Of a DNA stretch of 43,862 nt, positions 1-43,862 are shown in pieces. This stretch comes from Chitinophagaceae bacterium. GTDB taxonomy: Bacteria > Bacteroidota > Bacteroidia > Chitinophagales > Chitinophagaceae. Made by a program: the position numbers and the translations under genes. Location: assembly GCA_022841365.1 (NCBI GenBank), contig JALHRP010000035.1, positions 1 through 43,862 of the forward strand. The letters are read 5' to 3'. How positions within the stretch are numbered: position 1 is the stretch's first letter; each line of letters opens with the position of its first letter. Under the pieces are notes generated by a model. It was not told the origin of the DNA and did not search any database. It worked only from the letters and a program-made list of their open reading frames with translations.

Positions 1-22
1 AAAACGTAAATAAAAGAAGACA

Positions 23-1036
23 TTAAAACCGTGGACAGTTCAATTTCTTTTTATTGGGATCGCTGTGCTTTTTAATCCAGATAAGCGACAGTTCAATACC
101 ACCTCTGCGGCGTGATGCTGCAGCTAATCTCGATACATTTACATCATAAGAAATACCAAAACGGTAACTGCCAAACTCAAGACCTGCATAAGGAATAATA
201 GCATCACCCACACGAAACCATGCACCTGCATATACATCGGTGGGGTTATCAAAATCATCATTCACAGTAAGACCAAGTGCTGCGCCCAGCATGGTTTCGG
301 AAGCACCTGCCTGCCGCTGATGATTGGCACTTACAAATAAAGTAGTGGCATCTGCAACGGGAAAATACCCACCACCATGAATTGTATAACGTGGATTTAA
401 AATAAAATTCGCACCCTGAAAACTTACTTTGGGACGGTTGATATGATACATGGACACACCCACATAAAAATTGTTGTAATCGTTGGTGGCACCGTTATAT
501 ACAAATCCTGCATTTACATCGGCATAGTTGATGTTTAAAAAACCACCGTTTGCAAAAAGTTCGGCAGTATTGCCTGTAAAACCAAGACTGGTTAACTCAT
601 CTGCAAAATCAAGTTTGCCAATATCTAACCGGCGTTGTGCATAGGTACCGCTGAAGCCTGCACCAATCTGATGATACCCGTTTTCATCTAACCCTTTATG
701 ATAAGCCAATGAACCGGAGATATAACTGTTCTTCATTACCCCATCGCCGTTTACATCATACATCCCCATCACACCCACACCAAACTGATCAACTTCCGGT
801 ATGCGGTTGGGCAGTATACCAAAATCAGCAGAGACGGTTCCTGTACGAAATGCATTATTGATTGTGGGCCATTGATTGCGATAGTTGCCTGCAACACGCA
901 CTGCACCGTTAAACTTACCTGTTAATGCAGGATTGAGTGTTAAAGGAGAAGCAAAGAATTGTGAGAAATTAGGATCCTGTGCACTTACATGCAATCCAAA
1001 AACAATCAGCGAAAGAGTAATTAAAAATTTTCTCAT
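23..1036 (-). CDS. PorP/SprF family type IX secretion membrane protein
   Basis: This 337-residue protein starts with a signal peptide (cleavage probably after VSA, about residue 19). The mature start, QDPNFSQFFASPLTLNPALTG, is the hallmark of the PorP/SprF family. Alternating hydrophobic and aromatic strands throughout suggest an outer-membrane beta-barrel. Known members support the type IX secretion system, either as the PorK/L/M/N-associated barrel or as a SprF-type partner of a very large secreted adhesin such as SprB. Here no PorK-N genes and no adhesin gene lie next to it, so the exact role cannot be read. An adhesin could lie outside the window, upstream on this strand only if it were beyond upp, which seems unlikely. 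Only 22 bases follow the stop within the window. The family assignment is firm; the specific partner is unknown. Confidence 0.9.
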   Translation of the reverse strand: MRKFLITLSLIVFGLHVSAQDPNFSQFFASPLTLNPALTGKFNGAVRVAGNYRNQWPTINNAFRTGTVSADFGILPNRIPEVDQFGVGVMGMYDVNGDGVMKNSYISGSLAYHKGLDENGYHQIGAGFSGTYAQRRLDIGKLDFADELTSLGFTGNTAELFANGGFLNINYADVNAGFVYNGATNDYNNFYVGVSMYHINRPKVSFQGANFILNPRYTIHGGGYFPVADATTLFVSANHQRQAGASETMLGAALGLTVNDDFDNPTDVYAGAWFRVGDAIIPYAGLEFGSYRFGISYDVNVSRLAAASRRRGGIELSLIWIKKHSDPNKKKLNCPRF

Positions 1037-1164
1037 CAGAGGCGGTTGTTATGTAAGACGTCTTTCAATAATGATTAGCTGCTTTAGCAAAATACATGTA
1101 AAGGATGATGGATCAATAAACGCATTCTTCTTCCTTGTCCCTTGTTTCCTGTGCCTTCTACATT

Positions 1165-1815
1165 TTACATCTGCTGTTTGGTTCCAAATGCAAGATCACC
1201 TGCATCGCCAAGCCCGGGTACAATATAACCTTTTGCCGTTAATTCATCGTCAATGGCACCACACCAGATCTTTACTTTTGGTTCGCTGCGGTGCACATAC
1301 TCAATCCCTACAGTACAGGCAATGGCGCAAACAATATGTATTTCTGAAGGCTTTCCTTCATCTCTCAAATACTGAATGGTTTTTACCAGCGAACTGCCGG
1401 TGGCCAGCATAGGATCGGCAACAATCACCACCCTGTTTTCTAAATTGGGACAGCTCACATAATCCAGACTTATTTCAAATGTACCATCACGGTGGTGTTT
1501 ACGGTAAGCTGAAATAAATGCATTATCAGCCCGATCGAAATAATTCAAAAGCCCCTGGTGTAACGGCAAACCGGCCCGTAATATTGTAGCCAGTACCGGC
1601 TGCTCTTTGAGCATTTTCGCCGGCGTAGTTCCAAGCGGCGTAGTGATTTCCCGCTCTTCCCATGGCAGCAGTTTACTGATCTCGTACGCAGCCACTTCAC
1701 CAATACGTTCCAGATTGCGTCTGAAACGCATACGGTCTACCTGAATTTCTGTGTCTCTTAACTCAGCAACCCAGTTGCTCATCAACGAATGCTGTTCACT
1801 TAAATTAATAACCAT
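1165..1815 (-). CDS. upp: Uracil phosphoribosyltransferase
   Basis: A 216-residue cytosolic enzyme of pyrimidine salvage, converting uracil and PRPP to UMP and pyrophosphate. The PRPP-binding loop is visible as VVIVADPMLATGSSLVKTI (about residues 128-146), and the uracil-binding C-terminal motif is GYIVPGLGDAGDLAFG. Length matches the family. The N-terminus (MVINLSEQHSLMSNWVAELRD) fits Bacteroidota homologues. The gene is divergent from the AnmK-like gene across a 239-base spacer that contains a possible folded element (1872-1932). It is followed after 128 bases by the PorP/SprF-like gene on the same strand. No functional link to that neighbour is apparent. Confidence 0.97.
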   Translation of the reverse strand: MVINLSEQHSLMSNWVAELRDTEIQVDRMRFRRNLERIGEVAAYEISKLLPWEEREITTPLGTTPAKMLKEQPVLATILRAGLPLHQGLLNYFDRADNAFISAYRKHHRDGTFEISLDYVSCPNLENRVVIVADPMLATGSSLVKTIQYLRDEGKPSEIHIVCAIACTVGIEYVHRSEPKVKIWCGAIDDELTAKGYIVPGLGDAGDLAFGTKQQM

Positions 1816-1871
1816 GGTTGTATAATAAGTCGTTATATGTTTTTGCTACAGTCAGTTTTGATGCAGTTAAC

Positions 1872-1932
1872 TTTGTTGCGCCTGCAAGCCGGAGCTTTGC
1901 GCAGGCTTGTCGCCCTCTTGTACTGCAACAAA
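1872..1932. other. Possible structured RNA element in the upp/anmK-like spacer
   Basis: An outer 8-bp inverted repeat, TTTGTTGC (1872-1879) with GCAACAAA (1925-1932), encloses an inner hairpin. In that hairpin GCCTGC (1880-1885) pairs with GCAGGC (1901-1906), and AAGC (1886-1889) pairs with GCTT (1894-1897) around a CGGA loop. A competing pairing of CAAGCC with GGCTTG is also possible. The element lies about 120 bases before the AnmK-like start and 57 bases before the upp start on the other strand. I do not recognise it as a known riboswitch. It could be chance structure. Confidence 0.25.
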
Positions 1933-2054
1933 ACTATTCATCAAACTTCTGTACAAGAACTGCTTGTCTTACTTTTACAAATCTATTGATAAAGATTGAA
2001 CCCGATTGATGCGGCTAAAAAAATCCGCATCATCCAACTAAAAATAAAAATCGA

Positions 2055-2663
2055 ATGGTTTACAGGGCCCTGGGCATCAGCAGCAATACAATTGAACACA
2101 CATTAGATCTGGCATTTGTTTCCTTTGAAGTGAGCGGACAAAAATGGGCCTTTGAAACAAGACAAACCATGTCTATCCCTTACAGTGCTGAATGGATTTC
2201 CCGTTTGCAGGGAGCTGCTTCGCTTGCAGCAGTTGATTATTTGCAATTGCATGTTGACTATGGTCACCTGATTGCAAACAGCGCCAAACAATTCATCAGT
2301 GATCAACAGCTCGATTATCAGGTGCAGCTCATTGCAGTTGCAGGGCATCCGGGTTTTTATTCACCCGCTGCAAAAATGAGTCATCAGTTAGGCGATGGCG
2401 CTGCAGTTGCAGCCATCACCGGTGTAAATGTGGTGAGCGATTTTAATTCTATTCATATGGCATTAGGCGGCACGCCTCCTCCTGTTATCAGTATTGCAGA
2501 AAAAACATTGGGTACACTTGAACCCCTTGTTTATAAAGAAGCAGTTGCTGCTGCATTTTTTGCCGTGTTGCGTTGGAGAGAAGAAAATAATTTTTTCAGC
2601 GAAGGCACCGGTGCCGCAAGAGATAGTATTGGCGGTGCTGTATGGGTGGGGCAGGAATGGTAA
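2055..2663 (+). CDS. Internally shortened AnmK-like protein (degenerate anhydro-MurNAc kinase)
   Basis: A 202-residue protein whose two parts match the two ends of Bacteroidota anhydro-N-acetylmuramic acid kinase (usually about 350-360 residues). Residues 1-150 resemble the family N-terminus: the MVYR start, YSAEW, DYLQLHVDYGH, KMSHQLGDGAAVAAITGVNVVSD and ALGG. Residues 155-202 resemble its extreme C-terminus: YKEAVAAAFFAVLRWREE and GAARDSIGGAVWVGQ. About 150 central residues, including the GGIAN and anhydrosugar/ATP-site region, are absent without any frameshift. The N-terminal SGSSLDG phosphate motif reads ISSNTIEH, and the usual HGH/HGQT region reads AGHPGF. Kinase activity is therefore unlikely (inference). 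The intact reading frame suggests a retained protein with another role, perhaps a dimerisation partner of a true AnmK encoded elsewhere. A lipoprotein gene follows after 37 bases. Confidence 0.8.
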   Translation: MVYRALGISSNTIEHTLDLAFVSFEVSGQKWAFETRQTMSIPYSAEWISRLQGAASLAAVDYLQLHVDYGHLIANSAKQFISDQQLDYQVQLIAVAGHPGFYSPAAKMSHQLGDGAAVAAITGVNVVSDFNSIHMALGGTPPPVISIAEKTLGTLEPLVYKEAVAAAFFAVLRWREENNFFSEGTGAARDSIGGAVWVGQEW

Positions 2664-2700
2664 AACAAAATTTATTTACGGGAAATACGTTTATCTATTT

Positions 2701-3120
2701 ATGAAACCAAAAACACCGCTTCTTCTATTTTTTACGCTACCTCTGTTTTTACTGAGTTGTAAAAAGTTTTTTAACAACTGCGACGCCGAACCGGGCAGTA
2801 CCAACGTTATAGGCCTAAATGAAAAAATTTGTTCAAGCTCAGGTGATTATTCAGTGACTTTTACCAATGTACTGTATGATGAGCGTTGTTTTGGCAGCGG
2901 GTGTTCCAATTTTGACGGTGTTGCAAAACTGCGTTTTGTTTTCAACAGCAAACGGCAATCAATTCCCTTTCATTTATACACTAGTAATACCAATGGATAT
3001 TATGCTGATACAACCATCAACGGCTTTCATTTTATATTAGGAATAGTAACGCCTCAACCAAGAGTGGGCCAAACCTATGATGAAAAAGATTATAAAATTG
3101 AGCTTACTGTACGTAAATAA
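2701..3120 (+). CDS. Small hypothetical lipoprotein
   Basis: A 139-residue protein of unknown function. The reading frame is open upstream, but the ATG at 2701 is the sensible start: it is followed by a short basic region, a hydrophobic stretch and the lipobox LLSC, giving a lipoprotein signal with lipidated Cys20. The mature part has further cysteines (NNCDAE, KICSS, ERCFGSGCSNF), which may form disulfides, followed by beta-strand-rich sequence. It begins 37 bases after the AnmK-like gene and may be co-transcribed with it. It converges on the LytTR regulator gene, whose stop lies 4 bases away. I do not recognise a family. Confidence 0.75.
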   Translation: MKPKTPLLLFFTLPLFLLSCKKFFNNCDAEPGSTNVIGLNEKICSSSGDYSVTFTNVLYDERCFGSGCSNFDGVAKLRFVFNSKRQSIPFHLYTSNTNGYYADTTINGFHFILGIVTPQPRVGQTYDEKDYKIELTVRK

Positions 3121-3124
3121 ATAA

Positions 3125-3868
3125 CTACAACCCCAACACCATCTTCAACTTGGGATACCCTGCCCTGCTCACCGGAATGTTTGCACCCGATTTTAAAACA
3201 GCAACATGATTTTCTTTTTCATACGGATCAATCCGGGTGATCTGTTGCATGTTGACCATATACGAACGGTGTGTACGCACAAATAAAGCTGTGCTCAATA
3301 CATCTTCAAAATAAGACATGGTTTGTTTTTTTAAAAAGCTACCTTCGGCTGTTATAATTTTTACATAATCATCTGCCGCTTCCAGGTAATGAATTTCATG
3401 CAAGGGAATAATCTTGATCTTCGTTCCTGTTTTTACCACAATCCGTTCCTGCTGCAATGGATGTTTGGCAGCTTCTTTTAATAACTGATCGGTTGATGCA
3501 GCTGTTGTTGTTTTACTGATCTCCATCCATTTGCTGATGGCTTTATCAAAGCGTTGTTGTGAAAACGGTTTTAATAAATAATCAATGGCATGGGCTTCAA
3601 AAGCCTGCATGGCATACTCATCAAAGGCAGTGGTAAAAATGACATGCGGCGGATTTTCAATGAGCTCCAGCATTTCAAACCCTGTGATCTTAGGCATTTG
3701 AATATCCAGAAAAATTAAATCGGGTTGATGCTGCTGAATAGCTTTCACTCCTTCAAAACCGTTATTGCATTCTTCCACCAACTGCAGCTGCGGATATGGT
3801 TGCAGACATTCTTTTACAATGCTACGTGCCAGTGGCTCATCATCTATGATCAATACTTTATAATGCAT
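3125..3868 (-). CDS. LytTR-family response regulator
   Basis: A 247-residue two-component response regulator. Residues 1-115 are a receiver domain: acidic pair DDE (9-11), phosphoacceptor Asp55 in LIFLDIQMP, Thr in FTTAF, and Lys100 in LLKPF. Residues about 140-247 are a LytTR DNA-binding domain with the typical HEIHYLEAADDYVKI, KTMSYFEDVL-like and FVRTHRSYMVN segments. Such regulators bind paired short sites upstream of target promoters. It is the last gene of the LiaF-like/DUF4288/kinase/regulator operon and is separated from the kinase gene by 109 bases holding a strong hairpin (3917-3965). The partner is almost certainly the kinase just upstream. Confidence 0.95.
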   Translation of the reverse strand: MHYKVLIIDDEPLARSIVKECLQPYPQLQLVEECNNGFEGVKAIQQHQPDLIFLDIQMPKITGFEMLELIENPPHVIFTTAFDEYAMQAFEAHAIDYLLKPFSQQRFDKAISKWMEISKTTTAASTDQLLKEAAKHPLQQERIVVKTGTKIKIIPLHEIHYLEAADDYVKIITAEGSFLKKQTMSYFEDVLSTALFVRTHRSYMVNMQQITRIDPYEKENHVAVLKSGANIPVSRAGYPKLKMVLGL

Positions 3869-3916
3869 ATCATCTTCTGCTTTGAAGCTTCTTTAAAAAT
3901 TAATTCTTCATTACGG

Positions 3917-3965
3917 TCGGTGAAGACACCGACCTCGGCTGTCCTATTGGCCGGTGTCTCACCGA
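3917..3965 (-). promoter_or_regulatory. Intercistronic hairpin between kinase and regulator genes
   Basis: The two arms are TCGGTGAAGACACCG (3917-3931) and CGGTGTCTCACCGA (3952-3965). They pair over 14 bp with one bulged A, around a 20-base loop. The element lies in the 109-base gap between the kinase stop and the regulator start. No good T-run follows on the minus strand, so it is more likely a processing or attenuation element, or a transcript stabiliser, than a full terminator. Confidence 0.5.
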
Positions 3966-3977
3966 TCACTCATTTGA

Positions 3978-5042
3978 TCAAACTTTTTTTAATGCCCCGG
4001 GAAGATATGGCTGCGGCACCTTCACCCGTGTGATAAAGATATTTTCTTTTGTTTCAGTTTGCAGCAGATCATTCCGTTCAAACAACAAATACAATCTCCG
4101 CTGAACAGAGCTGATACCAAAGCCGGTTCCTTTTTGTGCAGCAGCCGTTTCAATATCAAAGGGATTTTCCACTTCAATAAACAGTTCTCCTTTTTCATTG
4201 ATGGCCTTTAAACTGATCAATGTATCGCCTGTTGTATCATACAAGCCGAACTTAATGGCATTCTCCACCAACGGCTGCAACAATAAAGCAGGAATCTGCA
4301 GTTGCAATGCATCGGCATCCATTTCAATACGTGTTGATAATCGGTGACCGAAACGCACTTTCTCAATTTCAAGATAGAGTTGAAGTGAATGCACTTCTTC
4401 TTCCAGCTTTACCCATTGCTGTTCTTCTTTCTTTAAGGTTGATCGAAGAAACTCAGATAACTGCTGCACCATATTTCTTGCTTCGGCCGGTCTTGAACCA
4501 ATCAATGCATTAATAGAATTTAATGCATTGAATAAAAAATGCGGCTGCAACTGCTGCCTCAGTTTATACAACTCTGCTTCTTTGGTTAATTGTTCGGCTT
4601 CTGTTTTTTTCTTTTCGGTTTCAGCACGTTCCTGCCAGTTGAAATAAGCATAACCAATTACACTGATACCGCCGTTGATTAAGAAACCAATGGCAAAACG
4701 AATGGGCCATGTATTTTTTACAATGGATTGGTAGTGCTGATTTGATCCGTAAATTAAATCGAGCAACTTATCAGTAGCAAAAAACCATCCGGTTGTAAGT
4801 ATCATCACCCACATAAACAGATTCAACACACTGTTTGTACGGGGTAAATAAAACCGGAGGATCGTGAACATCAGCATGGACACATAAATGAGCAGACTGT
4901 TGCTGACGATACTATCGGTTAACGCTTCGAACCAGTTTAATCCCATTTGGTACAACGCCAACTGCTGCACACAGATCCAGATGAACCAACTGATGCAAAA
5001 GGGAATCATGAATTGCCTTGAACGAAAAGGTGATATAGCCAC
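3978..5042 (-). CDS. LytS-type sensor histidine kinase (His_kinase family)
   Basis: A 354-residue membrane kinase. Four hydrophobic segments are visible (about residues 11-31, 48-64, 72-89 and 112-134), with almost no periplasmic domain. A short coiled coil (135-165) follows, then the His_kinase box LRQQLQPHFLFNALNSI with phosphoacceptor His168. The ATPase domain has the N-box LLQPLVENAIKFG (Asn261) and a glycine box GTGFGISSVQRRL (about 305-317). This architecture belongs to the YehU/LytS class that pairs with LytTR regulators, and the gene lies directly upstream of one. Sensing may be through the membrane or via the LiaF-like protein encoded at the head of the operon (inference). It begins 10 bases after the DUF4288 stop. 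Confidence 0.95.
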   Translation of the reverse strand: MAISPFRSRQFMIPFCISWFIWICVQQLALYQMGLNWFEALTDSIVSNSLLIYVSMLMFTILRFYLPRTNSVLNLFMWVMILTTGWFFATDKLLDLIYGSNQHYQSIVKNTWPIRFAIGFLINGGISVIGYAYFNWQERAETEKKKTEAEQLTKEAELYKLRQQLQPHFLFNALNSINALIGSRPAEARNMVQQLSEFLRSTLKKEEQQWVKLEEEVHSLQLYLEIEKVRFGHRLSTRIEMDADALQLQIPALLLQPLVENAIKFGLYDTTGDTLISLKAINEKGELFIEVENPFDIETAAAQKGTGFGISSVQRRLYLLFERNDLLQTETKENIFITRVKVPQPYLPGALKKV

Positions 5043-5052
5043 TGACTGTTGT

Positions 5053-5406
5053 TTAGGATTGATGAATATCTGCTATCCGCTCTGCTGTATCTGTTGAACG
5101 CATTTGCACGGCATGAATATAGGATGCTGGCTGCTCTTCTTCACTGATGCGTGAAAAAATTTCAGCACCATCTATATCAGAAACAAACGGATAAATGTCT
5201 GTAACAGCAATCAGTTTCCAGCAAACAGATTGTTGCGAATGATTGAAGAACGTTTGCTCCTCCTGTTTTCCCAACAGTGTTGATTTGCTGATTGCTGCTG
5301 TTGCATCATCAGCCCGGATTAAACGGATCTGTTCTTCAAACTGTGCCGTGTGTTTGCCATTGCCGCAAATGATTTGAAAAACCATTTTAACAAGATACCA
5401 GTTCAT
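5053..5406 (-). CDS. DUF4288 domain protein
   Basis: A 117-residue soluble protein. The frame extends further upstream, but the start MNWYLVKMVFQIICGNGKH matches the usual DUF4288 beginning, so I place the start at 5406, which also avoids overlap with the preceding gene. Family features are the N-terminal (Y/W)-x-V-K-(I/M)-V-F strand, HTAQFEEQIRLI, and a C-terminal segment ending in a conserved-looking acidic and aromatic pattern (WKLIAVTDIYPF). No catalytic motif or signal peptide is seen. The function of the family is unknown to me. Its position inside a LiaF-like/kinase/regulator operon suggests a role in that signalling or in the response output. Confidence 0.75.
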   Translation of the reverse strand: MNWYLVKMVFQIICGNGKHTAQFEEQIRLIRADDATAAISKSTLLGKQEEQTFFNHSQQSVCWKLIAVTDIYPFVSDIDGAEIFSRISEEEQPASYIHAVQMRSTDTAERIADIHQS

Positions 5407-5446
5407 ACATGCAGTTGATTTAATGATTAAGGTTGTGGTTGTGTAA

Positions 5447-6196
5447 TCAGATTGATTTAATATCAATACCGCCAAACATCACAAAGCCTTCAATCACCAG
5501 AATTTTATCTGTACTAACGCCGGCAGGCCGCTGACGTTTATCTTCAATGGCACCAAAGATGGCCACTACTTCGCTTCTTATTTGCCAATGTGCCGGCACA
5601 AACAAGGTAGTCCCTCCAAATACATTCACCACTTCCAGTTTGATGGTTCCGTTAAAATCGGCATGAGCCAGATTAATTTCCGAACCGCCAAACACCGCAA
5701 CTGATTCGCCGCCCTGGAAATTTTTTGAATATACATTCCGTTTCACCGCACCAAAAACTGCGGCAATATCTATTTTATCTTCTTCATCAACAGCAGCGGA
5801 AGCAGTTCCCTCATTGTAAGAAACTTCTTCATCAATGATGGTATCTTTTCGTTTATCGGCAATAAACCCGCCTTTTCTGCGAAACAAAAAACTCAATCCG
5901 ATTGCAATCAGAATGGCCGGTAAAATAAATGAACGCAGGTTCCATTCGGGATGTGATTTTAAAAACAGAAAGAAAGCACCCAGACCCATCAGGATGATCC
6001 AGGCATTGCCTTTAAATTTATCTTTTAATGCTACCACCAAACCAATGGCAATTAAGATCATGGGCCAGGAGAAAAATACCGTTGGAATCGGAAAGTTAAA
6101 GTTCCGCAACAGAAACAATATACCTACACCAAGAATGGTTATCCCAATCCATTTTTCATTTGCTTTATTATTCGTTCCCATACAATTATTTGTCAT
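5447..6196 (-). CDS. LiaF-like transmembrane protein (DUF5668 plus LiaF C-terminal domain)
   Basis: A 249-residue protein with four closely packed transmembrane segments (about residues 17-30, 40-57, 65-81 and 89-106; the LiaI/LiaF-type N-terminal domain). A charged linker (110-140) leads to a C-terminal beta-domain with a repeated F-G-(G/A) motif at VFGA (148-151), VFGG (168-171), VFGG (192-195), IFGA (213-216) and MFGG (240-243). In Firmicutes, LiaF holds the LiaSR two-component system off until cell-envelope stress. Here the gene heads an operon with a kinase and regulator, which fits the same logic, although the kinase is of the LytS rather than the NarL/LiaS type. A promoter matching the Bacteroidota consensus lies just upstream. 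Confidence 0.88.
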   Translation of the reverse strand: MTNNCMGTNNKANEKWIGITILGVGILFLLRNFNFPIPTVFFSWPMILIAIGLVVALKDKFKGNAWIILMGLGAFFLFLKSHPEWNLRSFILPAILIAIGLSFLFRRKGGFIADKRKDTIIDEEVSYNEGTASAAVDEEDKIDIAAVFGAVKRNVYSKNFQGGESVAVFGGSEINLAHADFNGTIKLEVVNVFGGTTLFVPAHWQIRSEVVAIFGAIEDKRQRPAGVSTDKILVIEGFVMFGGIDIKSI

Positions 6197-6212
6197 TTTT
6201 ATGAATTTAGAA

Positions 6213-6244
6213 CAAAACTATCGTTACATCAAACAACAGTCAAC
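6213..6244 (-). promoter_or_regulatory. Putative Bacteroidota promoter for the LiaF-like operon
   Basis: Read on the minus strand, GTTG (6241-6244) is followed after 20 bases by TAGTTTTG (6213-6220), matching the TTTG-N19/20-TAnnTTTG consensus except for one base of the upstream box. The expected transcription start falls about 10 bases before the ATG at 6196. Confidence 0.5.
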
Positions 6245-6383
6245 AGTTCATAGAGAAGCCGCAGGTAAATGTCGGTAAACAACAGCAAGCCGTCGGTAAG
6301 CTGCAAAAGGAACAGCCGGCAGTTGAGCACATGATTGAAATCAGTATGCTTGACTTCGTTCTGCTGAATGTATATCTTGTGTT

Positions 6384-7943
6384 ATGCCAGATATCATACA
6401 ACTTCATCCCGGAACAGCAGATGCACAGGCAACAGCTCCGGCTTTGCATGCAAAAGACAAAGAAAGCTTTGATCAGTTGAAAGCTGAATTAATCAACCAG
6501 TTTAAAACAAGTTTTCCTGATCGCCTGGCTTCAAAAACAGTGGTGGTTATTCCGAGCCTTACATTGGATCATACCATTCTTTCAAAAGTAAAGGGGCATG
6601 TTTTTTACGAAGAGCGCCTGCTTTGTTTGCTCATGTTGTTGCGGATGCCACGCACAAGAGTGATTTATGTAACAAGTGTGCCGATTGATCCGGCCATTAT
6701 TGATTACTATCTGCATTTACTGCCGGGCATTACCGGTTATCATGCAAGGCAGCGGCTTACATTACTTAGTTGTTTTGATGCATCATCTGTTGCACTGACA
6801 GAAAAAATTCTGCAACGTCCACGGTTAATTCAGCGCATCAGGAACCTGATTGATCCGCATTCGCCTGCACATATTACCTGTTTTAATGTAACAGAGTATG
6901 AACAGTCGCTTGCTTTGCAATTACAAATTCCGTTGTATGGTTGCGATCCTGCGTTGAATTATCTCGGAACAAAAAGTGCCTGCAGAAAATTATTTAAGTC
7001 GTTACATATTCTTACCCCTGATGGATTTGAGGATGTAAAAAATAAAGAAGAAGTAATTGATTGTCTTACTCTGTTAAAACAGCAAAAGCCGGATTTAAAA
7101 AAAGCCGTGATTAAAATGAATGATGGTTTTTCGGGCGAAGGCAATGCGGTATTTTCTTACAATGGAGCGCCGGATAATGAACATCTGCGCAGCTGGATCA
7201 GCGAACACATGAATGATCAATTGAAAATTGTTGCTGCTAAACTTTCAAGTGATCTGTTCTTTAAAAAATTTGAACAGATGGAAGGCATTGTAGAAGAGTT
7301 TATTGATGCAGCAACCATCACATCACCTTCTGTGCAATGCCGCATAGATCCGTTAGGCGCTATCACAGTACTCTCAACACATGATCAGATGTTGGGCGGA
7401 GAAGACAACCAGATTTTTTTAGGCGCTACCTTCCCTGCTGACAAAGCGTATGCAAGAGAAATTGGCAAACTGGGACATCTTATTTCAGAAGGGCTAAAAC
7501 TGGAAGGTGTGATTGGCCGTTTTGGAGTTGACTTTATCACCGCAAAAGAGGGCGATGCATATAAACATTATGCCATTGAAATTAATTTAAGGAAAGGCGG
7601 TACCACACATCCCTATTTAATGTTGCAGTTTTTAACAGAAGGTGATTATGATCCGGATAAAGGTGAATACTTTATGCCCGATGGAAAGAAACGTTATTAT
7701 TTTGCTACAGATAATCTGCAACGGGATTGTTACAAAGGTTTAACTCCGCATGATCTCATTGATATTGCTATGCTCAACGGTTTACATTACAGTAATGCAA
7801 TGGAAGAAGGTGTGATGTTTCATTTAATCAGTGCGCTGTCGCAATTTGGCAAAGTAGGGCTGGTATCTATTGGCAGTACACCTGAACGTGCGGTTGAATT
7901 TTACAATAAAGTAGTGCAGGTGTTAAATGATGAATGTGAATGA
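6384..7943 (+). CDS. PGM1-related ATP-grasp peptide ligase-like protein
   Basis: A 519-residue soluble protein. The N-terminal 200 residues carry a family-specific region (VVVIPSLTLDHTILSKV, then CLLMLLRMPRTRVIYVTS). An ATP-grasp domain follows: KAVIKMNDGFSGEGNAVF (240-257) is the nucleotide-binding lysine and glycine-rich loop, VEEFIDA (306-312) the adenine-contact strand, and YAIEINLRKGGTTHPYL (397-412) the Mg-binding Glu399/Asn401 region. The C-terminus (about 437-515) resembles the PGM1_C domain. The named relative is the peptide ligase PGM1 of pheganomycin biosynthesis, which joins a carboxylate to an amine via an acyl phosphate. No biosynthetic partners lie nearby: the gene is divergent from the LiaF-like operon and convergent with an M28 peptidase. 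The substrate is unknown. Confidence 0.82.
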   Translation: MPDIIQLHPGTADAQATAPALHAKDKESFDQLKAELINQFKTSFPDRLASKTVVVIPSLTLDHTILSKVKGHVFYEERLLCLLMLLRMPRTRVIYVTSVPIDPAIIDYYLHLLPGITGYHARQRLTLLSCFDASSVALTEKILQRPRLIQRIRNLIDPHSPAHITCFNVTEYEQSLALQLQIPLYGCDPALNYLGTKSACRKLFKSLHILTPDGFEDVKNKEEVIDCLTLLKQQKPDLKKAVIKMNDGFSGEGNAVFSYNGAPDNEHLRSWISEHMNDQLKIVAAKLSSDLFFKKFEQMEGIVEEFIDAATITSPSVQCRIDPLGAITVLSTHDQMLGGEDNQIFLGATFPADKAYAREIGKLGHLISEGLKLEGVIGRFGVDFITAKEGDAYKHYAIEINLRKGGTTHPYLMLQFLTEGDYDPDKGEYFMPDGKKRYYFATDNLQRDCYKGLTPHDLIDIAMLNGLHYSNAMEEGVMFHLISALSQFGKVGLVSIGSTPERAVEFYNKVVQVLNDECE

Positions 7944-7974
7944 GATCAGCTCATTCACATTCATGCATCATTTA
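7925..7974. terminator. Bidirectional hairpin overlapping both convergent stop codons
   Basis: A perfect 15-bp inverted repeat, ATGAATGTGAATGAG (7930-7944) and CTCATTCACATTCAT (7950-7964), has a 5-base loop. An outer arm pair, TAAATGAT with ATCATTTA, can extend the stem if a 4-base bulge is allowed. The stem includes the TGA of the ATP-grasp gene, and the outer arm includes the TAA of the M28 gene. T-runs are short, so termination strength is uncertain. Confidence 0.6.
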
Positions 7975-9348
7975 TAATCCGTATTGATCAACAACGTATA
8001 AAAGCAACACCATATTGATAGCGCCTAATTCCAGTTCCCGTTTGTTCACCATTTCAAATACATCATTGGCTGCATGATGATGATCAAAGTAGCGTTGCGA
8101 ATCGGGACGAAGTCCGCTGAGTACCGTCCCTAACGGACGCAACGGACCAATATCTGCTCCGCCGCCGCCATCGCTGAATTCATACACACCATAAGGTTTA
8201 AACAACGGAACCCAGTTACGGAGTTTACTAAGCACCTCCGGCTTGGCAGTAAAGCCAAAGGCTCTGGGTGTAAATCCGCCGGCATCACTTTCCAATGCAA
8301 AAATGTATTTGTTTGTTTTATCTGCTGCTGCAACCTCTCCATATTTTCTGCCACCACGTAAACCATTTTCTTCGTTCATAAACATCACTACACGAATAGT
8401 ACGTTTGGGTTTAATGCCGAGTTGTTTATATACACGGATGATCTCCATACTCTGCACACAACCTGTACCATCATCATGTGCACCTTCTGCAAGATCCCAT
8501 GAATCAAGATGACCACCAACGGTAATGATCTCATTTGGAAATTCTGTTCCTCTAATTTCTCCAATTACATTGTGACTTTTTACATCGGGCAGCATTTCAC
8601 ATTCGGTACGGATATACAACTGCATACCTGTTTTCTTTTTCAACTCACTGCTTACATATTCCGCATGTCTTGTTGAAACAGCAATGGCTGGAATTTTTGG
8701 AAACGAATCATTGTAGGTTGTTGCACCTGTGTGCGGAAAATCATCAATATTACTTGCAAGTGAACGTACCATCACCCCAATTGCTCCGTACTTCGATGCC
8801 ATAGATGGGCCACGCCCACGGAACTGTCCTGCTTCACCATAGGAACGGAAAGTTTCTACATTGGTTGGGTTCATGGGGAAATTGTAAAACACAATTTTTC
8901 CTTTTACTCCTTTCTCTCCCAGTTGTTCCAGCTCTTTAAACGAACGCACTTCAATCACTTCGGCTTTAATTCCTTTTTTTCCTGTGCCCACACTGTTTCC
9001 CAATGCACACACATTCAATGAAAATGTACCGCCTTTATCATCAACCAGTAATGCATTTTCTTTGGCACCACGCACCCAATGCGGAACCATGCACTCCTGC
9101 AGATAAACGGTATCGGCACCCAGCTCTTTCATCATGCGGGCAGTTTCTTTTACCGACTTCTCTGCCTGTGGCGAGCCGCTTAACCGTGGACCCACCTGCT
9201 TGCACAGAAAGCGCAGATTTTCATACGCTTTACTGTTAATAAAAATATCATCGGCTATCCGTTTAAATACAACTGAATCGGATGTTTGCTGTGCATTTGC
9301 TGCAGCTGCTGTTGCAATCATTGCAATGAATAAACAAATTGTACGCAT
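7972..9348 (-). CDS. Secreted M28 family metallopeptidase (carboxypeptidase Q-like)
   Basis: A 458-residue protein with a signal peptide ending in AAAANAQ. A PA-type inserted domain (about 120-240) precedes the M28 catalytic core. Di-zinc ligands are visible: His280 in VGGHLDSWD, the bridging Asp in AHDDGTG (292-293), the catalytic Glu in MNEENGLRGG (326-327), Asp355 in ESDAGG, and a C-terminal His in YFDHHHAANDVF (423-425). The arrangement resembles the carboxypeptidase Q/PGCP group, which cleaves dipeptides or N-terminal residues. There is no C-terminal T9SS sorting domain, so a periplasmic location is likely. It converges on the ATP-grasp gene and is divergent from bshA. Confidence 0.92.
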   Translation of the reverse strand: MRTICLFIAMIATAAAANAQQTSDSVVFKRIADDIFINSKAYENLRFLCKQVGPRLSGSPQAEKSVKETARMMKELGADTVYLQECMVPHWVRGAKENALLVDDKGGTFSLNVCALGNSVGTGKKGIKAEVIEVRSFKELEQLGEKGVKGKIVFYNFPMNPTNVETFRSYGEAGQFRGRGPSMASKYGAIGVMVRSLASNIDDFPHTGATTYNDSFPKIPAIAVSTRHAEYVSSELKKKTGMQLYIRTECEMLPDVKSHNVIGEIRGTEFPNEIITVGGHLDSWDLAEGAHDDGTGCVQSMEIIRVYKQLGIKPKRTIRVVMFMNEENGLRGGRKYGEVAAADKTNKYIFALESDAGGFTPRAFGFTAKPEVLSKLRNWVPLFKPYGVYEFSDGGGGADIGPLRPLGTVLSGLRPDSQRYFDHHHAANDVFEMVNKRELELGAINMVLLLYVVDQYGL

Positions 9349-9468
9349 ATGTTGTTATTCTGTTAATTGAATGAAATGAAAATAAAACAACTATGCTTAC
9401 GCACAAAAAGATATTCCTCTGTGAGTGTCTAAATTGTACAAACGGCAAGCGTTGAAAAACAGTTGTAT

Positions 9469-9498
9469 TTTGAAATCAGTAACTTCGTTTTACATTTT
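9469..9498 (+). promoter_or_regulatory. Possible promoter for bshA
   Basis: TTTG (9469-9472), an 18-base spacer, then TACATTTT (9491-9498), which misses only the last G of TAnnTTTG. If real, transcription would begin almost at the ATG at 9505, leaving little or no leader. Confidence 0.35.
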
Positions 9499-9504
9499 AG
9501 CTAT

Positions 9505-10647
9505 ATGAAAATTGGAATTGTTTGCTACCCCACATTTGGCGGCAGCGGTGTACTGGCTACGGAACTTGGAAAAGCACTGGCAGAAAAAGGCCATCTCGTT
9601 CATTTTATTACTTATCAGCAACCGGTAAGGCTAAGCGGTTTTTTTACAAATATTTATTATCACGAAGTACGGGTACCGCATTATCCGCTTTTCGATTACC
9701 CGCCCTATGAAACCACACTGGCAAGTACCATGGTTGATGTGGTGCTCAACAATGATCTGGATCTGTTACACGTACACTATGCCATCCCACATGCGTCGGC
9801 TGCTTATATGGCCAAGCAGATATTAAAAAAGAAAGGCAAAGACATTCCTGTTATTACCACTTTACATGGCACTGATATTACACTGGTTGGCAAAGACAAA
9901 ACCTTTGAACCGGTGGTAACATTTTCTATTAACGAAAGCGATGCCATTACAGCCGTATCAAAAAACCTGCGTGATGAAACCTATCATTCCTTTGCGATAG
10001 AAAAAGAAATTGAAGTCATTTATAATTTTATTGATGTAAAACGGTTTGATAAAAAGCCGCTGGATGCATTTAAAAAAGTACTTGCACCAAACGGCGAACG
10101 TATTATTGCACATGCTTCCAACTTCAGAAAGGTAAAACGGGTGAATGATATCATTCACATCTTTGCCAATATTGCAAAAGAAGTACCGTCTAAATTATTA
10201 ATGGTGGGTGATGGGCCCGACAGACCCGATGCAGAAGCACTTTGCCGTGAGCTGAATATTTGTGACGATGTTCGTTTCCTTGGCAAACAACAGGAAATGG
10301 AAGAGATCCTTGCAATTTCAGATTTGTTTATTCTTACTTCAGAATATGAAAGCTTTGGACTCTCGGCGCTGGAAGCAATGGCTGCCGGTGTTCCGGTATT
10401 ATCTACTAATGCAGGCGGATTGCCGGAGATCAATATTCATGGCGAAACCGGTTATATGGCAGCCTTAGGCGATGTTGCTACCTTATCAAAGCTGGGAACG
10501 GCACTGTTAAAAAATGAGGAGCAGCTGAACAAGATGAAACAACATGCAAAGAAACAGGCAATGAAATTCGATATCCATCACATTGTTCCTTTGTATGAAG
10601 AATTGTATGAGCGTTTTGTTCCCGTATCAACGGCTGCGAAGCCATGA
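9505..10647 (+). CDS. bshA: N-acetyl-alpha-D-glucosaminyl L-malate synthase
   Basis: A 380-residue GT4 glycosyltransferase that makes the first intermediate of bacillithiol, GlcNAc-malate, from UDP-GlcNAc and L-malate. The start MKIGIVCYPTFGGSGVLATELG at 9505 is the canonical BshA N-terminus; the frame runs 14 codons further up, but those look non-coding. HVHYAIPHA (about 102-110), TTLHGTDITLVG, the HASNFRKVKR segment and the GT4 signature SEYESFGLSALEAMAAGVP are all present. bshB and bshC are not in the window. The 3' end overlaps the convergent EnvC-like gene by 21 bases. Confidence 0.95.
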   Translation: MKIGIVCYPTFGGSGVLATELGKALAEKGHLVHFITYQQPVRLSGFFTNIYYHEVRVPHYPLFDYPPYETTLASTMVDVVLNNDLDLLHVHYAIPHASAAYMAKQILKKKGKDIPVITTLHGTDITLVGKDKTFEPVVTFSINESDAITAVSKNLRDETYHSFAIEKEIEVIYNFIDVKRFDKKPLDAFKKVLAPNGERIIAHASNFRKVKRVNDIIHIFANIAKEVPSKLLMVGDGPDRPDAEALCRELNICDDVRFLGKQQEMEEILAISDLFILTSEYESFGLSALEAMAAGVPVLSTNAGGLPEINIHGETGYMAALGDVATLSKLGTALLKNEEQLNKMKQHAKKQAMKFDIHHIVPLYEELYERFVPVSTAAKP

Positions 10648-11952
10648 TGATGGATTGATCATCTGGTTTTCACGTGCAAGAATAAAATTCAGTTCACCAT
10701 CACCATCAAGGTTGGTGCCCACACGACCAATCACCTGATTTGTTTTTACTGTTTGTCCTTTATTTACACTTACAGATGAGAGGTTACTATAGGTAGTAAA
10801 ATATTTTCCGTGCTTAATCATTACAGCACTCATTCCTCCCACATCAAATACACTCACCACTTCTCCTTCAAAACATGCTTTTACAGAAGTGCCGGCAGGT
10901 GATGAGATGGTAATAAAGTCCTGATTAAAAATGATTGTTGTACCAGGCACGGTGTTTTTCCCAAAATTACCCGACACATATCCATTATCTACCGGGAAAG
11001 GCAACCGTCCTTTACTGCTTTCAAAACTATTACCCAGCGCTAAATCTTCTTTGTTGTATTCGAGATAGCTTTCTGTTTTTTTAGGCTCCTCTTTTTTTAC
11101 AACAGGATTCGTTTTTGTTGTAGCCGGTGCATTGGTAACTGGTGTATTTGTTTTTACTGTTGCTGCTTCTTTTTCTTTCCGTTCACGTTCCAGACGTTCA
11201 GCTTTTGCTTTTGCATCGGCTTCTTTTTTTGCCGCCGCCATTTCACGGTTAATGATGGTGGTAATAGATGCCTGCAGCGATTGTGCCTGCTTGCGCTTCG
11301 CCGCTATACTGCTGTTGATTTCCTTTTCTCTTTTTTTCAACTTTGTAACTACCGCATCCTGCTCCTGTTTATCTTTTACCAGCTCACCCATTTCTTTGCT
11401 TTGCCCTTCCAGCACACTGCGCTTCTCTTTTCTGTTATTGGTTAACTCGGTAATTTTTTGCTTGTACAATACTTCTTTTTGATTGATTGCCTCGAGTTGC
11501 TGAGAGCGGTAACTGCGGTATGCTTTCATGTAAGCAATACGTCTGATGGCATCGTTAAAATCTGTTGCTGAAAATAAGAAGTTGAGAAAATCGTAACTGC
11601 TCCTGTTCTTGTATGCATATACTACATTGTGAGCATACTTCATTTTTAATGTATCCAGATCTTTCTGCAGGCGGCGCATTTCACGGTATGAAGTATTGAT
11701 ATCTCCATCAATGGAACGCACCTGCTTATTTATTGTTTCAATAACCTGGTTACGTAACCGTATTTTATTTTGAATAAGCGTTAACTGCCCGATGCTTTCT
11801 TTTTTGTTTTTTTTAACCTGATTGTACTGATTATTCAGCATTTCAATTTCCTGAAGTGTTTGTTTTTTTCTGCGTTCCAGTTCTGCTTTATCCTGCGCAT
11901 TCACTGCTAACTGAAGCATCGTACAAACCGCAAACAAAAAAATTTTGTGCAT
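10627..11952 (-). CDS. EnvC-like murein hydrolase activator with degenerate LytM/M23 domain
   Basis: About 441 residues. Start choice: three methionines occur at 11961, 11958 and 11952. A promoter-like box at 11972-11979 would leave only a few leader bases for the first, so I chose MHKIFLFAVCTML, a good signal peptide ending NAQ. A long charged coiled coil follows (about 20-250), then a low-complexity Lys/Thr/Pro linker and a C-terminal LytM fold. The zinc ligands of active M23 peptidases are replaced: the NNGIDI-type segment reads NQDFITI, the YxHL motif reads YSNLSS, and the HLHF motif reads ELNFIL. As with E. coli EnvC, it probably activates an amidase rather than cutting peptidoglycan. 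It is last in the ispF-dut-DUF4292 group and overlaps bshA tail to tail. Confidence 0.88.
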   Translation of the reverse strand: MHKIFLFAVCTMLQLAVNAQDKAELERRKKQTLQEIEMLNNQYNQVKKNKKESIGQLTLIQNKIRLRNQVIETINKQVRSIDGDINTSYREMRRLQKDLDTLKMKYAHNVVYAYKNRSSYDFLNFLFSATDFNDAIRRIAYMKAYRSYRSQQLEAINQKEVLYKQKITELTNNRKEKRSVLEGQSKEMGELVKDKQEQDAVVTKLKKREKEINSSIAAKRKQAQSLQASITTIINREMAAAKKEADAKAKAERLERERKEKEAATVKTNTPVTNAPATTKTNPVVKKEEPKKTESYLEYNKEDLALGNSFESSKGRLPFPVDNGYVSGNFGKNTVPGTTIIFNQDFITISSPAGTSVKACFEGEVVSVFDVGGMSAVMIKHGKYFTTYSNLSSVSVNKGQTVKTNQVIGRVGTNLDGDGELNFILARENQMINPSSWLRSR

Positions 11953-11971
11953 AGGCATCATTTAGAAAGTA

Positions 11972-11979
11972 CAAAAATA
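11972..11979 (-). promoter_or_regulatory. Putative -7 box upstream of the EnvC-like gene
   Basis: On the minus strand this reads TATTTTTG, a full match to TAnnTTTG. The expected upstream box about 20 bases away reads GTTT rather than TTTG. It sits in the 79-base gap before the EnvC-like start and supports the downstream ATG at 11952. Confidence 0.4.
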
Positions 11980-12031
11980 AGGAATCGGTATAAGAGGGTA
12001 AACGCCAATTATACCTAAAACGTATGCAGGA

Positions 12032-12856
12032 TCAGCGTCTTTTGAATTTTTTAGGAATTGTAAACGGAAAACTCAACGGTTCATTGAACTTATAATCTTT
12101 AAACTTCAGCTTCACATCTACTTTACTTTGCTGCAAAATAACAATCTCACGCATGGTAGAGAACAGAATACCGTTTTTGGTTTCATACTCTGTGTATTCA
12201 AGATTACAGGTACGGTTCAGCGCCGGATCATTATCATCCAGTTTGCTTTTTTCAACAGTAAAATTATTGCTGATGGTAATGAGATTTTTAAACAAGACGT
12301 CAAAACTCAGCAATGTGTATCCGTTTGCTGTGCGTGCATAAGAAGTAATACTGTCTTTATTAAAAAAGATGGGATTGCCTACCAGCAGATTTTGTAAATC
12401 TGCAAATTCAAATGGTATCTGACTCACTTCCTGTATGGCACTTAACGTACGCACCTGGTAGGTATTTGCAAGTTTATCCAGTATTTTAATACTGTCTCTG
12501 CTGATTAATACACGAATCCCTTCAATGCCAATATCATTACTGAGCGAAATCCAGATTAAACTGTCTTTCAACATACGGATGTTTGCAACAAAATCGGGCT
12601 GTCTGCCTTTTTCATTGCTGTAATCCACTTTTATTTTTGCAGAAAAGGTATTGAACTCAATTCGTTTTTGCTGCACATTGGTTAATACTTCGTTCACCAT
12701 TTTCATGGTATCTGCATGCGTAGGCTGTACTTCAGTAACAACAACTGCCACTGTATCTTTTTTTACAATGGCCTGCTGAATTTTTTTTGTAGAACGACAG
12801 GCTGTGAACAGGAACAATCCTGCAAATACGATTGCCGTTAAATAAATTCTCTTCAT
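12032..12856 (-). CDS. DUF4292 family lipoprotein
   Basis: A 274-residue lipoprotein: a hydrophobic signal followed by lipobox FTAC with lipidated Cys20. The body matches the DUF4292 pattern: an N-terminal FNTFSAKIKVDYSNEKGRQPDFVANIRMLKDSLIWISLS segment, GIEGIRVLISRDSIKILDK, and strands typical of a LolA/LolB-like half-barrel. That fold in other families carries lipids or lipoproteins, so an envelope-assembly role is plausible but unproven. It lies 6 bases after dut and 70-79 bases before the EnvC-like gene on the same strand; a DUF4292-M23 pairing next to dut is common in Bacteroidota as I recall it. Confidence 0.85.
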   Translation of the reverse strand: MKRIYLTAIVFAGLFLFTACRSTKKIQQAIVKKDTVAVVVTEVQPTHADTMKMVNEVLTNVQQKRIEFNTFSAKIKVDYSNEKGRQPDFVANIRMLKDSLIWISLSNDIGIEGIRVLISRDSIKILDKLANTYQVRTLSAIQEVSQIPFEFADLQNLLVGNPIFFNKDSITSYARTANGYTLLSFDVLFKNLITISNNFTVEKSKLDDNDPALNRTCNLEYTEYETKNGILFSTMREIVILQQSKVDVKLKFKDYKFNEPLSFPFTIPKKFKRR

Positions 12857-12862
12857 AATGAT

Positions 12863-13297
12863 TTATTGTACTCCTGTGCTTCCAAATCCACCGCTGCTTC
12901 TTGCTGTATCATCCAGTTCAACTGAGAGTTGCCAATTCACCTGCTCCACTTTTTGAAACACCATTTGCGCTATTCTGTCTCCGCTCTTTACAGACTGTAT
13001 TTCTCCACTCAGGTTAATTAATATAATCTTAATTTCTCCACGGTAATCTGCATCAATGGTTCCCGGCGAATTTAAACAGGTAATACCCTGCTTCATTGCC
13101 AATCCGCTTCGGGGTCTTATCTGCGCTTCCATTCCCTGTGGCAATTCAATAAACAAACCGGTTGGCACCAATGCACGTTCCAAAGGTTGTAATTCGATTG
13201 GTTGTTGTAAATAGGCCCGCAGATCCATTCCGCTTGATCCTTCGGTGGCATAGGCAGGTAATGGGTTGTTGGATTGATTAATGATGCGAACCGTCAT
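12863..13297 (-). CDS. dut: Deoxyuridine 5'-triphosphate nucleotidohydrolase (dUTPase)
   Basis: A 144-residue trimeric dUTPase, hydrolysing dUTP to dUMP and pyrophosphate. The start [14 protein letters not shown] at 13297 is chosen over an upstream in-frame Met because it begins the canonical domain. It overlaps the ispF end by 20 bases, indicating coupled translation. The five dUTPase motifs are present: [31 protein letters not shown] (catalytic Asp), GDRIAQMVF and the C-terminal arm [10 protein letters not shown]. Confidence 0.97.
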
Positions 13298-13781
13298 GCT
13301 GCTTGCTTTTTTTGAGTAACACAGTGGCATAAGCAACCAGTCCTTCTTCTCTTCCTACAAAACCCATTTGCTCTGTAGTTGTGGCTTTAATGGAAACTTC
13401 ATCTGTGTCCAGTTCAAGAATAGCAGCAATGGTTGATTGCATGCTGCTGATGAATGGTTTTATTTTAGGTTCCTGCAGGCAAAGTGTACTGTCAACATTC
13501 ACCAGATGATAACCTTTCTCTTTTATTTTTTCAAATGAACGCTGCAGCAATATTTTACTGTCAATATTTTTAAACTCAGCAGATGTATCAGGAAAATGAG
13601 TGCCAATATCGCCCAATGCCAATGCACCAAGCATGGCATCACAAATGGCATGCAATAGCACATCTGCATCACTGTGGCCCACTGCTCCTTTGTGATGAGG
13701 TATTTCCACACCGCCTATAAATAATTTTCTTCCTTCGGCGAGTTGATGATAATCTACTCCTGTTCCTATTCTGTATGCCAT
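13278..13781 (-). CDS. ispF: 2-C-methyl-D-erythritol 2,4-cyclodiphosphate synthase
   Basis: A 167-residue enzyme of the MEP isoprenoid pathway. The metal site is seen as Asp10 and His12 in GTGVDYHQL and His44 in [18 protein letters not shown] and the C-terminal [21 protein letters not shown] substrate region are conserved. It heads a likely operon ispF-dut-DUF4292-envC and is separated from porV upstream by a terminator (13792-13822). Confidence 0.97.
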
Positions 13782-13791
13782 ACTGATAATA

Positions 13792-13822
13792 AAAAAGCGA
13801 AGGTAAACTACCTCCGCTTTTT
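13792..13822 (-). terminator. Rho-independent terminator after porV
   Basis: On the minus strand, AAAGCGGAGGT pairs with ACCTTCGCTTT (arms 13810-13820 and 13794-13804; 11 bp with one G-U, 5-base loop) and runs into a T-rich tail. It lies between the porV stop and the ispF start, separating the T9SS pair from the ispF operon. Confidence 0.8.
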
Positions 13823-13844
13823 ACAAAATCTTTTATCTGCTGTA

Positions 13845-15032
13845 TTAATTCGTTGTGGTTGTGGTTTCTTCACCGCCACCGCTGCCCAGATCAAACAACA
13901 AACTGAAACGGGTTGTATTGCTTAAAGGATTACGGTTGATTCCCTGACCCGTTGGTACAAGGTAAGAGAAATTAAATCCAAGACGGTTGTATTTAACACC
14001 AACACCAACACTGAAAAAGCGACGGTTTCCTTTTGTTTTTGCTTCGTAAAAATATCCGGCACGTGCAAAGAACAATTCATTATAACTGTATTCTGCTCCG
14101 GTTGAAATCTGAAACTCTTTCAACTCTTCACCGCCACCGCCCGGTGCATCACCAAATGAAGAGAACCAGCTGCCTACAACACTTTTGTTACGGTATGCAT
14201 CTAAATCTTCGGGTGTGCGTGATGTGGGAGGAGTTGGCACAAGCAATTTATTTACATCAATACCAAAACTGATTTTATTGGTTTCGTCAATTGTTTTATG
14301 ATATACACCACCTAGGCCGAGATTGGCAGGAATATAATCTTTGCCACGGGCATCATTGGTATAAGAAATTTTACTGCCCAGGTTACTCATCACCGCACCA
14401 GCTGTAAACCCATTTCCTTCTTCATTGATACCATTATAGTAAAATGATACATCACCTGCAACGGCAGTGCCTGGCTTATAAGTAACACCACCCGGAGTTG
14501 TACCGTTGGCGAGGTTTGAATAAATATACCGAAGAGCAATACCCACACCTATTTTATCGCTCAATCTGCGGCTGTAACCTGCATCAATTGCAAATTCACG
14601 TGGATTAAAACGTTGCAGATCGTTCCCTGCAAAATCGGTAAACTGAATACTTCCCAAATTAAAATAGCGTAAAGAACCGGACACAGCCTGATCTTCATTG
14701 ATCTGATAATATCCTGCACCGGTGAAAATAAACACATCATCTAATCCCAGATCTTTTAACCACGGAGTATACGTTAAAGAGATAGCAGATTTTTGTGAAG
14801 CAAACGGAATTTTAGCCTGATTCCAGAATGAAGCATTGGCATCGGGCGAAGTTGCAATACCAAGATCTCCCATACCACCTGCACGTGCATCAGCAGATAT
14901 ACGCAACATAGGAACGGCCGTTGTAACAACGTTAATAGAATCCTGGGCAACTGTTTTAAGTGAAACTACAAGCAGGAACAGGCACATGAACTGTGCAGCA
15001 ATTTTTCTCATCTGAGTTAAGGTTTGAGCCAT
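13845..15032 (-). CDS. porV: Type IX secretion system outer membrane protein PorV
   Basis: A 395-residue FadL-like outer-membrane barrel. The signal peptide ends around TVAQD. The N-terminal mature segment VPMLRISADARAGGMGDLGIATSPDANASFWNQAK is the family hallmark. PorV shuttles cargo emerging from the Sov/SprA translocon to the PorU attachment complex, binding the cargo C-terminal domain. The gene lies 50 bases downstream of porU on the same strand, the arrangement found in other gliding Bacteroidota next to gldJ. The C-terminus ends in an aromatic/hydrophobic strand followed by a short Gly/Glu/Thr-rich tail. Confidence 0.95.
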   Translation of the reverse strand: MAQTLTQMRKIAAQFMCLFLLVVSLKTVAQDSINVVTTAVPMLRISADARAGGMGDLGIATSPDANASFWNQAKIPFASQKSAISLTYTPWLKDLGLDDVFIFTGAGYYQINEDQAVSGSLRYFNLGSIQFTDFAGNDLQRFNPREFAIDAGYSRRLSDKIGVGIALRYIYSNLANGTTPGGVTYKPGTAVAGDVSFYYNGINEEGNGFTAGAVMSNLGSKISYTNDARGKDYIPANLGLGGVYHKTIDETNKISFGIDVNKLLVPTPPTSRTPEDLDAYRNKSVVGSWFSSFGDAPGGGGEELKEFQISTGAEYSYNELFFARAGYFYEAKTKGNRRFFSVGVGVKYNRLGFNFSYLVPTGQGINRNPLSNTTRFSLLFDLGSGGGEETTTTTN

Positions 15033-15082
15033 AAAAATAGAAGAATTTTACAAAAAGCAAGGTTTAAAGAAAAGTTTTGGTT

Positions 15083-18000
15083 TTACAACAACACTAATTT
15101 TTGAATGGCGGATTGTTTTTTTCCGTTAGAATCTTTTACTTCTAACTGATAAATATAAACGCCTCTGCCAATTTTCTGTCCGTAATCATCACGTCCGTCC
15201 CATTCAATTTCAAAAGAACGGTTTCCGTTATTATTTATTGTACGGTTGATTGATTTAACTACTTTACCTGAAACAGAGAATACACGAATCATCACCTGCA
15301 ACTGATCTCCCGGCCGGTTATGCTCAAACATAAATGTTGTTTTGGTCGTAAACGGATTGGGATAGTTATACACCCGTTCAATTTTGAGTTCTGCATCTTT
15401 CACCACCCTGAACTCCAGATTGTATTCACTGCTGTTGTTATGTACATCCCATGCTTTAACGGTTAAAAAATGTACACCTTCCGTTAACTGCGGCATTTGA
15501 AAACGCACCGATCCTTTTTGATAACTGTCTGTTTCCGCTTCGTAATAATCATTCAGTATAAAAAAGCGGCTGTTATCTCCATCCAGTGTTGCAATCAGAT
15601 CATGCCCTATACCTGTGCCAACTGTATTGATACCGCTTGAATCAAACAACTTCAGCAACAGTACAGGTGTTTCATTGGTAATGCCGCCATTTACAAACTT
15701 CTCATCCTGCAGATAAGCTTTTATCACCGGACCGGTTTGATCACTTGCAGGGTTATTACCTGCGCCACCAACTACAATCGTTGTCTCTGCTCCATTTCCG
15801 TCTTTTACACCATCCTCCGCATAATAACTGATTTTGCCGTTCCCAAATTGATAATTGATGTCTTTGGGAACAACAAAGGTGAAGCTGAACTTGCCATTGA
15901 TTACTTTTGCTTTGCCTTTAAAAAGAATATTCTGTTGCTGATTAAAGTTGATAATTACACTGCCTGCATCGTTCCCAAATGTTTTTACAGGTTGAACTTT
16001 ATCAAAAATCACCGGGTATACGTTCCCGTTAAATTGAGTTAGTAAATTACCTGATGCATCTGTTACTTCACCTTTAATAGTATAGAGATCCAATGCCTTT
16101 AATGTATCTGCTCCTGCAGGCTGATTATTGATGCTTGTTGTTTTTACTTTTAAAACAGGATAAGCAAGACGAACAGCAGGATCGCCCAGCAACGTAAACT
16201 TTCTGTTATTAATTACATCACCAAAGTTGAGATAGGTAAAATTTTTAGCTTGTTTGATGGCTTCGCCTAAAGATGGAAACAAACCGTTTGCCTGTTGCGT
16301 TAATGCCAGCTGAAAATAATTATTGTTGATGATGCGGTTGCTGAACGCAAATACAACACGGGTGGTTGTCATTAGGGCAATAGCGCCTGTGCGTTCCCGT
16401 AATAAAATATTCTCGCCAATAGAATTAACCGATGGATTATCATACGGAGCAAAATCGCAGGTAGCAGTAATAAATAACGGAAGACGGTTGGGGTTACTCC
16501 AGCTGTTAACCATATCCTGATCAAGAATAGCTTCGCCTGCCAGTCTTCTAAAACCACCATGACCGCTGTAGTTCCAGATTAAAGTACCGGCAAATATTTT
16601 ACTGTTGATGGCCTGATTTACTTCGGGGTAACGGCTCCCGCCGCTTCCGCTTTGCTGGCGATATGCATCCAGATAAATTTTTGACAGATTAAAAGTTTTG
16701 TTTTGCTGTATCACCTGTGCATGCAGCTCGGCATCATCGAGGTGTATATTGTTATCTTCATCATCGGCTACAAGTGTTACATCATTTCGCCAGGGACCAA
16801 AACTTTCTTTTGCATGATAGCGTATAATTTTATCTACCACAGCCGCCGCTTCCTGTACATTTTTTGCAGGAATTCGACCCACACCAATATCCAGCAAACT
16901 AACCGGAAACTGTTGATTGATATCATCCGCATCATCCAGCAAACCAAAAAAATCGTCGCTTGTATAGGTAGATAAGGGATCGAGAGATGCATCACTTTCA
17001 TAACAGGGAACCAGATTGGTATTTCCGTTTACCCTGTTTAAATAATCGTACGATGCATCGCCCATCAATAATAAATAACGGGGACGTTTTGTTGTATCGC
17101 TGCCTGCTTTATCGTAATACATCTTTACAAAATCTCGAAGAGCAGTGGGGTCGGGTGTACCGGATGAAAATTCATGATACACCTGCTCTGTGGTTACAAC
17201 TGCAACACTTAAACCCTGGTTTTGACGATGCCATGTTGCCAAGCGCTGCGCCTCACTTAACAAAGAAGAATGTGTGATAATTAAATAATTAACAGGTGCA
17301 GAATTATGCAGATTTTGATTGTCTACTCTTCCGCCCGGTTCCGGAACAGGAAATCCCTGATTATTAAATGCCACATACTCACGGAGACGATCAGCCGTAT
17401 TACTGAACCTGCGTTCAGATGCAACCTGTTCTCCTGTTATATTGATGGGTTGCTGTGGATTTGTAACATCCCATACCATAGTATTTGCAGCGGCAGATTG
17501 CAAACGGAATTCTGCAATATTGCCTGCTCCTACTGAAGTCCAGTCGCTGAACAGTAATTGATCAACACCTGCCATACTCAGTTGCCGTACCGGAAATAAT
17601 TCAAACCAGTTGAGCCATCCCTGTGCATTTACACTACCGGGCTGGTAATTGTATTGCAGGTTAATGGTTGATTGAGCAGAAGAAAACATTGCCTGCAACT
17701 GATGAGGAAAAGCAACAGGATCATAAGTACCCGTTCCTACAGCCGGTACAATATGCGTTGCTGCTGTATTATTATTGAAACGGATTGTAAACGAACCCGG
17801 CGCTCCGTTGCTTCTTGATGCTACATTTGAAACAAGCTGCACAGGTGCAGCAGTGAGCAAGTTGGGAAAATTTAATACAAACGTTTTAGACAATGACCTT
17901 CCCGGTATATTGCTGAACTCTTCTCCAAACCATTCTTTTCCGCTTTTTAAAAAATTAAGACTGTCCAGTTCATAAAAATAACGATCTCTGAAAGTTGTAA

Positions 18001-18493
18001 CCAACTGATTGGGGTTAGATACACTGGCCTTGTTTTGAATCCGAAGTCCGGTTCCTTCTATACTGATAAAAAAATAAGATTCGCCGGCGTACAGATTTTT
18101 TTGGTGATGAAATGTTTGATTTAGAGAATCTTTTATCCAGCTATGCGGCCCGTTGGCATAAAACAAAAAATAATCATTGCCGCTGAATATTCCATCACCG
18201 CCATCAAACATCATCAGCGCATTTTCAACCAAATCATCTGCCCGTTGTACATTGTTTGCTTCAGGCAGCATTTGTCCGCCATTGCCAAAAAGCCGGATGC
18301 TGTTGCTTGAAAGATTGGTTGTGCTGATACCAAGCCTTTGTAAAAAAGCAGCATCTACTTTATACACAGCAGCTTTTTTTATAGATATTTTATACCAGCT
18401 CCCCGTTGACAAAACAGAATTGCTGCGATAGCTGCGCTGGGCAGTACCAAAGAAAAAAGAACAGCAGCATATTAGCAGCCAGGCGTAACGCAT
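15083..18493 (-). CDS. porU: Type IX secretion C-terminal signal peptidase PorU
   Basis: A 1136-residue gingipain-like (C25) cysteine protease that removes the sorting domain from T9SS cargo and links the cargo to the cell surface. The signal peptide is at residues 1-18. After a beta-rich N-terminal half, the caspase-like domain (about 400-790) shows the catalytic His645 in NYSGHGGF and Cys679 in ITATCDFAPYDNP. The C-terminus (about 1035-1136) carries a CTD-like domain with YNYPNPF and GRGVYIYQLEV, which PorU itself retains. It is transcribed with porV and is divergent from gldJ; a TATATTTG box lies upstream. Confidence 0.95.
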   Translation of the reverse strand: MRYAWLLICCCSFFFGTAQRSYRSNSVLSTGSWYKISIKKAAVYKVDAAFLQRLGISTTNLSSNSIRLFGNGGQMLPEANNVQRADDLVENALMMFDGGDGIFSGNDYFLFYANGPHSWIKDSLNQTFHHQKNLYAGESYFFISIEGTGLRIQNKASVSNPNQLVTTFRDRYFYELDSLNFLKSGKEWFGEEFSNIPGRSLSKTFVLNFPNLLTAAPVQLVSNVASRSNGAPGSFTIRFNNNTAATHIVPAVGTGTYDPVAFPHQLQAMFSSAQSTINLQYNYQPGSVNAQGWLNWFELFPVRQLSMAGVDQLLFSDWTSVGAGNIAEFRLQSAAANTMVWDVTNPQQPINITGEQVASERRFSNTADRLREYVAFNNQGFPVPEPGGRVDNQNLHNSAPVNYLIITHSSLLSEAQRLATWHRQNQGLSVAVVTTEQVYHEFSSGTPDPTALRDFVKMYYDKAGSDTTKRPRYLLLMGDASYDYLNRVNGNTNLVPCYESDASLDPLSTYTSDDFFGLLDDADDINQQFPVSLLDIGVGRIPAKNVQEAAAVVDKIIRYHAKESFGPWRNDVTLVADDEDNNIHLDDAELHAQVIQQNKTFNLSKIYLDAYRQQSGSGGSRYPEVNQAINSKIFAGTLIWNYSGHGGFRRLAGEAILDQDMVNSWSNPNRLPLFITATCDFAPYDNPSVNSIGENILLRERTGAIALMTTTRVVFAFSNRIINNNYFQLALTQQANGLFPSLGEAIKQAKNFTYLNFGDVINNRKFTLLGDPAVRLAYPVLKVKTTSINNQPAGADTLKALDLYTIKGEVTDASGNLLTQFNGNVYPVIFDKVQPVKTFGNDAGSVIINFNQQQNILFKGKAKVINGKFSFTFVVPKDINYQFGNGKISYYAEDGVKDGNGAETTIVVGGAGNNPASDQTGPVIKAYLQDEKFVNGGITNETPVLLLKLFDSSGINTVGTGIGHDLIATLDGDNSRFFILNDYYEAETDSYQKGSVRFQMPQLTEGVHFLTVKAWDVHNNSSEYNLEFRVVKDAELKIERVYNYPNPFTTKTTFMFEHNRPGDQLQVMIRVFSVSGKVVKSINRTINNNGNRSFEIEWDGRDDYGQKIGRGVYIYQLEVKDSNGKKQSAIQKLVLL

Positions 18494-18507
18494 AATTAGG
18501 AGAAGAA

Positions 18508-18515
18508 CAAATATA
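18508..18515 (-). promoter_or_regulatory. Putative -7 box for porU-porV
   Basis: On the minus strand this reads TATATTTG, matching TAnnTTTG, 14 bases before the porU ATG. No clear TTTG lies 19-20 bases upstream, so confidence is moderate. The 270-base porU/gldJ spacer thus holds divergent promoters. Confidence 0.4.
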
Positions 18516-18700
18516 CCTGAATTCAGTTGTTGATATCAGTATACGTTTCCTGTTAAAAGAGAATCGTTTTAATCGGTTTGCTGCATCACTTCGTAATTCT
18601 ACGGCATACTAAGCAGAAATACTAAAAATGGTCAGTTGAACGTTTAATTCTTCGATATTTCCAAAAGAAAAACCTATGTTTGTCATCACCTCAATCAAAA

Positions 18701-18732
18701 TTTGGGGCGATAAATCCAATACAATATTTTTG
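18701..18732 (+). promoter_or_regulatory. Promoter of gldJ
   Basis: TTTG (18701-18704), a 20-base spacer and TATTTTTG (18725-18732) form a perfect match to the Bacteroidota TTTG-N19/20-TAnnTTTG promoter. The ATG at 18764 follows, giving a leader of about 25 bases. Confidence 0.7.
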
Positions 18733-18763
18733 AACTTCACTCGTTAACTATCAAAACGAAAAG

Positions 18764-20311
18764 ATGAAAAACCTTTTCCGCATTCAAAATCTGGGTATCC
18801 TTTTAATCGGTGCCACACTTATTACTTCTTGTAACATCTTTAAAAAGAAACCGGAAAAATCTTCCAGTACGGGTTGGACGTATAATGACCCCAATGGAAA
18901 CGGATTTCGTGTTTCAAAAGAAAAAGAACAAAAAACAGGCCCCGGTCTGGTGTTTGTTGAAGGCGGTACCTTTACCATGGGTGCTAATGAAGAAGATGTG
19001 ATGCGTGACTGGAATAATGTTCCACGCCGTGTTACAGTTGCTTCCTTTTACATGGATGAAACCGAAGTGGCCAACGTTCACTACCGTGAATATCTCTATT
19101 GGCTGAACCGTGTATTCATGGATACAGCCATCACCAACCGTGCATTACCGGATACACTTTGCTGGCGCAGTGAGCTTGCTTACAACGAGCCTTATGTAGA
19201 GTATTATTTCCGTCATCCTTCCTACAATTTATATCCTGTAGTGGGCGTAAGCTGGAAACAGGCGTATGATTATTGCCTTTGGCGCAGTGACCGTGTAAAC
19301 GAAAATATTCTTTACGAAAAAGGGATTACCAATAAAAAAGCAGAACTGCAGAAACAAATGCAGGGCGGCGGACAGGATAATTTTAATACAAAAGCATATT
19401 TATTGGGCGAGTATCAGGCAACTCCCGGAAAAAATATTAAGAACTATAAAGATCCTATTACCAAACAGGCTCCTACCAACATCAGCTTTGAAGAAGGATT
19501 GATTTTACCTGATTACAGATTACCTTCTGAAGCAGAATGGGAATATGCAGCATATGGTTATGTAGCTCAAAACCCCAATCCACGTAAAAGCGAAAAGCGC
19601 CGTGGTGAGGAATTGATTGCAAACAAACAGGTATATCCATGGGCACAAAATGTAAATGGTTTGCGTGATGCACGCCGCAGTACATGGCAGGGTCAGTTTC
19701 TTGCCAACTTTAAAAGAGGTGCAGGTGATAACATGGGTGTTGCAGGTGGTTTAAACGACCGTGCTGTTATTACCGGTCCAATCAAATCGTTCTATCCAAA
19801 TGGTTTTGGATTATATAATATGGCCGGTAATGTAAGTGAGTGGGTAGCTGATGTGTACAGACCACTTACACCAACTGATGGTGATGATTTCAACTATTTC
19901 CGTGGTAACAATTTTCAACGTATAGATTTGAGTACAGGAAAGGCTGAAAGAGATTCAATGGGCCGTATTAAGTACCGTAATGAAACAGAAGAAGAAGTAA
20001 AAAACCGCAGGAACTATCAGAAAGGATATGTAATTGATTATCTCGATGGTGATTCTTTAAGTGCTGTACAATACGGATACGGTGTAACTACTTTAGTAAG
20101 TGATAAGAGTCGTGTATATAAAGGTGGTAGCTGGAACGACCGTGCTTATTGGTTAACTCCCGGAAGCCGTCGTTTCCTTGAAGAAGATCAAAGCAGTTCT
20201 ATGATTGGTTTCCGTTGTGCAATGACAAGATATGGAAGCCAGGAAGGTAACGGAAGAAAAACCGGTAACTGGTTCGAGAAGAGAAAGCAAAACAACCGTA
20301 AAAGAAACTAA
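18764..20311 (+). CDS. gldJ: Gliding motility / type IX secretion lipoprotein GldJ
   Basis: A 515-residue lipoprotein with lipobox ITSC (Cys23). Residues about 55-500 form a formylglycine-generating-enzyme-like (FGE-sulfatase) domain: LVFVEGGTFTMGANEED, VASFYMDETEVANVHYREY, a central YRLPSEAEWEYAAYG, GLYNMAGNVSEWVADVY and a C-terminal KGGSWNDRAYWLTPGSRR with IGFRCAM. GldJ and GldK share this fold; the catalytic cysteines of true FGE are not expected to work here. I call GldJ because of length and position next to porU-porV and close to murF, as in Flavobacterium. GldJ stabilises GldK and is needed for helical track formation. The C-terminal tail is Lys/Arg/Asn-rich. Confidence 0.9.
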   Translation: MKNLFRIQNLGILLIGATLITSCNIFKKKPEKSSSTGWTYNDPNGNGFRVSKEKEQKTGPGLVFVEGGTFTMGANEEDVMRDWNNVPRRVTVASFYMDETEVANVHYREYLYWLNRVFMDTAITNRALPDTLCWRSELAYNEPYVEYYFRHPSYNLYPVVGVSWKQAYDYCLWRSDRVNENILYEKGITNKKAELQKQMQGGGQDNFNTKAYLLGEYQATPGKNIKNYKDPITKQAPTNISFEEGLILPDYRLPSEAEWEYAAYGYVAQNPNPRKSEKRRGEELIANKQVYPWAQNVNGLRDARRSTWQGQFLANFKRGAGDNMGVAGGLNDRAVITGPIKSFYPNGFGLYNMAGNVSEWVADVYRPLTPTDGDDFNYFRGNNFQRIDLSTGKAERDSMGRIKYRNETEEEVKNRRNYQKGYVIDYLDGDSLSAVQYGYGVTTLVSDKSRVYKGGSWNDRAYWLTPGSRRFLEEDQSSSMIGFRCAMTRYGSQEGNGRKTGNWFEKRKQNNRKRN

Positions 20312-20333
20312 ATCAAAACATACTGAAATAAGA

Positions 20334-20358
20334 AAGCCTCCAAATTGGAGGCTTTTTT
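20334..20358 (+). terminator. Rho-independent terminator after gldJ
   Basis: AAGCCTCC (20334-20341) and GGAGGCTT (20347-20354) form an 8-bp GC-rich stem with a 5-base loop followed by T-run. It lies 22 bases after the gldJ stop and also before the convergent barrel gene's stop. Confidence 0.88.
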
Positions 20359-20376
20359 GTTTATATCATGTTGCAG

Positions 20377-21015
20377 TTAAAACTGAAATCTTAATCCGGC
20401 ACCTATTGAAAGAACACCTAAATTAATATTTGTGGTTTTATCTTTTATACGACCCCAGGTTTTATCTGCATTAATTTCAAAGCGGATATTATTGTTTAAT
20501 CTAAAGTCAAATCCGGCTCCTGTAATAACACCGGGTTGTCTTTTAGAATAATCTATTTGTTTTGTTGATCCGTTAACACTGTTGGTTATGGTTGACTCTT
20601 CACGATGAAACAAAAAGCCCGGTCCAAGCTTTACATTAAAGTTGATGTCTTTTTTATCTCCAACAGGAATAAAACGCTGATAGCTGATACCTGCAAATGA
20701 AGTGTTCACCAGAGATTTACGGTTATTTCCGCTGATCTTATTCTCAGCTTTTGAACCAAATCTTGAGTACACAAGCGCCAAGGCATCTTTTTCAGTAACA
20801 AAATATCCTATTTGCAGAGTCTGGTTTCCACCACGGTTCAAACGGCCAAAATGCTTTTGACCATCCGCATCCAATTCGCCCGGCAACGGATTTAAACGTT
20901 GAGCGTAACCTCCGCCCAAACGAAAAAAGATGGAATTTTTTTCGGCATCATTGTCCTGTGCCATTGAAAACAATGCGGGTACAGAAAACCCCATCAGAAG
21001 TATTAATTTTCTCAT
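20377..21015 (-). CDS. Outer-membrane beta-barrel protein, function unknown
   Basis: About 212 residues. The frame extends to 21081, but MRKLILLMGFSVPALFSMAQD at 21015 is a typical signal peptide and is the likely start. The mature protein is a run of alternating strands (FFRLGGGYAQRL, TLQIGYFVTEKDALALVYSRFG, FAGISYQRFIPVG) ending in LGVLSIGAGLRFQF, with the terminal Phe typical of BAM-inserted barrels. It resembles small 8-stranded OmpW/OmpA-like barrels (PorT-like/OMP_b-brl). It lies between gldJ and murF on the opposite strand. No specific function can be given. Confidence 0.8.
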   Translation of the reverse strand: MRKLILLMGFSVPALFSMAQDNDAEKNSIFFRLGGGYAQRLNPLPGELDADGQKHFGRLNRGGNQTLQIGYFVTEKDALALVYSRFGSKAENKISGNNRKSLVNTSFAGISYQRFIPVGDKKDINFNVKLGPGFLFHREESTITNSVNGSTKQIDYSKRQPGVITGAGFDFRLNNNIRFEINADKTWGRIKDKTTNINLGVLSIGAGLRFQF

Positions 21016-21149
21016 AAACATAGTTTTTTTGCAGTGCGAATATAATTGGAAACTAAACATGCCGTTGATCTTGTTTTTCACAAATTTTAAAACTTTGAAA
21101 AGGGCACCCGAAATAAAAAACCGATTCTTTCTGCTTCACCCCTTGTAAT

Positions 21150-21157
21150 TATCTTTG
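21150..21157 (+). promoter_or_regulatory. Putative -7 box for murF
   Basis: TATCTTTG matches TAnnTTTG and ends 4 bases before the murF ATG, so the leader would be extremely short. No clean TTTG lies at the expected upstream spacing. Confidence 0.4.
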
Positions 21158-21161
21158 AACC

Positions 21162-22436
21162 ATGCAAATTGAAGAACTGTATTCCATCTATTTAAAGTAC
21201 CCAAACGTTCAAACCGATACACGTAAATTAAGTGCCGGAGACCTCTTTTTTGCCTTAAAAGGCGAGCATTATAACGGCAATTTATTTGCGAAAAAGGCGC
21301 TGGAGCAAGGTGCTGCTTATGCAGTAATTGATGAGGATTTGCACGATCAGGATCCCCGACTGATCAAAGTTGATCATGTTTTAACCACATTGCAGCAGCT
21401 GGCACTCCATCACCGAAAACAGTTCAACATTCCTTTCCTTGCCATCACCGGAAGTAATGGTAAAACAACTACTAAAGAACTGATCCATGCAGTGCTTTCC
21501 TCTACTTATAAAACATCTACTACCGAGGGAAATCTCAACAACCATATCGGAGTTCCTTTAACCATACTGAAAATTAAACCCGACACCGAGATAGCAGTAA
21601 TTGAAATGGGTGCTAATCATCAAAAGGAAATTGCCTCTTATTGCAGTTATACCCTGCCCGACTTCGGACTTATTAATAATTGCGGAAAAGCCCACCTGGA
21701 GGGCTTTGGCGGCATTGAAGGTGTTAGAAAAGGAAAGGGAGAATTGTACGATTTTATCCGGGGCACCAATGGAACTATTTTTATTAATACAGATTATGAT
21801 TACCTGCGGGAAATGAGCAGGGGTATCAGCAATCAAATTACCTACGGTACAAAAAACGCAGAAACAACGGGTAGTCTTATTGAGAGTGAACCGTTCCTGA
21901 AAGTAGAAATCAGCAGCAAATCATTGAATGGACCTGTACACACACAATTGGTAGGTGATTATAATTTACCCAATGTTCTGGCTGCAGTAAGTGCAGGCAT
22001 CCATTTCAATGTGCCGGCAAAAAACATTAAAGAAGCAATAGAAAATTATATCCCTTCCAACAGCCGCTCACAACTGATTCAACAGGGTACCAACAGCATT
22101 ATTCTGGATGCTTATAATGCAAACCCCAGCAGTATGAAGGCAGCCATTGAAAATTTTGCCCGGTTACATGCACCGCAAAAAGTAGTGATGCTGGGCGGTA
22201 TGGCCGAAATGGGAGAAGCAAGTCTGGAAGAACACCGGGCTGTTGTTGATTTGCTCAGTCAATACCCATGGCACGCAGTGGTATTGGTAGGAGGTGATTT
22301 TGGTAAAATTGAACATTCGTACAGCTATTTTCAAACAGCTGCAGAAGCAAAAAACTGGCTGCAATTACAGAAGCTGAATCATACACATATCCTTATAAAA
22401 GGATCCAGAAGTATGAAAATGGAAGAAGTTTTATAA
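21162..22436 (+). CDS. murF: UDP-N-acetylmuramoyl-tripeptide--D-alanyl-D-alanine ligase
   Basis: A 424-residue cytoplasmic Mur ligase that adds D-Ala-D-Ala to UDP-MurNAc-tripeptide. N-terminal substrate-recognition domain: TDTRKLSAGDLFFALKGEHYNG. ATP site: AITGSNGKTTTKE (95-106). The catalytic EMGANHQKEI and the intact C-terminal MurF motif DAYNANPSSMKAA are present. This contrasts with the MurF half of the fusion at 33736, which has lost parts of these motifs, so this gene is likely the working MurF. It sits two genes from gldJ, as in other gliding Bacteroidota. A weak hairpin follows (22449-22471). Confidence 0.95.
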   Translation: MQIEELYSIYLKYPNVQTDTRKLSAGDLFFALKGEHYNGNLFAKKALEQGAAYAVIDEDLHDQDPRLIKVDHVLTTLQQLALHHRKQFNIPFLAITGSNGKTTTKELIHAVLSSTYKTSTTEGNLNNHIGVPLTILKIKPDTEIAVIEMGANHQKEIASYCSYTLPDFGLINNCGKAHLEGFGGIEGVRKGKGELYDFIRGTNGTIFINTDYDYLREMSRGISNQITYGTKNAETTGSLIESEPFLKVEISSKSLNGPVHTQLVGDYNLPNVLAAVSAGIHFNVPAKNIKEAIENYIPSNSRSQLIQQGTNSIILDAYNANPSSMKAAIENFARLHAPQKVVMLGGMAEMGEASLEEHRAVVDLLSQYPWHAVVLVGGDFGKIEHSYSYFQTAAEAKNWLQLQKLNHTHILIKGSRSMKMEEVL

Positions 22437-22448
22437 TAAAGTTTGGAT

Positions 22449-22471
22449 ATACCGATAATAACGGTATTTTT
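22449..22471 (+). terminator. Weak possible terminator after murF
   Basis: ATACCG (22449-22454) and CGGTAT (22462-22467) form a 6-bp stem with a 7-base A/T loop, followed by TTTT. It is short, but begins 12 bases after the murF stop and is the only candidate before the next gene. Confidence 0.4.
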
Positions 22472-22594
22472 ACGGTTACTCTCTCCTCATATCCTTATTG
22501 AGAAATCTCTCTTTCAATCTCCTTTGTTGATCCTGTTTCCGATCCTTTGAAACGAGCCGTTAAATTAATCTGTTCACTTATTTAATGGTCTTTC

Positions 22595-23656
22595 ATGAAA
22601 AAAAGTACGCTTTTTGTTTTATTGTTAATTGTATGTTCTCAGGCAATGTCTCAGGGTTGGCCTTTCCCAACTCCAAGACCACGCTGCAGTACAATGGTTT
22701 CTCCTAACTGTACAATCATTGCTGTTAATAATGGAGATTGGGAAAGTCCCGCTACATGGTCTCCTGCCAGAGTTCCGCTTCACAACGACATTGTTTGTAT
22801 TCCGGCAGGACGAATTGTACAGATAAATAATAAAGTATACAGTGCCCCCTCATCCTGCTCACCATTAATCATTGATCCGGTTGAAACCCCCAGTATATAT
22901 CTTTTCATTTGCGGTACACTCCAATTCAAGGCAGGAGGAAAAATGCATTTGGGAAATATGGGTTTTATTCAGGTGTATGCGCCCACGGGTATCATTACAG
23001 CCGCCAGCGGTAATTCAGATTTAATCAATATGGGTTGCAATACTGTATGGGATGGAGATAATGATGTTGTTGGACCCTATGCTATTACTCCAACTGGTGG
23101 TGGCCCGGGTGTGTTACCGGTTAGTTTTGATTTCGTAAAAGCAGAACAGAAACAGCCTTTTAGTGTTCAGATAGACTGGGCTACTAATTATGAAGAAAAC
23201 AATACCGATTATATTATTCAAAGAAGTGCCGATCAACGAAGCTGGAGCACCATTGGTACAGTTCAGTCCGTTGGAAATGCAGCTACAAAAACAATTTACC
23301 GTTTCAATGATAACAGCCCGCTTGCAGGCAATAATTTTTACCGTATTAAACAGGTTGATACAGACGGCAGAACAGGTTTCTCAGAAATTGTACTGTTAAA
23401 TAATCAGGTAAGGAAAAACATCAGTGTGTACCCAAATCCTGCAGGATCTGTTGCACAGGTTTATTCAAAAAATTCATTTACTCAGGGACAGAGTCTGTTA
23501 TTGATTGATGCAAAAGGAAGCAGGGTAAAAACGTTTTTTGCCGCCGGCAAAAACACCCTTCAGCTTGATTTAGGTAATCTGCAGTCGGGCTTGTATCTAC
23601 TGCAATTGATTGAAAACGGAAGAGTGATTGAAAACACTTCGCTTATAAAACAGTAA
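22595..23656 (+). CDS. T9SS type A sorting-domain protein, small cargo
   Basis: A 353-residue secreted protein. The signal peptide ends in QAMSQG. The N-terminal domain contains GDWESPATWSPARVPLHNDIV and VQINN, the pattern seen in many Bacteroidota surface proteins with a short beta-solenoid or G8-like region, plus several Cys (RPRCSTM, SPNCTI, VCIPA, SSCSPL). A fibronectin-III-like module starts at LPVSFDFVKAE with IQRSADQRSW, and the CTD begins VYPNPAGS and ends GLYLLQL and a short basic tail. PorU would remove this CTD after export. The substrate or ligand is unknown. Confidence 0.88.
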   Translation: MKKSTLFVLLLIVCSQAMSQGWPFPTPRPRCSTMVSPNCTIIAVNNGDWESPATWSPARVPLHNDIVCIPAGRIVQINNKVYSAPSSCSPLIIDPVETPSIYLFICGTLQFKAGGKMHLGNMGFIQVYAPTGIITAASGNSDLINMGCNTVWDGDNDVVGPYAITPTGGGPGVLPVSFDFVKAEQKQPFSVQIDWATNYEENNTDYIIQRSADQRSWSTIGTVQSVGNAATKTIYRFNDNSPLAGNNFYRIKQVDTDGRTGFSEIVLLNNQVRKNISVYPNPAGSVAQVYSKNSFTQGQSLLLIDAKGSRVKTFFAAGKNTLQLDLGNLQSGLYLLQLIENGRVIENTSLIKQ

Positions 23657-23678
23657 AATAAAAACTCACTGTAGATGA

Positions 23679-23708
23679 TAGCTGCCTGAAAAGGCAGCTA
23701 TTTTTTTT
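23679..23708 (+). terminator. Rho-independent terminator after the small T9SS cargo gene
   Basis: TAGCTGCC (23679-23686) and GGCAGCTA (23693-23700), a 6-base loop and eight Ts. The stem includes the stop codon of the convergent mce gene (23698-23700). Confidence 0.9.
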
Positions 23709-24099
23709 CCTGGCATAATTCTACAAGCACTCCATTCGAAGATTTTGGATGAAGAAAGCAAACCAGTTTATTATCTGCCCCTTGTTTCGGTTGATCGTTC
23801 AGTAAAATAAATCCCTCACTTTGTAACCGTTTCATTTCAGCTTCTATGTCTGCCACTTCAAATGCGATGTGATGGATCCCTTCTCCTCTGCGTTCAATAT
23901 ACTTATCAATGGTACCTCCTGCCTGTGTGCTTTCCAGCAACTCCAGCTTTGTTTCACCTACTTGAAAAAAAGCAGTATTCACTTGTTCGCTTTCCACCTT
24001 TTCTGTTTTATAGCAAAATGTATTTAACAGCTTTTCAAATAACGGGATGGATACCGACAGGTCTTTCACCGCAAGACCAATATGCTCTATTTTTTGCAT
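23698..24099 (-). CDS. mce: Methylmalonyl-CoA epimerase
   Basis: A 133-residue vicinal-oxygen-chelate enzyme interconverting (2R)- and (2S)-methylmalonyl-CoA in propionate and succinate metabolism. MQKIEHIGLAVKDLS provides the first metal His (His6), GEGIHHIAFEVADIEAEM the second, and the C-terminal LHPKSSNGVLVELCQ the metal Glu. Length and the paired beta-alpha-beta-beta-beta repeats fit. Mutase genes are not in the window. The stop codon lies inside the terminator of the convergent cargo gene. Confidence 0.94.
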   Translation of the reverse strand: MQKIEHIGLAVKDLSVSIPLFEKLLNTFCYKTEKVESEQVNTAFFQVGETKLELLESTQAGGTIDKYIERRGEGIHHIAFEVADIEAEMKRLQSEGFILLNDQPKQGADNKLVCFLHPKSSNGVLVELCQEKK

Positions 24100-24256
24100 C
24101 GTCTTATTTTAAGGCAATTTACAACCATCGGGAATATCCGGAATCACTTACCGATAAATTAGCGGCGACTCCCGTTTCTTATTTATTTAATTTTACAGAC
24201 AAGAAGTCATACCGGTTGAACTGGTATGCAACTTGTTCTCTTTAAAAAAAACGATT

Positions 24257-24589
24257 ATGATTTTTGTAACCGATAAAGCAAAAGAAAAGGTAGCAACCCT
24301 CATGGAAAAAGCCAATGTAGGTGCAGATAATTCTTACTTTTTAAGGGTGAGCGTTGTTGGAGGAGGTTGCAGCGGGTTAAGTTATAAGCTTGATTTTGAC
24401 AATGAATCAAAGCCGAATGATCAGGTGTTTGAAGATAATGGGGTGAAGGTAGTAACTGACATGAAGAGTTTTTTATACCTCTATAATACTACGCTGGATT
24501 TCAGTGATGGCTTAAACGGAAAGGGGTTTCATTTTAATAACCCGAATGCAAGCCGTACCTGCGGGTGTGGTGAAAGTTTTGCAGTTTAA
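24257..24589 (+). CDS. IscA/SufA/HesB-type iron-sulfur cluster assembly protein
   Basis: A 110-residue A-type Fe-S carrier. The start MIFVTDKAKEKV at 24257 is chosen because the domain begins there; the frame extends 8 codons further. The three invariant cysteines are present: Cys38 in GGGCSGLSY, and Cys102 and Cys104 in RTCGCGESF. It binds Fe or a [2Fe-2S]/[4Fe-4S] cluster and passes it to client enzymes. No isc or suf operon partners lie beside it. It stands alone between mce (divergent) and a convergent cargo gene. Confidence 0.93.
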   Translation: MIFVTDKAKEKVATLMEKANVGADNSYFLRVSVVGGGCSGLSYKLDFDNESKPNDQVFEDNGVKVVTDMKSFLYLYNTTLDFSDGLNGKGFHFNNPNASRTCGCGESFAV

Positions 24590-24600
24590 TCAGTCAACAA

Positions 24601-24640
24601 TAAAAAAATAAAATCCCCTCCTTGGAGGGGATTTCTTCGC
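24601..24640. terminator. Bidirectional terminator between the IscA-type gene and the large cargo gene
   Basis: AAATCCCCTCC (24611-24621) and GGAGGGGATTT (24624-24634) form an 11-bp perfect stem. A T/A-rich run on the 5' side gives a strong T-tract on the minus strand, and TTTCTT follows on the plus strand. It separates convergent genes whose stops are at 24589 and 24657. Confidence 0.88.
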
Positions 24641-24656
24641 AGTTGGTTTCGGGCTG

Positions 24657-27600
24657 TCAATTTTTGACAAAACACTTGGTGGAAAGCCCGTTCTTTCCTT
24701 GTATACGTAAATAATACATTCCCGCTTGCAGATGTGAGATGTTTATTTCAGTTGTAAATTGAGTTCTGCTCCACTTCTGTAACACTTGTCCGGCTATATT
24801 GACAAGTTCAATTTGTAAAATGCTGCTTGGTTGAGATAAATTGAGAACAATTTTTTCAGAAGCAGGGTTAGGGCTTATTCTGATCAGCTCATCTGTACCA
24901 AACCAAACCTTCACCACATCAGAAACCTTTTCTCTGTCCTGTTTATCAACTGCCCGTAAACGGTAATAATTCCAGCCAAACAGCGGCTTCTTATCCAGTT
25001 CGGTATAAGCAGCCTGATTAAGGATGACTTTGGCAGGAACTTTTTTGAATTCATGAAATAATCTGCCATCTCCACTTCTTTCCAAAATGTATTCATCCTG
25101 ATCAATATTGTTCATCACATGCCAGTCAAGCTGCACATCATCTTTACGTGCTCTTGCTGTAAAACTTGAAAGAGTAAGCGGTAAAGGGTTTTCGAGAAAG
25201 TCGGTACTGGCAAGTGAAAATGGGCTAAACACAGTTACACCCGGCCATGTAATTGAACCCGCAACAACAGTGGATAATGGGTTGGTATTACCTTGCCCGC
25301 CAAACAAATCCCATGTGCCGGATACTGCATCAAAATGTGCAACAGCGAGTGTGCTTAAATCAGTTACATACGTACCATTACAACTACTTCTATCGTTCCA
25401 GGAAATGGTAACATCAACTGCTGAGTTGCCATTGTCTCTGTTTAAAGTCCAGTACTCACAACGGCTTACACGTTTTAAACCTAAAGTATTAGCAGCCGCT
25501 CCAATTGGCCCCAGCCCTGTTGCGCTTCCAACAATAAATTCGGCCGTGTATGCATCGGTTGTTAAAGCAGGGGCTGAAATACTCATAAACCGGTAACCTC
25601 CACCTGCAGGCCCGGCTAATTGCGGTTTACCAACAGGGAATACAAATGCATCGTTCCCGAATTTTTTAACAGGACCATTGTTGAACGATGTGGTACCGGC
25701 AGAAAGTGCAAGTGCATCATTATAAAAAACCAACAGATTATTACTGTTACTCTGTGTGTATCCACTGATAAAACTCAACTCTCTTGTAATTCCCGTTGCA
25801 CAGTTTAATGTAATGGTGGCGTTACCCGTTTTCTCTAAACGAACATAACTAAAGTTCTGCGATGGTATTCCCGGTGTGTTAATATCTGGTGTGTTTATTG
25901 ATGCATTATTACTTCCTCTTAAATACACAGCCCGGTTGTTATCTGTAAAAAAACAATTATTGTAACGTGTAAAACTTCCATATAGCCAAAGGTCTCCGCC
26001 GATGTTATTAGACAGATAAAGTTCACTGCTGTTAGATGCAGCATTTCCTGAACCAATGATTAAACTGCCACCAATTGAAAGTGGTTTATCCATACCGGCA
26101 TTCATATAAATCCGTCCCCAGCCATTTACAGTTCCAACAGTTAAGTCTCCTCCCAATGCCAGCTGAGCAGTAGCAACAGGATTGGTATTTAAATCAAGAA
26201 TGGTATTCCCTTGTACCGTTACATGATATGGATAACCCTGTACACCGGGTGCGCTTCCCCATTCTACATTTCTTGCATAGGTAAAGCCGGTGTTATAAAC
26301 CAACGTAGACCCTGTTGAATAAAACGGTGCAGCCGAAACAGATGAACCGTTGTTTAACTGCAGGCGGTTCATGATGGTGGCCGATTGTGTATTGGGATTT
26401 CCATTAAAATCAATTGCTCCATTTGCAATCACCGCATACAGATTTGGAAAACCCGGAGCAATGCCGTTGGTTGAACCATTCCCAAGAAACTCAATAAATC
26501 CTGCTGCGGCATTGTTTTGGTTGTGACCACCATTACCATAAATAATACCATTGGCCGTTATCCGTAAAGTTTGATTTGTGCCTGATGCAAAAAAACCACT
26601 GTTTAAATAAAGGCTGTTTGTTGTTAAATTATTTGTGCTTAACGTAACAACGTTACCTGTATTTGCAATGCTCAATGCATTGATGCTGTTCGCAACCGGT
26701 GTGGTTGTAAAAACACCTGTTACCTGGTTGGTTGTTCCGTTGTACAAATAATTTGCACCGCTGCTGTAGGTACGGGAAGATGTTTGAATATTACCCGCTC
26801 CTGCGCTGGTAATTCCATCAGGAGATCCGATACCGAGTGTTGCACCGGCGCTGAGTGTAAAAGCGGTTGTTCCTGAAACAGTAAACGACTGACAATTAAA
26901 TGTTCCGTTATTTATGAATGATGAGTTATTAATCGTTTTATGATCCGTGAGCAATACCTGAGCACCTGCTGCTATTTGCAGGCCAGAGTTGTTTAACTGT
27001 ATTGAACCCGTGCCTCCTAATTGTGCATTTGTTCCATTAATAATAAATGTTCCAGATGAAGCTGTTTGTGTAATGTTAGCTGAACCGATTATACCATCTC
27101 TGAATATTTTTGATCCGGCACCTGTAAAAGAAATGGATCCGTCAGCTTCAAACAATCCGTTTATCAGCAGATCAGCTCCGCCACCAACTGCAAGACCAAT
27201 ACCTTGAGTTATTCTGAAAACAGGCCGTTCAGTTGCGCTGTTAAAATAAGTGAATCCGTTTGCACTAAACTGACTGGTATTGTTCCACTGAAAGATGCTT
27301 CCTGTTTTAAACAACACCCGTCCGTTACTGCTCATAGCAATATCATCAGCAGTGCCTCCGGTATTATTATCTGCACGAACGATGCCGCCATTTTCTACAA
27401 CGTATGTTCCTAAACCTAAAGGGTTGGCGCCATTAAGCACATAGGTTCCTGACACCGTCATATCATCTCCGGGTCCGTTATCAATTGTAAAAGCGGTGGA
27501 GTTGGGATGAAGCAAGGTACCACCTGCATCAACAATCAGTTGATCGGCAGTTACATTTCCGTTCATTGTAATACTATGCCCGTTTCTTATTTGAATGGTA

Positions 27601-28304
27601 TTGGCTGAAACTGTTGGAATAAGTGTTGCATTGATCCATGTACTGTTATCGGGTGAAGATTCCCAGCTGGATGATAAATGCCAGTTGCCTGATTGTCTTG
27701 ATCTGAAATAATCTGTTGCATTGCTGCCGCCTGTTGCAAATCCCTGTACTGTAAAATCATCTATACTGTAATTGCCATTACCTCCGCCTGTACGATTCAT
27801 TGTTAATCTGAATTGCAGATTGGGTTGATTGGATGCACCTGCAGGTAATGTTAACCAGTTGCCAGCATTAATCAATTGCCAGGTGCTGTTATTGGCTACA
27901 TTGGTAAATGTAATGGCGTTCCAGTTTGTACCATCATTGCTCCATTCGAATAAAAAAGTACCTGAGTAATTTGCTGTTTCCCGTGCACCAAAAAGTACCT
28001 GAACAGAAGTATACCCAACCGTATTTACAACACCTGAAACTGTAATGATTGCGGTACCATTTGCAGCACCGGTTGCACCATCATTTAAATTTGATCCTGC
28101 AGAAAAAGAAATGGGAAAGTTGTAGATGTTTGATGGAGTTGCTGTTGAAATTTCAATATTGGCTGCTTGCGGTCCCGTTACACTCCAGCCCGTTGGAAAA
28201 GCAGTGCCTGTTCCAAAATCGGCTGTATATAAAACAGTTTGAGCATTACCTGTACATACTATCGCAAAAAAAAGGAAAAAGCCAGCTGCAGTTTTCATCA
28301 TCAT
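24657..28304 (-). CDS. Large T9SS type A sorting-domain surface protein
   Basis: A 1215-residue secreted protein with signal peptide ending GNAQT. An N-terminal beta-sandwich (ADFGTGTAFPTGWSVTG... YSIDDFTVQG, residues 20-190) resembles choice-of-anchor or MAM-like jelly rolls. The middle (about 195-950) is rich in Gly/Asn/Thr with repeated short strands (GNWHLSSSWESSPDNSTW, ITMNGNVTADQLIVDAGGTL), suggesting an extended beta-solenoid. A fibronectin-III-like module begins LPLTLSSFTARARKDDVQLDW, and the CTD begins ISPNPASEKIVLN and ends AGMYYLRI. Function is unknown; adhesion or glycan binding is a guess from the architecture. Confidence 0.88.
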   Translation of the reverse strand: MMMKTAAGFFLFFAIVCTGNAQTVLYTADFGTGTAFPTGWSVTGPQAANIEISTATPSNIYNFPISFSAGSNLNDGATGAANGTAIITVSGVVNTVGYTSVQVLFGARETANYSGTFLFEWSNDGTNWNAITFTNVANNSTWQLINAGNWLTLPAGASNQPNLQFRLTMNRTGGGNGNYSIDDFTVQGFATGGSNATDYFRSRQSGNWHLSSSWESSPDNSTWINATLIPTVSANTIQIRNGHSITMNGNVTADQLIVDAGGTLLHPNSTAFTIDNGPGDDMTVSGTYVLNGANPLGLGTYVVENGGIVRADNNTGGTADDIAMSSNGRVLFKTGSIFQWNNTSQFSANGFTYFNSATERPVFRITQGIGLAVGGGADLLINGLFEADGSISFTGAGSKIFRDGIIGSANITQTASSGTFIINGTNAQLGGTGSIQLNNSGLQIAAGAQVLLTDHKTINNSSFINNGTFNCQSFTVSGTTAFTLSAGATLGIGSPDGITSAGAGNIQTSSRTYSSGANYLYNGTTNQVTGVFTTTPVANSINALSIANTGNVVTLSTNNLTTNSLYLNSGFFASGTNQTLRITANGIIYGNGGHNQNNAAAGFIEFLGNGSTNGIAPGFPNLYAVIANGAIDFNGNPNTQSATIMNRLQLNNGSSVSAAPFYSTGSTLVYNTGFTYARNVEWGSAPGVQGYPYHVTVQGNTILDLNTNPVATAQLALGGDLTVGTVNGWGRIYMNAGMDKPLSIGGSLIIGSGNAASNSSELYLSNNIGGDLWLYGSFTRYNNCFFTDNNRAVYLRGSNNASINTPDINTPGIPSQNFSYVRLEKTGNATITLNCATGITRELSFISGYTQSNSNNLLVFYNDALALSAGTTSFNNGPVKKFGNDAFVFPVGKPQLAGPAGGGYRFMSISAPALTTDAYTAEFIVGSATGLGPIGAAANTLGLKRVSRCEYWTLNRDNGNSAVDVTISWNDRSSCNGTYVTDLSTLAVAHFDAVSGTWDLFGGQGNTNPLSTVVAGSITWPGVTVFSPFSLASTDFLENPLPLTLSSFTARARKDDVQLDWHVMNNIDQDEYILERSGDGRLFHEFKKVPAKVILNQAAYTELDKKPLFGWNYYRLRAVDKQDREKVSDVVKVWFGTDELIRISPNPASEKIVLNLSQPSSILQIELVNIAGQVLQKWSRTQFTTEINISHLQAGMYYLRIQGKNGLSTKCFVKN

Positions 28305-28460
28305 ACTATGATTTTATTTGTAACAGGCTTCTTAAAGGCAATACAAGAGCGACTTTCAGAGGATATGCGGGGAGAGTTTAAAGATAATGTTTACACGTTA
28401 AAAATCAACCGAATCTCCATTATTTTTAATTCCAAAATTTATTTGCCAACTGATTGAAAT

Positions 28461-28500
28461 AAAAAAGACCCTGCAGTGCAAGACTGCAGGGCCATATGTG
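28461..28500 (-). terminator. Rho-independent terminator after the 471-residue cargo gene
   Basis: CCCTGCAGT (28469-28477) and ACTGCAGGG (28483-28491) form a 9-bp perfect stem with a 5-base loop. On the minus strand it is followed by TCTTTTTTATTT. It lies 19 bases downstream of the cargo stop at 28510. Confidence 0.88.
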
Positions 28501-28509
28501 GTTTTTCCT

Positions 28510-29925
28510 TTATTTAAATATGGTTTCTGTAAACCGCTCGTTTAATCCGCTTAACTGCACACGGTAAAGACCATGAGCCAATGCCTTACCCAACTGAATA
28601 AGTTGTGTTTGATCTGTTCCATCATGCACAATTCTTTTACTGTAAACCATCTCTCCGCTGTTACCAAACACATTTAACTGATAGGTTCCTTTTGCAATTT
28701 CATTAAAACGGATCACCAGTGTTTCGCTGCCCGATGAAGGAAGAATATCAATTCCTTTACCTGCTGTACCAATATTTACACGCAACACCTGTGAATACTT
28801 TTTATCACCGTCTTTTCCTACTGCCAATACTCTGTAATAGTTAGCCCCACGTCTTACACTTGCATCTTCATAACTGTAAGAACCACGTCCTGTCTCATTT
28901 TTCTTTTCAACCCGTTGGGTTGTAACGAGTCTGTCAGGTGTGTTTGATTCTTCTATTTCATAATGAGAGAGGTTGTCTGTTTCTTCAGCACTCCAGTTCA
29001 ATTTAATTTTTCCATTTTCACTTACAGCAGTAAACGATGTAAATGATACCGGCAGTGCAGATGCATTGTAAGAAAAGTTAGCTCCTGCATTATCGTTAAA
29101 ACGTAAAGCTGCAAGTGAGCGTTGAAATTCACCATCGGCATTTAACTCAGCTAATGTTCTGGTAGAAGAGAACATGAAATAATAAGTAGTGCTGCCAATG
29201 GGTTGAGATGGAATATCAGCAGTCCATGAAGTACCGCTGCCTGTTGCTTCAACCAATGAAGTAGAACTGCTGAAATCATTGACTGCATTTCTGTAACGTA
29301 CAAAAATGCGTTCATTGGCAGAAGGTGTTGCAGAAGTGGTGATTCTTACACGCAATGCACCATTACCTAAACCTGTTGTAATACCAGGTGTGAGTGTTAC
29401 AGGTGCAGCTGCAGTATAACCAACATAATAAGAAGCATTGGTTTGTGTATATCCTGCATCATTAAATACAAACGTGTAATACCCTGCCGTACTCATATCA
29501 AGCCCCATATCTGTTCCGCCGCATGCACTTGAATAGGTGGTAATGTTGTTAACCTGATTTAATGTAGCCTGGCCAACTCCTGAAAAAACCCATTTGTTAT
29601 TGAACCGTCCGCCACATGGTCCACCACTTGCCGGTCCTGAAATAAATAAAAAGCCGTTTCCGCCGCCACCGGCCATATTTGTGTTTAACACATCGCCGCC
29701 CGATGCCTGAGCATTATAAGTTAAAGTCCATTGTCCTCTTCCATCGGTGGGTGTTCCTGCATTTACAGACAGGCGTCTGTAAGCCGAATTTGCAGCTGCT
29801 GCAGTAGAGTAACCGTTCATTTGGCCCACCACCTGAACAGGTTCTCCGCTAAAAATGTTTTGTGCAAAAACAGCATTGGCTGTAACTGAAAAAAGGGTAA
29901 GCGCAGAAAGTAAAACTCTTTTCAT
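28510..29925 (-). CDS. T9SS sorting-domain surface protein
   Basis: A 471-residue secreted protein. Signal peptide ending AVFAQN. The N-terminal half has a beta-rich domain (MNGYSTAAAANSAYRRLS, WVFSGVGQATLNQVN, YYTFVFNDAGYTQT) followed by a second beta-sandwich (TPGITTGLGNGALRVRI... IFVRYRNA). A fibronectin-III-like module begins LPVSFTSFTAVSENGKIKLNW. The last 80 residues have the CTD pattern (TLVIRF, YQLNVFGNSGEMVYSK, HGLYRVQL), but the usual YPNP start reads ILPSSGSETL. Export through T9SS is still likely. Function is unknown. Confidence 0.85.
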   Translation of the reverse strand: MKRVLLSALTLFSVTANAVFAQNIFSGEPVQVVGQMNGYSTAAAANSAYRRLSVNAGTPTDGRGQWTLTYNAQASGGDVLNTNMAGGGGNGFLFISGPASGGPCGGRFNNKWVFSGVGQATLNQVNNITTYSSACGGTDMGLDMSTAGYYTFVFNDAGYTQTNASYYVGYTAAAPVTLTPGITTGLGNGALRVRITTSATPSANERIFVRYRNAVNDFSSSTSLVEATGSGTSWTADIPSQPIGSTTYYFMFSSTRTLAELNADGEFQRSLAALRFNDNAGANFSYNASALPVSFTSFTAVSENGKIKLNWSAEETDNLSHYEIEESNTPDRLVTTQRVEKKNETGRGSYSYEDASVRRGANYYRVLAVGKDGDKKYSQVLRVNIGTAGKGIDILPSSGSETLVIRFNEIAKGTYQLNVFGNSGEMVYSKRIVHDGTDQTQLIQLGKALAHGLYRVQLSGLNERFTETIFK

Positions 29926-30134
29926 AAAGGGTTTAATTTAATTGATGTAATAAATTGTTTACTCCGGGAACCAGATAGAGGTGTGGGGCTTGCAGTTCGT
30001 TTTCAGAGGAGGGACTCTTCAAAAATAATTGTATAGCTGATTCAAAAATCAAGCCATGCACATAAATTATCAAAATTTCATTCAAATACCTGTTGCAGAT
30101 TATGCTTCAACCCTGATCATCAACATTATTCCAT

Positions 30135-30142
30135 TATTTTTG
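30135..30142 (+). promoter_or_regulatory. Putative -7 box for gldF-gldG
   Basis: TATTTTTG fully matches TAnnTTTG and ends 7 bases before the gldF ATG. The upstream TTTG box is not evident at the expected spacing. Confidence 0.4.
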
Positions 30143-30149
30143 TTCATCT

Positions 30150-30884
30150 ATGTGGGCAATCTGTAAAAAAGAATTCCGGCAGTTTTTCAGCAATCTTACC
30201 GGTTATATTACCATTATTCTGTTTCTGTTGTTGAACGGATTAATGCTGTTTGTATTCTCAAACTTCAACATTTTAGATTATGGTTATGCCACGCTTGAAA
30301 ACTTTTTTCAACTGGCCCCTTTCATTTTATTGTTTCTGATCCCTGCCGTAACCATGCGTCTGTTCCCCGATGAATGGAGAAACGGAACAATTGAAACCCT
30401 GCTTACACGACCGCTTACTGCTCAGCAAATTGTATTTGGCAAATACCTGGCTGCTCTGTTAGTAGTTGTTATTGCCCTGCTCCCTACCCTTACATATTTA
30501 TTTACATTGAAAGCGATGGCTGCAGACGGCACCAGTTTAGACACGGGTGGAATTATCGGTTCATACATCGGTCTTTTCTTTTTATGTGCTGCGTTTACAG
30601 CTATTGGAGTTTGTTGCAGCGTATATACTACAAACCAGGTTGTAGCTTTTTTACTCAGCGGATTTGTATGTTTTATTTTTTACAGCGGATTTACTGCAGT
30701 AAGTCTGTTGCTGGGTGCAGGCCTTGACTATACCATTGAAATGCTGGGAATGGATTTTCATTACCGCAGTTTATCAAAAGGTGTAATAGACAGCAGAGAT
30801 GTGATTTACTTTCTCAGTATTATTTTCTTTGCACTTTTCCTAACTGTTCAGCATACCGGCGGCAAAAAGCAAGCTCACTCATGA
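30150..30884 (+). CDS. gldF: Gliding motility ABC transporter permease GldF
   Basis: A 244-residue integral membrane protein with six hydrophobic segments, ABC-2 type. MWAICKKEFRQFFSNLTGYI and the MRLFPDEWRNGTIETLLTRPLTAQQIVFGKYLAAL segment (about 71-105) are characteristic of GldF. With GldG and the ATPase GldA it forms an ABC transporter first found in gliding mutants of Flavobacterium; its substrate is unknown. No gldA-type ATPase is encoded in the window. The stop overlaps the gldG start by 4 bases (ATGA), indicating translational coupling. Confidence 0.92.
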   Translation: MWAICKKEFRQFFSNLTGYITIILFLLLNGLMLFVFSNFNILDYGYATLENFFQLAPFILLFLIPAVTMRLFPDEWRNGTIETLLTRPLTAQQIVFGKYLAALLVVVIALLPTLTYLFTLKAMAADGTSLDTGGIIGSYIGLFFLCAAFTAIGVCCSVYTTNQVVAFLLSGFVCFIFYSGFTAVSLLLGAGLDYTIEMLGMDFHYRSLSKGVIDSRDVIYFLSIIFFALFLTVQHTGGKKQAHS

Positions 30885-32713
30885 AAAAAATGATCACAAT
30901 GAAATATGGATGGGTGCTGATGCTGTCTGCACTCATTGCTCTGAATCTGCTGGCTGCTGCCTTTAAGTTCAGACTTGATTTAACAGGCGAACAGCGTTAC
31001 TCGCTCTCCTCTCAAACAAAAAAATTACTGAAGAATATAGACAGCACTATTACCATTGATGTGTTTCTGAAAGGTGATGTACGCTCTTCGTTCAGAAAAC
31101 TGAAAAACAGCACCGGTGATTTGTTAGATGAAATGAAAGAGTACAGCGGCAAACGGCTTGTTGTAAATTATAAAACAGTAGAAGAGTTATTTACAGAAGA
31201 TGACAAAGCAAACATGCTGAGCAATTTATTGAATGAATTAAAGTTTAACGGCATTAACCTCGACAGCATCCGGCAAACACGCCCCAATTTTAATGAGGAA
31301 GTGATTCAGCAGATTATTGCAGATTCTTTAAAAACGCTGGGCATTATGCCTTACACACTTGAAGTGCAGGAAAAAGAAGATGCAAAAACGCAACGGGTCA
31401 TTTATCCATCTGCCATTGTACATTACGGCAACAGAATTATACCTGTTGATTTACTCAGCGGTAAAACCGAATACAGCCGTGATCCTTTAACGGGCAGGTT
31501 GGCTACAGACGAAACAAAAAGCATCAGCAATGCAGAAGCCTTGCTTGAATTTAAGTTTGCTGATGCCATTGAAAAAATACAACGAAAACAAAAACCACTT
31601 GTTGGTTATTTAACCGGCAACGGTGAGCCAACCGGGCCGGAAACGTTTGATCTGGTACAAACAATAGATGCAGATTATACGTTCCAGATTATAGATCCTA
31701 ATCAACTACCGATCATTCCAAAAGAGTTTACAGCTATTCTGATTATTAAACCATCCGTTGCTTTTTCTGATTCAGTTAAAATGAAAATTGATCAGTATGT
31801 TATGCAGGGAGGAAAAATTATCTGGATGCTGGATGTATTGCATGCAGAAAAAGACAGCCTGGCTTTAACTTCTCAAACACTTGCTTACGACCGCAACCTG
31901 GAGCTCGATGATCTGTTGTTTAAATATGGTGTGCGGATTAACAGGGATCTGTTGCAGGATCAGCAATGCGATTTCAGTAAAATGGTTGTAGGTAACGCCG
32001 GCGGGCAACCGCAACTGGCAGATGTGCCCTTTAATTACTACCCGTTACTTGTTGCAACAGGTAATCATCCCATTACCAAAAATCTGGAACCGGTTTTAAG
32101 TCAGTTTGCCAACACGATTGATACAGTAAAAGCAGAGGGCGTTACAAAAACGATATTGCTTACATCAAGCGAGAATGCAAAAGTGGTGAGCACACCCGCT
32201 ATCATCAGCCTGCAGGAATTAAGAACCATTGAAGATGTAAAGCTGTACAATAAAAAAAATCTGCCTGTTGCTGTTTTACTGGAAGGCACATTCAACAGTC
32301 TTTACAGCAACCGCATATCGGCCGAGATGAAACAATATTTTACATCGGCTTACGGGTCGTTTAAAACACAGGCAGCAGAGCCCACCCAACAGATTGTTAT
32401 TGGCGATGGTGATGTTGTATTAAACGGCTATACACAAAAAGAACCCTTTCCTATGGGTTACAGCCGTGTACAGGAACGCAGCTATGCTAACCGGAGTTTT
32501 TTACAAAACGCATTACAACATCTTACAGGAGCGGCTGGCATTGTAGCGTTGAGGAATAAAGAAGCTACCCTGCGTTTACTCAATCCCGTTAAAGTAAATG
32601 AACAGCGGTTAATGTGGCAGCTGATTAATATTGCTGTTCCATTATTACTGATAGCATTGATTGGCTTTATTTATATGCAGTGGCGAAAAAGAACATACAG
32701 TTATAAACATTAA
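30881..32713 (+). CDS. gldG: Gliding motility ABC transporter auxiliary protein GldG
   Basis: A 610-residue protein with an N-terminal membrane anchor (about 8-28), the GldG signature LTGEQRYSLSSQTKKLLKNIDSTITIDVFLKGD just after it, an extracytoplasmic ABC_transp_aux domain (about 50-480; VGYLTGNGEPTG, IDQYVMQGGKIIWMLDVL), and a C-terminal transmembrane helix (about 583-603) followed by a basic tail. It is the partner of GldF. The first ATG (30881) overlaps the gldF stop; MITMKYG slightly downstream is an alternative. TerC follows after 27 bases. Confidence 0.93.
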   Translation: MKKMITMKYGWVLMLSALIALNLLAAAFKFRLDLTGEQRYSLSSQTKKLLKNIDSTITIDVFLKGDVRSSFRKLKNSTGDLLDEMKEYSGKRLVVNYKTVEELFTEDDKANMLSNLLNELKFNGINLDSIRQTRPNFNEEVIQQIIADSLKTLGIMPYTLEVQEKEDAKTQRVIYPSAIVHYGNRIIPVDLLSGKTEYSRDPLTGRLATDETKSISNAEALLEFKFADAIEKIQRKQKPLVGYLTGNGEPTGPETFDLVQTIDADYTFQIIDPNQLPIIPKEFTAILIIKPSVAFSDSVKMKIDQYVMQGGKIIWMLDVLHAEKDSLALTSQTLAYDRNLELDDLLFKYGVRINRDLLQDQQCDFSKMVVGNAGGQPQLADVPFNYYPLLVATGNHPITKNLEPVLSQFANTIDTVKAEGVTKTILLTSSENAKVVSTPAIISLQELRTIEDVKLYNKKNLPVAVLLEGTFNSLYSNRISAEMKQYFTSAYGSFKTQAAEPTQQIVIGDGDVVLNGYTQKEPFPMGYSRVQERSYANRSFLQNALQHLTGAAGIVALRNKEATLRLLNPVKVNEQRLMWQLINIAVPLLLIALIGFIYMQWRKRTYSYKH

Positions 32714-32740
32714 ACAGACAGAAAGCACAATAATTATTTT

Positions 32741-33712
32741 ATGAGCCATACACAGGTTACGTATCTTGTTTTTGGAATTATTCTGGTGATTGCACTGGTA
32801 TTTGATTTGGGTTTATTAAGCAAAAAATCGAAAGAGCTTACCACCAAACAGGCATTGTATCAAACTACTTTCTGGGTTCTGCTTGCATTGGGCTTTGGCG
32901 GTTTTGTTTGGTATGAGGATGGGAAGCAGGCATCGCTTGAATATGTTAGTGCTTACTTAATGGAATGGAGTTTAAGTATTGACAACATCTTTGTATTTGT
33001 ACTCATCTTCAGTTTCTTTCGTGTAAAAGAACTGTATATACCAAGGGTATTGTTAATTGGCGTGTTAATGGCCATCGTATTCCGTGTGGTATTTATTACT
33101 CTTGGAGTTGAACTGGTAAACAGGGTGCATTGGGTATTGTACATTTTTGGTGCATTTCTGTTGTACACCGGTTATAAAATGTTTACCACTAATCAGGAAG
33201 AAGAATTTGATCCCAGAGACAGCTCAGTGTACAAATTTCTGAAGAAATTTCTGCCCATTACAATGGATGACGGTGATGGCCGTTACCGCATTACAGAACA
33301 TGGCAAAGTTGTTTATACTTCTTTGTTTGTTGTTGTTGTTATGCTTGCAACTACAGATATTGTTTTTGCACTGGATTCTATTCCGGCAGTGTTAGGAATT
33401 GTAGACCGCAACAGCGACTATGCAGCACTGGTCATTTATACCTCAAATGTATTTGCCGTGCTGGGTTTACGTTCACTCTTCTTTTTACTGAGGGGTGCAG
33501 TTAGCAAATTCGATTTTCTGCAACAGGGTATTGCCATCGTACTCATCTTTATTGGTGTGAAGATGCTGGGAGAAAAATGGATCAATGAAGTTGTTGGCAA
33601 AACATCGCAGGTGATTATTTCTTTGATTGTTATTATAGTTTGTATTAGCGGTTCTATTCTGTATTCCATCAATCATAAGAAAAAAGGGTTGCCGCCCGAC
33701 ATGCCAAAATAG
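32741..33712 (+). CDS. TerC/Alx family membrane protein
   Basis: A 323-residue integral membrane protein with about nine hydrophobic helices. The two TerC acidic motifs are present: EWSLSIDNIFVF (Asp81) and TTDIVFALDSIPAV (Asp206, Asp212), likely metal-ion ligands inside the membrane. The family includes Alx and MeeF/MeeY-type manganese exporters; some members help metallate exported proteins. Tellurite resistance itself is not implied without other ter genes. It lies 27 bases after gldG and 23 bases before murF-alr, so co-transcription is possible. Confidence 0.93.
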   Translation: MSHTQVTYLVFGIILVIALVFDLGLLSKKSKELTTKQALYQTTFWVLLALGFGGFVWYEDGKQASLEYVSAYLMEWSLSIDNIFVFVLIFSFFRVKELYIPRVLLIGVLMAIVFRVVFITLGVELVNRVHWVLYIFGAFLLYTGYKMFTTNQEEEFDPRDSSVYKFLKKFLPITMDDGDGRYRITEHGKVVYTSLFVVVVMLATTDIVFALDSIPAVLGIVDRNSDYAALVIYTSNVFAVLGLRSLFFLLRGAVSKFDFLQQGIAIVLIFIGVKMLGEKWINEVVGKTSQVIISLIVIIVCISGSILYSINHKKKGLPPDMPK

Positions 33713-33735
33713 TTTGCATCTTTATTTCAACAGCC

Positions 33736-36189
33736 ATGTACAGCATCGAACGTATTGCCCAAGTGCTTGAAGCAGTTTATTTGCAAAAAGCAAATACAGA
33801 ACATGCTGTTGAATATATCCAGATCGACAGCCGACGTATTATTCATCCCCAATCAACCATCTTCTTTGCATTACAAACTGAACGTAGAGATGGTCATGAT
33901 TTTATCAAAGACTGTTATCAGAAAGGTGTAAGGTATTTTGTTGTACAAAAGAAAACAGATACCACTCCTTTTACTGATGCATTTTTTTTGCTGGTTGATA
34001 ACACACTTCAGGCGCTGCAAAAACTGGCGGCTCATCATCGCAGCATGTTCAATATTCCTGTAATTGGACTAACCGGCAGTAACGGAAAAACCATTGTAAA
34101 GGAATGGCTCAACCAATTACTCTCTGAAGAATACAATATTGTACGCAGCCCGAAAAGTTACAATTCACAGGTTGGTGTTCCCTTAAGTGTATGGCATATG
34201 AAAGCGGAACACACACTCGCCATTTTTGAAGCAGGCATTTCTCAGACAGGCGAAATGGAACAACTGCAAAAAATAATACAGCCCACCATTGCAGTACTTA
34301 CAAATATCGGAGAGGCGCATAGTGATGGATTTACAGACAAGCAACAAAAACTAAATGAAAAAATAAAACTTGCTGCAACATCAGATGTATTGATCTGTTC
34401 TCCCGAACATTTAAACGAACTTACTTTATCTGCAGAAAAACTTTTCACCTGGGGGTATAACAGTAATAATAATGTTGTAATTAAACAGATCAGTAAAAAA
34501 ATTTCTTCAACTGAAATTCTTTTTCAGGAGAACACCAAAGAAGATCTGATTACTATTCCATTTACAGATGACGCATCTGTTGAAAATGCGCTATGCTGCC
34601 TCACTGTTTGTTTATACGCAGGCATACCAATCAACCGTTTGAAAGATCGGTTTATGCAGTTAAGAACTGTAAGTCTGCGACTTGAACTTAAAAGTGGTAT
34701 TCACCATACAACAATCATCAACGACAGTTACAGTGCCGATCTCAGTTCGTTTACCATTGCATTGAATATGCTGCAGCAGCAACGGCAGCACCAGCATAAA
34801 ACAATTATCCTCTCAGATTTTCCTGTACCGGAAGAACAGGAACAGGAAGTATACCGCTTAGTTGCACAGCTGATTCAAAGCCATCGTATAAACCGTTTAA
34901 TTACAGTAGGAGAAAAAATAAAACAACACGTTCCCGCTTTTTTAAACGGCATAGAGGTAAGCAGATTTTCTTCAACACTGGAATTAATTGAGCAGTTTGC
35001 AACGATCAGTTTTTCAAACGAAACAATCCTGATAAAAGGTGCCCGTGCTTTTGAACTGGATAAAATTGCACAGCTGCTTGAGCAGAAAACACATCAAACG
35101 GTTCTGGAAATTAATCTGTCTGCCATTGCAAGAAATATTAAAGAATATCAGAAACTGCTGAAGCCCTCTACCAAAATCATGGCGATGGTGAAAGCATTTT
35201 CATATGGAAGCGGCAGCTATGAAATTGCTAATCTCCTTCAGTTTATGCATGCAGATTATCTGGCAGTTGCATTTACTGATGAGGGTGTTGAATTAAGAAA
35301 AGCCGGCATTACTTTACCCATTATGGTAATGAATCCGGAGCCAGTAAGCTTTGATGCATTAACCGAACATAATCTGGAACCGGAGTTGTTTTCATTTTCT
35401 ATTCTTCATGCATTTGAAAACTATCTGGAAAAAGAGGCCATTACTGATTATCCGGTTCATATTAAAATAGATACCGGCATGCATCGTTTGGGGTTTATGC
35501 AGGAGGAGTTACCACATTTATGTGAACTACTTAAAAAGAAAAATTATTTCACCGTGCAATCTGTCTTCAGTCATCTTGCAGCAAGTGAAGATGAACAGGA
35601 AGATGCATTTACCTTGCAACAGTCAAAACTGTTTGAAGAAGCATGTTCCTATATTCAATCGCAATTGCAGTATTCATTTATCAGGCATCTGGATAATTCG
35701 AACGGCACATTACGTCATCCGCAATTGCAGTACGATATGGTGCGGCTTGGTATTGGTATGTATGGCATCAGTTCTGCATCCCATCAACTGAAATTAGAAG
35801 AAGCACTGAATTTAAAAACTACTATTGCACAATTGAAACAGTTGCAACCCGGCGATACGGTAGGCTATAACCGAAGAGGAATTATTCAGCAGCCTTCTGT
35901 TATTGCTACAGTTCGTATTGGCTATGCCGATGGTTATCCCCGTAACCTCAGCAACGGTAAAGGATACATGCTGGTGAACGGGAAAAAAGCACCTGTTATC
36001 GGATCTGTTTGTATGGATATGACCATGCTGGATGTAACGGCCATTCCCGATGTAACAGAAGGCGACGAAGTAATTGTTTTTGGCAGAAATCTTTCAATTA
36101 ATCAACTGGCGCAATGGAGCCATACCATCCCTTATGAGATTATGACCGGCATCAGCCAACGGGTGAAACGGGTCTATTTTGAGGAATAA
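33736..36189 (+). CDS. MurF-alanine racemase fusion protein
   Basis: An 817-residue fusion known from Bacteroidota. Residues 1-450 are MurF-like: DSRRIIHPQSTIFFAL, P-loop GLTGSNGKTIVKE (111-123) and NIGEAHSDGF. Several MurF residues have changed: the usual E-x-G-A-N reads EAGIS, and D-x-Y-N-A-N-P reads DSYSADLSS (330-338). Residues 455-817 are alanine racemase: ...EINLSAIARNI, PLP lysine Lys486 in MAMVKAFSYGSG, HIKIDTGMHRLGF, HLDNSNGTLR, GYNRRG (catalytic Tyr) and IGYADGYPRNLS. The Alr half looks active and supplies D-Ala; the MurF half may be weak or regulatory because an intact murF is at 21162. The left inverted repeat of the following unit starts 2 bases after the stop. Confidence 0.93.
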   Translation: MYSIERIAQVLEAVYLQKANTEHAVEYIQIDSRRIIHPQSTIFFALQTERRDGHDFIKDCYQKGVRYFVVQKKTDTTPFTDAFFLLVDNTLQALQKLAAHHRSMFNIPVIGLTGSNGKTIVKEWLNQLLSEEYNIVRSPKSYNSQVGVPLSVWHMKAEHTLAIFEAGISQTGEMEQLQKIIQPTIAVLTNIGEAHSDGFTDKQQKLNEKIKLAATSDVLICSPEHLNELTLSAEKLFTWGYNSNNNVVIKQISKKISSTEILFQENTKEDLITIPFTDDASVENALCCLTVCLYAGIPINRLKDRFMQLRTVSLRLELKSGIHHTTIINDSYSADLSSFTIALNMLQQQRQHQHKTIILSDFPVPEEQEQEVYRLVAQLIQSHRINRLITVGEKIKQHVPAFLNGIEVSRFSSTLELIEQFATISFSNETILIKGARAFELDKIAQLLEQKTHQTVLEINLSAIARNIKEYQKLLKPSTKIMAMVKAFSYGSGSYEIANLLQFMHADYLAVAFTDEGVELRKAGITLPIMVMNPEPVSFDALTEHNLEPELFSFSILHAFENYLEKEAITDYPVHIKIDTGMHRLGFMQEELPHLCELLKKKNYFTVQSVFSHLAASEDEQEDAFTLQQSKLFEEACSYIQSQLQYSFIRHLDNSNGTLRHPQLQYDMVRLGIGMYGISSASHQLKLEEALNLKTTIAQLKQLQPGDTVGYNRRGIIQQPSVIATVRIGYADGYPRNLSNGKGYMLVNGKKAPVIGSVCMDMTMLDVTAIPDVTEGDEVIVFGRNLSINQLAQWSHTIPYEIMTGISQRVKRVYFEE

Positions 36190-36191
36190 AA

Positions 36192-36220
36192 AAGCTGTTA
36201 GCCATTAGCCTTTAGCTGCA
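36192..36220 (+). repeat. Left terminal inverted repeat (29 bp)
   Basis: It pairs with 36624-36652, one mismatch in 29. It contains three 7-base TTAGCNN repeats and starts 2 bases after the murF-alr stop codon. Confidence 0.85.
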
Positions 36221-36250
36221 AGCAAATCACTTACTATTAAAATAACATTT

Positions 36251-36604
36251 ATGAAAAATTTTAAGGATTTAAAAATCTGGCAAAAAGGGATGGATATAGC
36301 CATCTCTTGTTTTCAATTGACAGAATCATTTCCCTCGACAGAAAGGTTTGGTATCTCTTCTCAAATAAACAGAGCCGGAGTGTCTATACCATCGAATGTA
36401 GCAGAGGGAAGCAGCAGAACAAGTGAAAAAGATTATGGTAGATTTATTGAAATTTCATTAGGATCTTCTTTTGAACTGGAAACACAATTACTCATTGCTC
36501 AACGATTAAAATTCGGAGATGACAGAAAGGTAGCTGACCTTATTACAAATGTATCAGAAGAACAAAAAATGTTAGCTGGCTTTCTGAAATCCCTTTTCCG
36601 ATAG
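36251..36604 (+). CDS. Four-helix-bundle protein (23S rRNA intervening sequence family)
   Basis: A 117-residue protein matching the TIGR02436/S23-type family: FKDLKIWQKGMDIAISCFQLTESFPSTE, FGISSQINRAGVSIPSNVAEGSSR, then FIEISLGSSFELETQLLIAQRL. It is predicted to be all alpha and related to the Avd accessory protein of diversity-generating retroelements, which binds nucleic acid as a pentamer. No reverse transcriptase or variable repeat is present here. The gene lies alone inside a pair of 29-bp inverted repeats, giving it the structure of an rRNA intervening sequence, but in intergenic DNA. Its function is not established; RNA or DNA binding is likely. Confidence 0.9.
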   Translation: MKNFKDLKIWQKGMDIAISCFQLTESFPSTERFGISSQINRAGVSIPSNVAEGSSRTSEKDYGRFIEISLGSSFELETQLLIAQRLKFGDDRKVADLITNVSEEQKMLAGFLKSLFR

Positions 36605-36623
36605 CTGGTTATTTCTTAATACC

Positions 36624-36652
36624 TGCAGCTAAAAGCTAATGGCTAACAGCTT
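36624..36652 (-). repeat. Right terminal inverted repeat (29 bp)
   Basis: Reverse complement of the left repeat at 36192-36220, with one mismatch (C/T in the middle heptamer). Its outer edge is 12 bases from the lspA -7 box, so it occupies the position where the upstream box of that promoter would lie. Confidence 0.85.
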
Positions 36653-36664
36653 GCAGCTTTCCTC

Positions 36665-36672
36665 TATCTTTG
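36665..36672 (+). promoter_or_regulatory. Putative -7 box for lspA
   Basis: TATCTTTG matches TAnnTTTG and lies 19 bases before the GTG start of lspA. The expected TTTG about 20 bases upstream would fall in the right inverted repeat (36642-36645), where the sequence is GCTA. Confidence 0.4.
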
Positions 36673-36691
36673 TCCACTAAAAAATCAGGCT

Positions 36692-37396
36692 GTGAAGATT
36701 CGTCACGTTCTATTTATTATTCTCCTTATTTTATTTGCAGATCAGGCACTCAAGATCTGGATTAAAACACATATGTTGTACCAGGATGAGAAGTTCATTC
36801 TTGGCCGCTGGTTCCGTTTGTATTTTATTGAAAATGCAGGTATGGCTTATGGATGGAAGCTGGGCAACAGTGAATGGGCTAAGATGGCACTCACTCTTTT
36901 TCGATTAGGTGCGGTTATTTTCGGCAGCTGGTACCTTGTAAAAATTGTTCGTGAAAAATATCACCGTGGATTTATTATTTGTGCTTCGCTGATCTTTGCA
37001 GGAGCCCTCGGTAATTTAATTGACAGTTTATTTTATGGTATGATCTTCGATAAAGGCATGATCTATAATGCAGCTACTGATTCTTATTTTGGATACGATG
37101 GATTAGCTAAAGCAACGGGAAAAGGATATGCTTCGTTTTTACACGGTCATGTAGTTGATATGCTGTACTTCCCTGTTATTGAAAATAAAATGATGCCAAG
37201 CTGGGTACCGTTTATTGGCGGCAAACCGTTTACATTCTTCCAGGCAATTTTTAATATTGCTGATGCTTCTATTTCTGCGGGAGTTATTACCATCCTCCTG
37301 TTTCAAAAACGTTTTTTTAAACAACGAAAAACAGAAGAACCATCACAAACAATTGAAACAGATTCTTCCGTTACAGATGATGCACAGGTGATGTAA
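36692..37396 (+). CDS. lspA: Lipoprotein signal peptidase (signal peptidase II)
   Basis: A 234-residue membrane aspartyl protease that cleaves the signal peptide of lipid-modified prolipoproteins. The start is GTG. Four transmembrane segments are visible (about 5-22, 66-85, 95-112 and 185-204). Conserved motifs: N-terminal LFADQALKIWIK, FIENAGMAYG (46-54), GALGNLIDSLFYG (104-116), HGHVVDMLYFP (151-161) and FNIADASIS (187-195). It is longer than the E. coli enzyme because of an insertion between GNLID and HVVD (about 116-150) and a hydrophilic C-terminal tail; both are seen in Bacteroidota. It would process GldJ, the DUF4292 protein and the small lipoprotein in this window. Confidence 0.94.
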   Translation: MKIRHVLFIILLILFADQALKIWIKTHMLYQDEKFILGRWFRLYFIENAGMAYGWKLGNSEWAKMALTLFRLGAVIFGSWYLVKIVREKYHRGFIICASLIFAGALGNLIDSLFYGMIFDKGMIYNAATDSYFGYDGLAKATGKGYASFLHGHVVDMLYFPVIENKMMPSWVPFIGGKPFTFFQAIFNIADASISAGVITILLFQKRFFKQRKTEEPSQTIETDSSVTDDAQVM

Positions 37397-37416
37397 TTGA
37401 ATTTAAAATTTTTATT

Positions 37417-37452
37417 AAAAAAAACACCCCGCAGATGCGGGGTGTTTTTTTT
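37417..37452. terminator. Strong bidirectional terminator between lspA and the beta-helix gene
   Basis: A perfect 16-bp inverted repeat (37417-37432 and 37437-37452) with core CACCCCGC/GCGGGGTG, a 4-base loop AGAT, and eight A/T pairs at the base, so each strand ends in eight Ts. It overlaps the stop codon of the convergent cargo gene at 37451. Confidence 0.93.
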
Positions 37453-39868
37453 AATGCATCAGTTTTTTCTGCCAGCGTTCGCCGGTTTCAGAAATAATTT
37501 CAAGAACAAATAAATTCCCCGAAGGCATATTTAAATTAGCCCACTCAAATGTATTGTAACCCTTTGTGCTCTTATACGTTGTTGAAGTAATCACTCTGCC
37601 TGAAAGATCCAGCAGGCGGAATTGATAAATACCGGCAATTTTACTTTCATCAAAACCAATATTAATTTTATTGGTAAACGGATTAGGCCCTGCAGTAACA
37701 GTAAATATAGCATTGTTGAATGTGAGTACAACCGTTTTACTGTATTGTGTTTTGCCGGTTTGGTATACTGTTTTAATACGGTAATAATTTGCCCCACCGT
37801 TTGGCATTGCATCAGTTAAACTAAATGCAGTTTGCCCTGCAACAGTTCTTGCATGATCATAATTTATTTTTCCAACAACTGAAAAACGAATACCGTCGGT
37901 TGAACGTTCAACTTCAAAAAATTGCATGAGAGCATTTGCATTCACTTCCCATTTCAGTTCTGAAGAACTATTTATTTTTCGACCGCTGAAAGCAAATATT
38001 TCATTATCCAGTAAACCGGCTGCACCTAACATCGGGCCCATTTCACTTGTATTATCGCCAATGGTTGCTGTTGCTGAAACAATAGGCGATACTCCGGGAG
38101 GCATCACTGCAAGTGGAAAAGAAAATGAAAATCCATTGACATTAGCAGTTGCCACATTCCCATCTGTATTATAAGAAAGCCCTGTTGCTGTATTTAAGTC
38201 GGCCCCGCTTCCTTCTACACCTGAACCAATAAAATATTCGGCTTCTCCATAAGGAAAGAGTCTTCCGCCATGCATGTTTGCACCGCCATCGGTAAAGAAA
38301 AATTCAAGCGTGGCACCTGCGGCAACTTTACCCCAGATACGGATGGCTGTGGGTGTTCTTATAACAGAATCTATGACAGGAAAATTAATCAGATCATTGG
38401 TACCTGCATCACTATCTGCATTGTCATTTACAGTTACCGCAGTTGGTCCGGTAGTACCATTGTACTCAAGATCAATGGCAAGACCTGTATTATCATAAAT
38501 AATGTTCTGAGAAAATTTATTGTTTCTGTTACCCACCAATGTAGTTGGTGTAAACGTACTTAAAGTAATGCCCGAACCTGAATTATTATAAATATGGTTT
38601 TGCAATACCACATGCTTCTCATTATCATACCCGGTTAAACCGGTAGTTGGCAAAGGAGGTGCACTACGGTCAATCCAAATACCGGACATAAATGCAGTTC
38701 CTGTATTATTGTAAATTTTATTTTTAAGTATGGAGTCCCCTTTAGATGAGAGTGCGGCACGAATACCACATTGCACAGGTCCTGCATATGTTTTTGTAAA
38801 ATTGGTAATAGAGTTGTTGGATACATAATTCGAGTCAGCATTCCAGCCAATATCAATTCCTACCTGCTCAACATTTTCAAGATAGTTTTTATTAATCCGC
38901 AATCTGCTGCAATGCATGATGTTGATACCATCTGATACAAGTGCTGAAGAAGCAGATGTAACAATACCTCCAGGGCCAACAAAACTGTTATTCCAGGATA
39001 TATCAATAAATTGATTTTCTTCAATGACCCACTCCCTGTTTGGCAGATTTGTACTTGAGGGACCAACACCAGCATGATCAACCCCACCGTTAAAATGAAT
39101 ACCGTATGTACCGGTATTACGGATATAGTTTCGGCTGATGTTTCCATTAAAGGTATTACCGCCAATCACTACGGCAGCACTTAAACTTCTGCGGTTACTG
39201 GCTTGTGTAGGAGCCACCCCTAATGGATCACAGGCAATAAAACATTCGGTAATAGATGTGTTAGCAATACGAACTGTAGCAGAACGAAGGACACAGATAT
39301 CGCCTGATAAACCTGCTGTACCTCCGGCTGTAGATGTATTTCCAAATCCGGAAATAGCAATGCCTTTTATAGAAACATTAATGGCATTGATATTTATTCC
39401 ATTACCATACCCCCTTGCAGAAGTGGTGGTATTAGTAGAACGCAAATATCCTCCGGCCATATTAGGAACAATGTATACATCGGGATAATTAATGGATGAT
39501 TGAATTATATTGTCTACACCTACTACTTTACCAGCCATGATACCGGTATTGGAATTTGTCTGCGTTGTTCCGTCAATAGAAACAGCTTCGGTAATAACAG
39601 GTAATGCAGATACCAAACGGATAACTGCAAACCTTGCACCGATACCACCTTCAAAATACTGGCCTGGTAAACCTAAGTCCGGAATCAGGAACTGAATGAT
39701 ATCTGCACCTGCATTGGCATTGGCATCTGTAATGGCCTGACGTAATGAACCGGCACCGGCATCATTGGTATTGGTAACAACATAGGTAGCTGCCTGAGAG
39801 TTGATACATAACAATAAAAGCACCAGAACTTTTACAACAGCTTTTAGTTTATTTTTTAAGGTTTTCAT
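37451..39868 (-). CDS. T9SS cargo with right-handed parallel beta-helix
   Basis: An 805-residue secreted protein. The signal peptide ends SQAATY. The mature start TYVVTNTNDAGAGSLRQAITDANANAGADIIQF is the common entry to pectin-lyase-like beta-helix proteins (CSLREAI-type motif). PbH1-like turns follow: ISRNYIRNTGTYGIHFNG, LRINKNYLENVEQVGIDIGW, NYVSNNSITNFT, ILKNKIYNNTGTAFMSGI and LQNHIYNNSGSGITL. A short fibronectin-III-like module (IFAFSGRKINSSSELKWEV... VERSTDGIRF) and a CTD (VTAGPNPFTNKINIGF, GNLFVLEII) end the protein. No lyase catalytic residues can be assigned. It starts 48 bases after the M14 stop and may be its operon partner. Confidence 0.88.
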   Translation of the reverse strand: MKTLKNKLKAVVKVLVLLLLCINSQAATYVVTNTNDAGAGSLRQAITDANANAGADIIQFLIPDLGLPGQYFEGGIGARFAVIRLVSALPVITEAVSIDGTTQTNSNTGIMAGKVVGVDNIIQSSINYPDVYIVPNMAGGYLRSTNTTTSARGYGNGININAINVSIKGIAISGFGNTSTAGGTAGLSGDICVLRSATVRIANTSITECFIACDPLGVAPTQASNRRSLSAAVVIGGNTFNGNISRNYIRNTGTYGIHFNGGVDHAGVGPSSTNLPNREWVIEENQFIDISWNNSFVGPGGIVTSASSALVSDGINIMHCSRLRINKNYLENVEQVGIDIGWNADSNYVSNNSITNFTKTYAGPVQCGIRAALSSKGDSILKNKIYNNTGTAFMSGIWIDRSAPPLPTTGLTGYDNEKHVVLQNHIYNNSGSGITLSTFTPTTLVGNRNNKFSQNIIYDNTGLAIDLEYNGTTGPTAVTVNDNADSDAGTNDLINFPVIDSVIRTPTAIRIWGKVAAGATLEFFFTDGGANMHGGRLFPYGEAEYFIGSGVEGSGADLNTATGLSYNTDGNVATANVNGFSFSFPLAVMPPGVSPIVSATATIGDNTSEMGPMLGAAGLLDNEIFAFSGRKINSSSELKWEVNANALMQFFEVERSTDGIRFSVVGKINYDHARTVAGQTAFSLTDAMPNGGANYYRIKTVYQTGKTQYSKTVVLTFNNAIFTVTAGPNPFTNKINIGFDESKIAGIYQFRLLDLSGRVITSTTYKSTKGYNTFEWANLNMPSGNLFVLEIISETGERWQKKLMH

Positions 39869-39916
39869 ATCAGGATATTTTAAGGGTACAGGCTATCATA
39901 CCTGCAGCAATCAGCT

Positions 39917-42742
39917 TTATTGTTTAACAAAACGCTCTACACTGATCAGTTCATTTTTATCATTTACAATTTTTATATAGTATACACCGGTACTGAAATT
40001 TGTTACCGGTTGGTTTATTTTAGTTGTTCCGGTTGTAACAGTTGCTTCACGCTGCGCTGTCATACGGCCATATTCATCAATAAAATCAAGACGCAGTTTT
40101 GTATTAACACTGCTCTCTGTCTGGATTGTAATACTTTCGCTTGTAACAGTTGGAAATAATTTTACAGATACTTTTATACGGTTATAAGAAAGTGCAATTA
40201 CATTGCTGTATTTAAATGTTCCGTCTTTAGATACCTGCTTAATCCGGTAATGATTTACTCCGTTAGCGGGTTGTACATCCGTAAAAGAAAATGCAGGTAT
40301 TACAGATTTTACCAAACCAATTGCAGTGTAATTAATTTTATCGGTTGAACGTTGTACTTCAAAATAATCATGTGATGCATCCATTGAAGCATCCCAGTTA
40401 AGTAATGTCTGATCGTTCTGTATTTTACCGCTGAACGAAATAAACTCAACCGGCAAACTGGTACTTGTACTGCTGGTTACTATTGACACATCATCAATAA
40501 AAAAGCCATCATCATTAGTTGCGCCATCTGATACAAAAAGGAAACGGAATTGAACACTGCTTTGCCCCATGAACTGTTGCAGATCTATAAAGTCTCTTGT
40601 CCAGAAATCCTGACGACCGGTATAAGACGGTACACCAAGTACTGCTCCGTCATTTTCAGAAACGGTATTTCTTCCCGGCAATGTTATCCATGATCCACCG
40701 GCATCTGTTGAAGCTTGTATACGTAAATAGTCGTTACCATTTTGTGCCCTGTGTTTTAACCAAAACGAAAGGTATCCTGCGCCAACTGTAGAAAAATTAA
40801 ATGTACGGTTGATACGTGCTGTTCTGGTAGAGCTACTCGTGTAAGCTGCCCCGTTAGCCGGAGATTCCGCAAGGCTTCTGGTTCCGCTGAACGCTCCTGC
40901 TCCTGCCATGGTTGCTGTAGAATAATCCCAACCACCTGCAACTACCCAATTTGTTCCTACAGCACCAGACTCCATATCATCTGTAAATCCGGTTACACCG
41001 GTAGTATTACCGTTAAAGAAACGGATCACTGTATCGGCTTGTGTAATACCACCCGTTACTGTTTTCCAGATAAAGCGGATGCGCTGTCCGTTTGTAATAG
41101 ATCCATTTAATGTATAAGAGATAGAACCATCGCTGCTGCCTAAATGATTGGCAATACTTGCGATGTTTACAGGCGCACCAACAGACTGAATATTTTCAAC
41201 CGGAATAATTGAAACGGTTGTTGAAGAATCAACTATACCCATTCGGTAGACACGAAAATTAAATGAGCCGCTGGTTAATGATACACTTGCCGGTGAGCGG
41301 TCTTCAATTCTTGTATAAGCACCAGTGGTTAAAGCCAATTGATAATTACTGTAAAACATGGCTTTGGCTAATGGAATAATCTGGCTGGAGATGGGCCAGA
41401 AACTTGAACCACCAATACCGCCGGCGTTGGGGCCAATTTCAGGACTCCACGAAAATATTTTCCCTCTGTTGGCTAAATCTCCTGCATAAAAATAATCGTC
41501 GTTTGATCCTCTTGCTACAGCTCCAAGAGTTGTATTGGGATTACCCGGCATATAAAAATTATACTTGGTCATGCTTGCCGATACATTTTGAATAAAATCC
41601 AGATCGGTAGCAGAAATTGTAACAGACGAAACACATGCCGGGTGTATATGTACTTCTGCAAAAGAGTGATGATTAAAAGACATTTTTATTCTGCGTGCCC
41701 GTAAAAAATCACGTACGGCCTGGCTTTCCAGTTCCGACATGGCACTTGGTCCACGATACGTATCATTGGTTGTTGTTGTGGATGAACCCGGATTCATTGC
41801 ACTACCGCCAATTCCAATCTCATTCCAACCTATTTCATAATTCCGGTTAATATCAGTTCCAATATTTGTTGTGACGTTTGTTGTGGTTCTGTTCTTGCGG
41901 TGTAATCCTCCACCGGCAGGGCTGCTGTCTTCATTATATTTATAACCATCAGGATTTGAAACAGGAATAAAATAAAGTTGTCTGTTATCAATTACTTCTT
42001 TAATTCTTGGGTTAGTACTGTAATTTTCTAAAATGTATTGCATAAAGAAGATAATATTCATCATGCTCATACCTTCTCTTGCATGATTGAGTCCTGTAAT
42101 CATTCCTTCTGATTCTGTTACTTCATCCGTTGCCACATTGTCAGAAATTTTTACCACCCAGATTGGTCTTGGCGTTGCAGCACCAACACGGTTGCCGCCA
42201 AACGTCCAGCCAATGGTATCAATCTTCACCAGCCCGGGATAGTTGGTACGCATATTATTAATTTGTGTATACACTTCTGCCAACGTGTAATATCCACCCA
42301 TTGAACCTGCGGGATTCATAAAAGCAGCAGGTGTTGTTATGATGTTGCTGTAGGGTTTATCCGGCGACTCGAGAAATAACCGGGAAGTAATTTTAATTAA
42401 ACTCTTACGATCATCAAACTGATAAGGATCAGCATACTTATTCCTGCGCACAAATGCTTCAACTGCATCAGCTTCAATAATCTGATAAGGAACAGCATAT
42501 TTATTTAATAACGCAATATCGTCTTGGTTTACAACAGTAGAGAGTACTTTTCCTTTTTTATCATAACTAAAATGATCAAATGATAATCCGAACTCCCAAA
42601 GCTGATTCACTTTTTCTTTTGGTACAAAAATGTTCACCTCAGAATATTTAATGGTTTGTGCAACCGAATCAGACATACTGATAAAAAAAAGAAAAACAAA
42701 AATTGTTTGTTTAAAAATAGCAGAGCCGTAAGCTGGTTTCAT
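39917..42742 (-). CDS. T9SS-exported M14 zinc carboxypeptidase
   Basis: A 941-residue secreted protease. After the signal peptide (ending SVAQT) comes a propeptide-like region (32-110) and the M14 domain (about 145-470). Zinc ligands are His220 and Glu223 in GLNHAREGMS and His359 in FNHHSFAE; the substrate-binding region includes PVSNPDGYKYNED and TDINRNYEIGW; the catalytic Glu435 is in SWSPEIGPN. A beta domain follows, then a MAM-like jelly roll (TDDMESGAVGTNWVVAGGW to DGFFIDDVSIV, about 585-755), a fibronectin-III-like module (LPVEFISFSG... VQRSTDKINY) and a CTD (LFPTVTSESITIQ, GVYYIKIV). It probably degrades proteins or peptides outside the cell. Confidence 0.93.
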   Translation of the reverse strand: MKPAYGSAIFKQTIFVFLFFISMSDSVAQTIKYSEVNIFVPKEKVNQLWEFGLSFDHFSYDKKGKVLSTVVNQDDIALLNKYAVPYQIIEADAVEAFVRRNKYADPYQFDDRKSLIKITSRLFLESPDKPYSNIITTPAAFMNPAGSMGGYYTLAEVYTQINNMRTNYPGLVKIDTIGWTFGGNRVGAATPRPIWVVKISDNVATDEVTESEGMITGLNHAREGMSMMNIIFFMQYILENYSTNPRIKEVIDNRQLYFIPVSNPDGYKYNEDSSPAGGGLHRKNRTTTNVTTNIGTDINRNYEIGWNEIGIGGSAMNPGSSTTTTNDTYRGPSAMSELESQAVRDFLRARRIKMSFNHHSFAEVHIHPACVSSVTISATDLDFIQNVSASMTKYNFYMPGNPNTTLGAVARGSNDDYFYAGDLANRGKIFSWSPEIGPNAGGIGGSSFWPISSQIIPLAKAMFYSNYQLALTTGAYTRIEDRSPASVSLTSGSFNFRVYRMGIVDSSTTVSIIPVENIQSVGAPVNIASIANHLGSSDGSISYTLNGSITNGQRIRFIWKTVTGGITQADTVIRFFNGNTTGVTGFTDDMESGAVGTNWVVAGGWDYSTATMAGAGAFSGTRSLAESPANGAAYTSSSTRTARINRTFNFSTVGAGYLSFWLKHRAQNGNDYLRIQASTDAGGSWITLPGRNTVSENDGAVLGVPSYTGRQDFWTRDFIDLQQFMGQSSVQFRFLFVSDGATNDDGFFIDDVSIVTSSTSTSLPVEFISFSGKIQNDQTLLNWDASMDASHDYFEVQRSTDKINYTAIGLVKSVIPAFSFTDVQPANGVNHYRIKQVSKDGTFKYSNVIALSYNRIKVSVKLFPTVTSESITIQTESSVNTKLRLDFIDEYGRMTAQREATVTTGTTKINQPVTNFSTGVYYIKIVNDKNELISVERFVKQ

Positions 42743-43106
42743 GTTGGAAATGGATTTGGTTGATCAATGTGATAGTTGGACTTATTGGATTCAAATTGGG
42801 TTAACTGCAATCAATCTGTTTACTGTAAACCAATACAGACAGGGGTTCTACTAAGAAAGTATGTAAAATGAAAGGGGGATTGCCTGTACAGAAAGTAAGT
42901 AAACTTTTTGGTTTCATAGTAATAGGATTCAGCATGCAAATTAATACATATAGCATTACCGTGAATAAGCAATAACACTTAATATTTAGACAGATGCCAA
43001 ATGTTGAAAATACGGGTAGCCTATGGTGTTTTTACCAAAAAACAACTGACCAGTAGAATACATGTGAAGATTGGATACTGAATAAAAGGTTACACTTTAT
43101 CCCTTC
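42743..43106. other. 364-base spacer with no gene seen
   Basis: Between the M14 start and the stop of the next cargo gene, both on the minus strand. It is A/T-rich. I found no open frame with coding character, no full TTTG-N19/20-TAnnTTTG promoter on the minus strand and no GC-rich terminator hairpin. The M14 promoter is presumably here but not recognisable. Confidence 0.5.
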
Positions 43107-43862
43107 TTAGTTTTTCTGCAGGACACTGTTGAGGATAGTACCGGCCGGAGAAATTACCTGCAGAATGTAAGAGCCCTGTTGTAAAGTTGGCGGACAGTTG
43201 AGTAATACAGGATTGTTGCCCGCATTGATCTGTTGCTGCTGTGTAAGAATTTTTCTGCCGGCCATATCACGCAGGTAAATGGTTACCGGCAGGTTTTGAG
43301 AAGAAGTAATGGTAAACCGGATTCCTGCATCAAACGGATTAATTAATCCGCTTACCTGAAACTGACTTTGCATGTTGGCAGTAACAGAAACAATATCACT
43401 GTATTTATAAACAGCGGCATTGGCTGTAACCAGTTTAAGACGGTAATAGGTTTTTGTTTGAAAAGGAGCAGTATCTGTAAAGCGGTATTCGTATCCTGCT
43501 TCAGATCGTTTGTTTACAATGCCTGCTTTCTCAAACGTTCTGGCATCGCTGCTTTTTTCAATTTCAAAATAGGTAAGCTCTTCATCTCTTGATGTTTTCC
43601 ATTTTAAAACTGTGCCTGCATTTTCAGGTGCGGCTTTGAAATAATTGATGCCGGCCGGCAGCACATCACAGGACTCATTGATGTTAATTGTAATTACATC
43701 GGTACTGTTATATACTGAGCAACTTCCAAGTGTTAAGTTGGTAAGCGATGTAGCTACTTTAATTCTGTACCTGTAACCGTTGTACGATGCATTGGCAACA
43801 AATGAAGGCAGTGAAACGGTATCTCTGTATTCACCACTAAAGTTGGTATACGTAAATGTCTG
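43107..43862 (-). CDS. C-terminal part of a T9SS cargo protein (5' end outside the window)
   Basis: The last 251 residues of a protein whose frame stays open to the window edge, so the gene begins beyond 43862. The visible part starts in a beta-sandwich (Ig-like) region (GEYRDTVSLPSFV, YNGYRYRIKVAT) and a Cys-containing stretch ending ITININESCDVLP, typical of Ig/PKD-type repeats before a CTD. A fibronectin-III-like module (GINYFKAAPENAGTVLKWKTS... IEKSSDARTF) and a CTD ending SYILQVISPAGTILNSVLQKN follow. The sequence before the CTD reads SGLINPFDAGIRF, close to the usual YPNPF start. Function cannot be inferred from this end. Confidence 0.85.
   Translation of the reverse strand, partial: QTFTYTNFSGEYRDTVSLPSFVANASYNGYRYRIKVATSLTNLTLGSCSVYNSTDVITININESCDVLPAGINYFKAAPENAGTVLKWKTSRDEELTYFEIEKSSDARTFEKAGIVNKRSEAGYEYRFTDTAPFQTKTYYRLKLVTANAAVYKYSDIVSVTANMQSQFQVSGLINPFDAGIRFTITSSQNLPVTIYLRDMAGRKILTQQQQINAGNNPVLLNCPPTLQQGSYILQVISPAGTILNSVLQKN

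Follow-up and report, generated by a model that had tools for sequence, protein, structure and literature searches.

Intergenic heptamers are abundant and have no agreed explanation (PMC6344855). Their arrays have been reported as the most abundant intergenic tandem repeats across a broad range of prokaryotes, with no hint of a function. For GGGAATC, a 2015 paper counted 186 sites in one Xanthomonas genome and 183 in another, along with 70 and 75 convergent pairs respectively, and left its role to be elucidated (PMC4692102). For the TAACTGA arrays of Beggiatoaceae, MacGregor suggested a translational role in 2015, and the same paper recounts that slippage had been proposed for heptamers by Mrazek in 2007 (PMC4679880). 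Tandem heptamers (GACAGAT) also occur in the 5' region of the 23S rRNA intervening sequence (IVS) of Coxiella, where their number varies between strains; this IVS has terminal inverted repeats and is cleaved by RNase III in vitro (PMC4990558). Genes of the PF05635 family have been seen in cas loci (PMC3936711) and the family has been likened to Avd (PMC10053308). Its solved relatives in the PDB, XCC0516 (2GSC) and 2RLD, have five chains each, and the 2GSC protein is a homopentamer of four-helix bundles that forms a toroid (PMC4990558). Among the matches listed by open-licence PubMed Central, as far as their excerpts go, we found no paper stating a link between PF05635 and heptamer arrays; 'S23' has no occurrence in the main text of PMC4679880 and 'XCC0516' none in that of PMC4692102, which leaves the partner protein unnamed in the parts covered.

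We analysed a stretch of 43,862 nucleotides from a Chitinophagaceae genome (contig JALHRP010000035.1, hereafter the window), which contains a PF05635 gene bracketed by inverted heptamer arrays, with the following features:

33736..36189, plus strand: murF-alr fusion gene, upstream neighbour outside the unit (NF008897, 1111 bits)
36192..36220, plus strand: left heptamer array, with TTAGCCA (36198), TTAGCCT (36205) and TTAGCTG (36212)
36251..36604, plus strand: PF05635/TIGR02436 four-helix-bundle gene, 117 aa (open reading frame and profile matches)
36624..36652, minus strand: right heptamer array, inverted copy of the left one (inverted-repeat search, also lag scan of the window)
36665..36672, plus strand: TATCTTTG box between the right arm and lspA (from the sequence)
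36692..37396, plus strand: lspA (lipoprotein signal peptidase), downstream neighbour outside the unit (NF011369, 241.5 bits)
1125..1155, minus strand: intergenic, gene-less array of the AAGGGAC/AAGGCAC unit, the minus strand reading GGCACAGGAAACAAGGGACAAGG

The unit occupies 36192-36652 (461 bp), and the inverted-repeat search places its two arms of 29 nt each at 36192-36220 and 36624-36652, 403 nt apart and complementary at 28 of 29 positions (97%). On the complement, the right arm reads TTAGCCA TTAGCTT TTAGCTG, giving three TTAGCNN per arm, and the left arm starts 2 nt beyond the murF-alr stop codon. The protein matches PF05635 ('23S rRNA-intervening-sequence protein') at 4.8e-35 over profile positions 1-105 of 106 and TIGR02436 ('four helix bundle protein') at 3.1e-33. 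The repeat search and the profiles thus confirm the first-pass annotation, made from the sequence alone, which had described two 29-bp ends, 28/29 complementary and with three TTAGCNN each, around a four-helix-bundle gene, and the two profile matches bear out the kinship it had drawn with the protein family of 23S rRNA IVSs. Its expectation that the ends would pair if transcribed agrees with the predicted RNA fold of the window copy, which joins both ends (MFE -132.8 kcal/mol, z -5.2). The unit lies between murF-alr and lspA, not inside a 23S rRNA gene. Its arm score of 53 is the highest among the 116 PF05635 genes of the genus, the 99.9th percentile of mismatched pairs being 32. The TATCTTTG box before lspA, which we take to be a candidate for a Bacteroidota -7 promoter box, is also present, by eye, at the murF-alr/lspA junction in G001-G005 and G008-G011.

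For the genus, the genome of the window (G000) was compared with 13 relatives, one genome per species, some of them drafts. A profile search found PF05635 in all 14 genomes (117 matches) and in none of the 14 well-known control genomes searched alongside the own genome. Omission of one overlapping fragment (G002:C25:308764-308913) left 116 rows, which include seven matches under the Pfam cut-off and two row pairs that look like one stretch on two contigs (L090/L091, L108/L109). Against a null of 4000 mismatched upstream/downstream pairs, the arm match exceeded the 99th percentile in 76 of the 116 genes and the 99.9th in 51, so that 40 genes fell short of the 99th. Upstream flanks had a strong period of 7 or 14 in 87/115 cases and downstream flanks in 68/115 (L017 was omitted for its short flank), compared with 23/118 for other gaps between genes at these loci; the control value is itself high for lag 7, which fits the gene-less arrays described below. 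The own genome has seven PF05635 genes, five with ends above the 99th percentile, a sixth (L008) whose ends appear in a plain inverted-repeat scan and a seventh (L006) with weak ends (score 24). Each bracketed gene has a unit of its own: TTAGCNN, GTTTGTA, GTTTAAA, AAGTACGA-like, AAGGGAC and AATTTGAAA-like.

A wide set was assembled from the best 80 loci of a GTDB scan (proteobacteria, Bacteroidota, Nitrospirota, Planctomycetota, Chloroflexota, one ANME-1 archaeon and others) and five cyanobacterial plasmid loci, two of the 85 being omitted for short flanks. The arm match was above the 99th percentile of a mismatched control, in which related loci were retained, in 35 of the remaining 83 loci and not in the other 48. 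Lag 7 was best in 47/82 and 51/81 flanks vs 9/80 and 10/78 stretches 750 nt away, which lie mostly inside genes, so that the intergenic gaps of the genus are the stricter control. Read inward, the arms have a fixed polarity, with more G than C in 63 of 72 arms of the genus and in 46 of 49 of the wide set. The window unit is thus one case of a widespread architecture, which was directly observed in both sets. We also considered a core-plus-spacer pattern within the heptamer, for which the TRAP ring is the model, and found it only weakly supported, with no fixed pattern: the column variance was 0.566 vs 0.459-0.540 in null sets and the variable columns were unclustered (165 arms of both sets, 17 of the 35 genus loci L004-L038 being read on the wrong strand).

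The heptamer differs from unit to unit, is alike at the two ends of one unit and, where it changes, does so at both ends. Among pairs that share a flanking gene and have a protein identity below 65%, the mean left-right score within a unit was 37.2, and across species the left-left and right-right scores were 17.4 and 16.5; the within-unit score was above both cross-species scores in 22 of 25 such diverged same-site pairs, some of which depend on one another. Across sites, the correlation of arm similarity with protein similarity is weak (Mantel r 0.187) but was reached in none of 2000 permutations. Because most unit lineages own a different heptamer, a search for TTAGC alone misses the class.

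The occupants of a shared site can differ even in close genomes. Nine genomes have a unit at one and the same site, and their proteins fall into four groups at 70% identity; between G003 and G010 the DNA of the PF05635 gene is 62% identical at a shared site with flanks of 88-90%. By eye, divergence begins at the arms in three aligned same-site pairs. For the 148 of 152 same-site pairs that gave values, the similarity of the gene fell below that of both flanks in 85 and exceeded it in 27. The window unit belongs to the latter kind of sharing, being common to G000 and G009 at 98.3% DNA identity next to a murF-alr gene of 78% (59% at its third codon positions), with the high similarity extending ~190 nt into lspA. 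Likewise, two Nostoc plasmids carry a unit that is 99.4% identical, with 83% for the preceding gene and 94% and 90% for the two following genes; their right arrays differ in length. Recombination tracts could explain the sharing in both G000/G009 and Nostoc. Units are swapped between species at shared sites, independently of their flanks. As to the mobility that the first-pass annotation had considered, sites without the unit exist, but free jumping of the gene-bearing unit was not seen in the genus, where a scan of the 14 genomes, one per species, revealed no recent move to a new site and the closest cross-site proteins are 73.7% identical (alignments of at least 80 aa). The broken gene L093 reaches 75% identity to a cross-site protein over a shorter stretch. 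At the start of the left arms of L112 and L029, the upstream stop codon is apparently supplied by, or abuts, the heptamer array (TAAGGCAC, TAAGGTAA; by eye).

Sites without the unit, which the first-pass annotation had named as supporting evidence, occur in relatives, and we observed them both in the genus and in Nostoc plasmids. The murF-alr/lspA junction holds a unit in four of the 14 genomes, with TTAGC or AGC heptamers in G000, G009 and G006 (where the contig ends within the right arm) and CGCTGCA-type heptamers in G011. Seven genomes (G001, G002, G003, G008, G010, G012 and G013) have a short junction without the unit, and that of G008 retains two GCTAA units, a possible relic (by eye). 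The junctions of G004 and G005 have heptamer arrays and no gene, and in G007 the next gene is apparently inverted (by eye). At a transfer-gene site of Nostoc, for which 30 records matched and seven plasmids were read, the unit is present in pC052_D and pNe_5 and absent from two plasmids of strain C057; pNsp_c carries GGGAACT/AGGGAAT-like heptamers as a pair with no gene between them, and two further plasmids have other sequence in which no pair was recognised. No target-site duplication was recognised by eye at the sites without the unit, the spacers of which differ too much. In Nostoc edaphicum pNe_5 (L229), a unit with TAGGGAG arrays lies between the genes of the two ribonucleotide reductase subunits, and Calothrix NIES-4105 has both genes without the unit.

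The repeats also occur without the gene. The exact 29-bp end, a search for which had been proposed, is not a shared repeat: it is found in the own genome only at the window locus, but its threefold TTAGCNN core recurs at one further own-genome site and in four of the 13 relatives. In total, TTAGCNN x3 gave 16 matches in 5 of the 14 genus genomes, and the reversed control gave none in any. By eye, these matches make up 13 sites: three gene-bearing units (the window, G009 and G005), four inverted pairs and six single arrays. The inverted pairs (L241, L243, L244 and L245) have a short interior and, together with the GGGAATC pairs below, are the solo end pairs that had been named as supporting evidence. 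G000, G005 and G009 have both TTAGC arrays and a TTAGC unit; arrays are present in G004 and G011 with no TTAGC unit in either genome, and G006 shows the reverse. The L245 pair of the own genome sits between convergent genes and is also found in G009 and G006 (by eye), with one compensatory change between G000 and G009 (by eye); the site has an ordinary terminator-like hairpin instead in G010, G011, G001, G003 and G004 (by eye). At the orthologous junction in G002 and G005 (L304/L305), the gap exceeds 400 nt and apparently contains an unrelated small open frame (by eye).

Arrays of other heptamers occur too. The AAGGGAC/AAGGCAC unit is the end unit of another PF05635 gene of the own genome, L010, and the window carries a single array of it at 1125-1155. 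A lag scan of the window detected three arrays, compared with a mean of 0.15 and a maximum of 1 in 20 mononucleotide shuffles; a weaker second lag-7 stretch lies at 6226-6253 (ACATCAAACAACAGTCAACAGTTCATAG). TACGAAG arrays occur in 6 of 14 genus genomes; they are present in G001 and G011, whose unit at the site of the TACGAAG unit has another heptamer, and absent from the TACGAAG holders G000 and G003. Across the 18 genomes reached via named loci, GGGAATCGGGAATCGGG was found in eight (five Xanthomonas, two Dokdonella and one Luteimonas), with 12 to 181 overlapping matches each and none for the reversed control, and it was absent from the other ten; the eight carriers are mutually related and all gene-bearing. 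TAGTGGN x3 was found in one of the 18 genomes, its own Thiohalocapsa, and its reversed form gave 16 matches in five genomes, none of them in the TAGTGGN-holding one. GGTTGTN x3 gave 17 matches in its own Maribacter and two in the non-cognate Thiohalocapsa; its reversed control, with 20 matches in the own genome, is the same array and so uninformative. Nine GGGAATC pairs picked by eye among the matches listed all run forward then reverse, and no reverse-then-forward pair within 900 nt was present among those matches. The interiors of the nine pairs, of 26-101 nt, are unrelated except for two short matches of 15 and 10 nt. The arrays that we read lie at gene ends, some immediately following a stop codon or preceding a start codon.

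In the gene-bearing units of this type, the Xanthomonas loci L149-L152 have two exact GGGAATC upstream of the gene and a degenerate inverse downstream (GGGAATA, GGGAATG) with no exact GATTCCC, and in a fifth Xanthomonas locus, L153, the downstream arm could not be made out. Dokdonella fugitiva and Luteimonas have exact GGGAATC upstream and its exact inverse downstream, and Dokdonella immobilis (L156) has GGGATTC, not GGGAATC, upstream of the gene. In L149, L154 and L155, the XCC0516-type gene just precedes an open frame beginning MLDKVVIANRGEIALR, presumably a biotin-carboxylase-like start, and the unit may lie there between accB and accC.

In the reading that we favour, to which we would give about an even chance, the ring protein recognises its private heptamer, and the two form a protein-repeat pair like that of REP and RAYT with no transposase. 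The unit consists of two parts, the gene of a PF05635 ring protein and inverted flanking arrays of a heptamer that is private to the protein lineage. Most probably the oligomer would recognise its own heptamer in nucleic acid that is single-stranded or folded into a hairpin, and each subunit may contact one repeat. Such recognition would keep both ends matched, would let arrays of the same heptamer arise at other gene ends without the gene, by a presumed protein-dependent spread, and would allow the whole unit of one species to be substituted by that of another wherever they share a site. Cutting and joining would be supplied by the host or another enzyme, as the PF05635 partner is not a transposase. 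The counts for GGGAATC (8/8 vs 0/10) and TAGTGG (1/1 vs 0/17) point towards a dependence of array abundance on the cognate gene, although the eight genomes are related and one of them has GGGATTC ends; those for TTAGC and TACGAAG are mixed. The link between arrays and resident gene is imperfect, with TTAGC, TACGAAG and GGTTGT arrays also present in non-cognate genomes. More tentatively, and as something we deem possible rather than probable, PF05635 proteins at large might each read a private code of seven letters, every ring being matched to one heptamer, and might make or spread the heptamer arrays; they would then constitute a distinct kind of repeat-protein system that does without a transposase and passes between species at fixed sites.

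The unit might instead be an RNA intervening element, as the first-pass annotation had suggested, the ends of the transcript pairing into a stem that RNase III cuts as in 23S rRNA IVSs and selection on that stem preserving the complementarity. The paired ends of the window copy in the predicted fold (z -5.2), the combination of heptamers, terminal inverted repeats and in vitro RNase III cleavage in the Coxiella IVS (PMC4990558) and the compensatory change seen by eye in the gene-less pair of G000 and G009 are consistent with this, as is a modest matching in the register of heptamer order, which we found in 60 of 78 units of the genus and in 20 of 32 of the wide set (p 0.06). Selection on the RNA stem should, however, leave a mark on the arm mismatches, and G-U-compatible mismatches were not in excess in the genus (59 vs 56) and went in the opposite direction in the wide set (28 vs 62). 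This wobble test thus gave no support to RNA-stem selection as the chief reason why the arms match. In addition, partnerless single arrays are common among the TTAGC sites (6/13), and Rfam detected no rRNA when given 20 of the 80 genome loci. Hence we regard an RNA element as unlikely. Most of the match between the arms comes from their common unit; the register effect, modest as it is, implies that they are somewhat more than one unit repeated and that some pairing or conversion between the ends may act. Comparably improbable, in our judgement, is that the arrays are host regulatory sites, either sites at mRNA ends to which PF05635 proteins bind post-transcriptionally or terminators, spread by benefit to the host and not selfishly. 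Their location at gene ends, some adjoining stop or start codons, would suit such a role, and so would the L245-site pair of G000, G009 and G006, which takes the place of the terminator-like hairpin of G010, G011, G001, G003 and G004 (by eye), and the translational role suggested for the Beggiatoaceae arrays (PMC4679880). Within one genome, however, the units vary from locus to locus, a pattern that fits a private code better than it fits a regulon, and whole units differ or are common between species at one site regardless of the flanks.

Two further explanations appear very unlikely. If the heptamers were plain products of polymerase slippage that lie near PF05635 genes by coincidence, as slippage has been proposed for heptamers by Mrazek in 2007 (recounted in PMC4679880), one would expect the variable copy number in close relatives that the right arrays of the two Nostoc plasmids exhibit, and the frequent arrays in other gaps (23/118); slippage alone explains neither an inverted private unit that flanks one family, nor the two-sided change (22/25), nor the inward polarity (63/72). 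Hardly more credible is a MITE-like element of the ordinary sort that a known transposase (a Y1 HUH enzyme, for instance) or a reverse transcriptase mobilises in trans. Y1 transposase matches are present in 13 of 14 genus genomes and PF05635 resembles Avd, the accessory protein of diversity-generating retroelements (NF033474 at E 0.0044, far under its cut-off; PMC10053308), but G010, with five PF05635 genes, has no Y1 match, and RVT_1 is unmatched in 8 of the 14 genomes, some of them drafts, including the own genome and G009 with its 16 PF05635 matches. Accordingly, neither a reverse transcriptase nor a Y1 transposase was retained as a universal helper. There is also no conserved interior, the nine gene-less GGGAATC pairs being unrelated inside save for the two short matches. 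Phage records gave no match.

The S23p family, whose function is unsettled and which is best known from inserts in 23S rRNA, is bracketed here by heptamer repeats, mostly with one unit per lineage. If the protein binds its heptamer, the role of S23p and the origin of heptamer arrays become one question, and the repeats scattered without the gene may shed light on a common kind of bacterial DNA repeat to which no purpose has been assigned. Compared with the 23S rRNA IVSs that carry an S23p open reading frame (Leptospira, Coxiella), the units share the PF05635 family, complementary ends and a similar size, and the Coxiella IVS also has 5' tandem heptamers (PMC4990558). Unlike these IVSs, units of the window type lie between protein genes, mostly have their own heptamer per lineage, have gene-less arrays and lack a signal of RNA pairing in the arm mismatches. 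The Avd protein of diversity-generating retroelements is a distantly related small four-helix protein, but the window protein scored below the cut-offs of both Avd profiles (NF033474, 17.3 bits vs 80; bAvd, 13.2 vs 40), and RVT_1 matches are absent in 8 of 14 genus genomes.

The REP/REPIN system with its RAYT protein (TnpA_REP) is similar in that the gene is flanked by its own class of short repeat, the class is dispersed gene-free and the classes are tied to the protein (PMC3686654). In the same way, inverted repeats of the own class flank 76 of the 116 genus genes here, and the same class is dispersed without the gene. The two differ in the protein, which in PF05635 is a four-helix bundle with no known nuclease and not a Y1 HUH transposase, and in the repeat. 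The REP form is a palindrome, whereas the repeat here is a tandem heptamer array, and the interiors of the examined pairs are unrelated. The TAACTGA arrays are likewise intergenic direct repeats of a heptamer, in proteobacteria, cyanobacteria and Bacteroidetes (PMC4679880). Also comparable are the arrays of GGGAATC in Xanthomonas and GGGGA(T/C)T in Nostoc (PMC4692102): GGGAATC-type heptamers also form the ends of the XCC0516-type gene and occur in the same convergent pairs here, whereas that paper was a study of G-quadruplexes.
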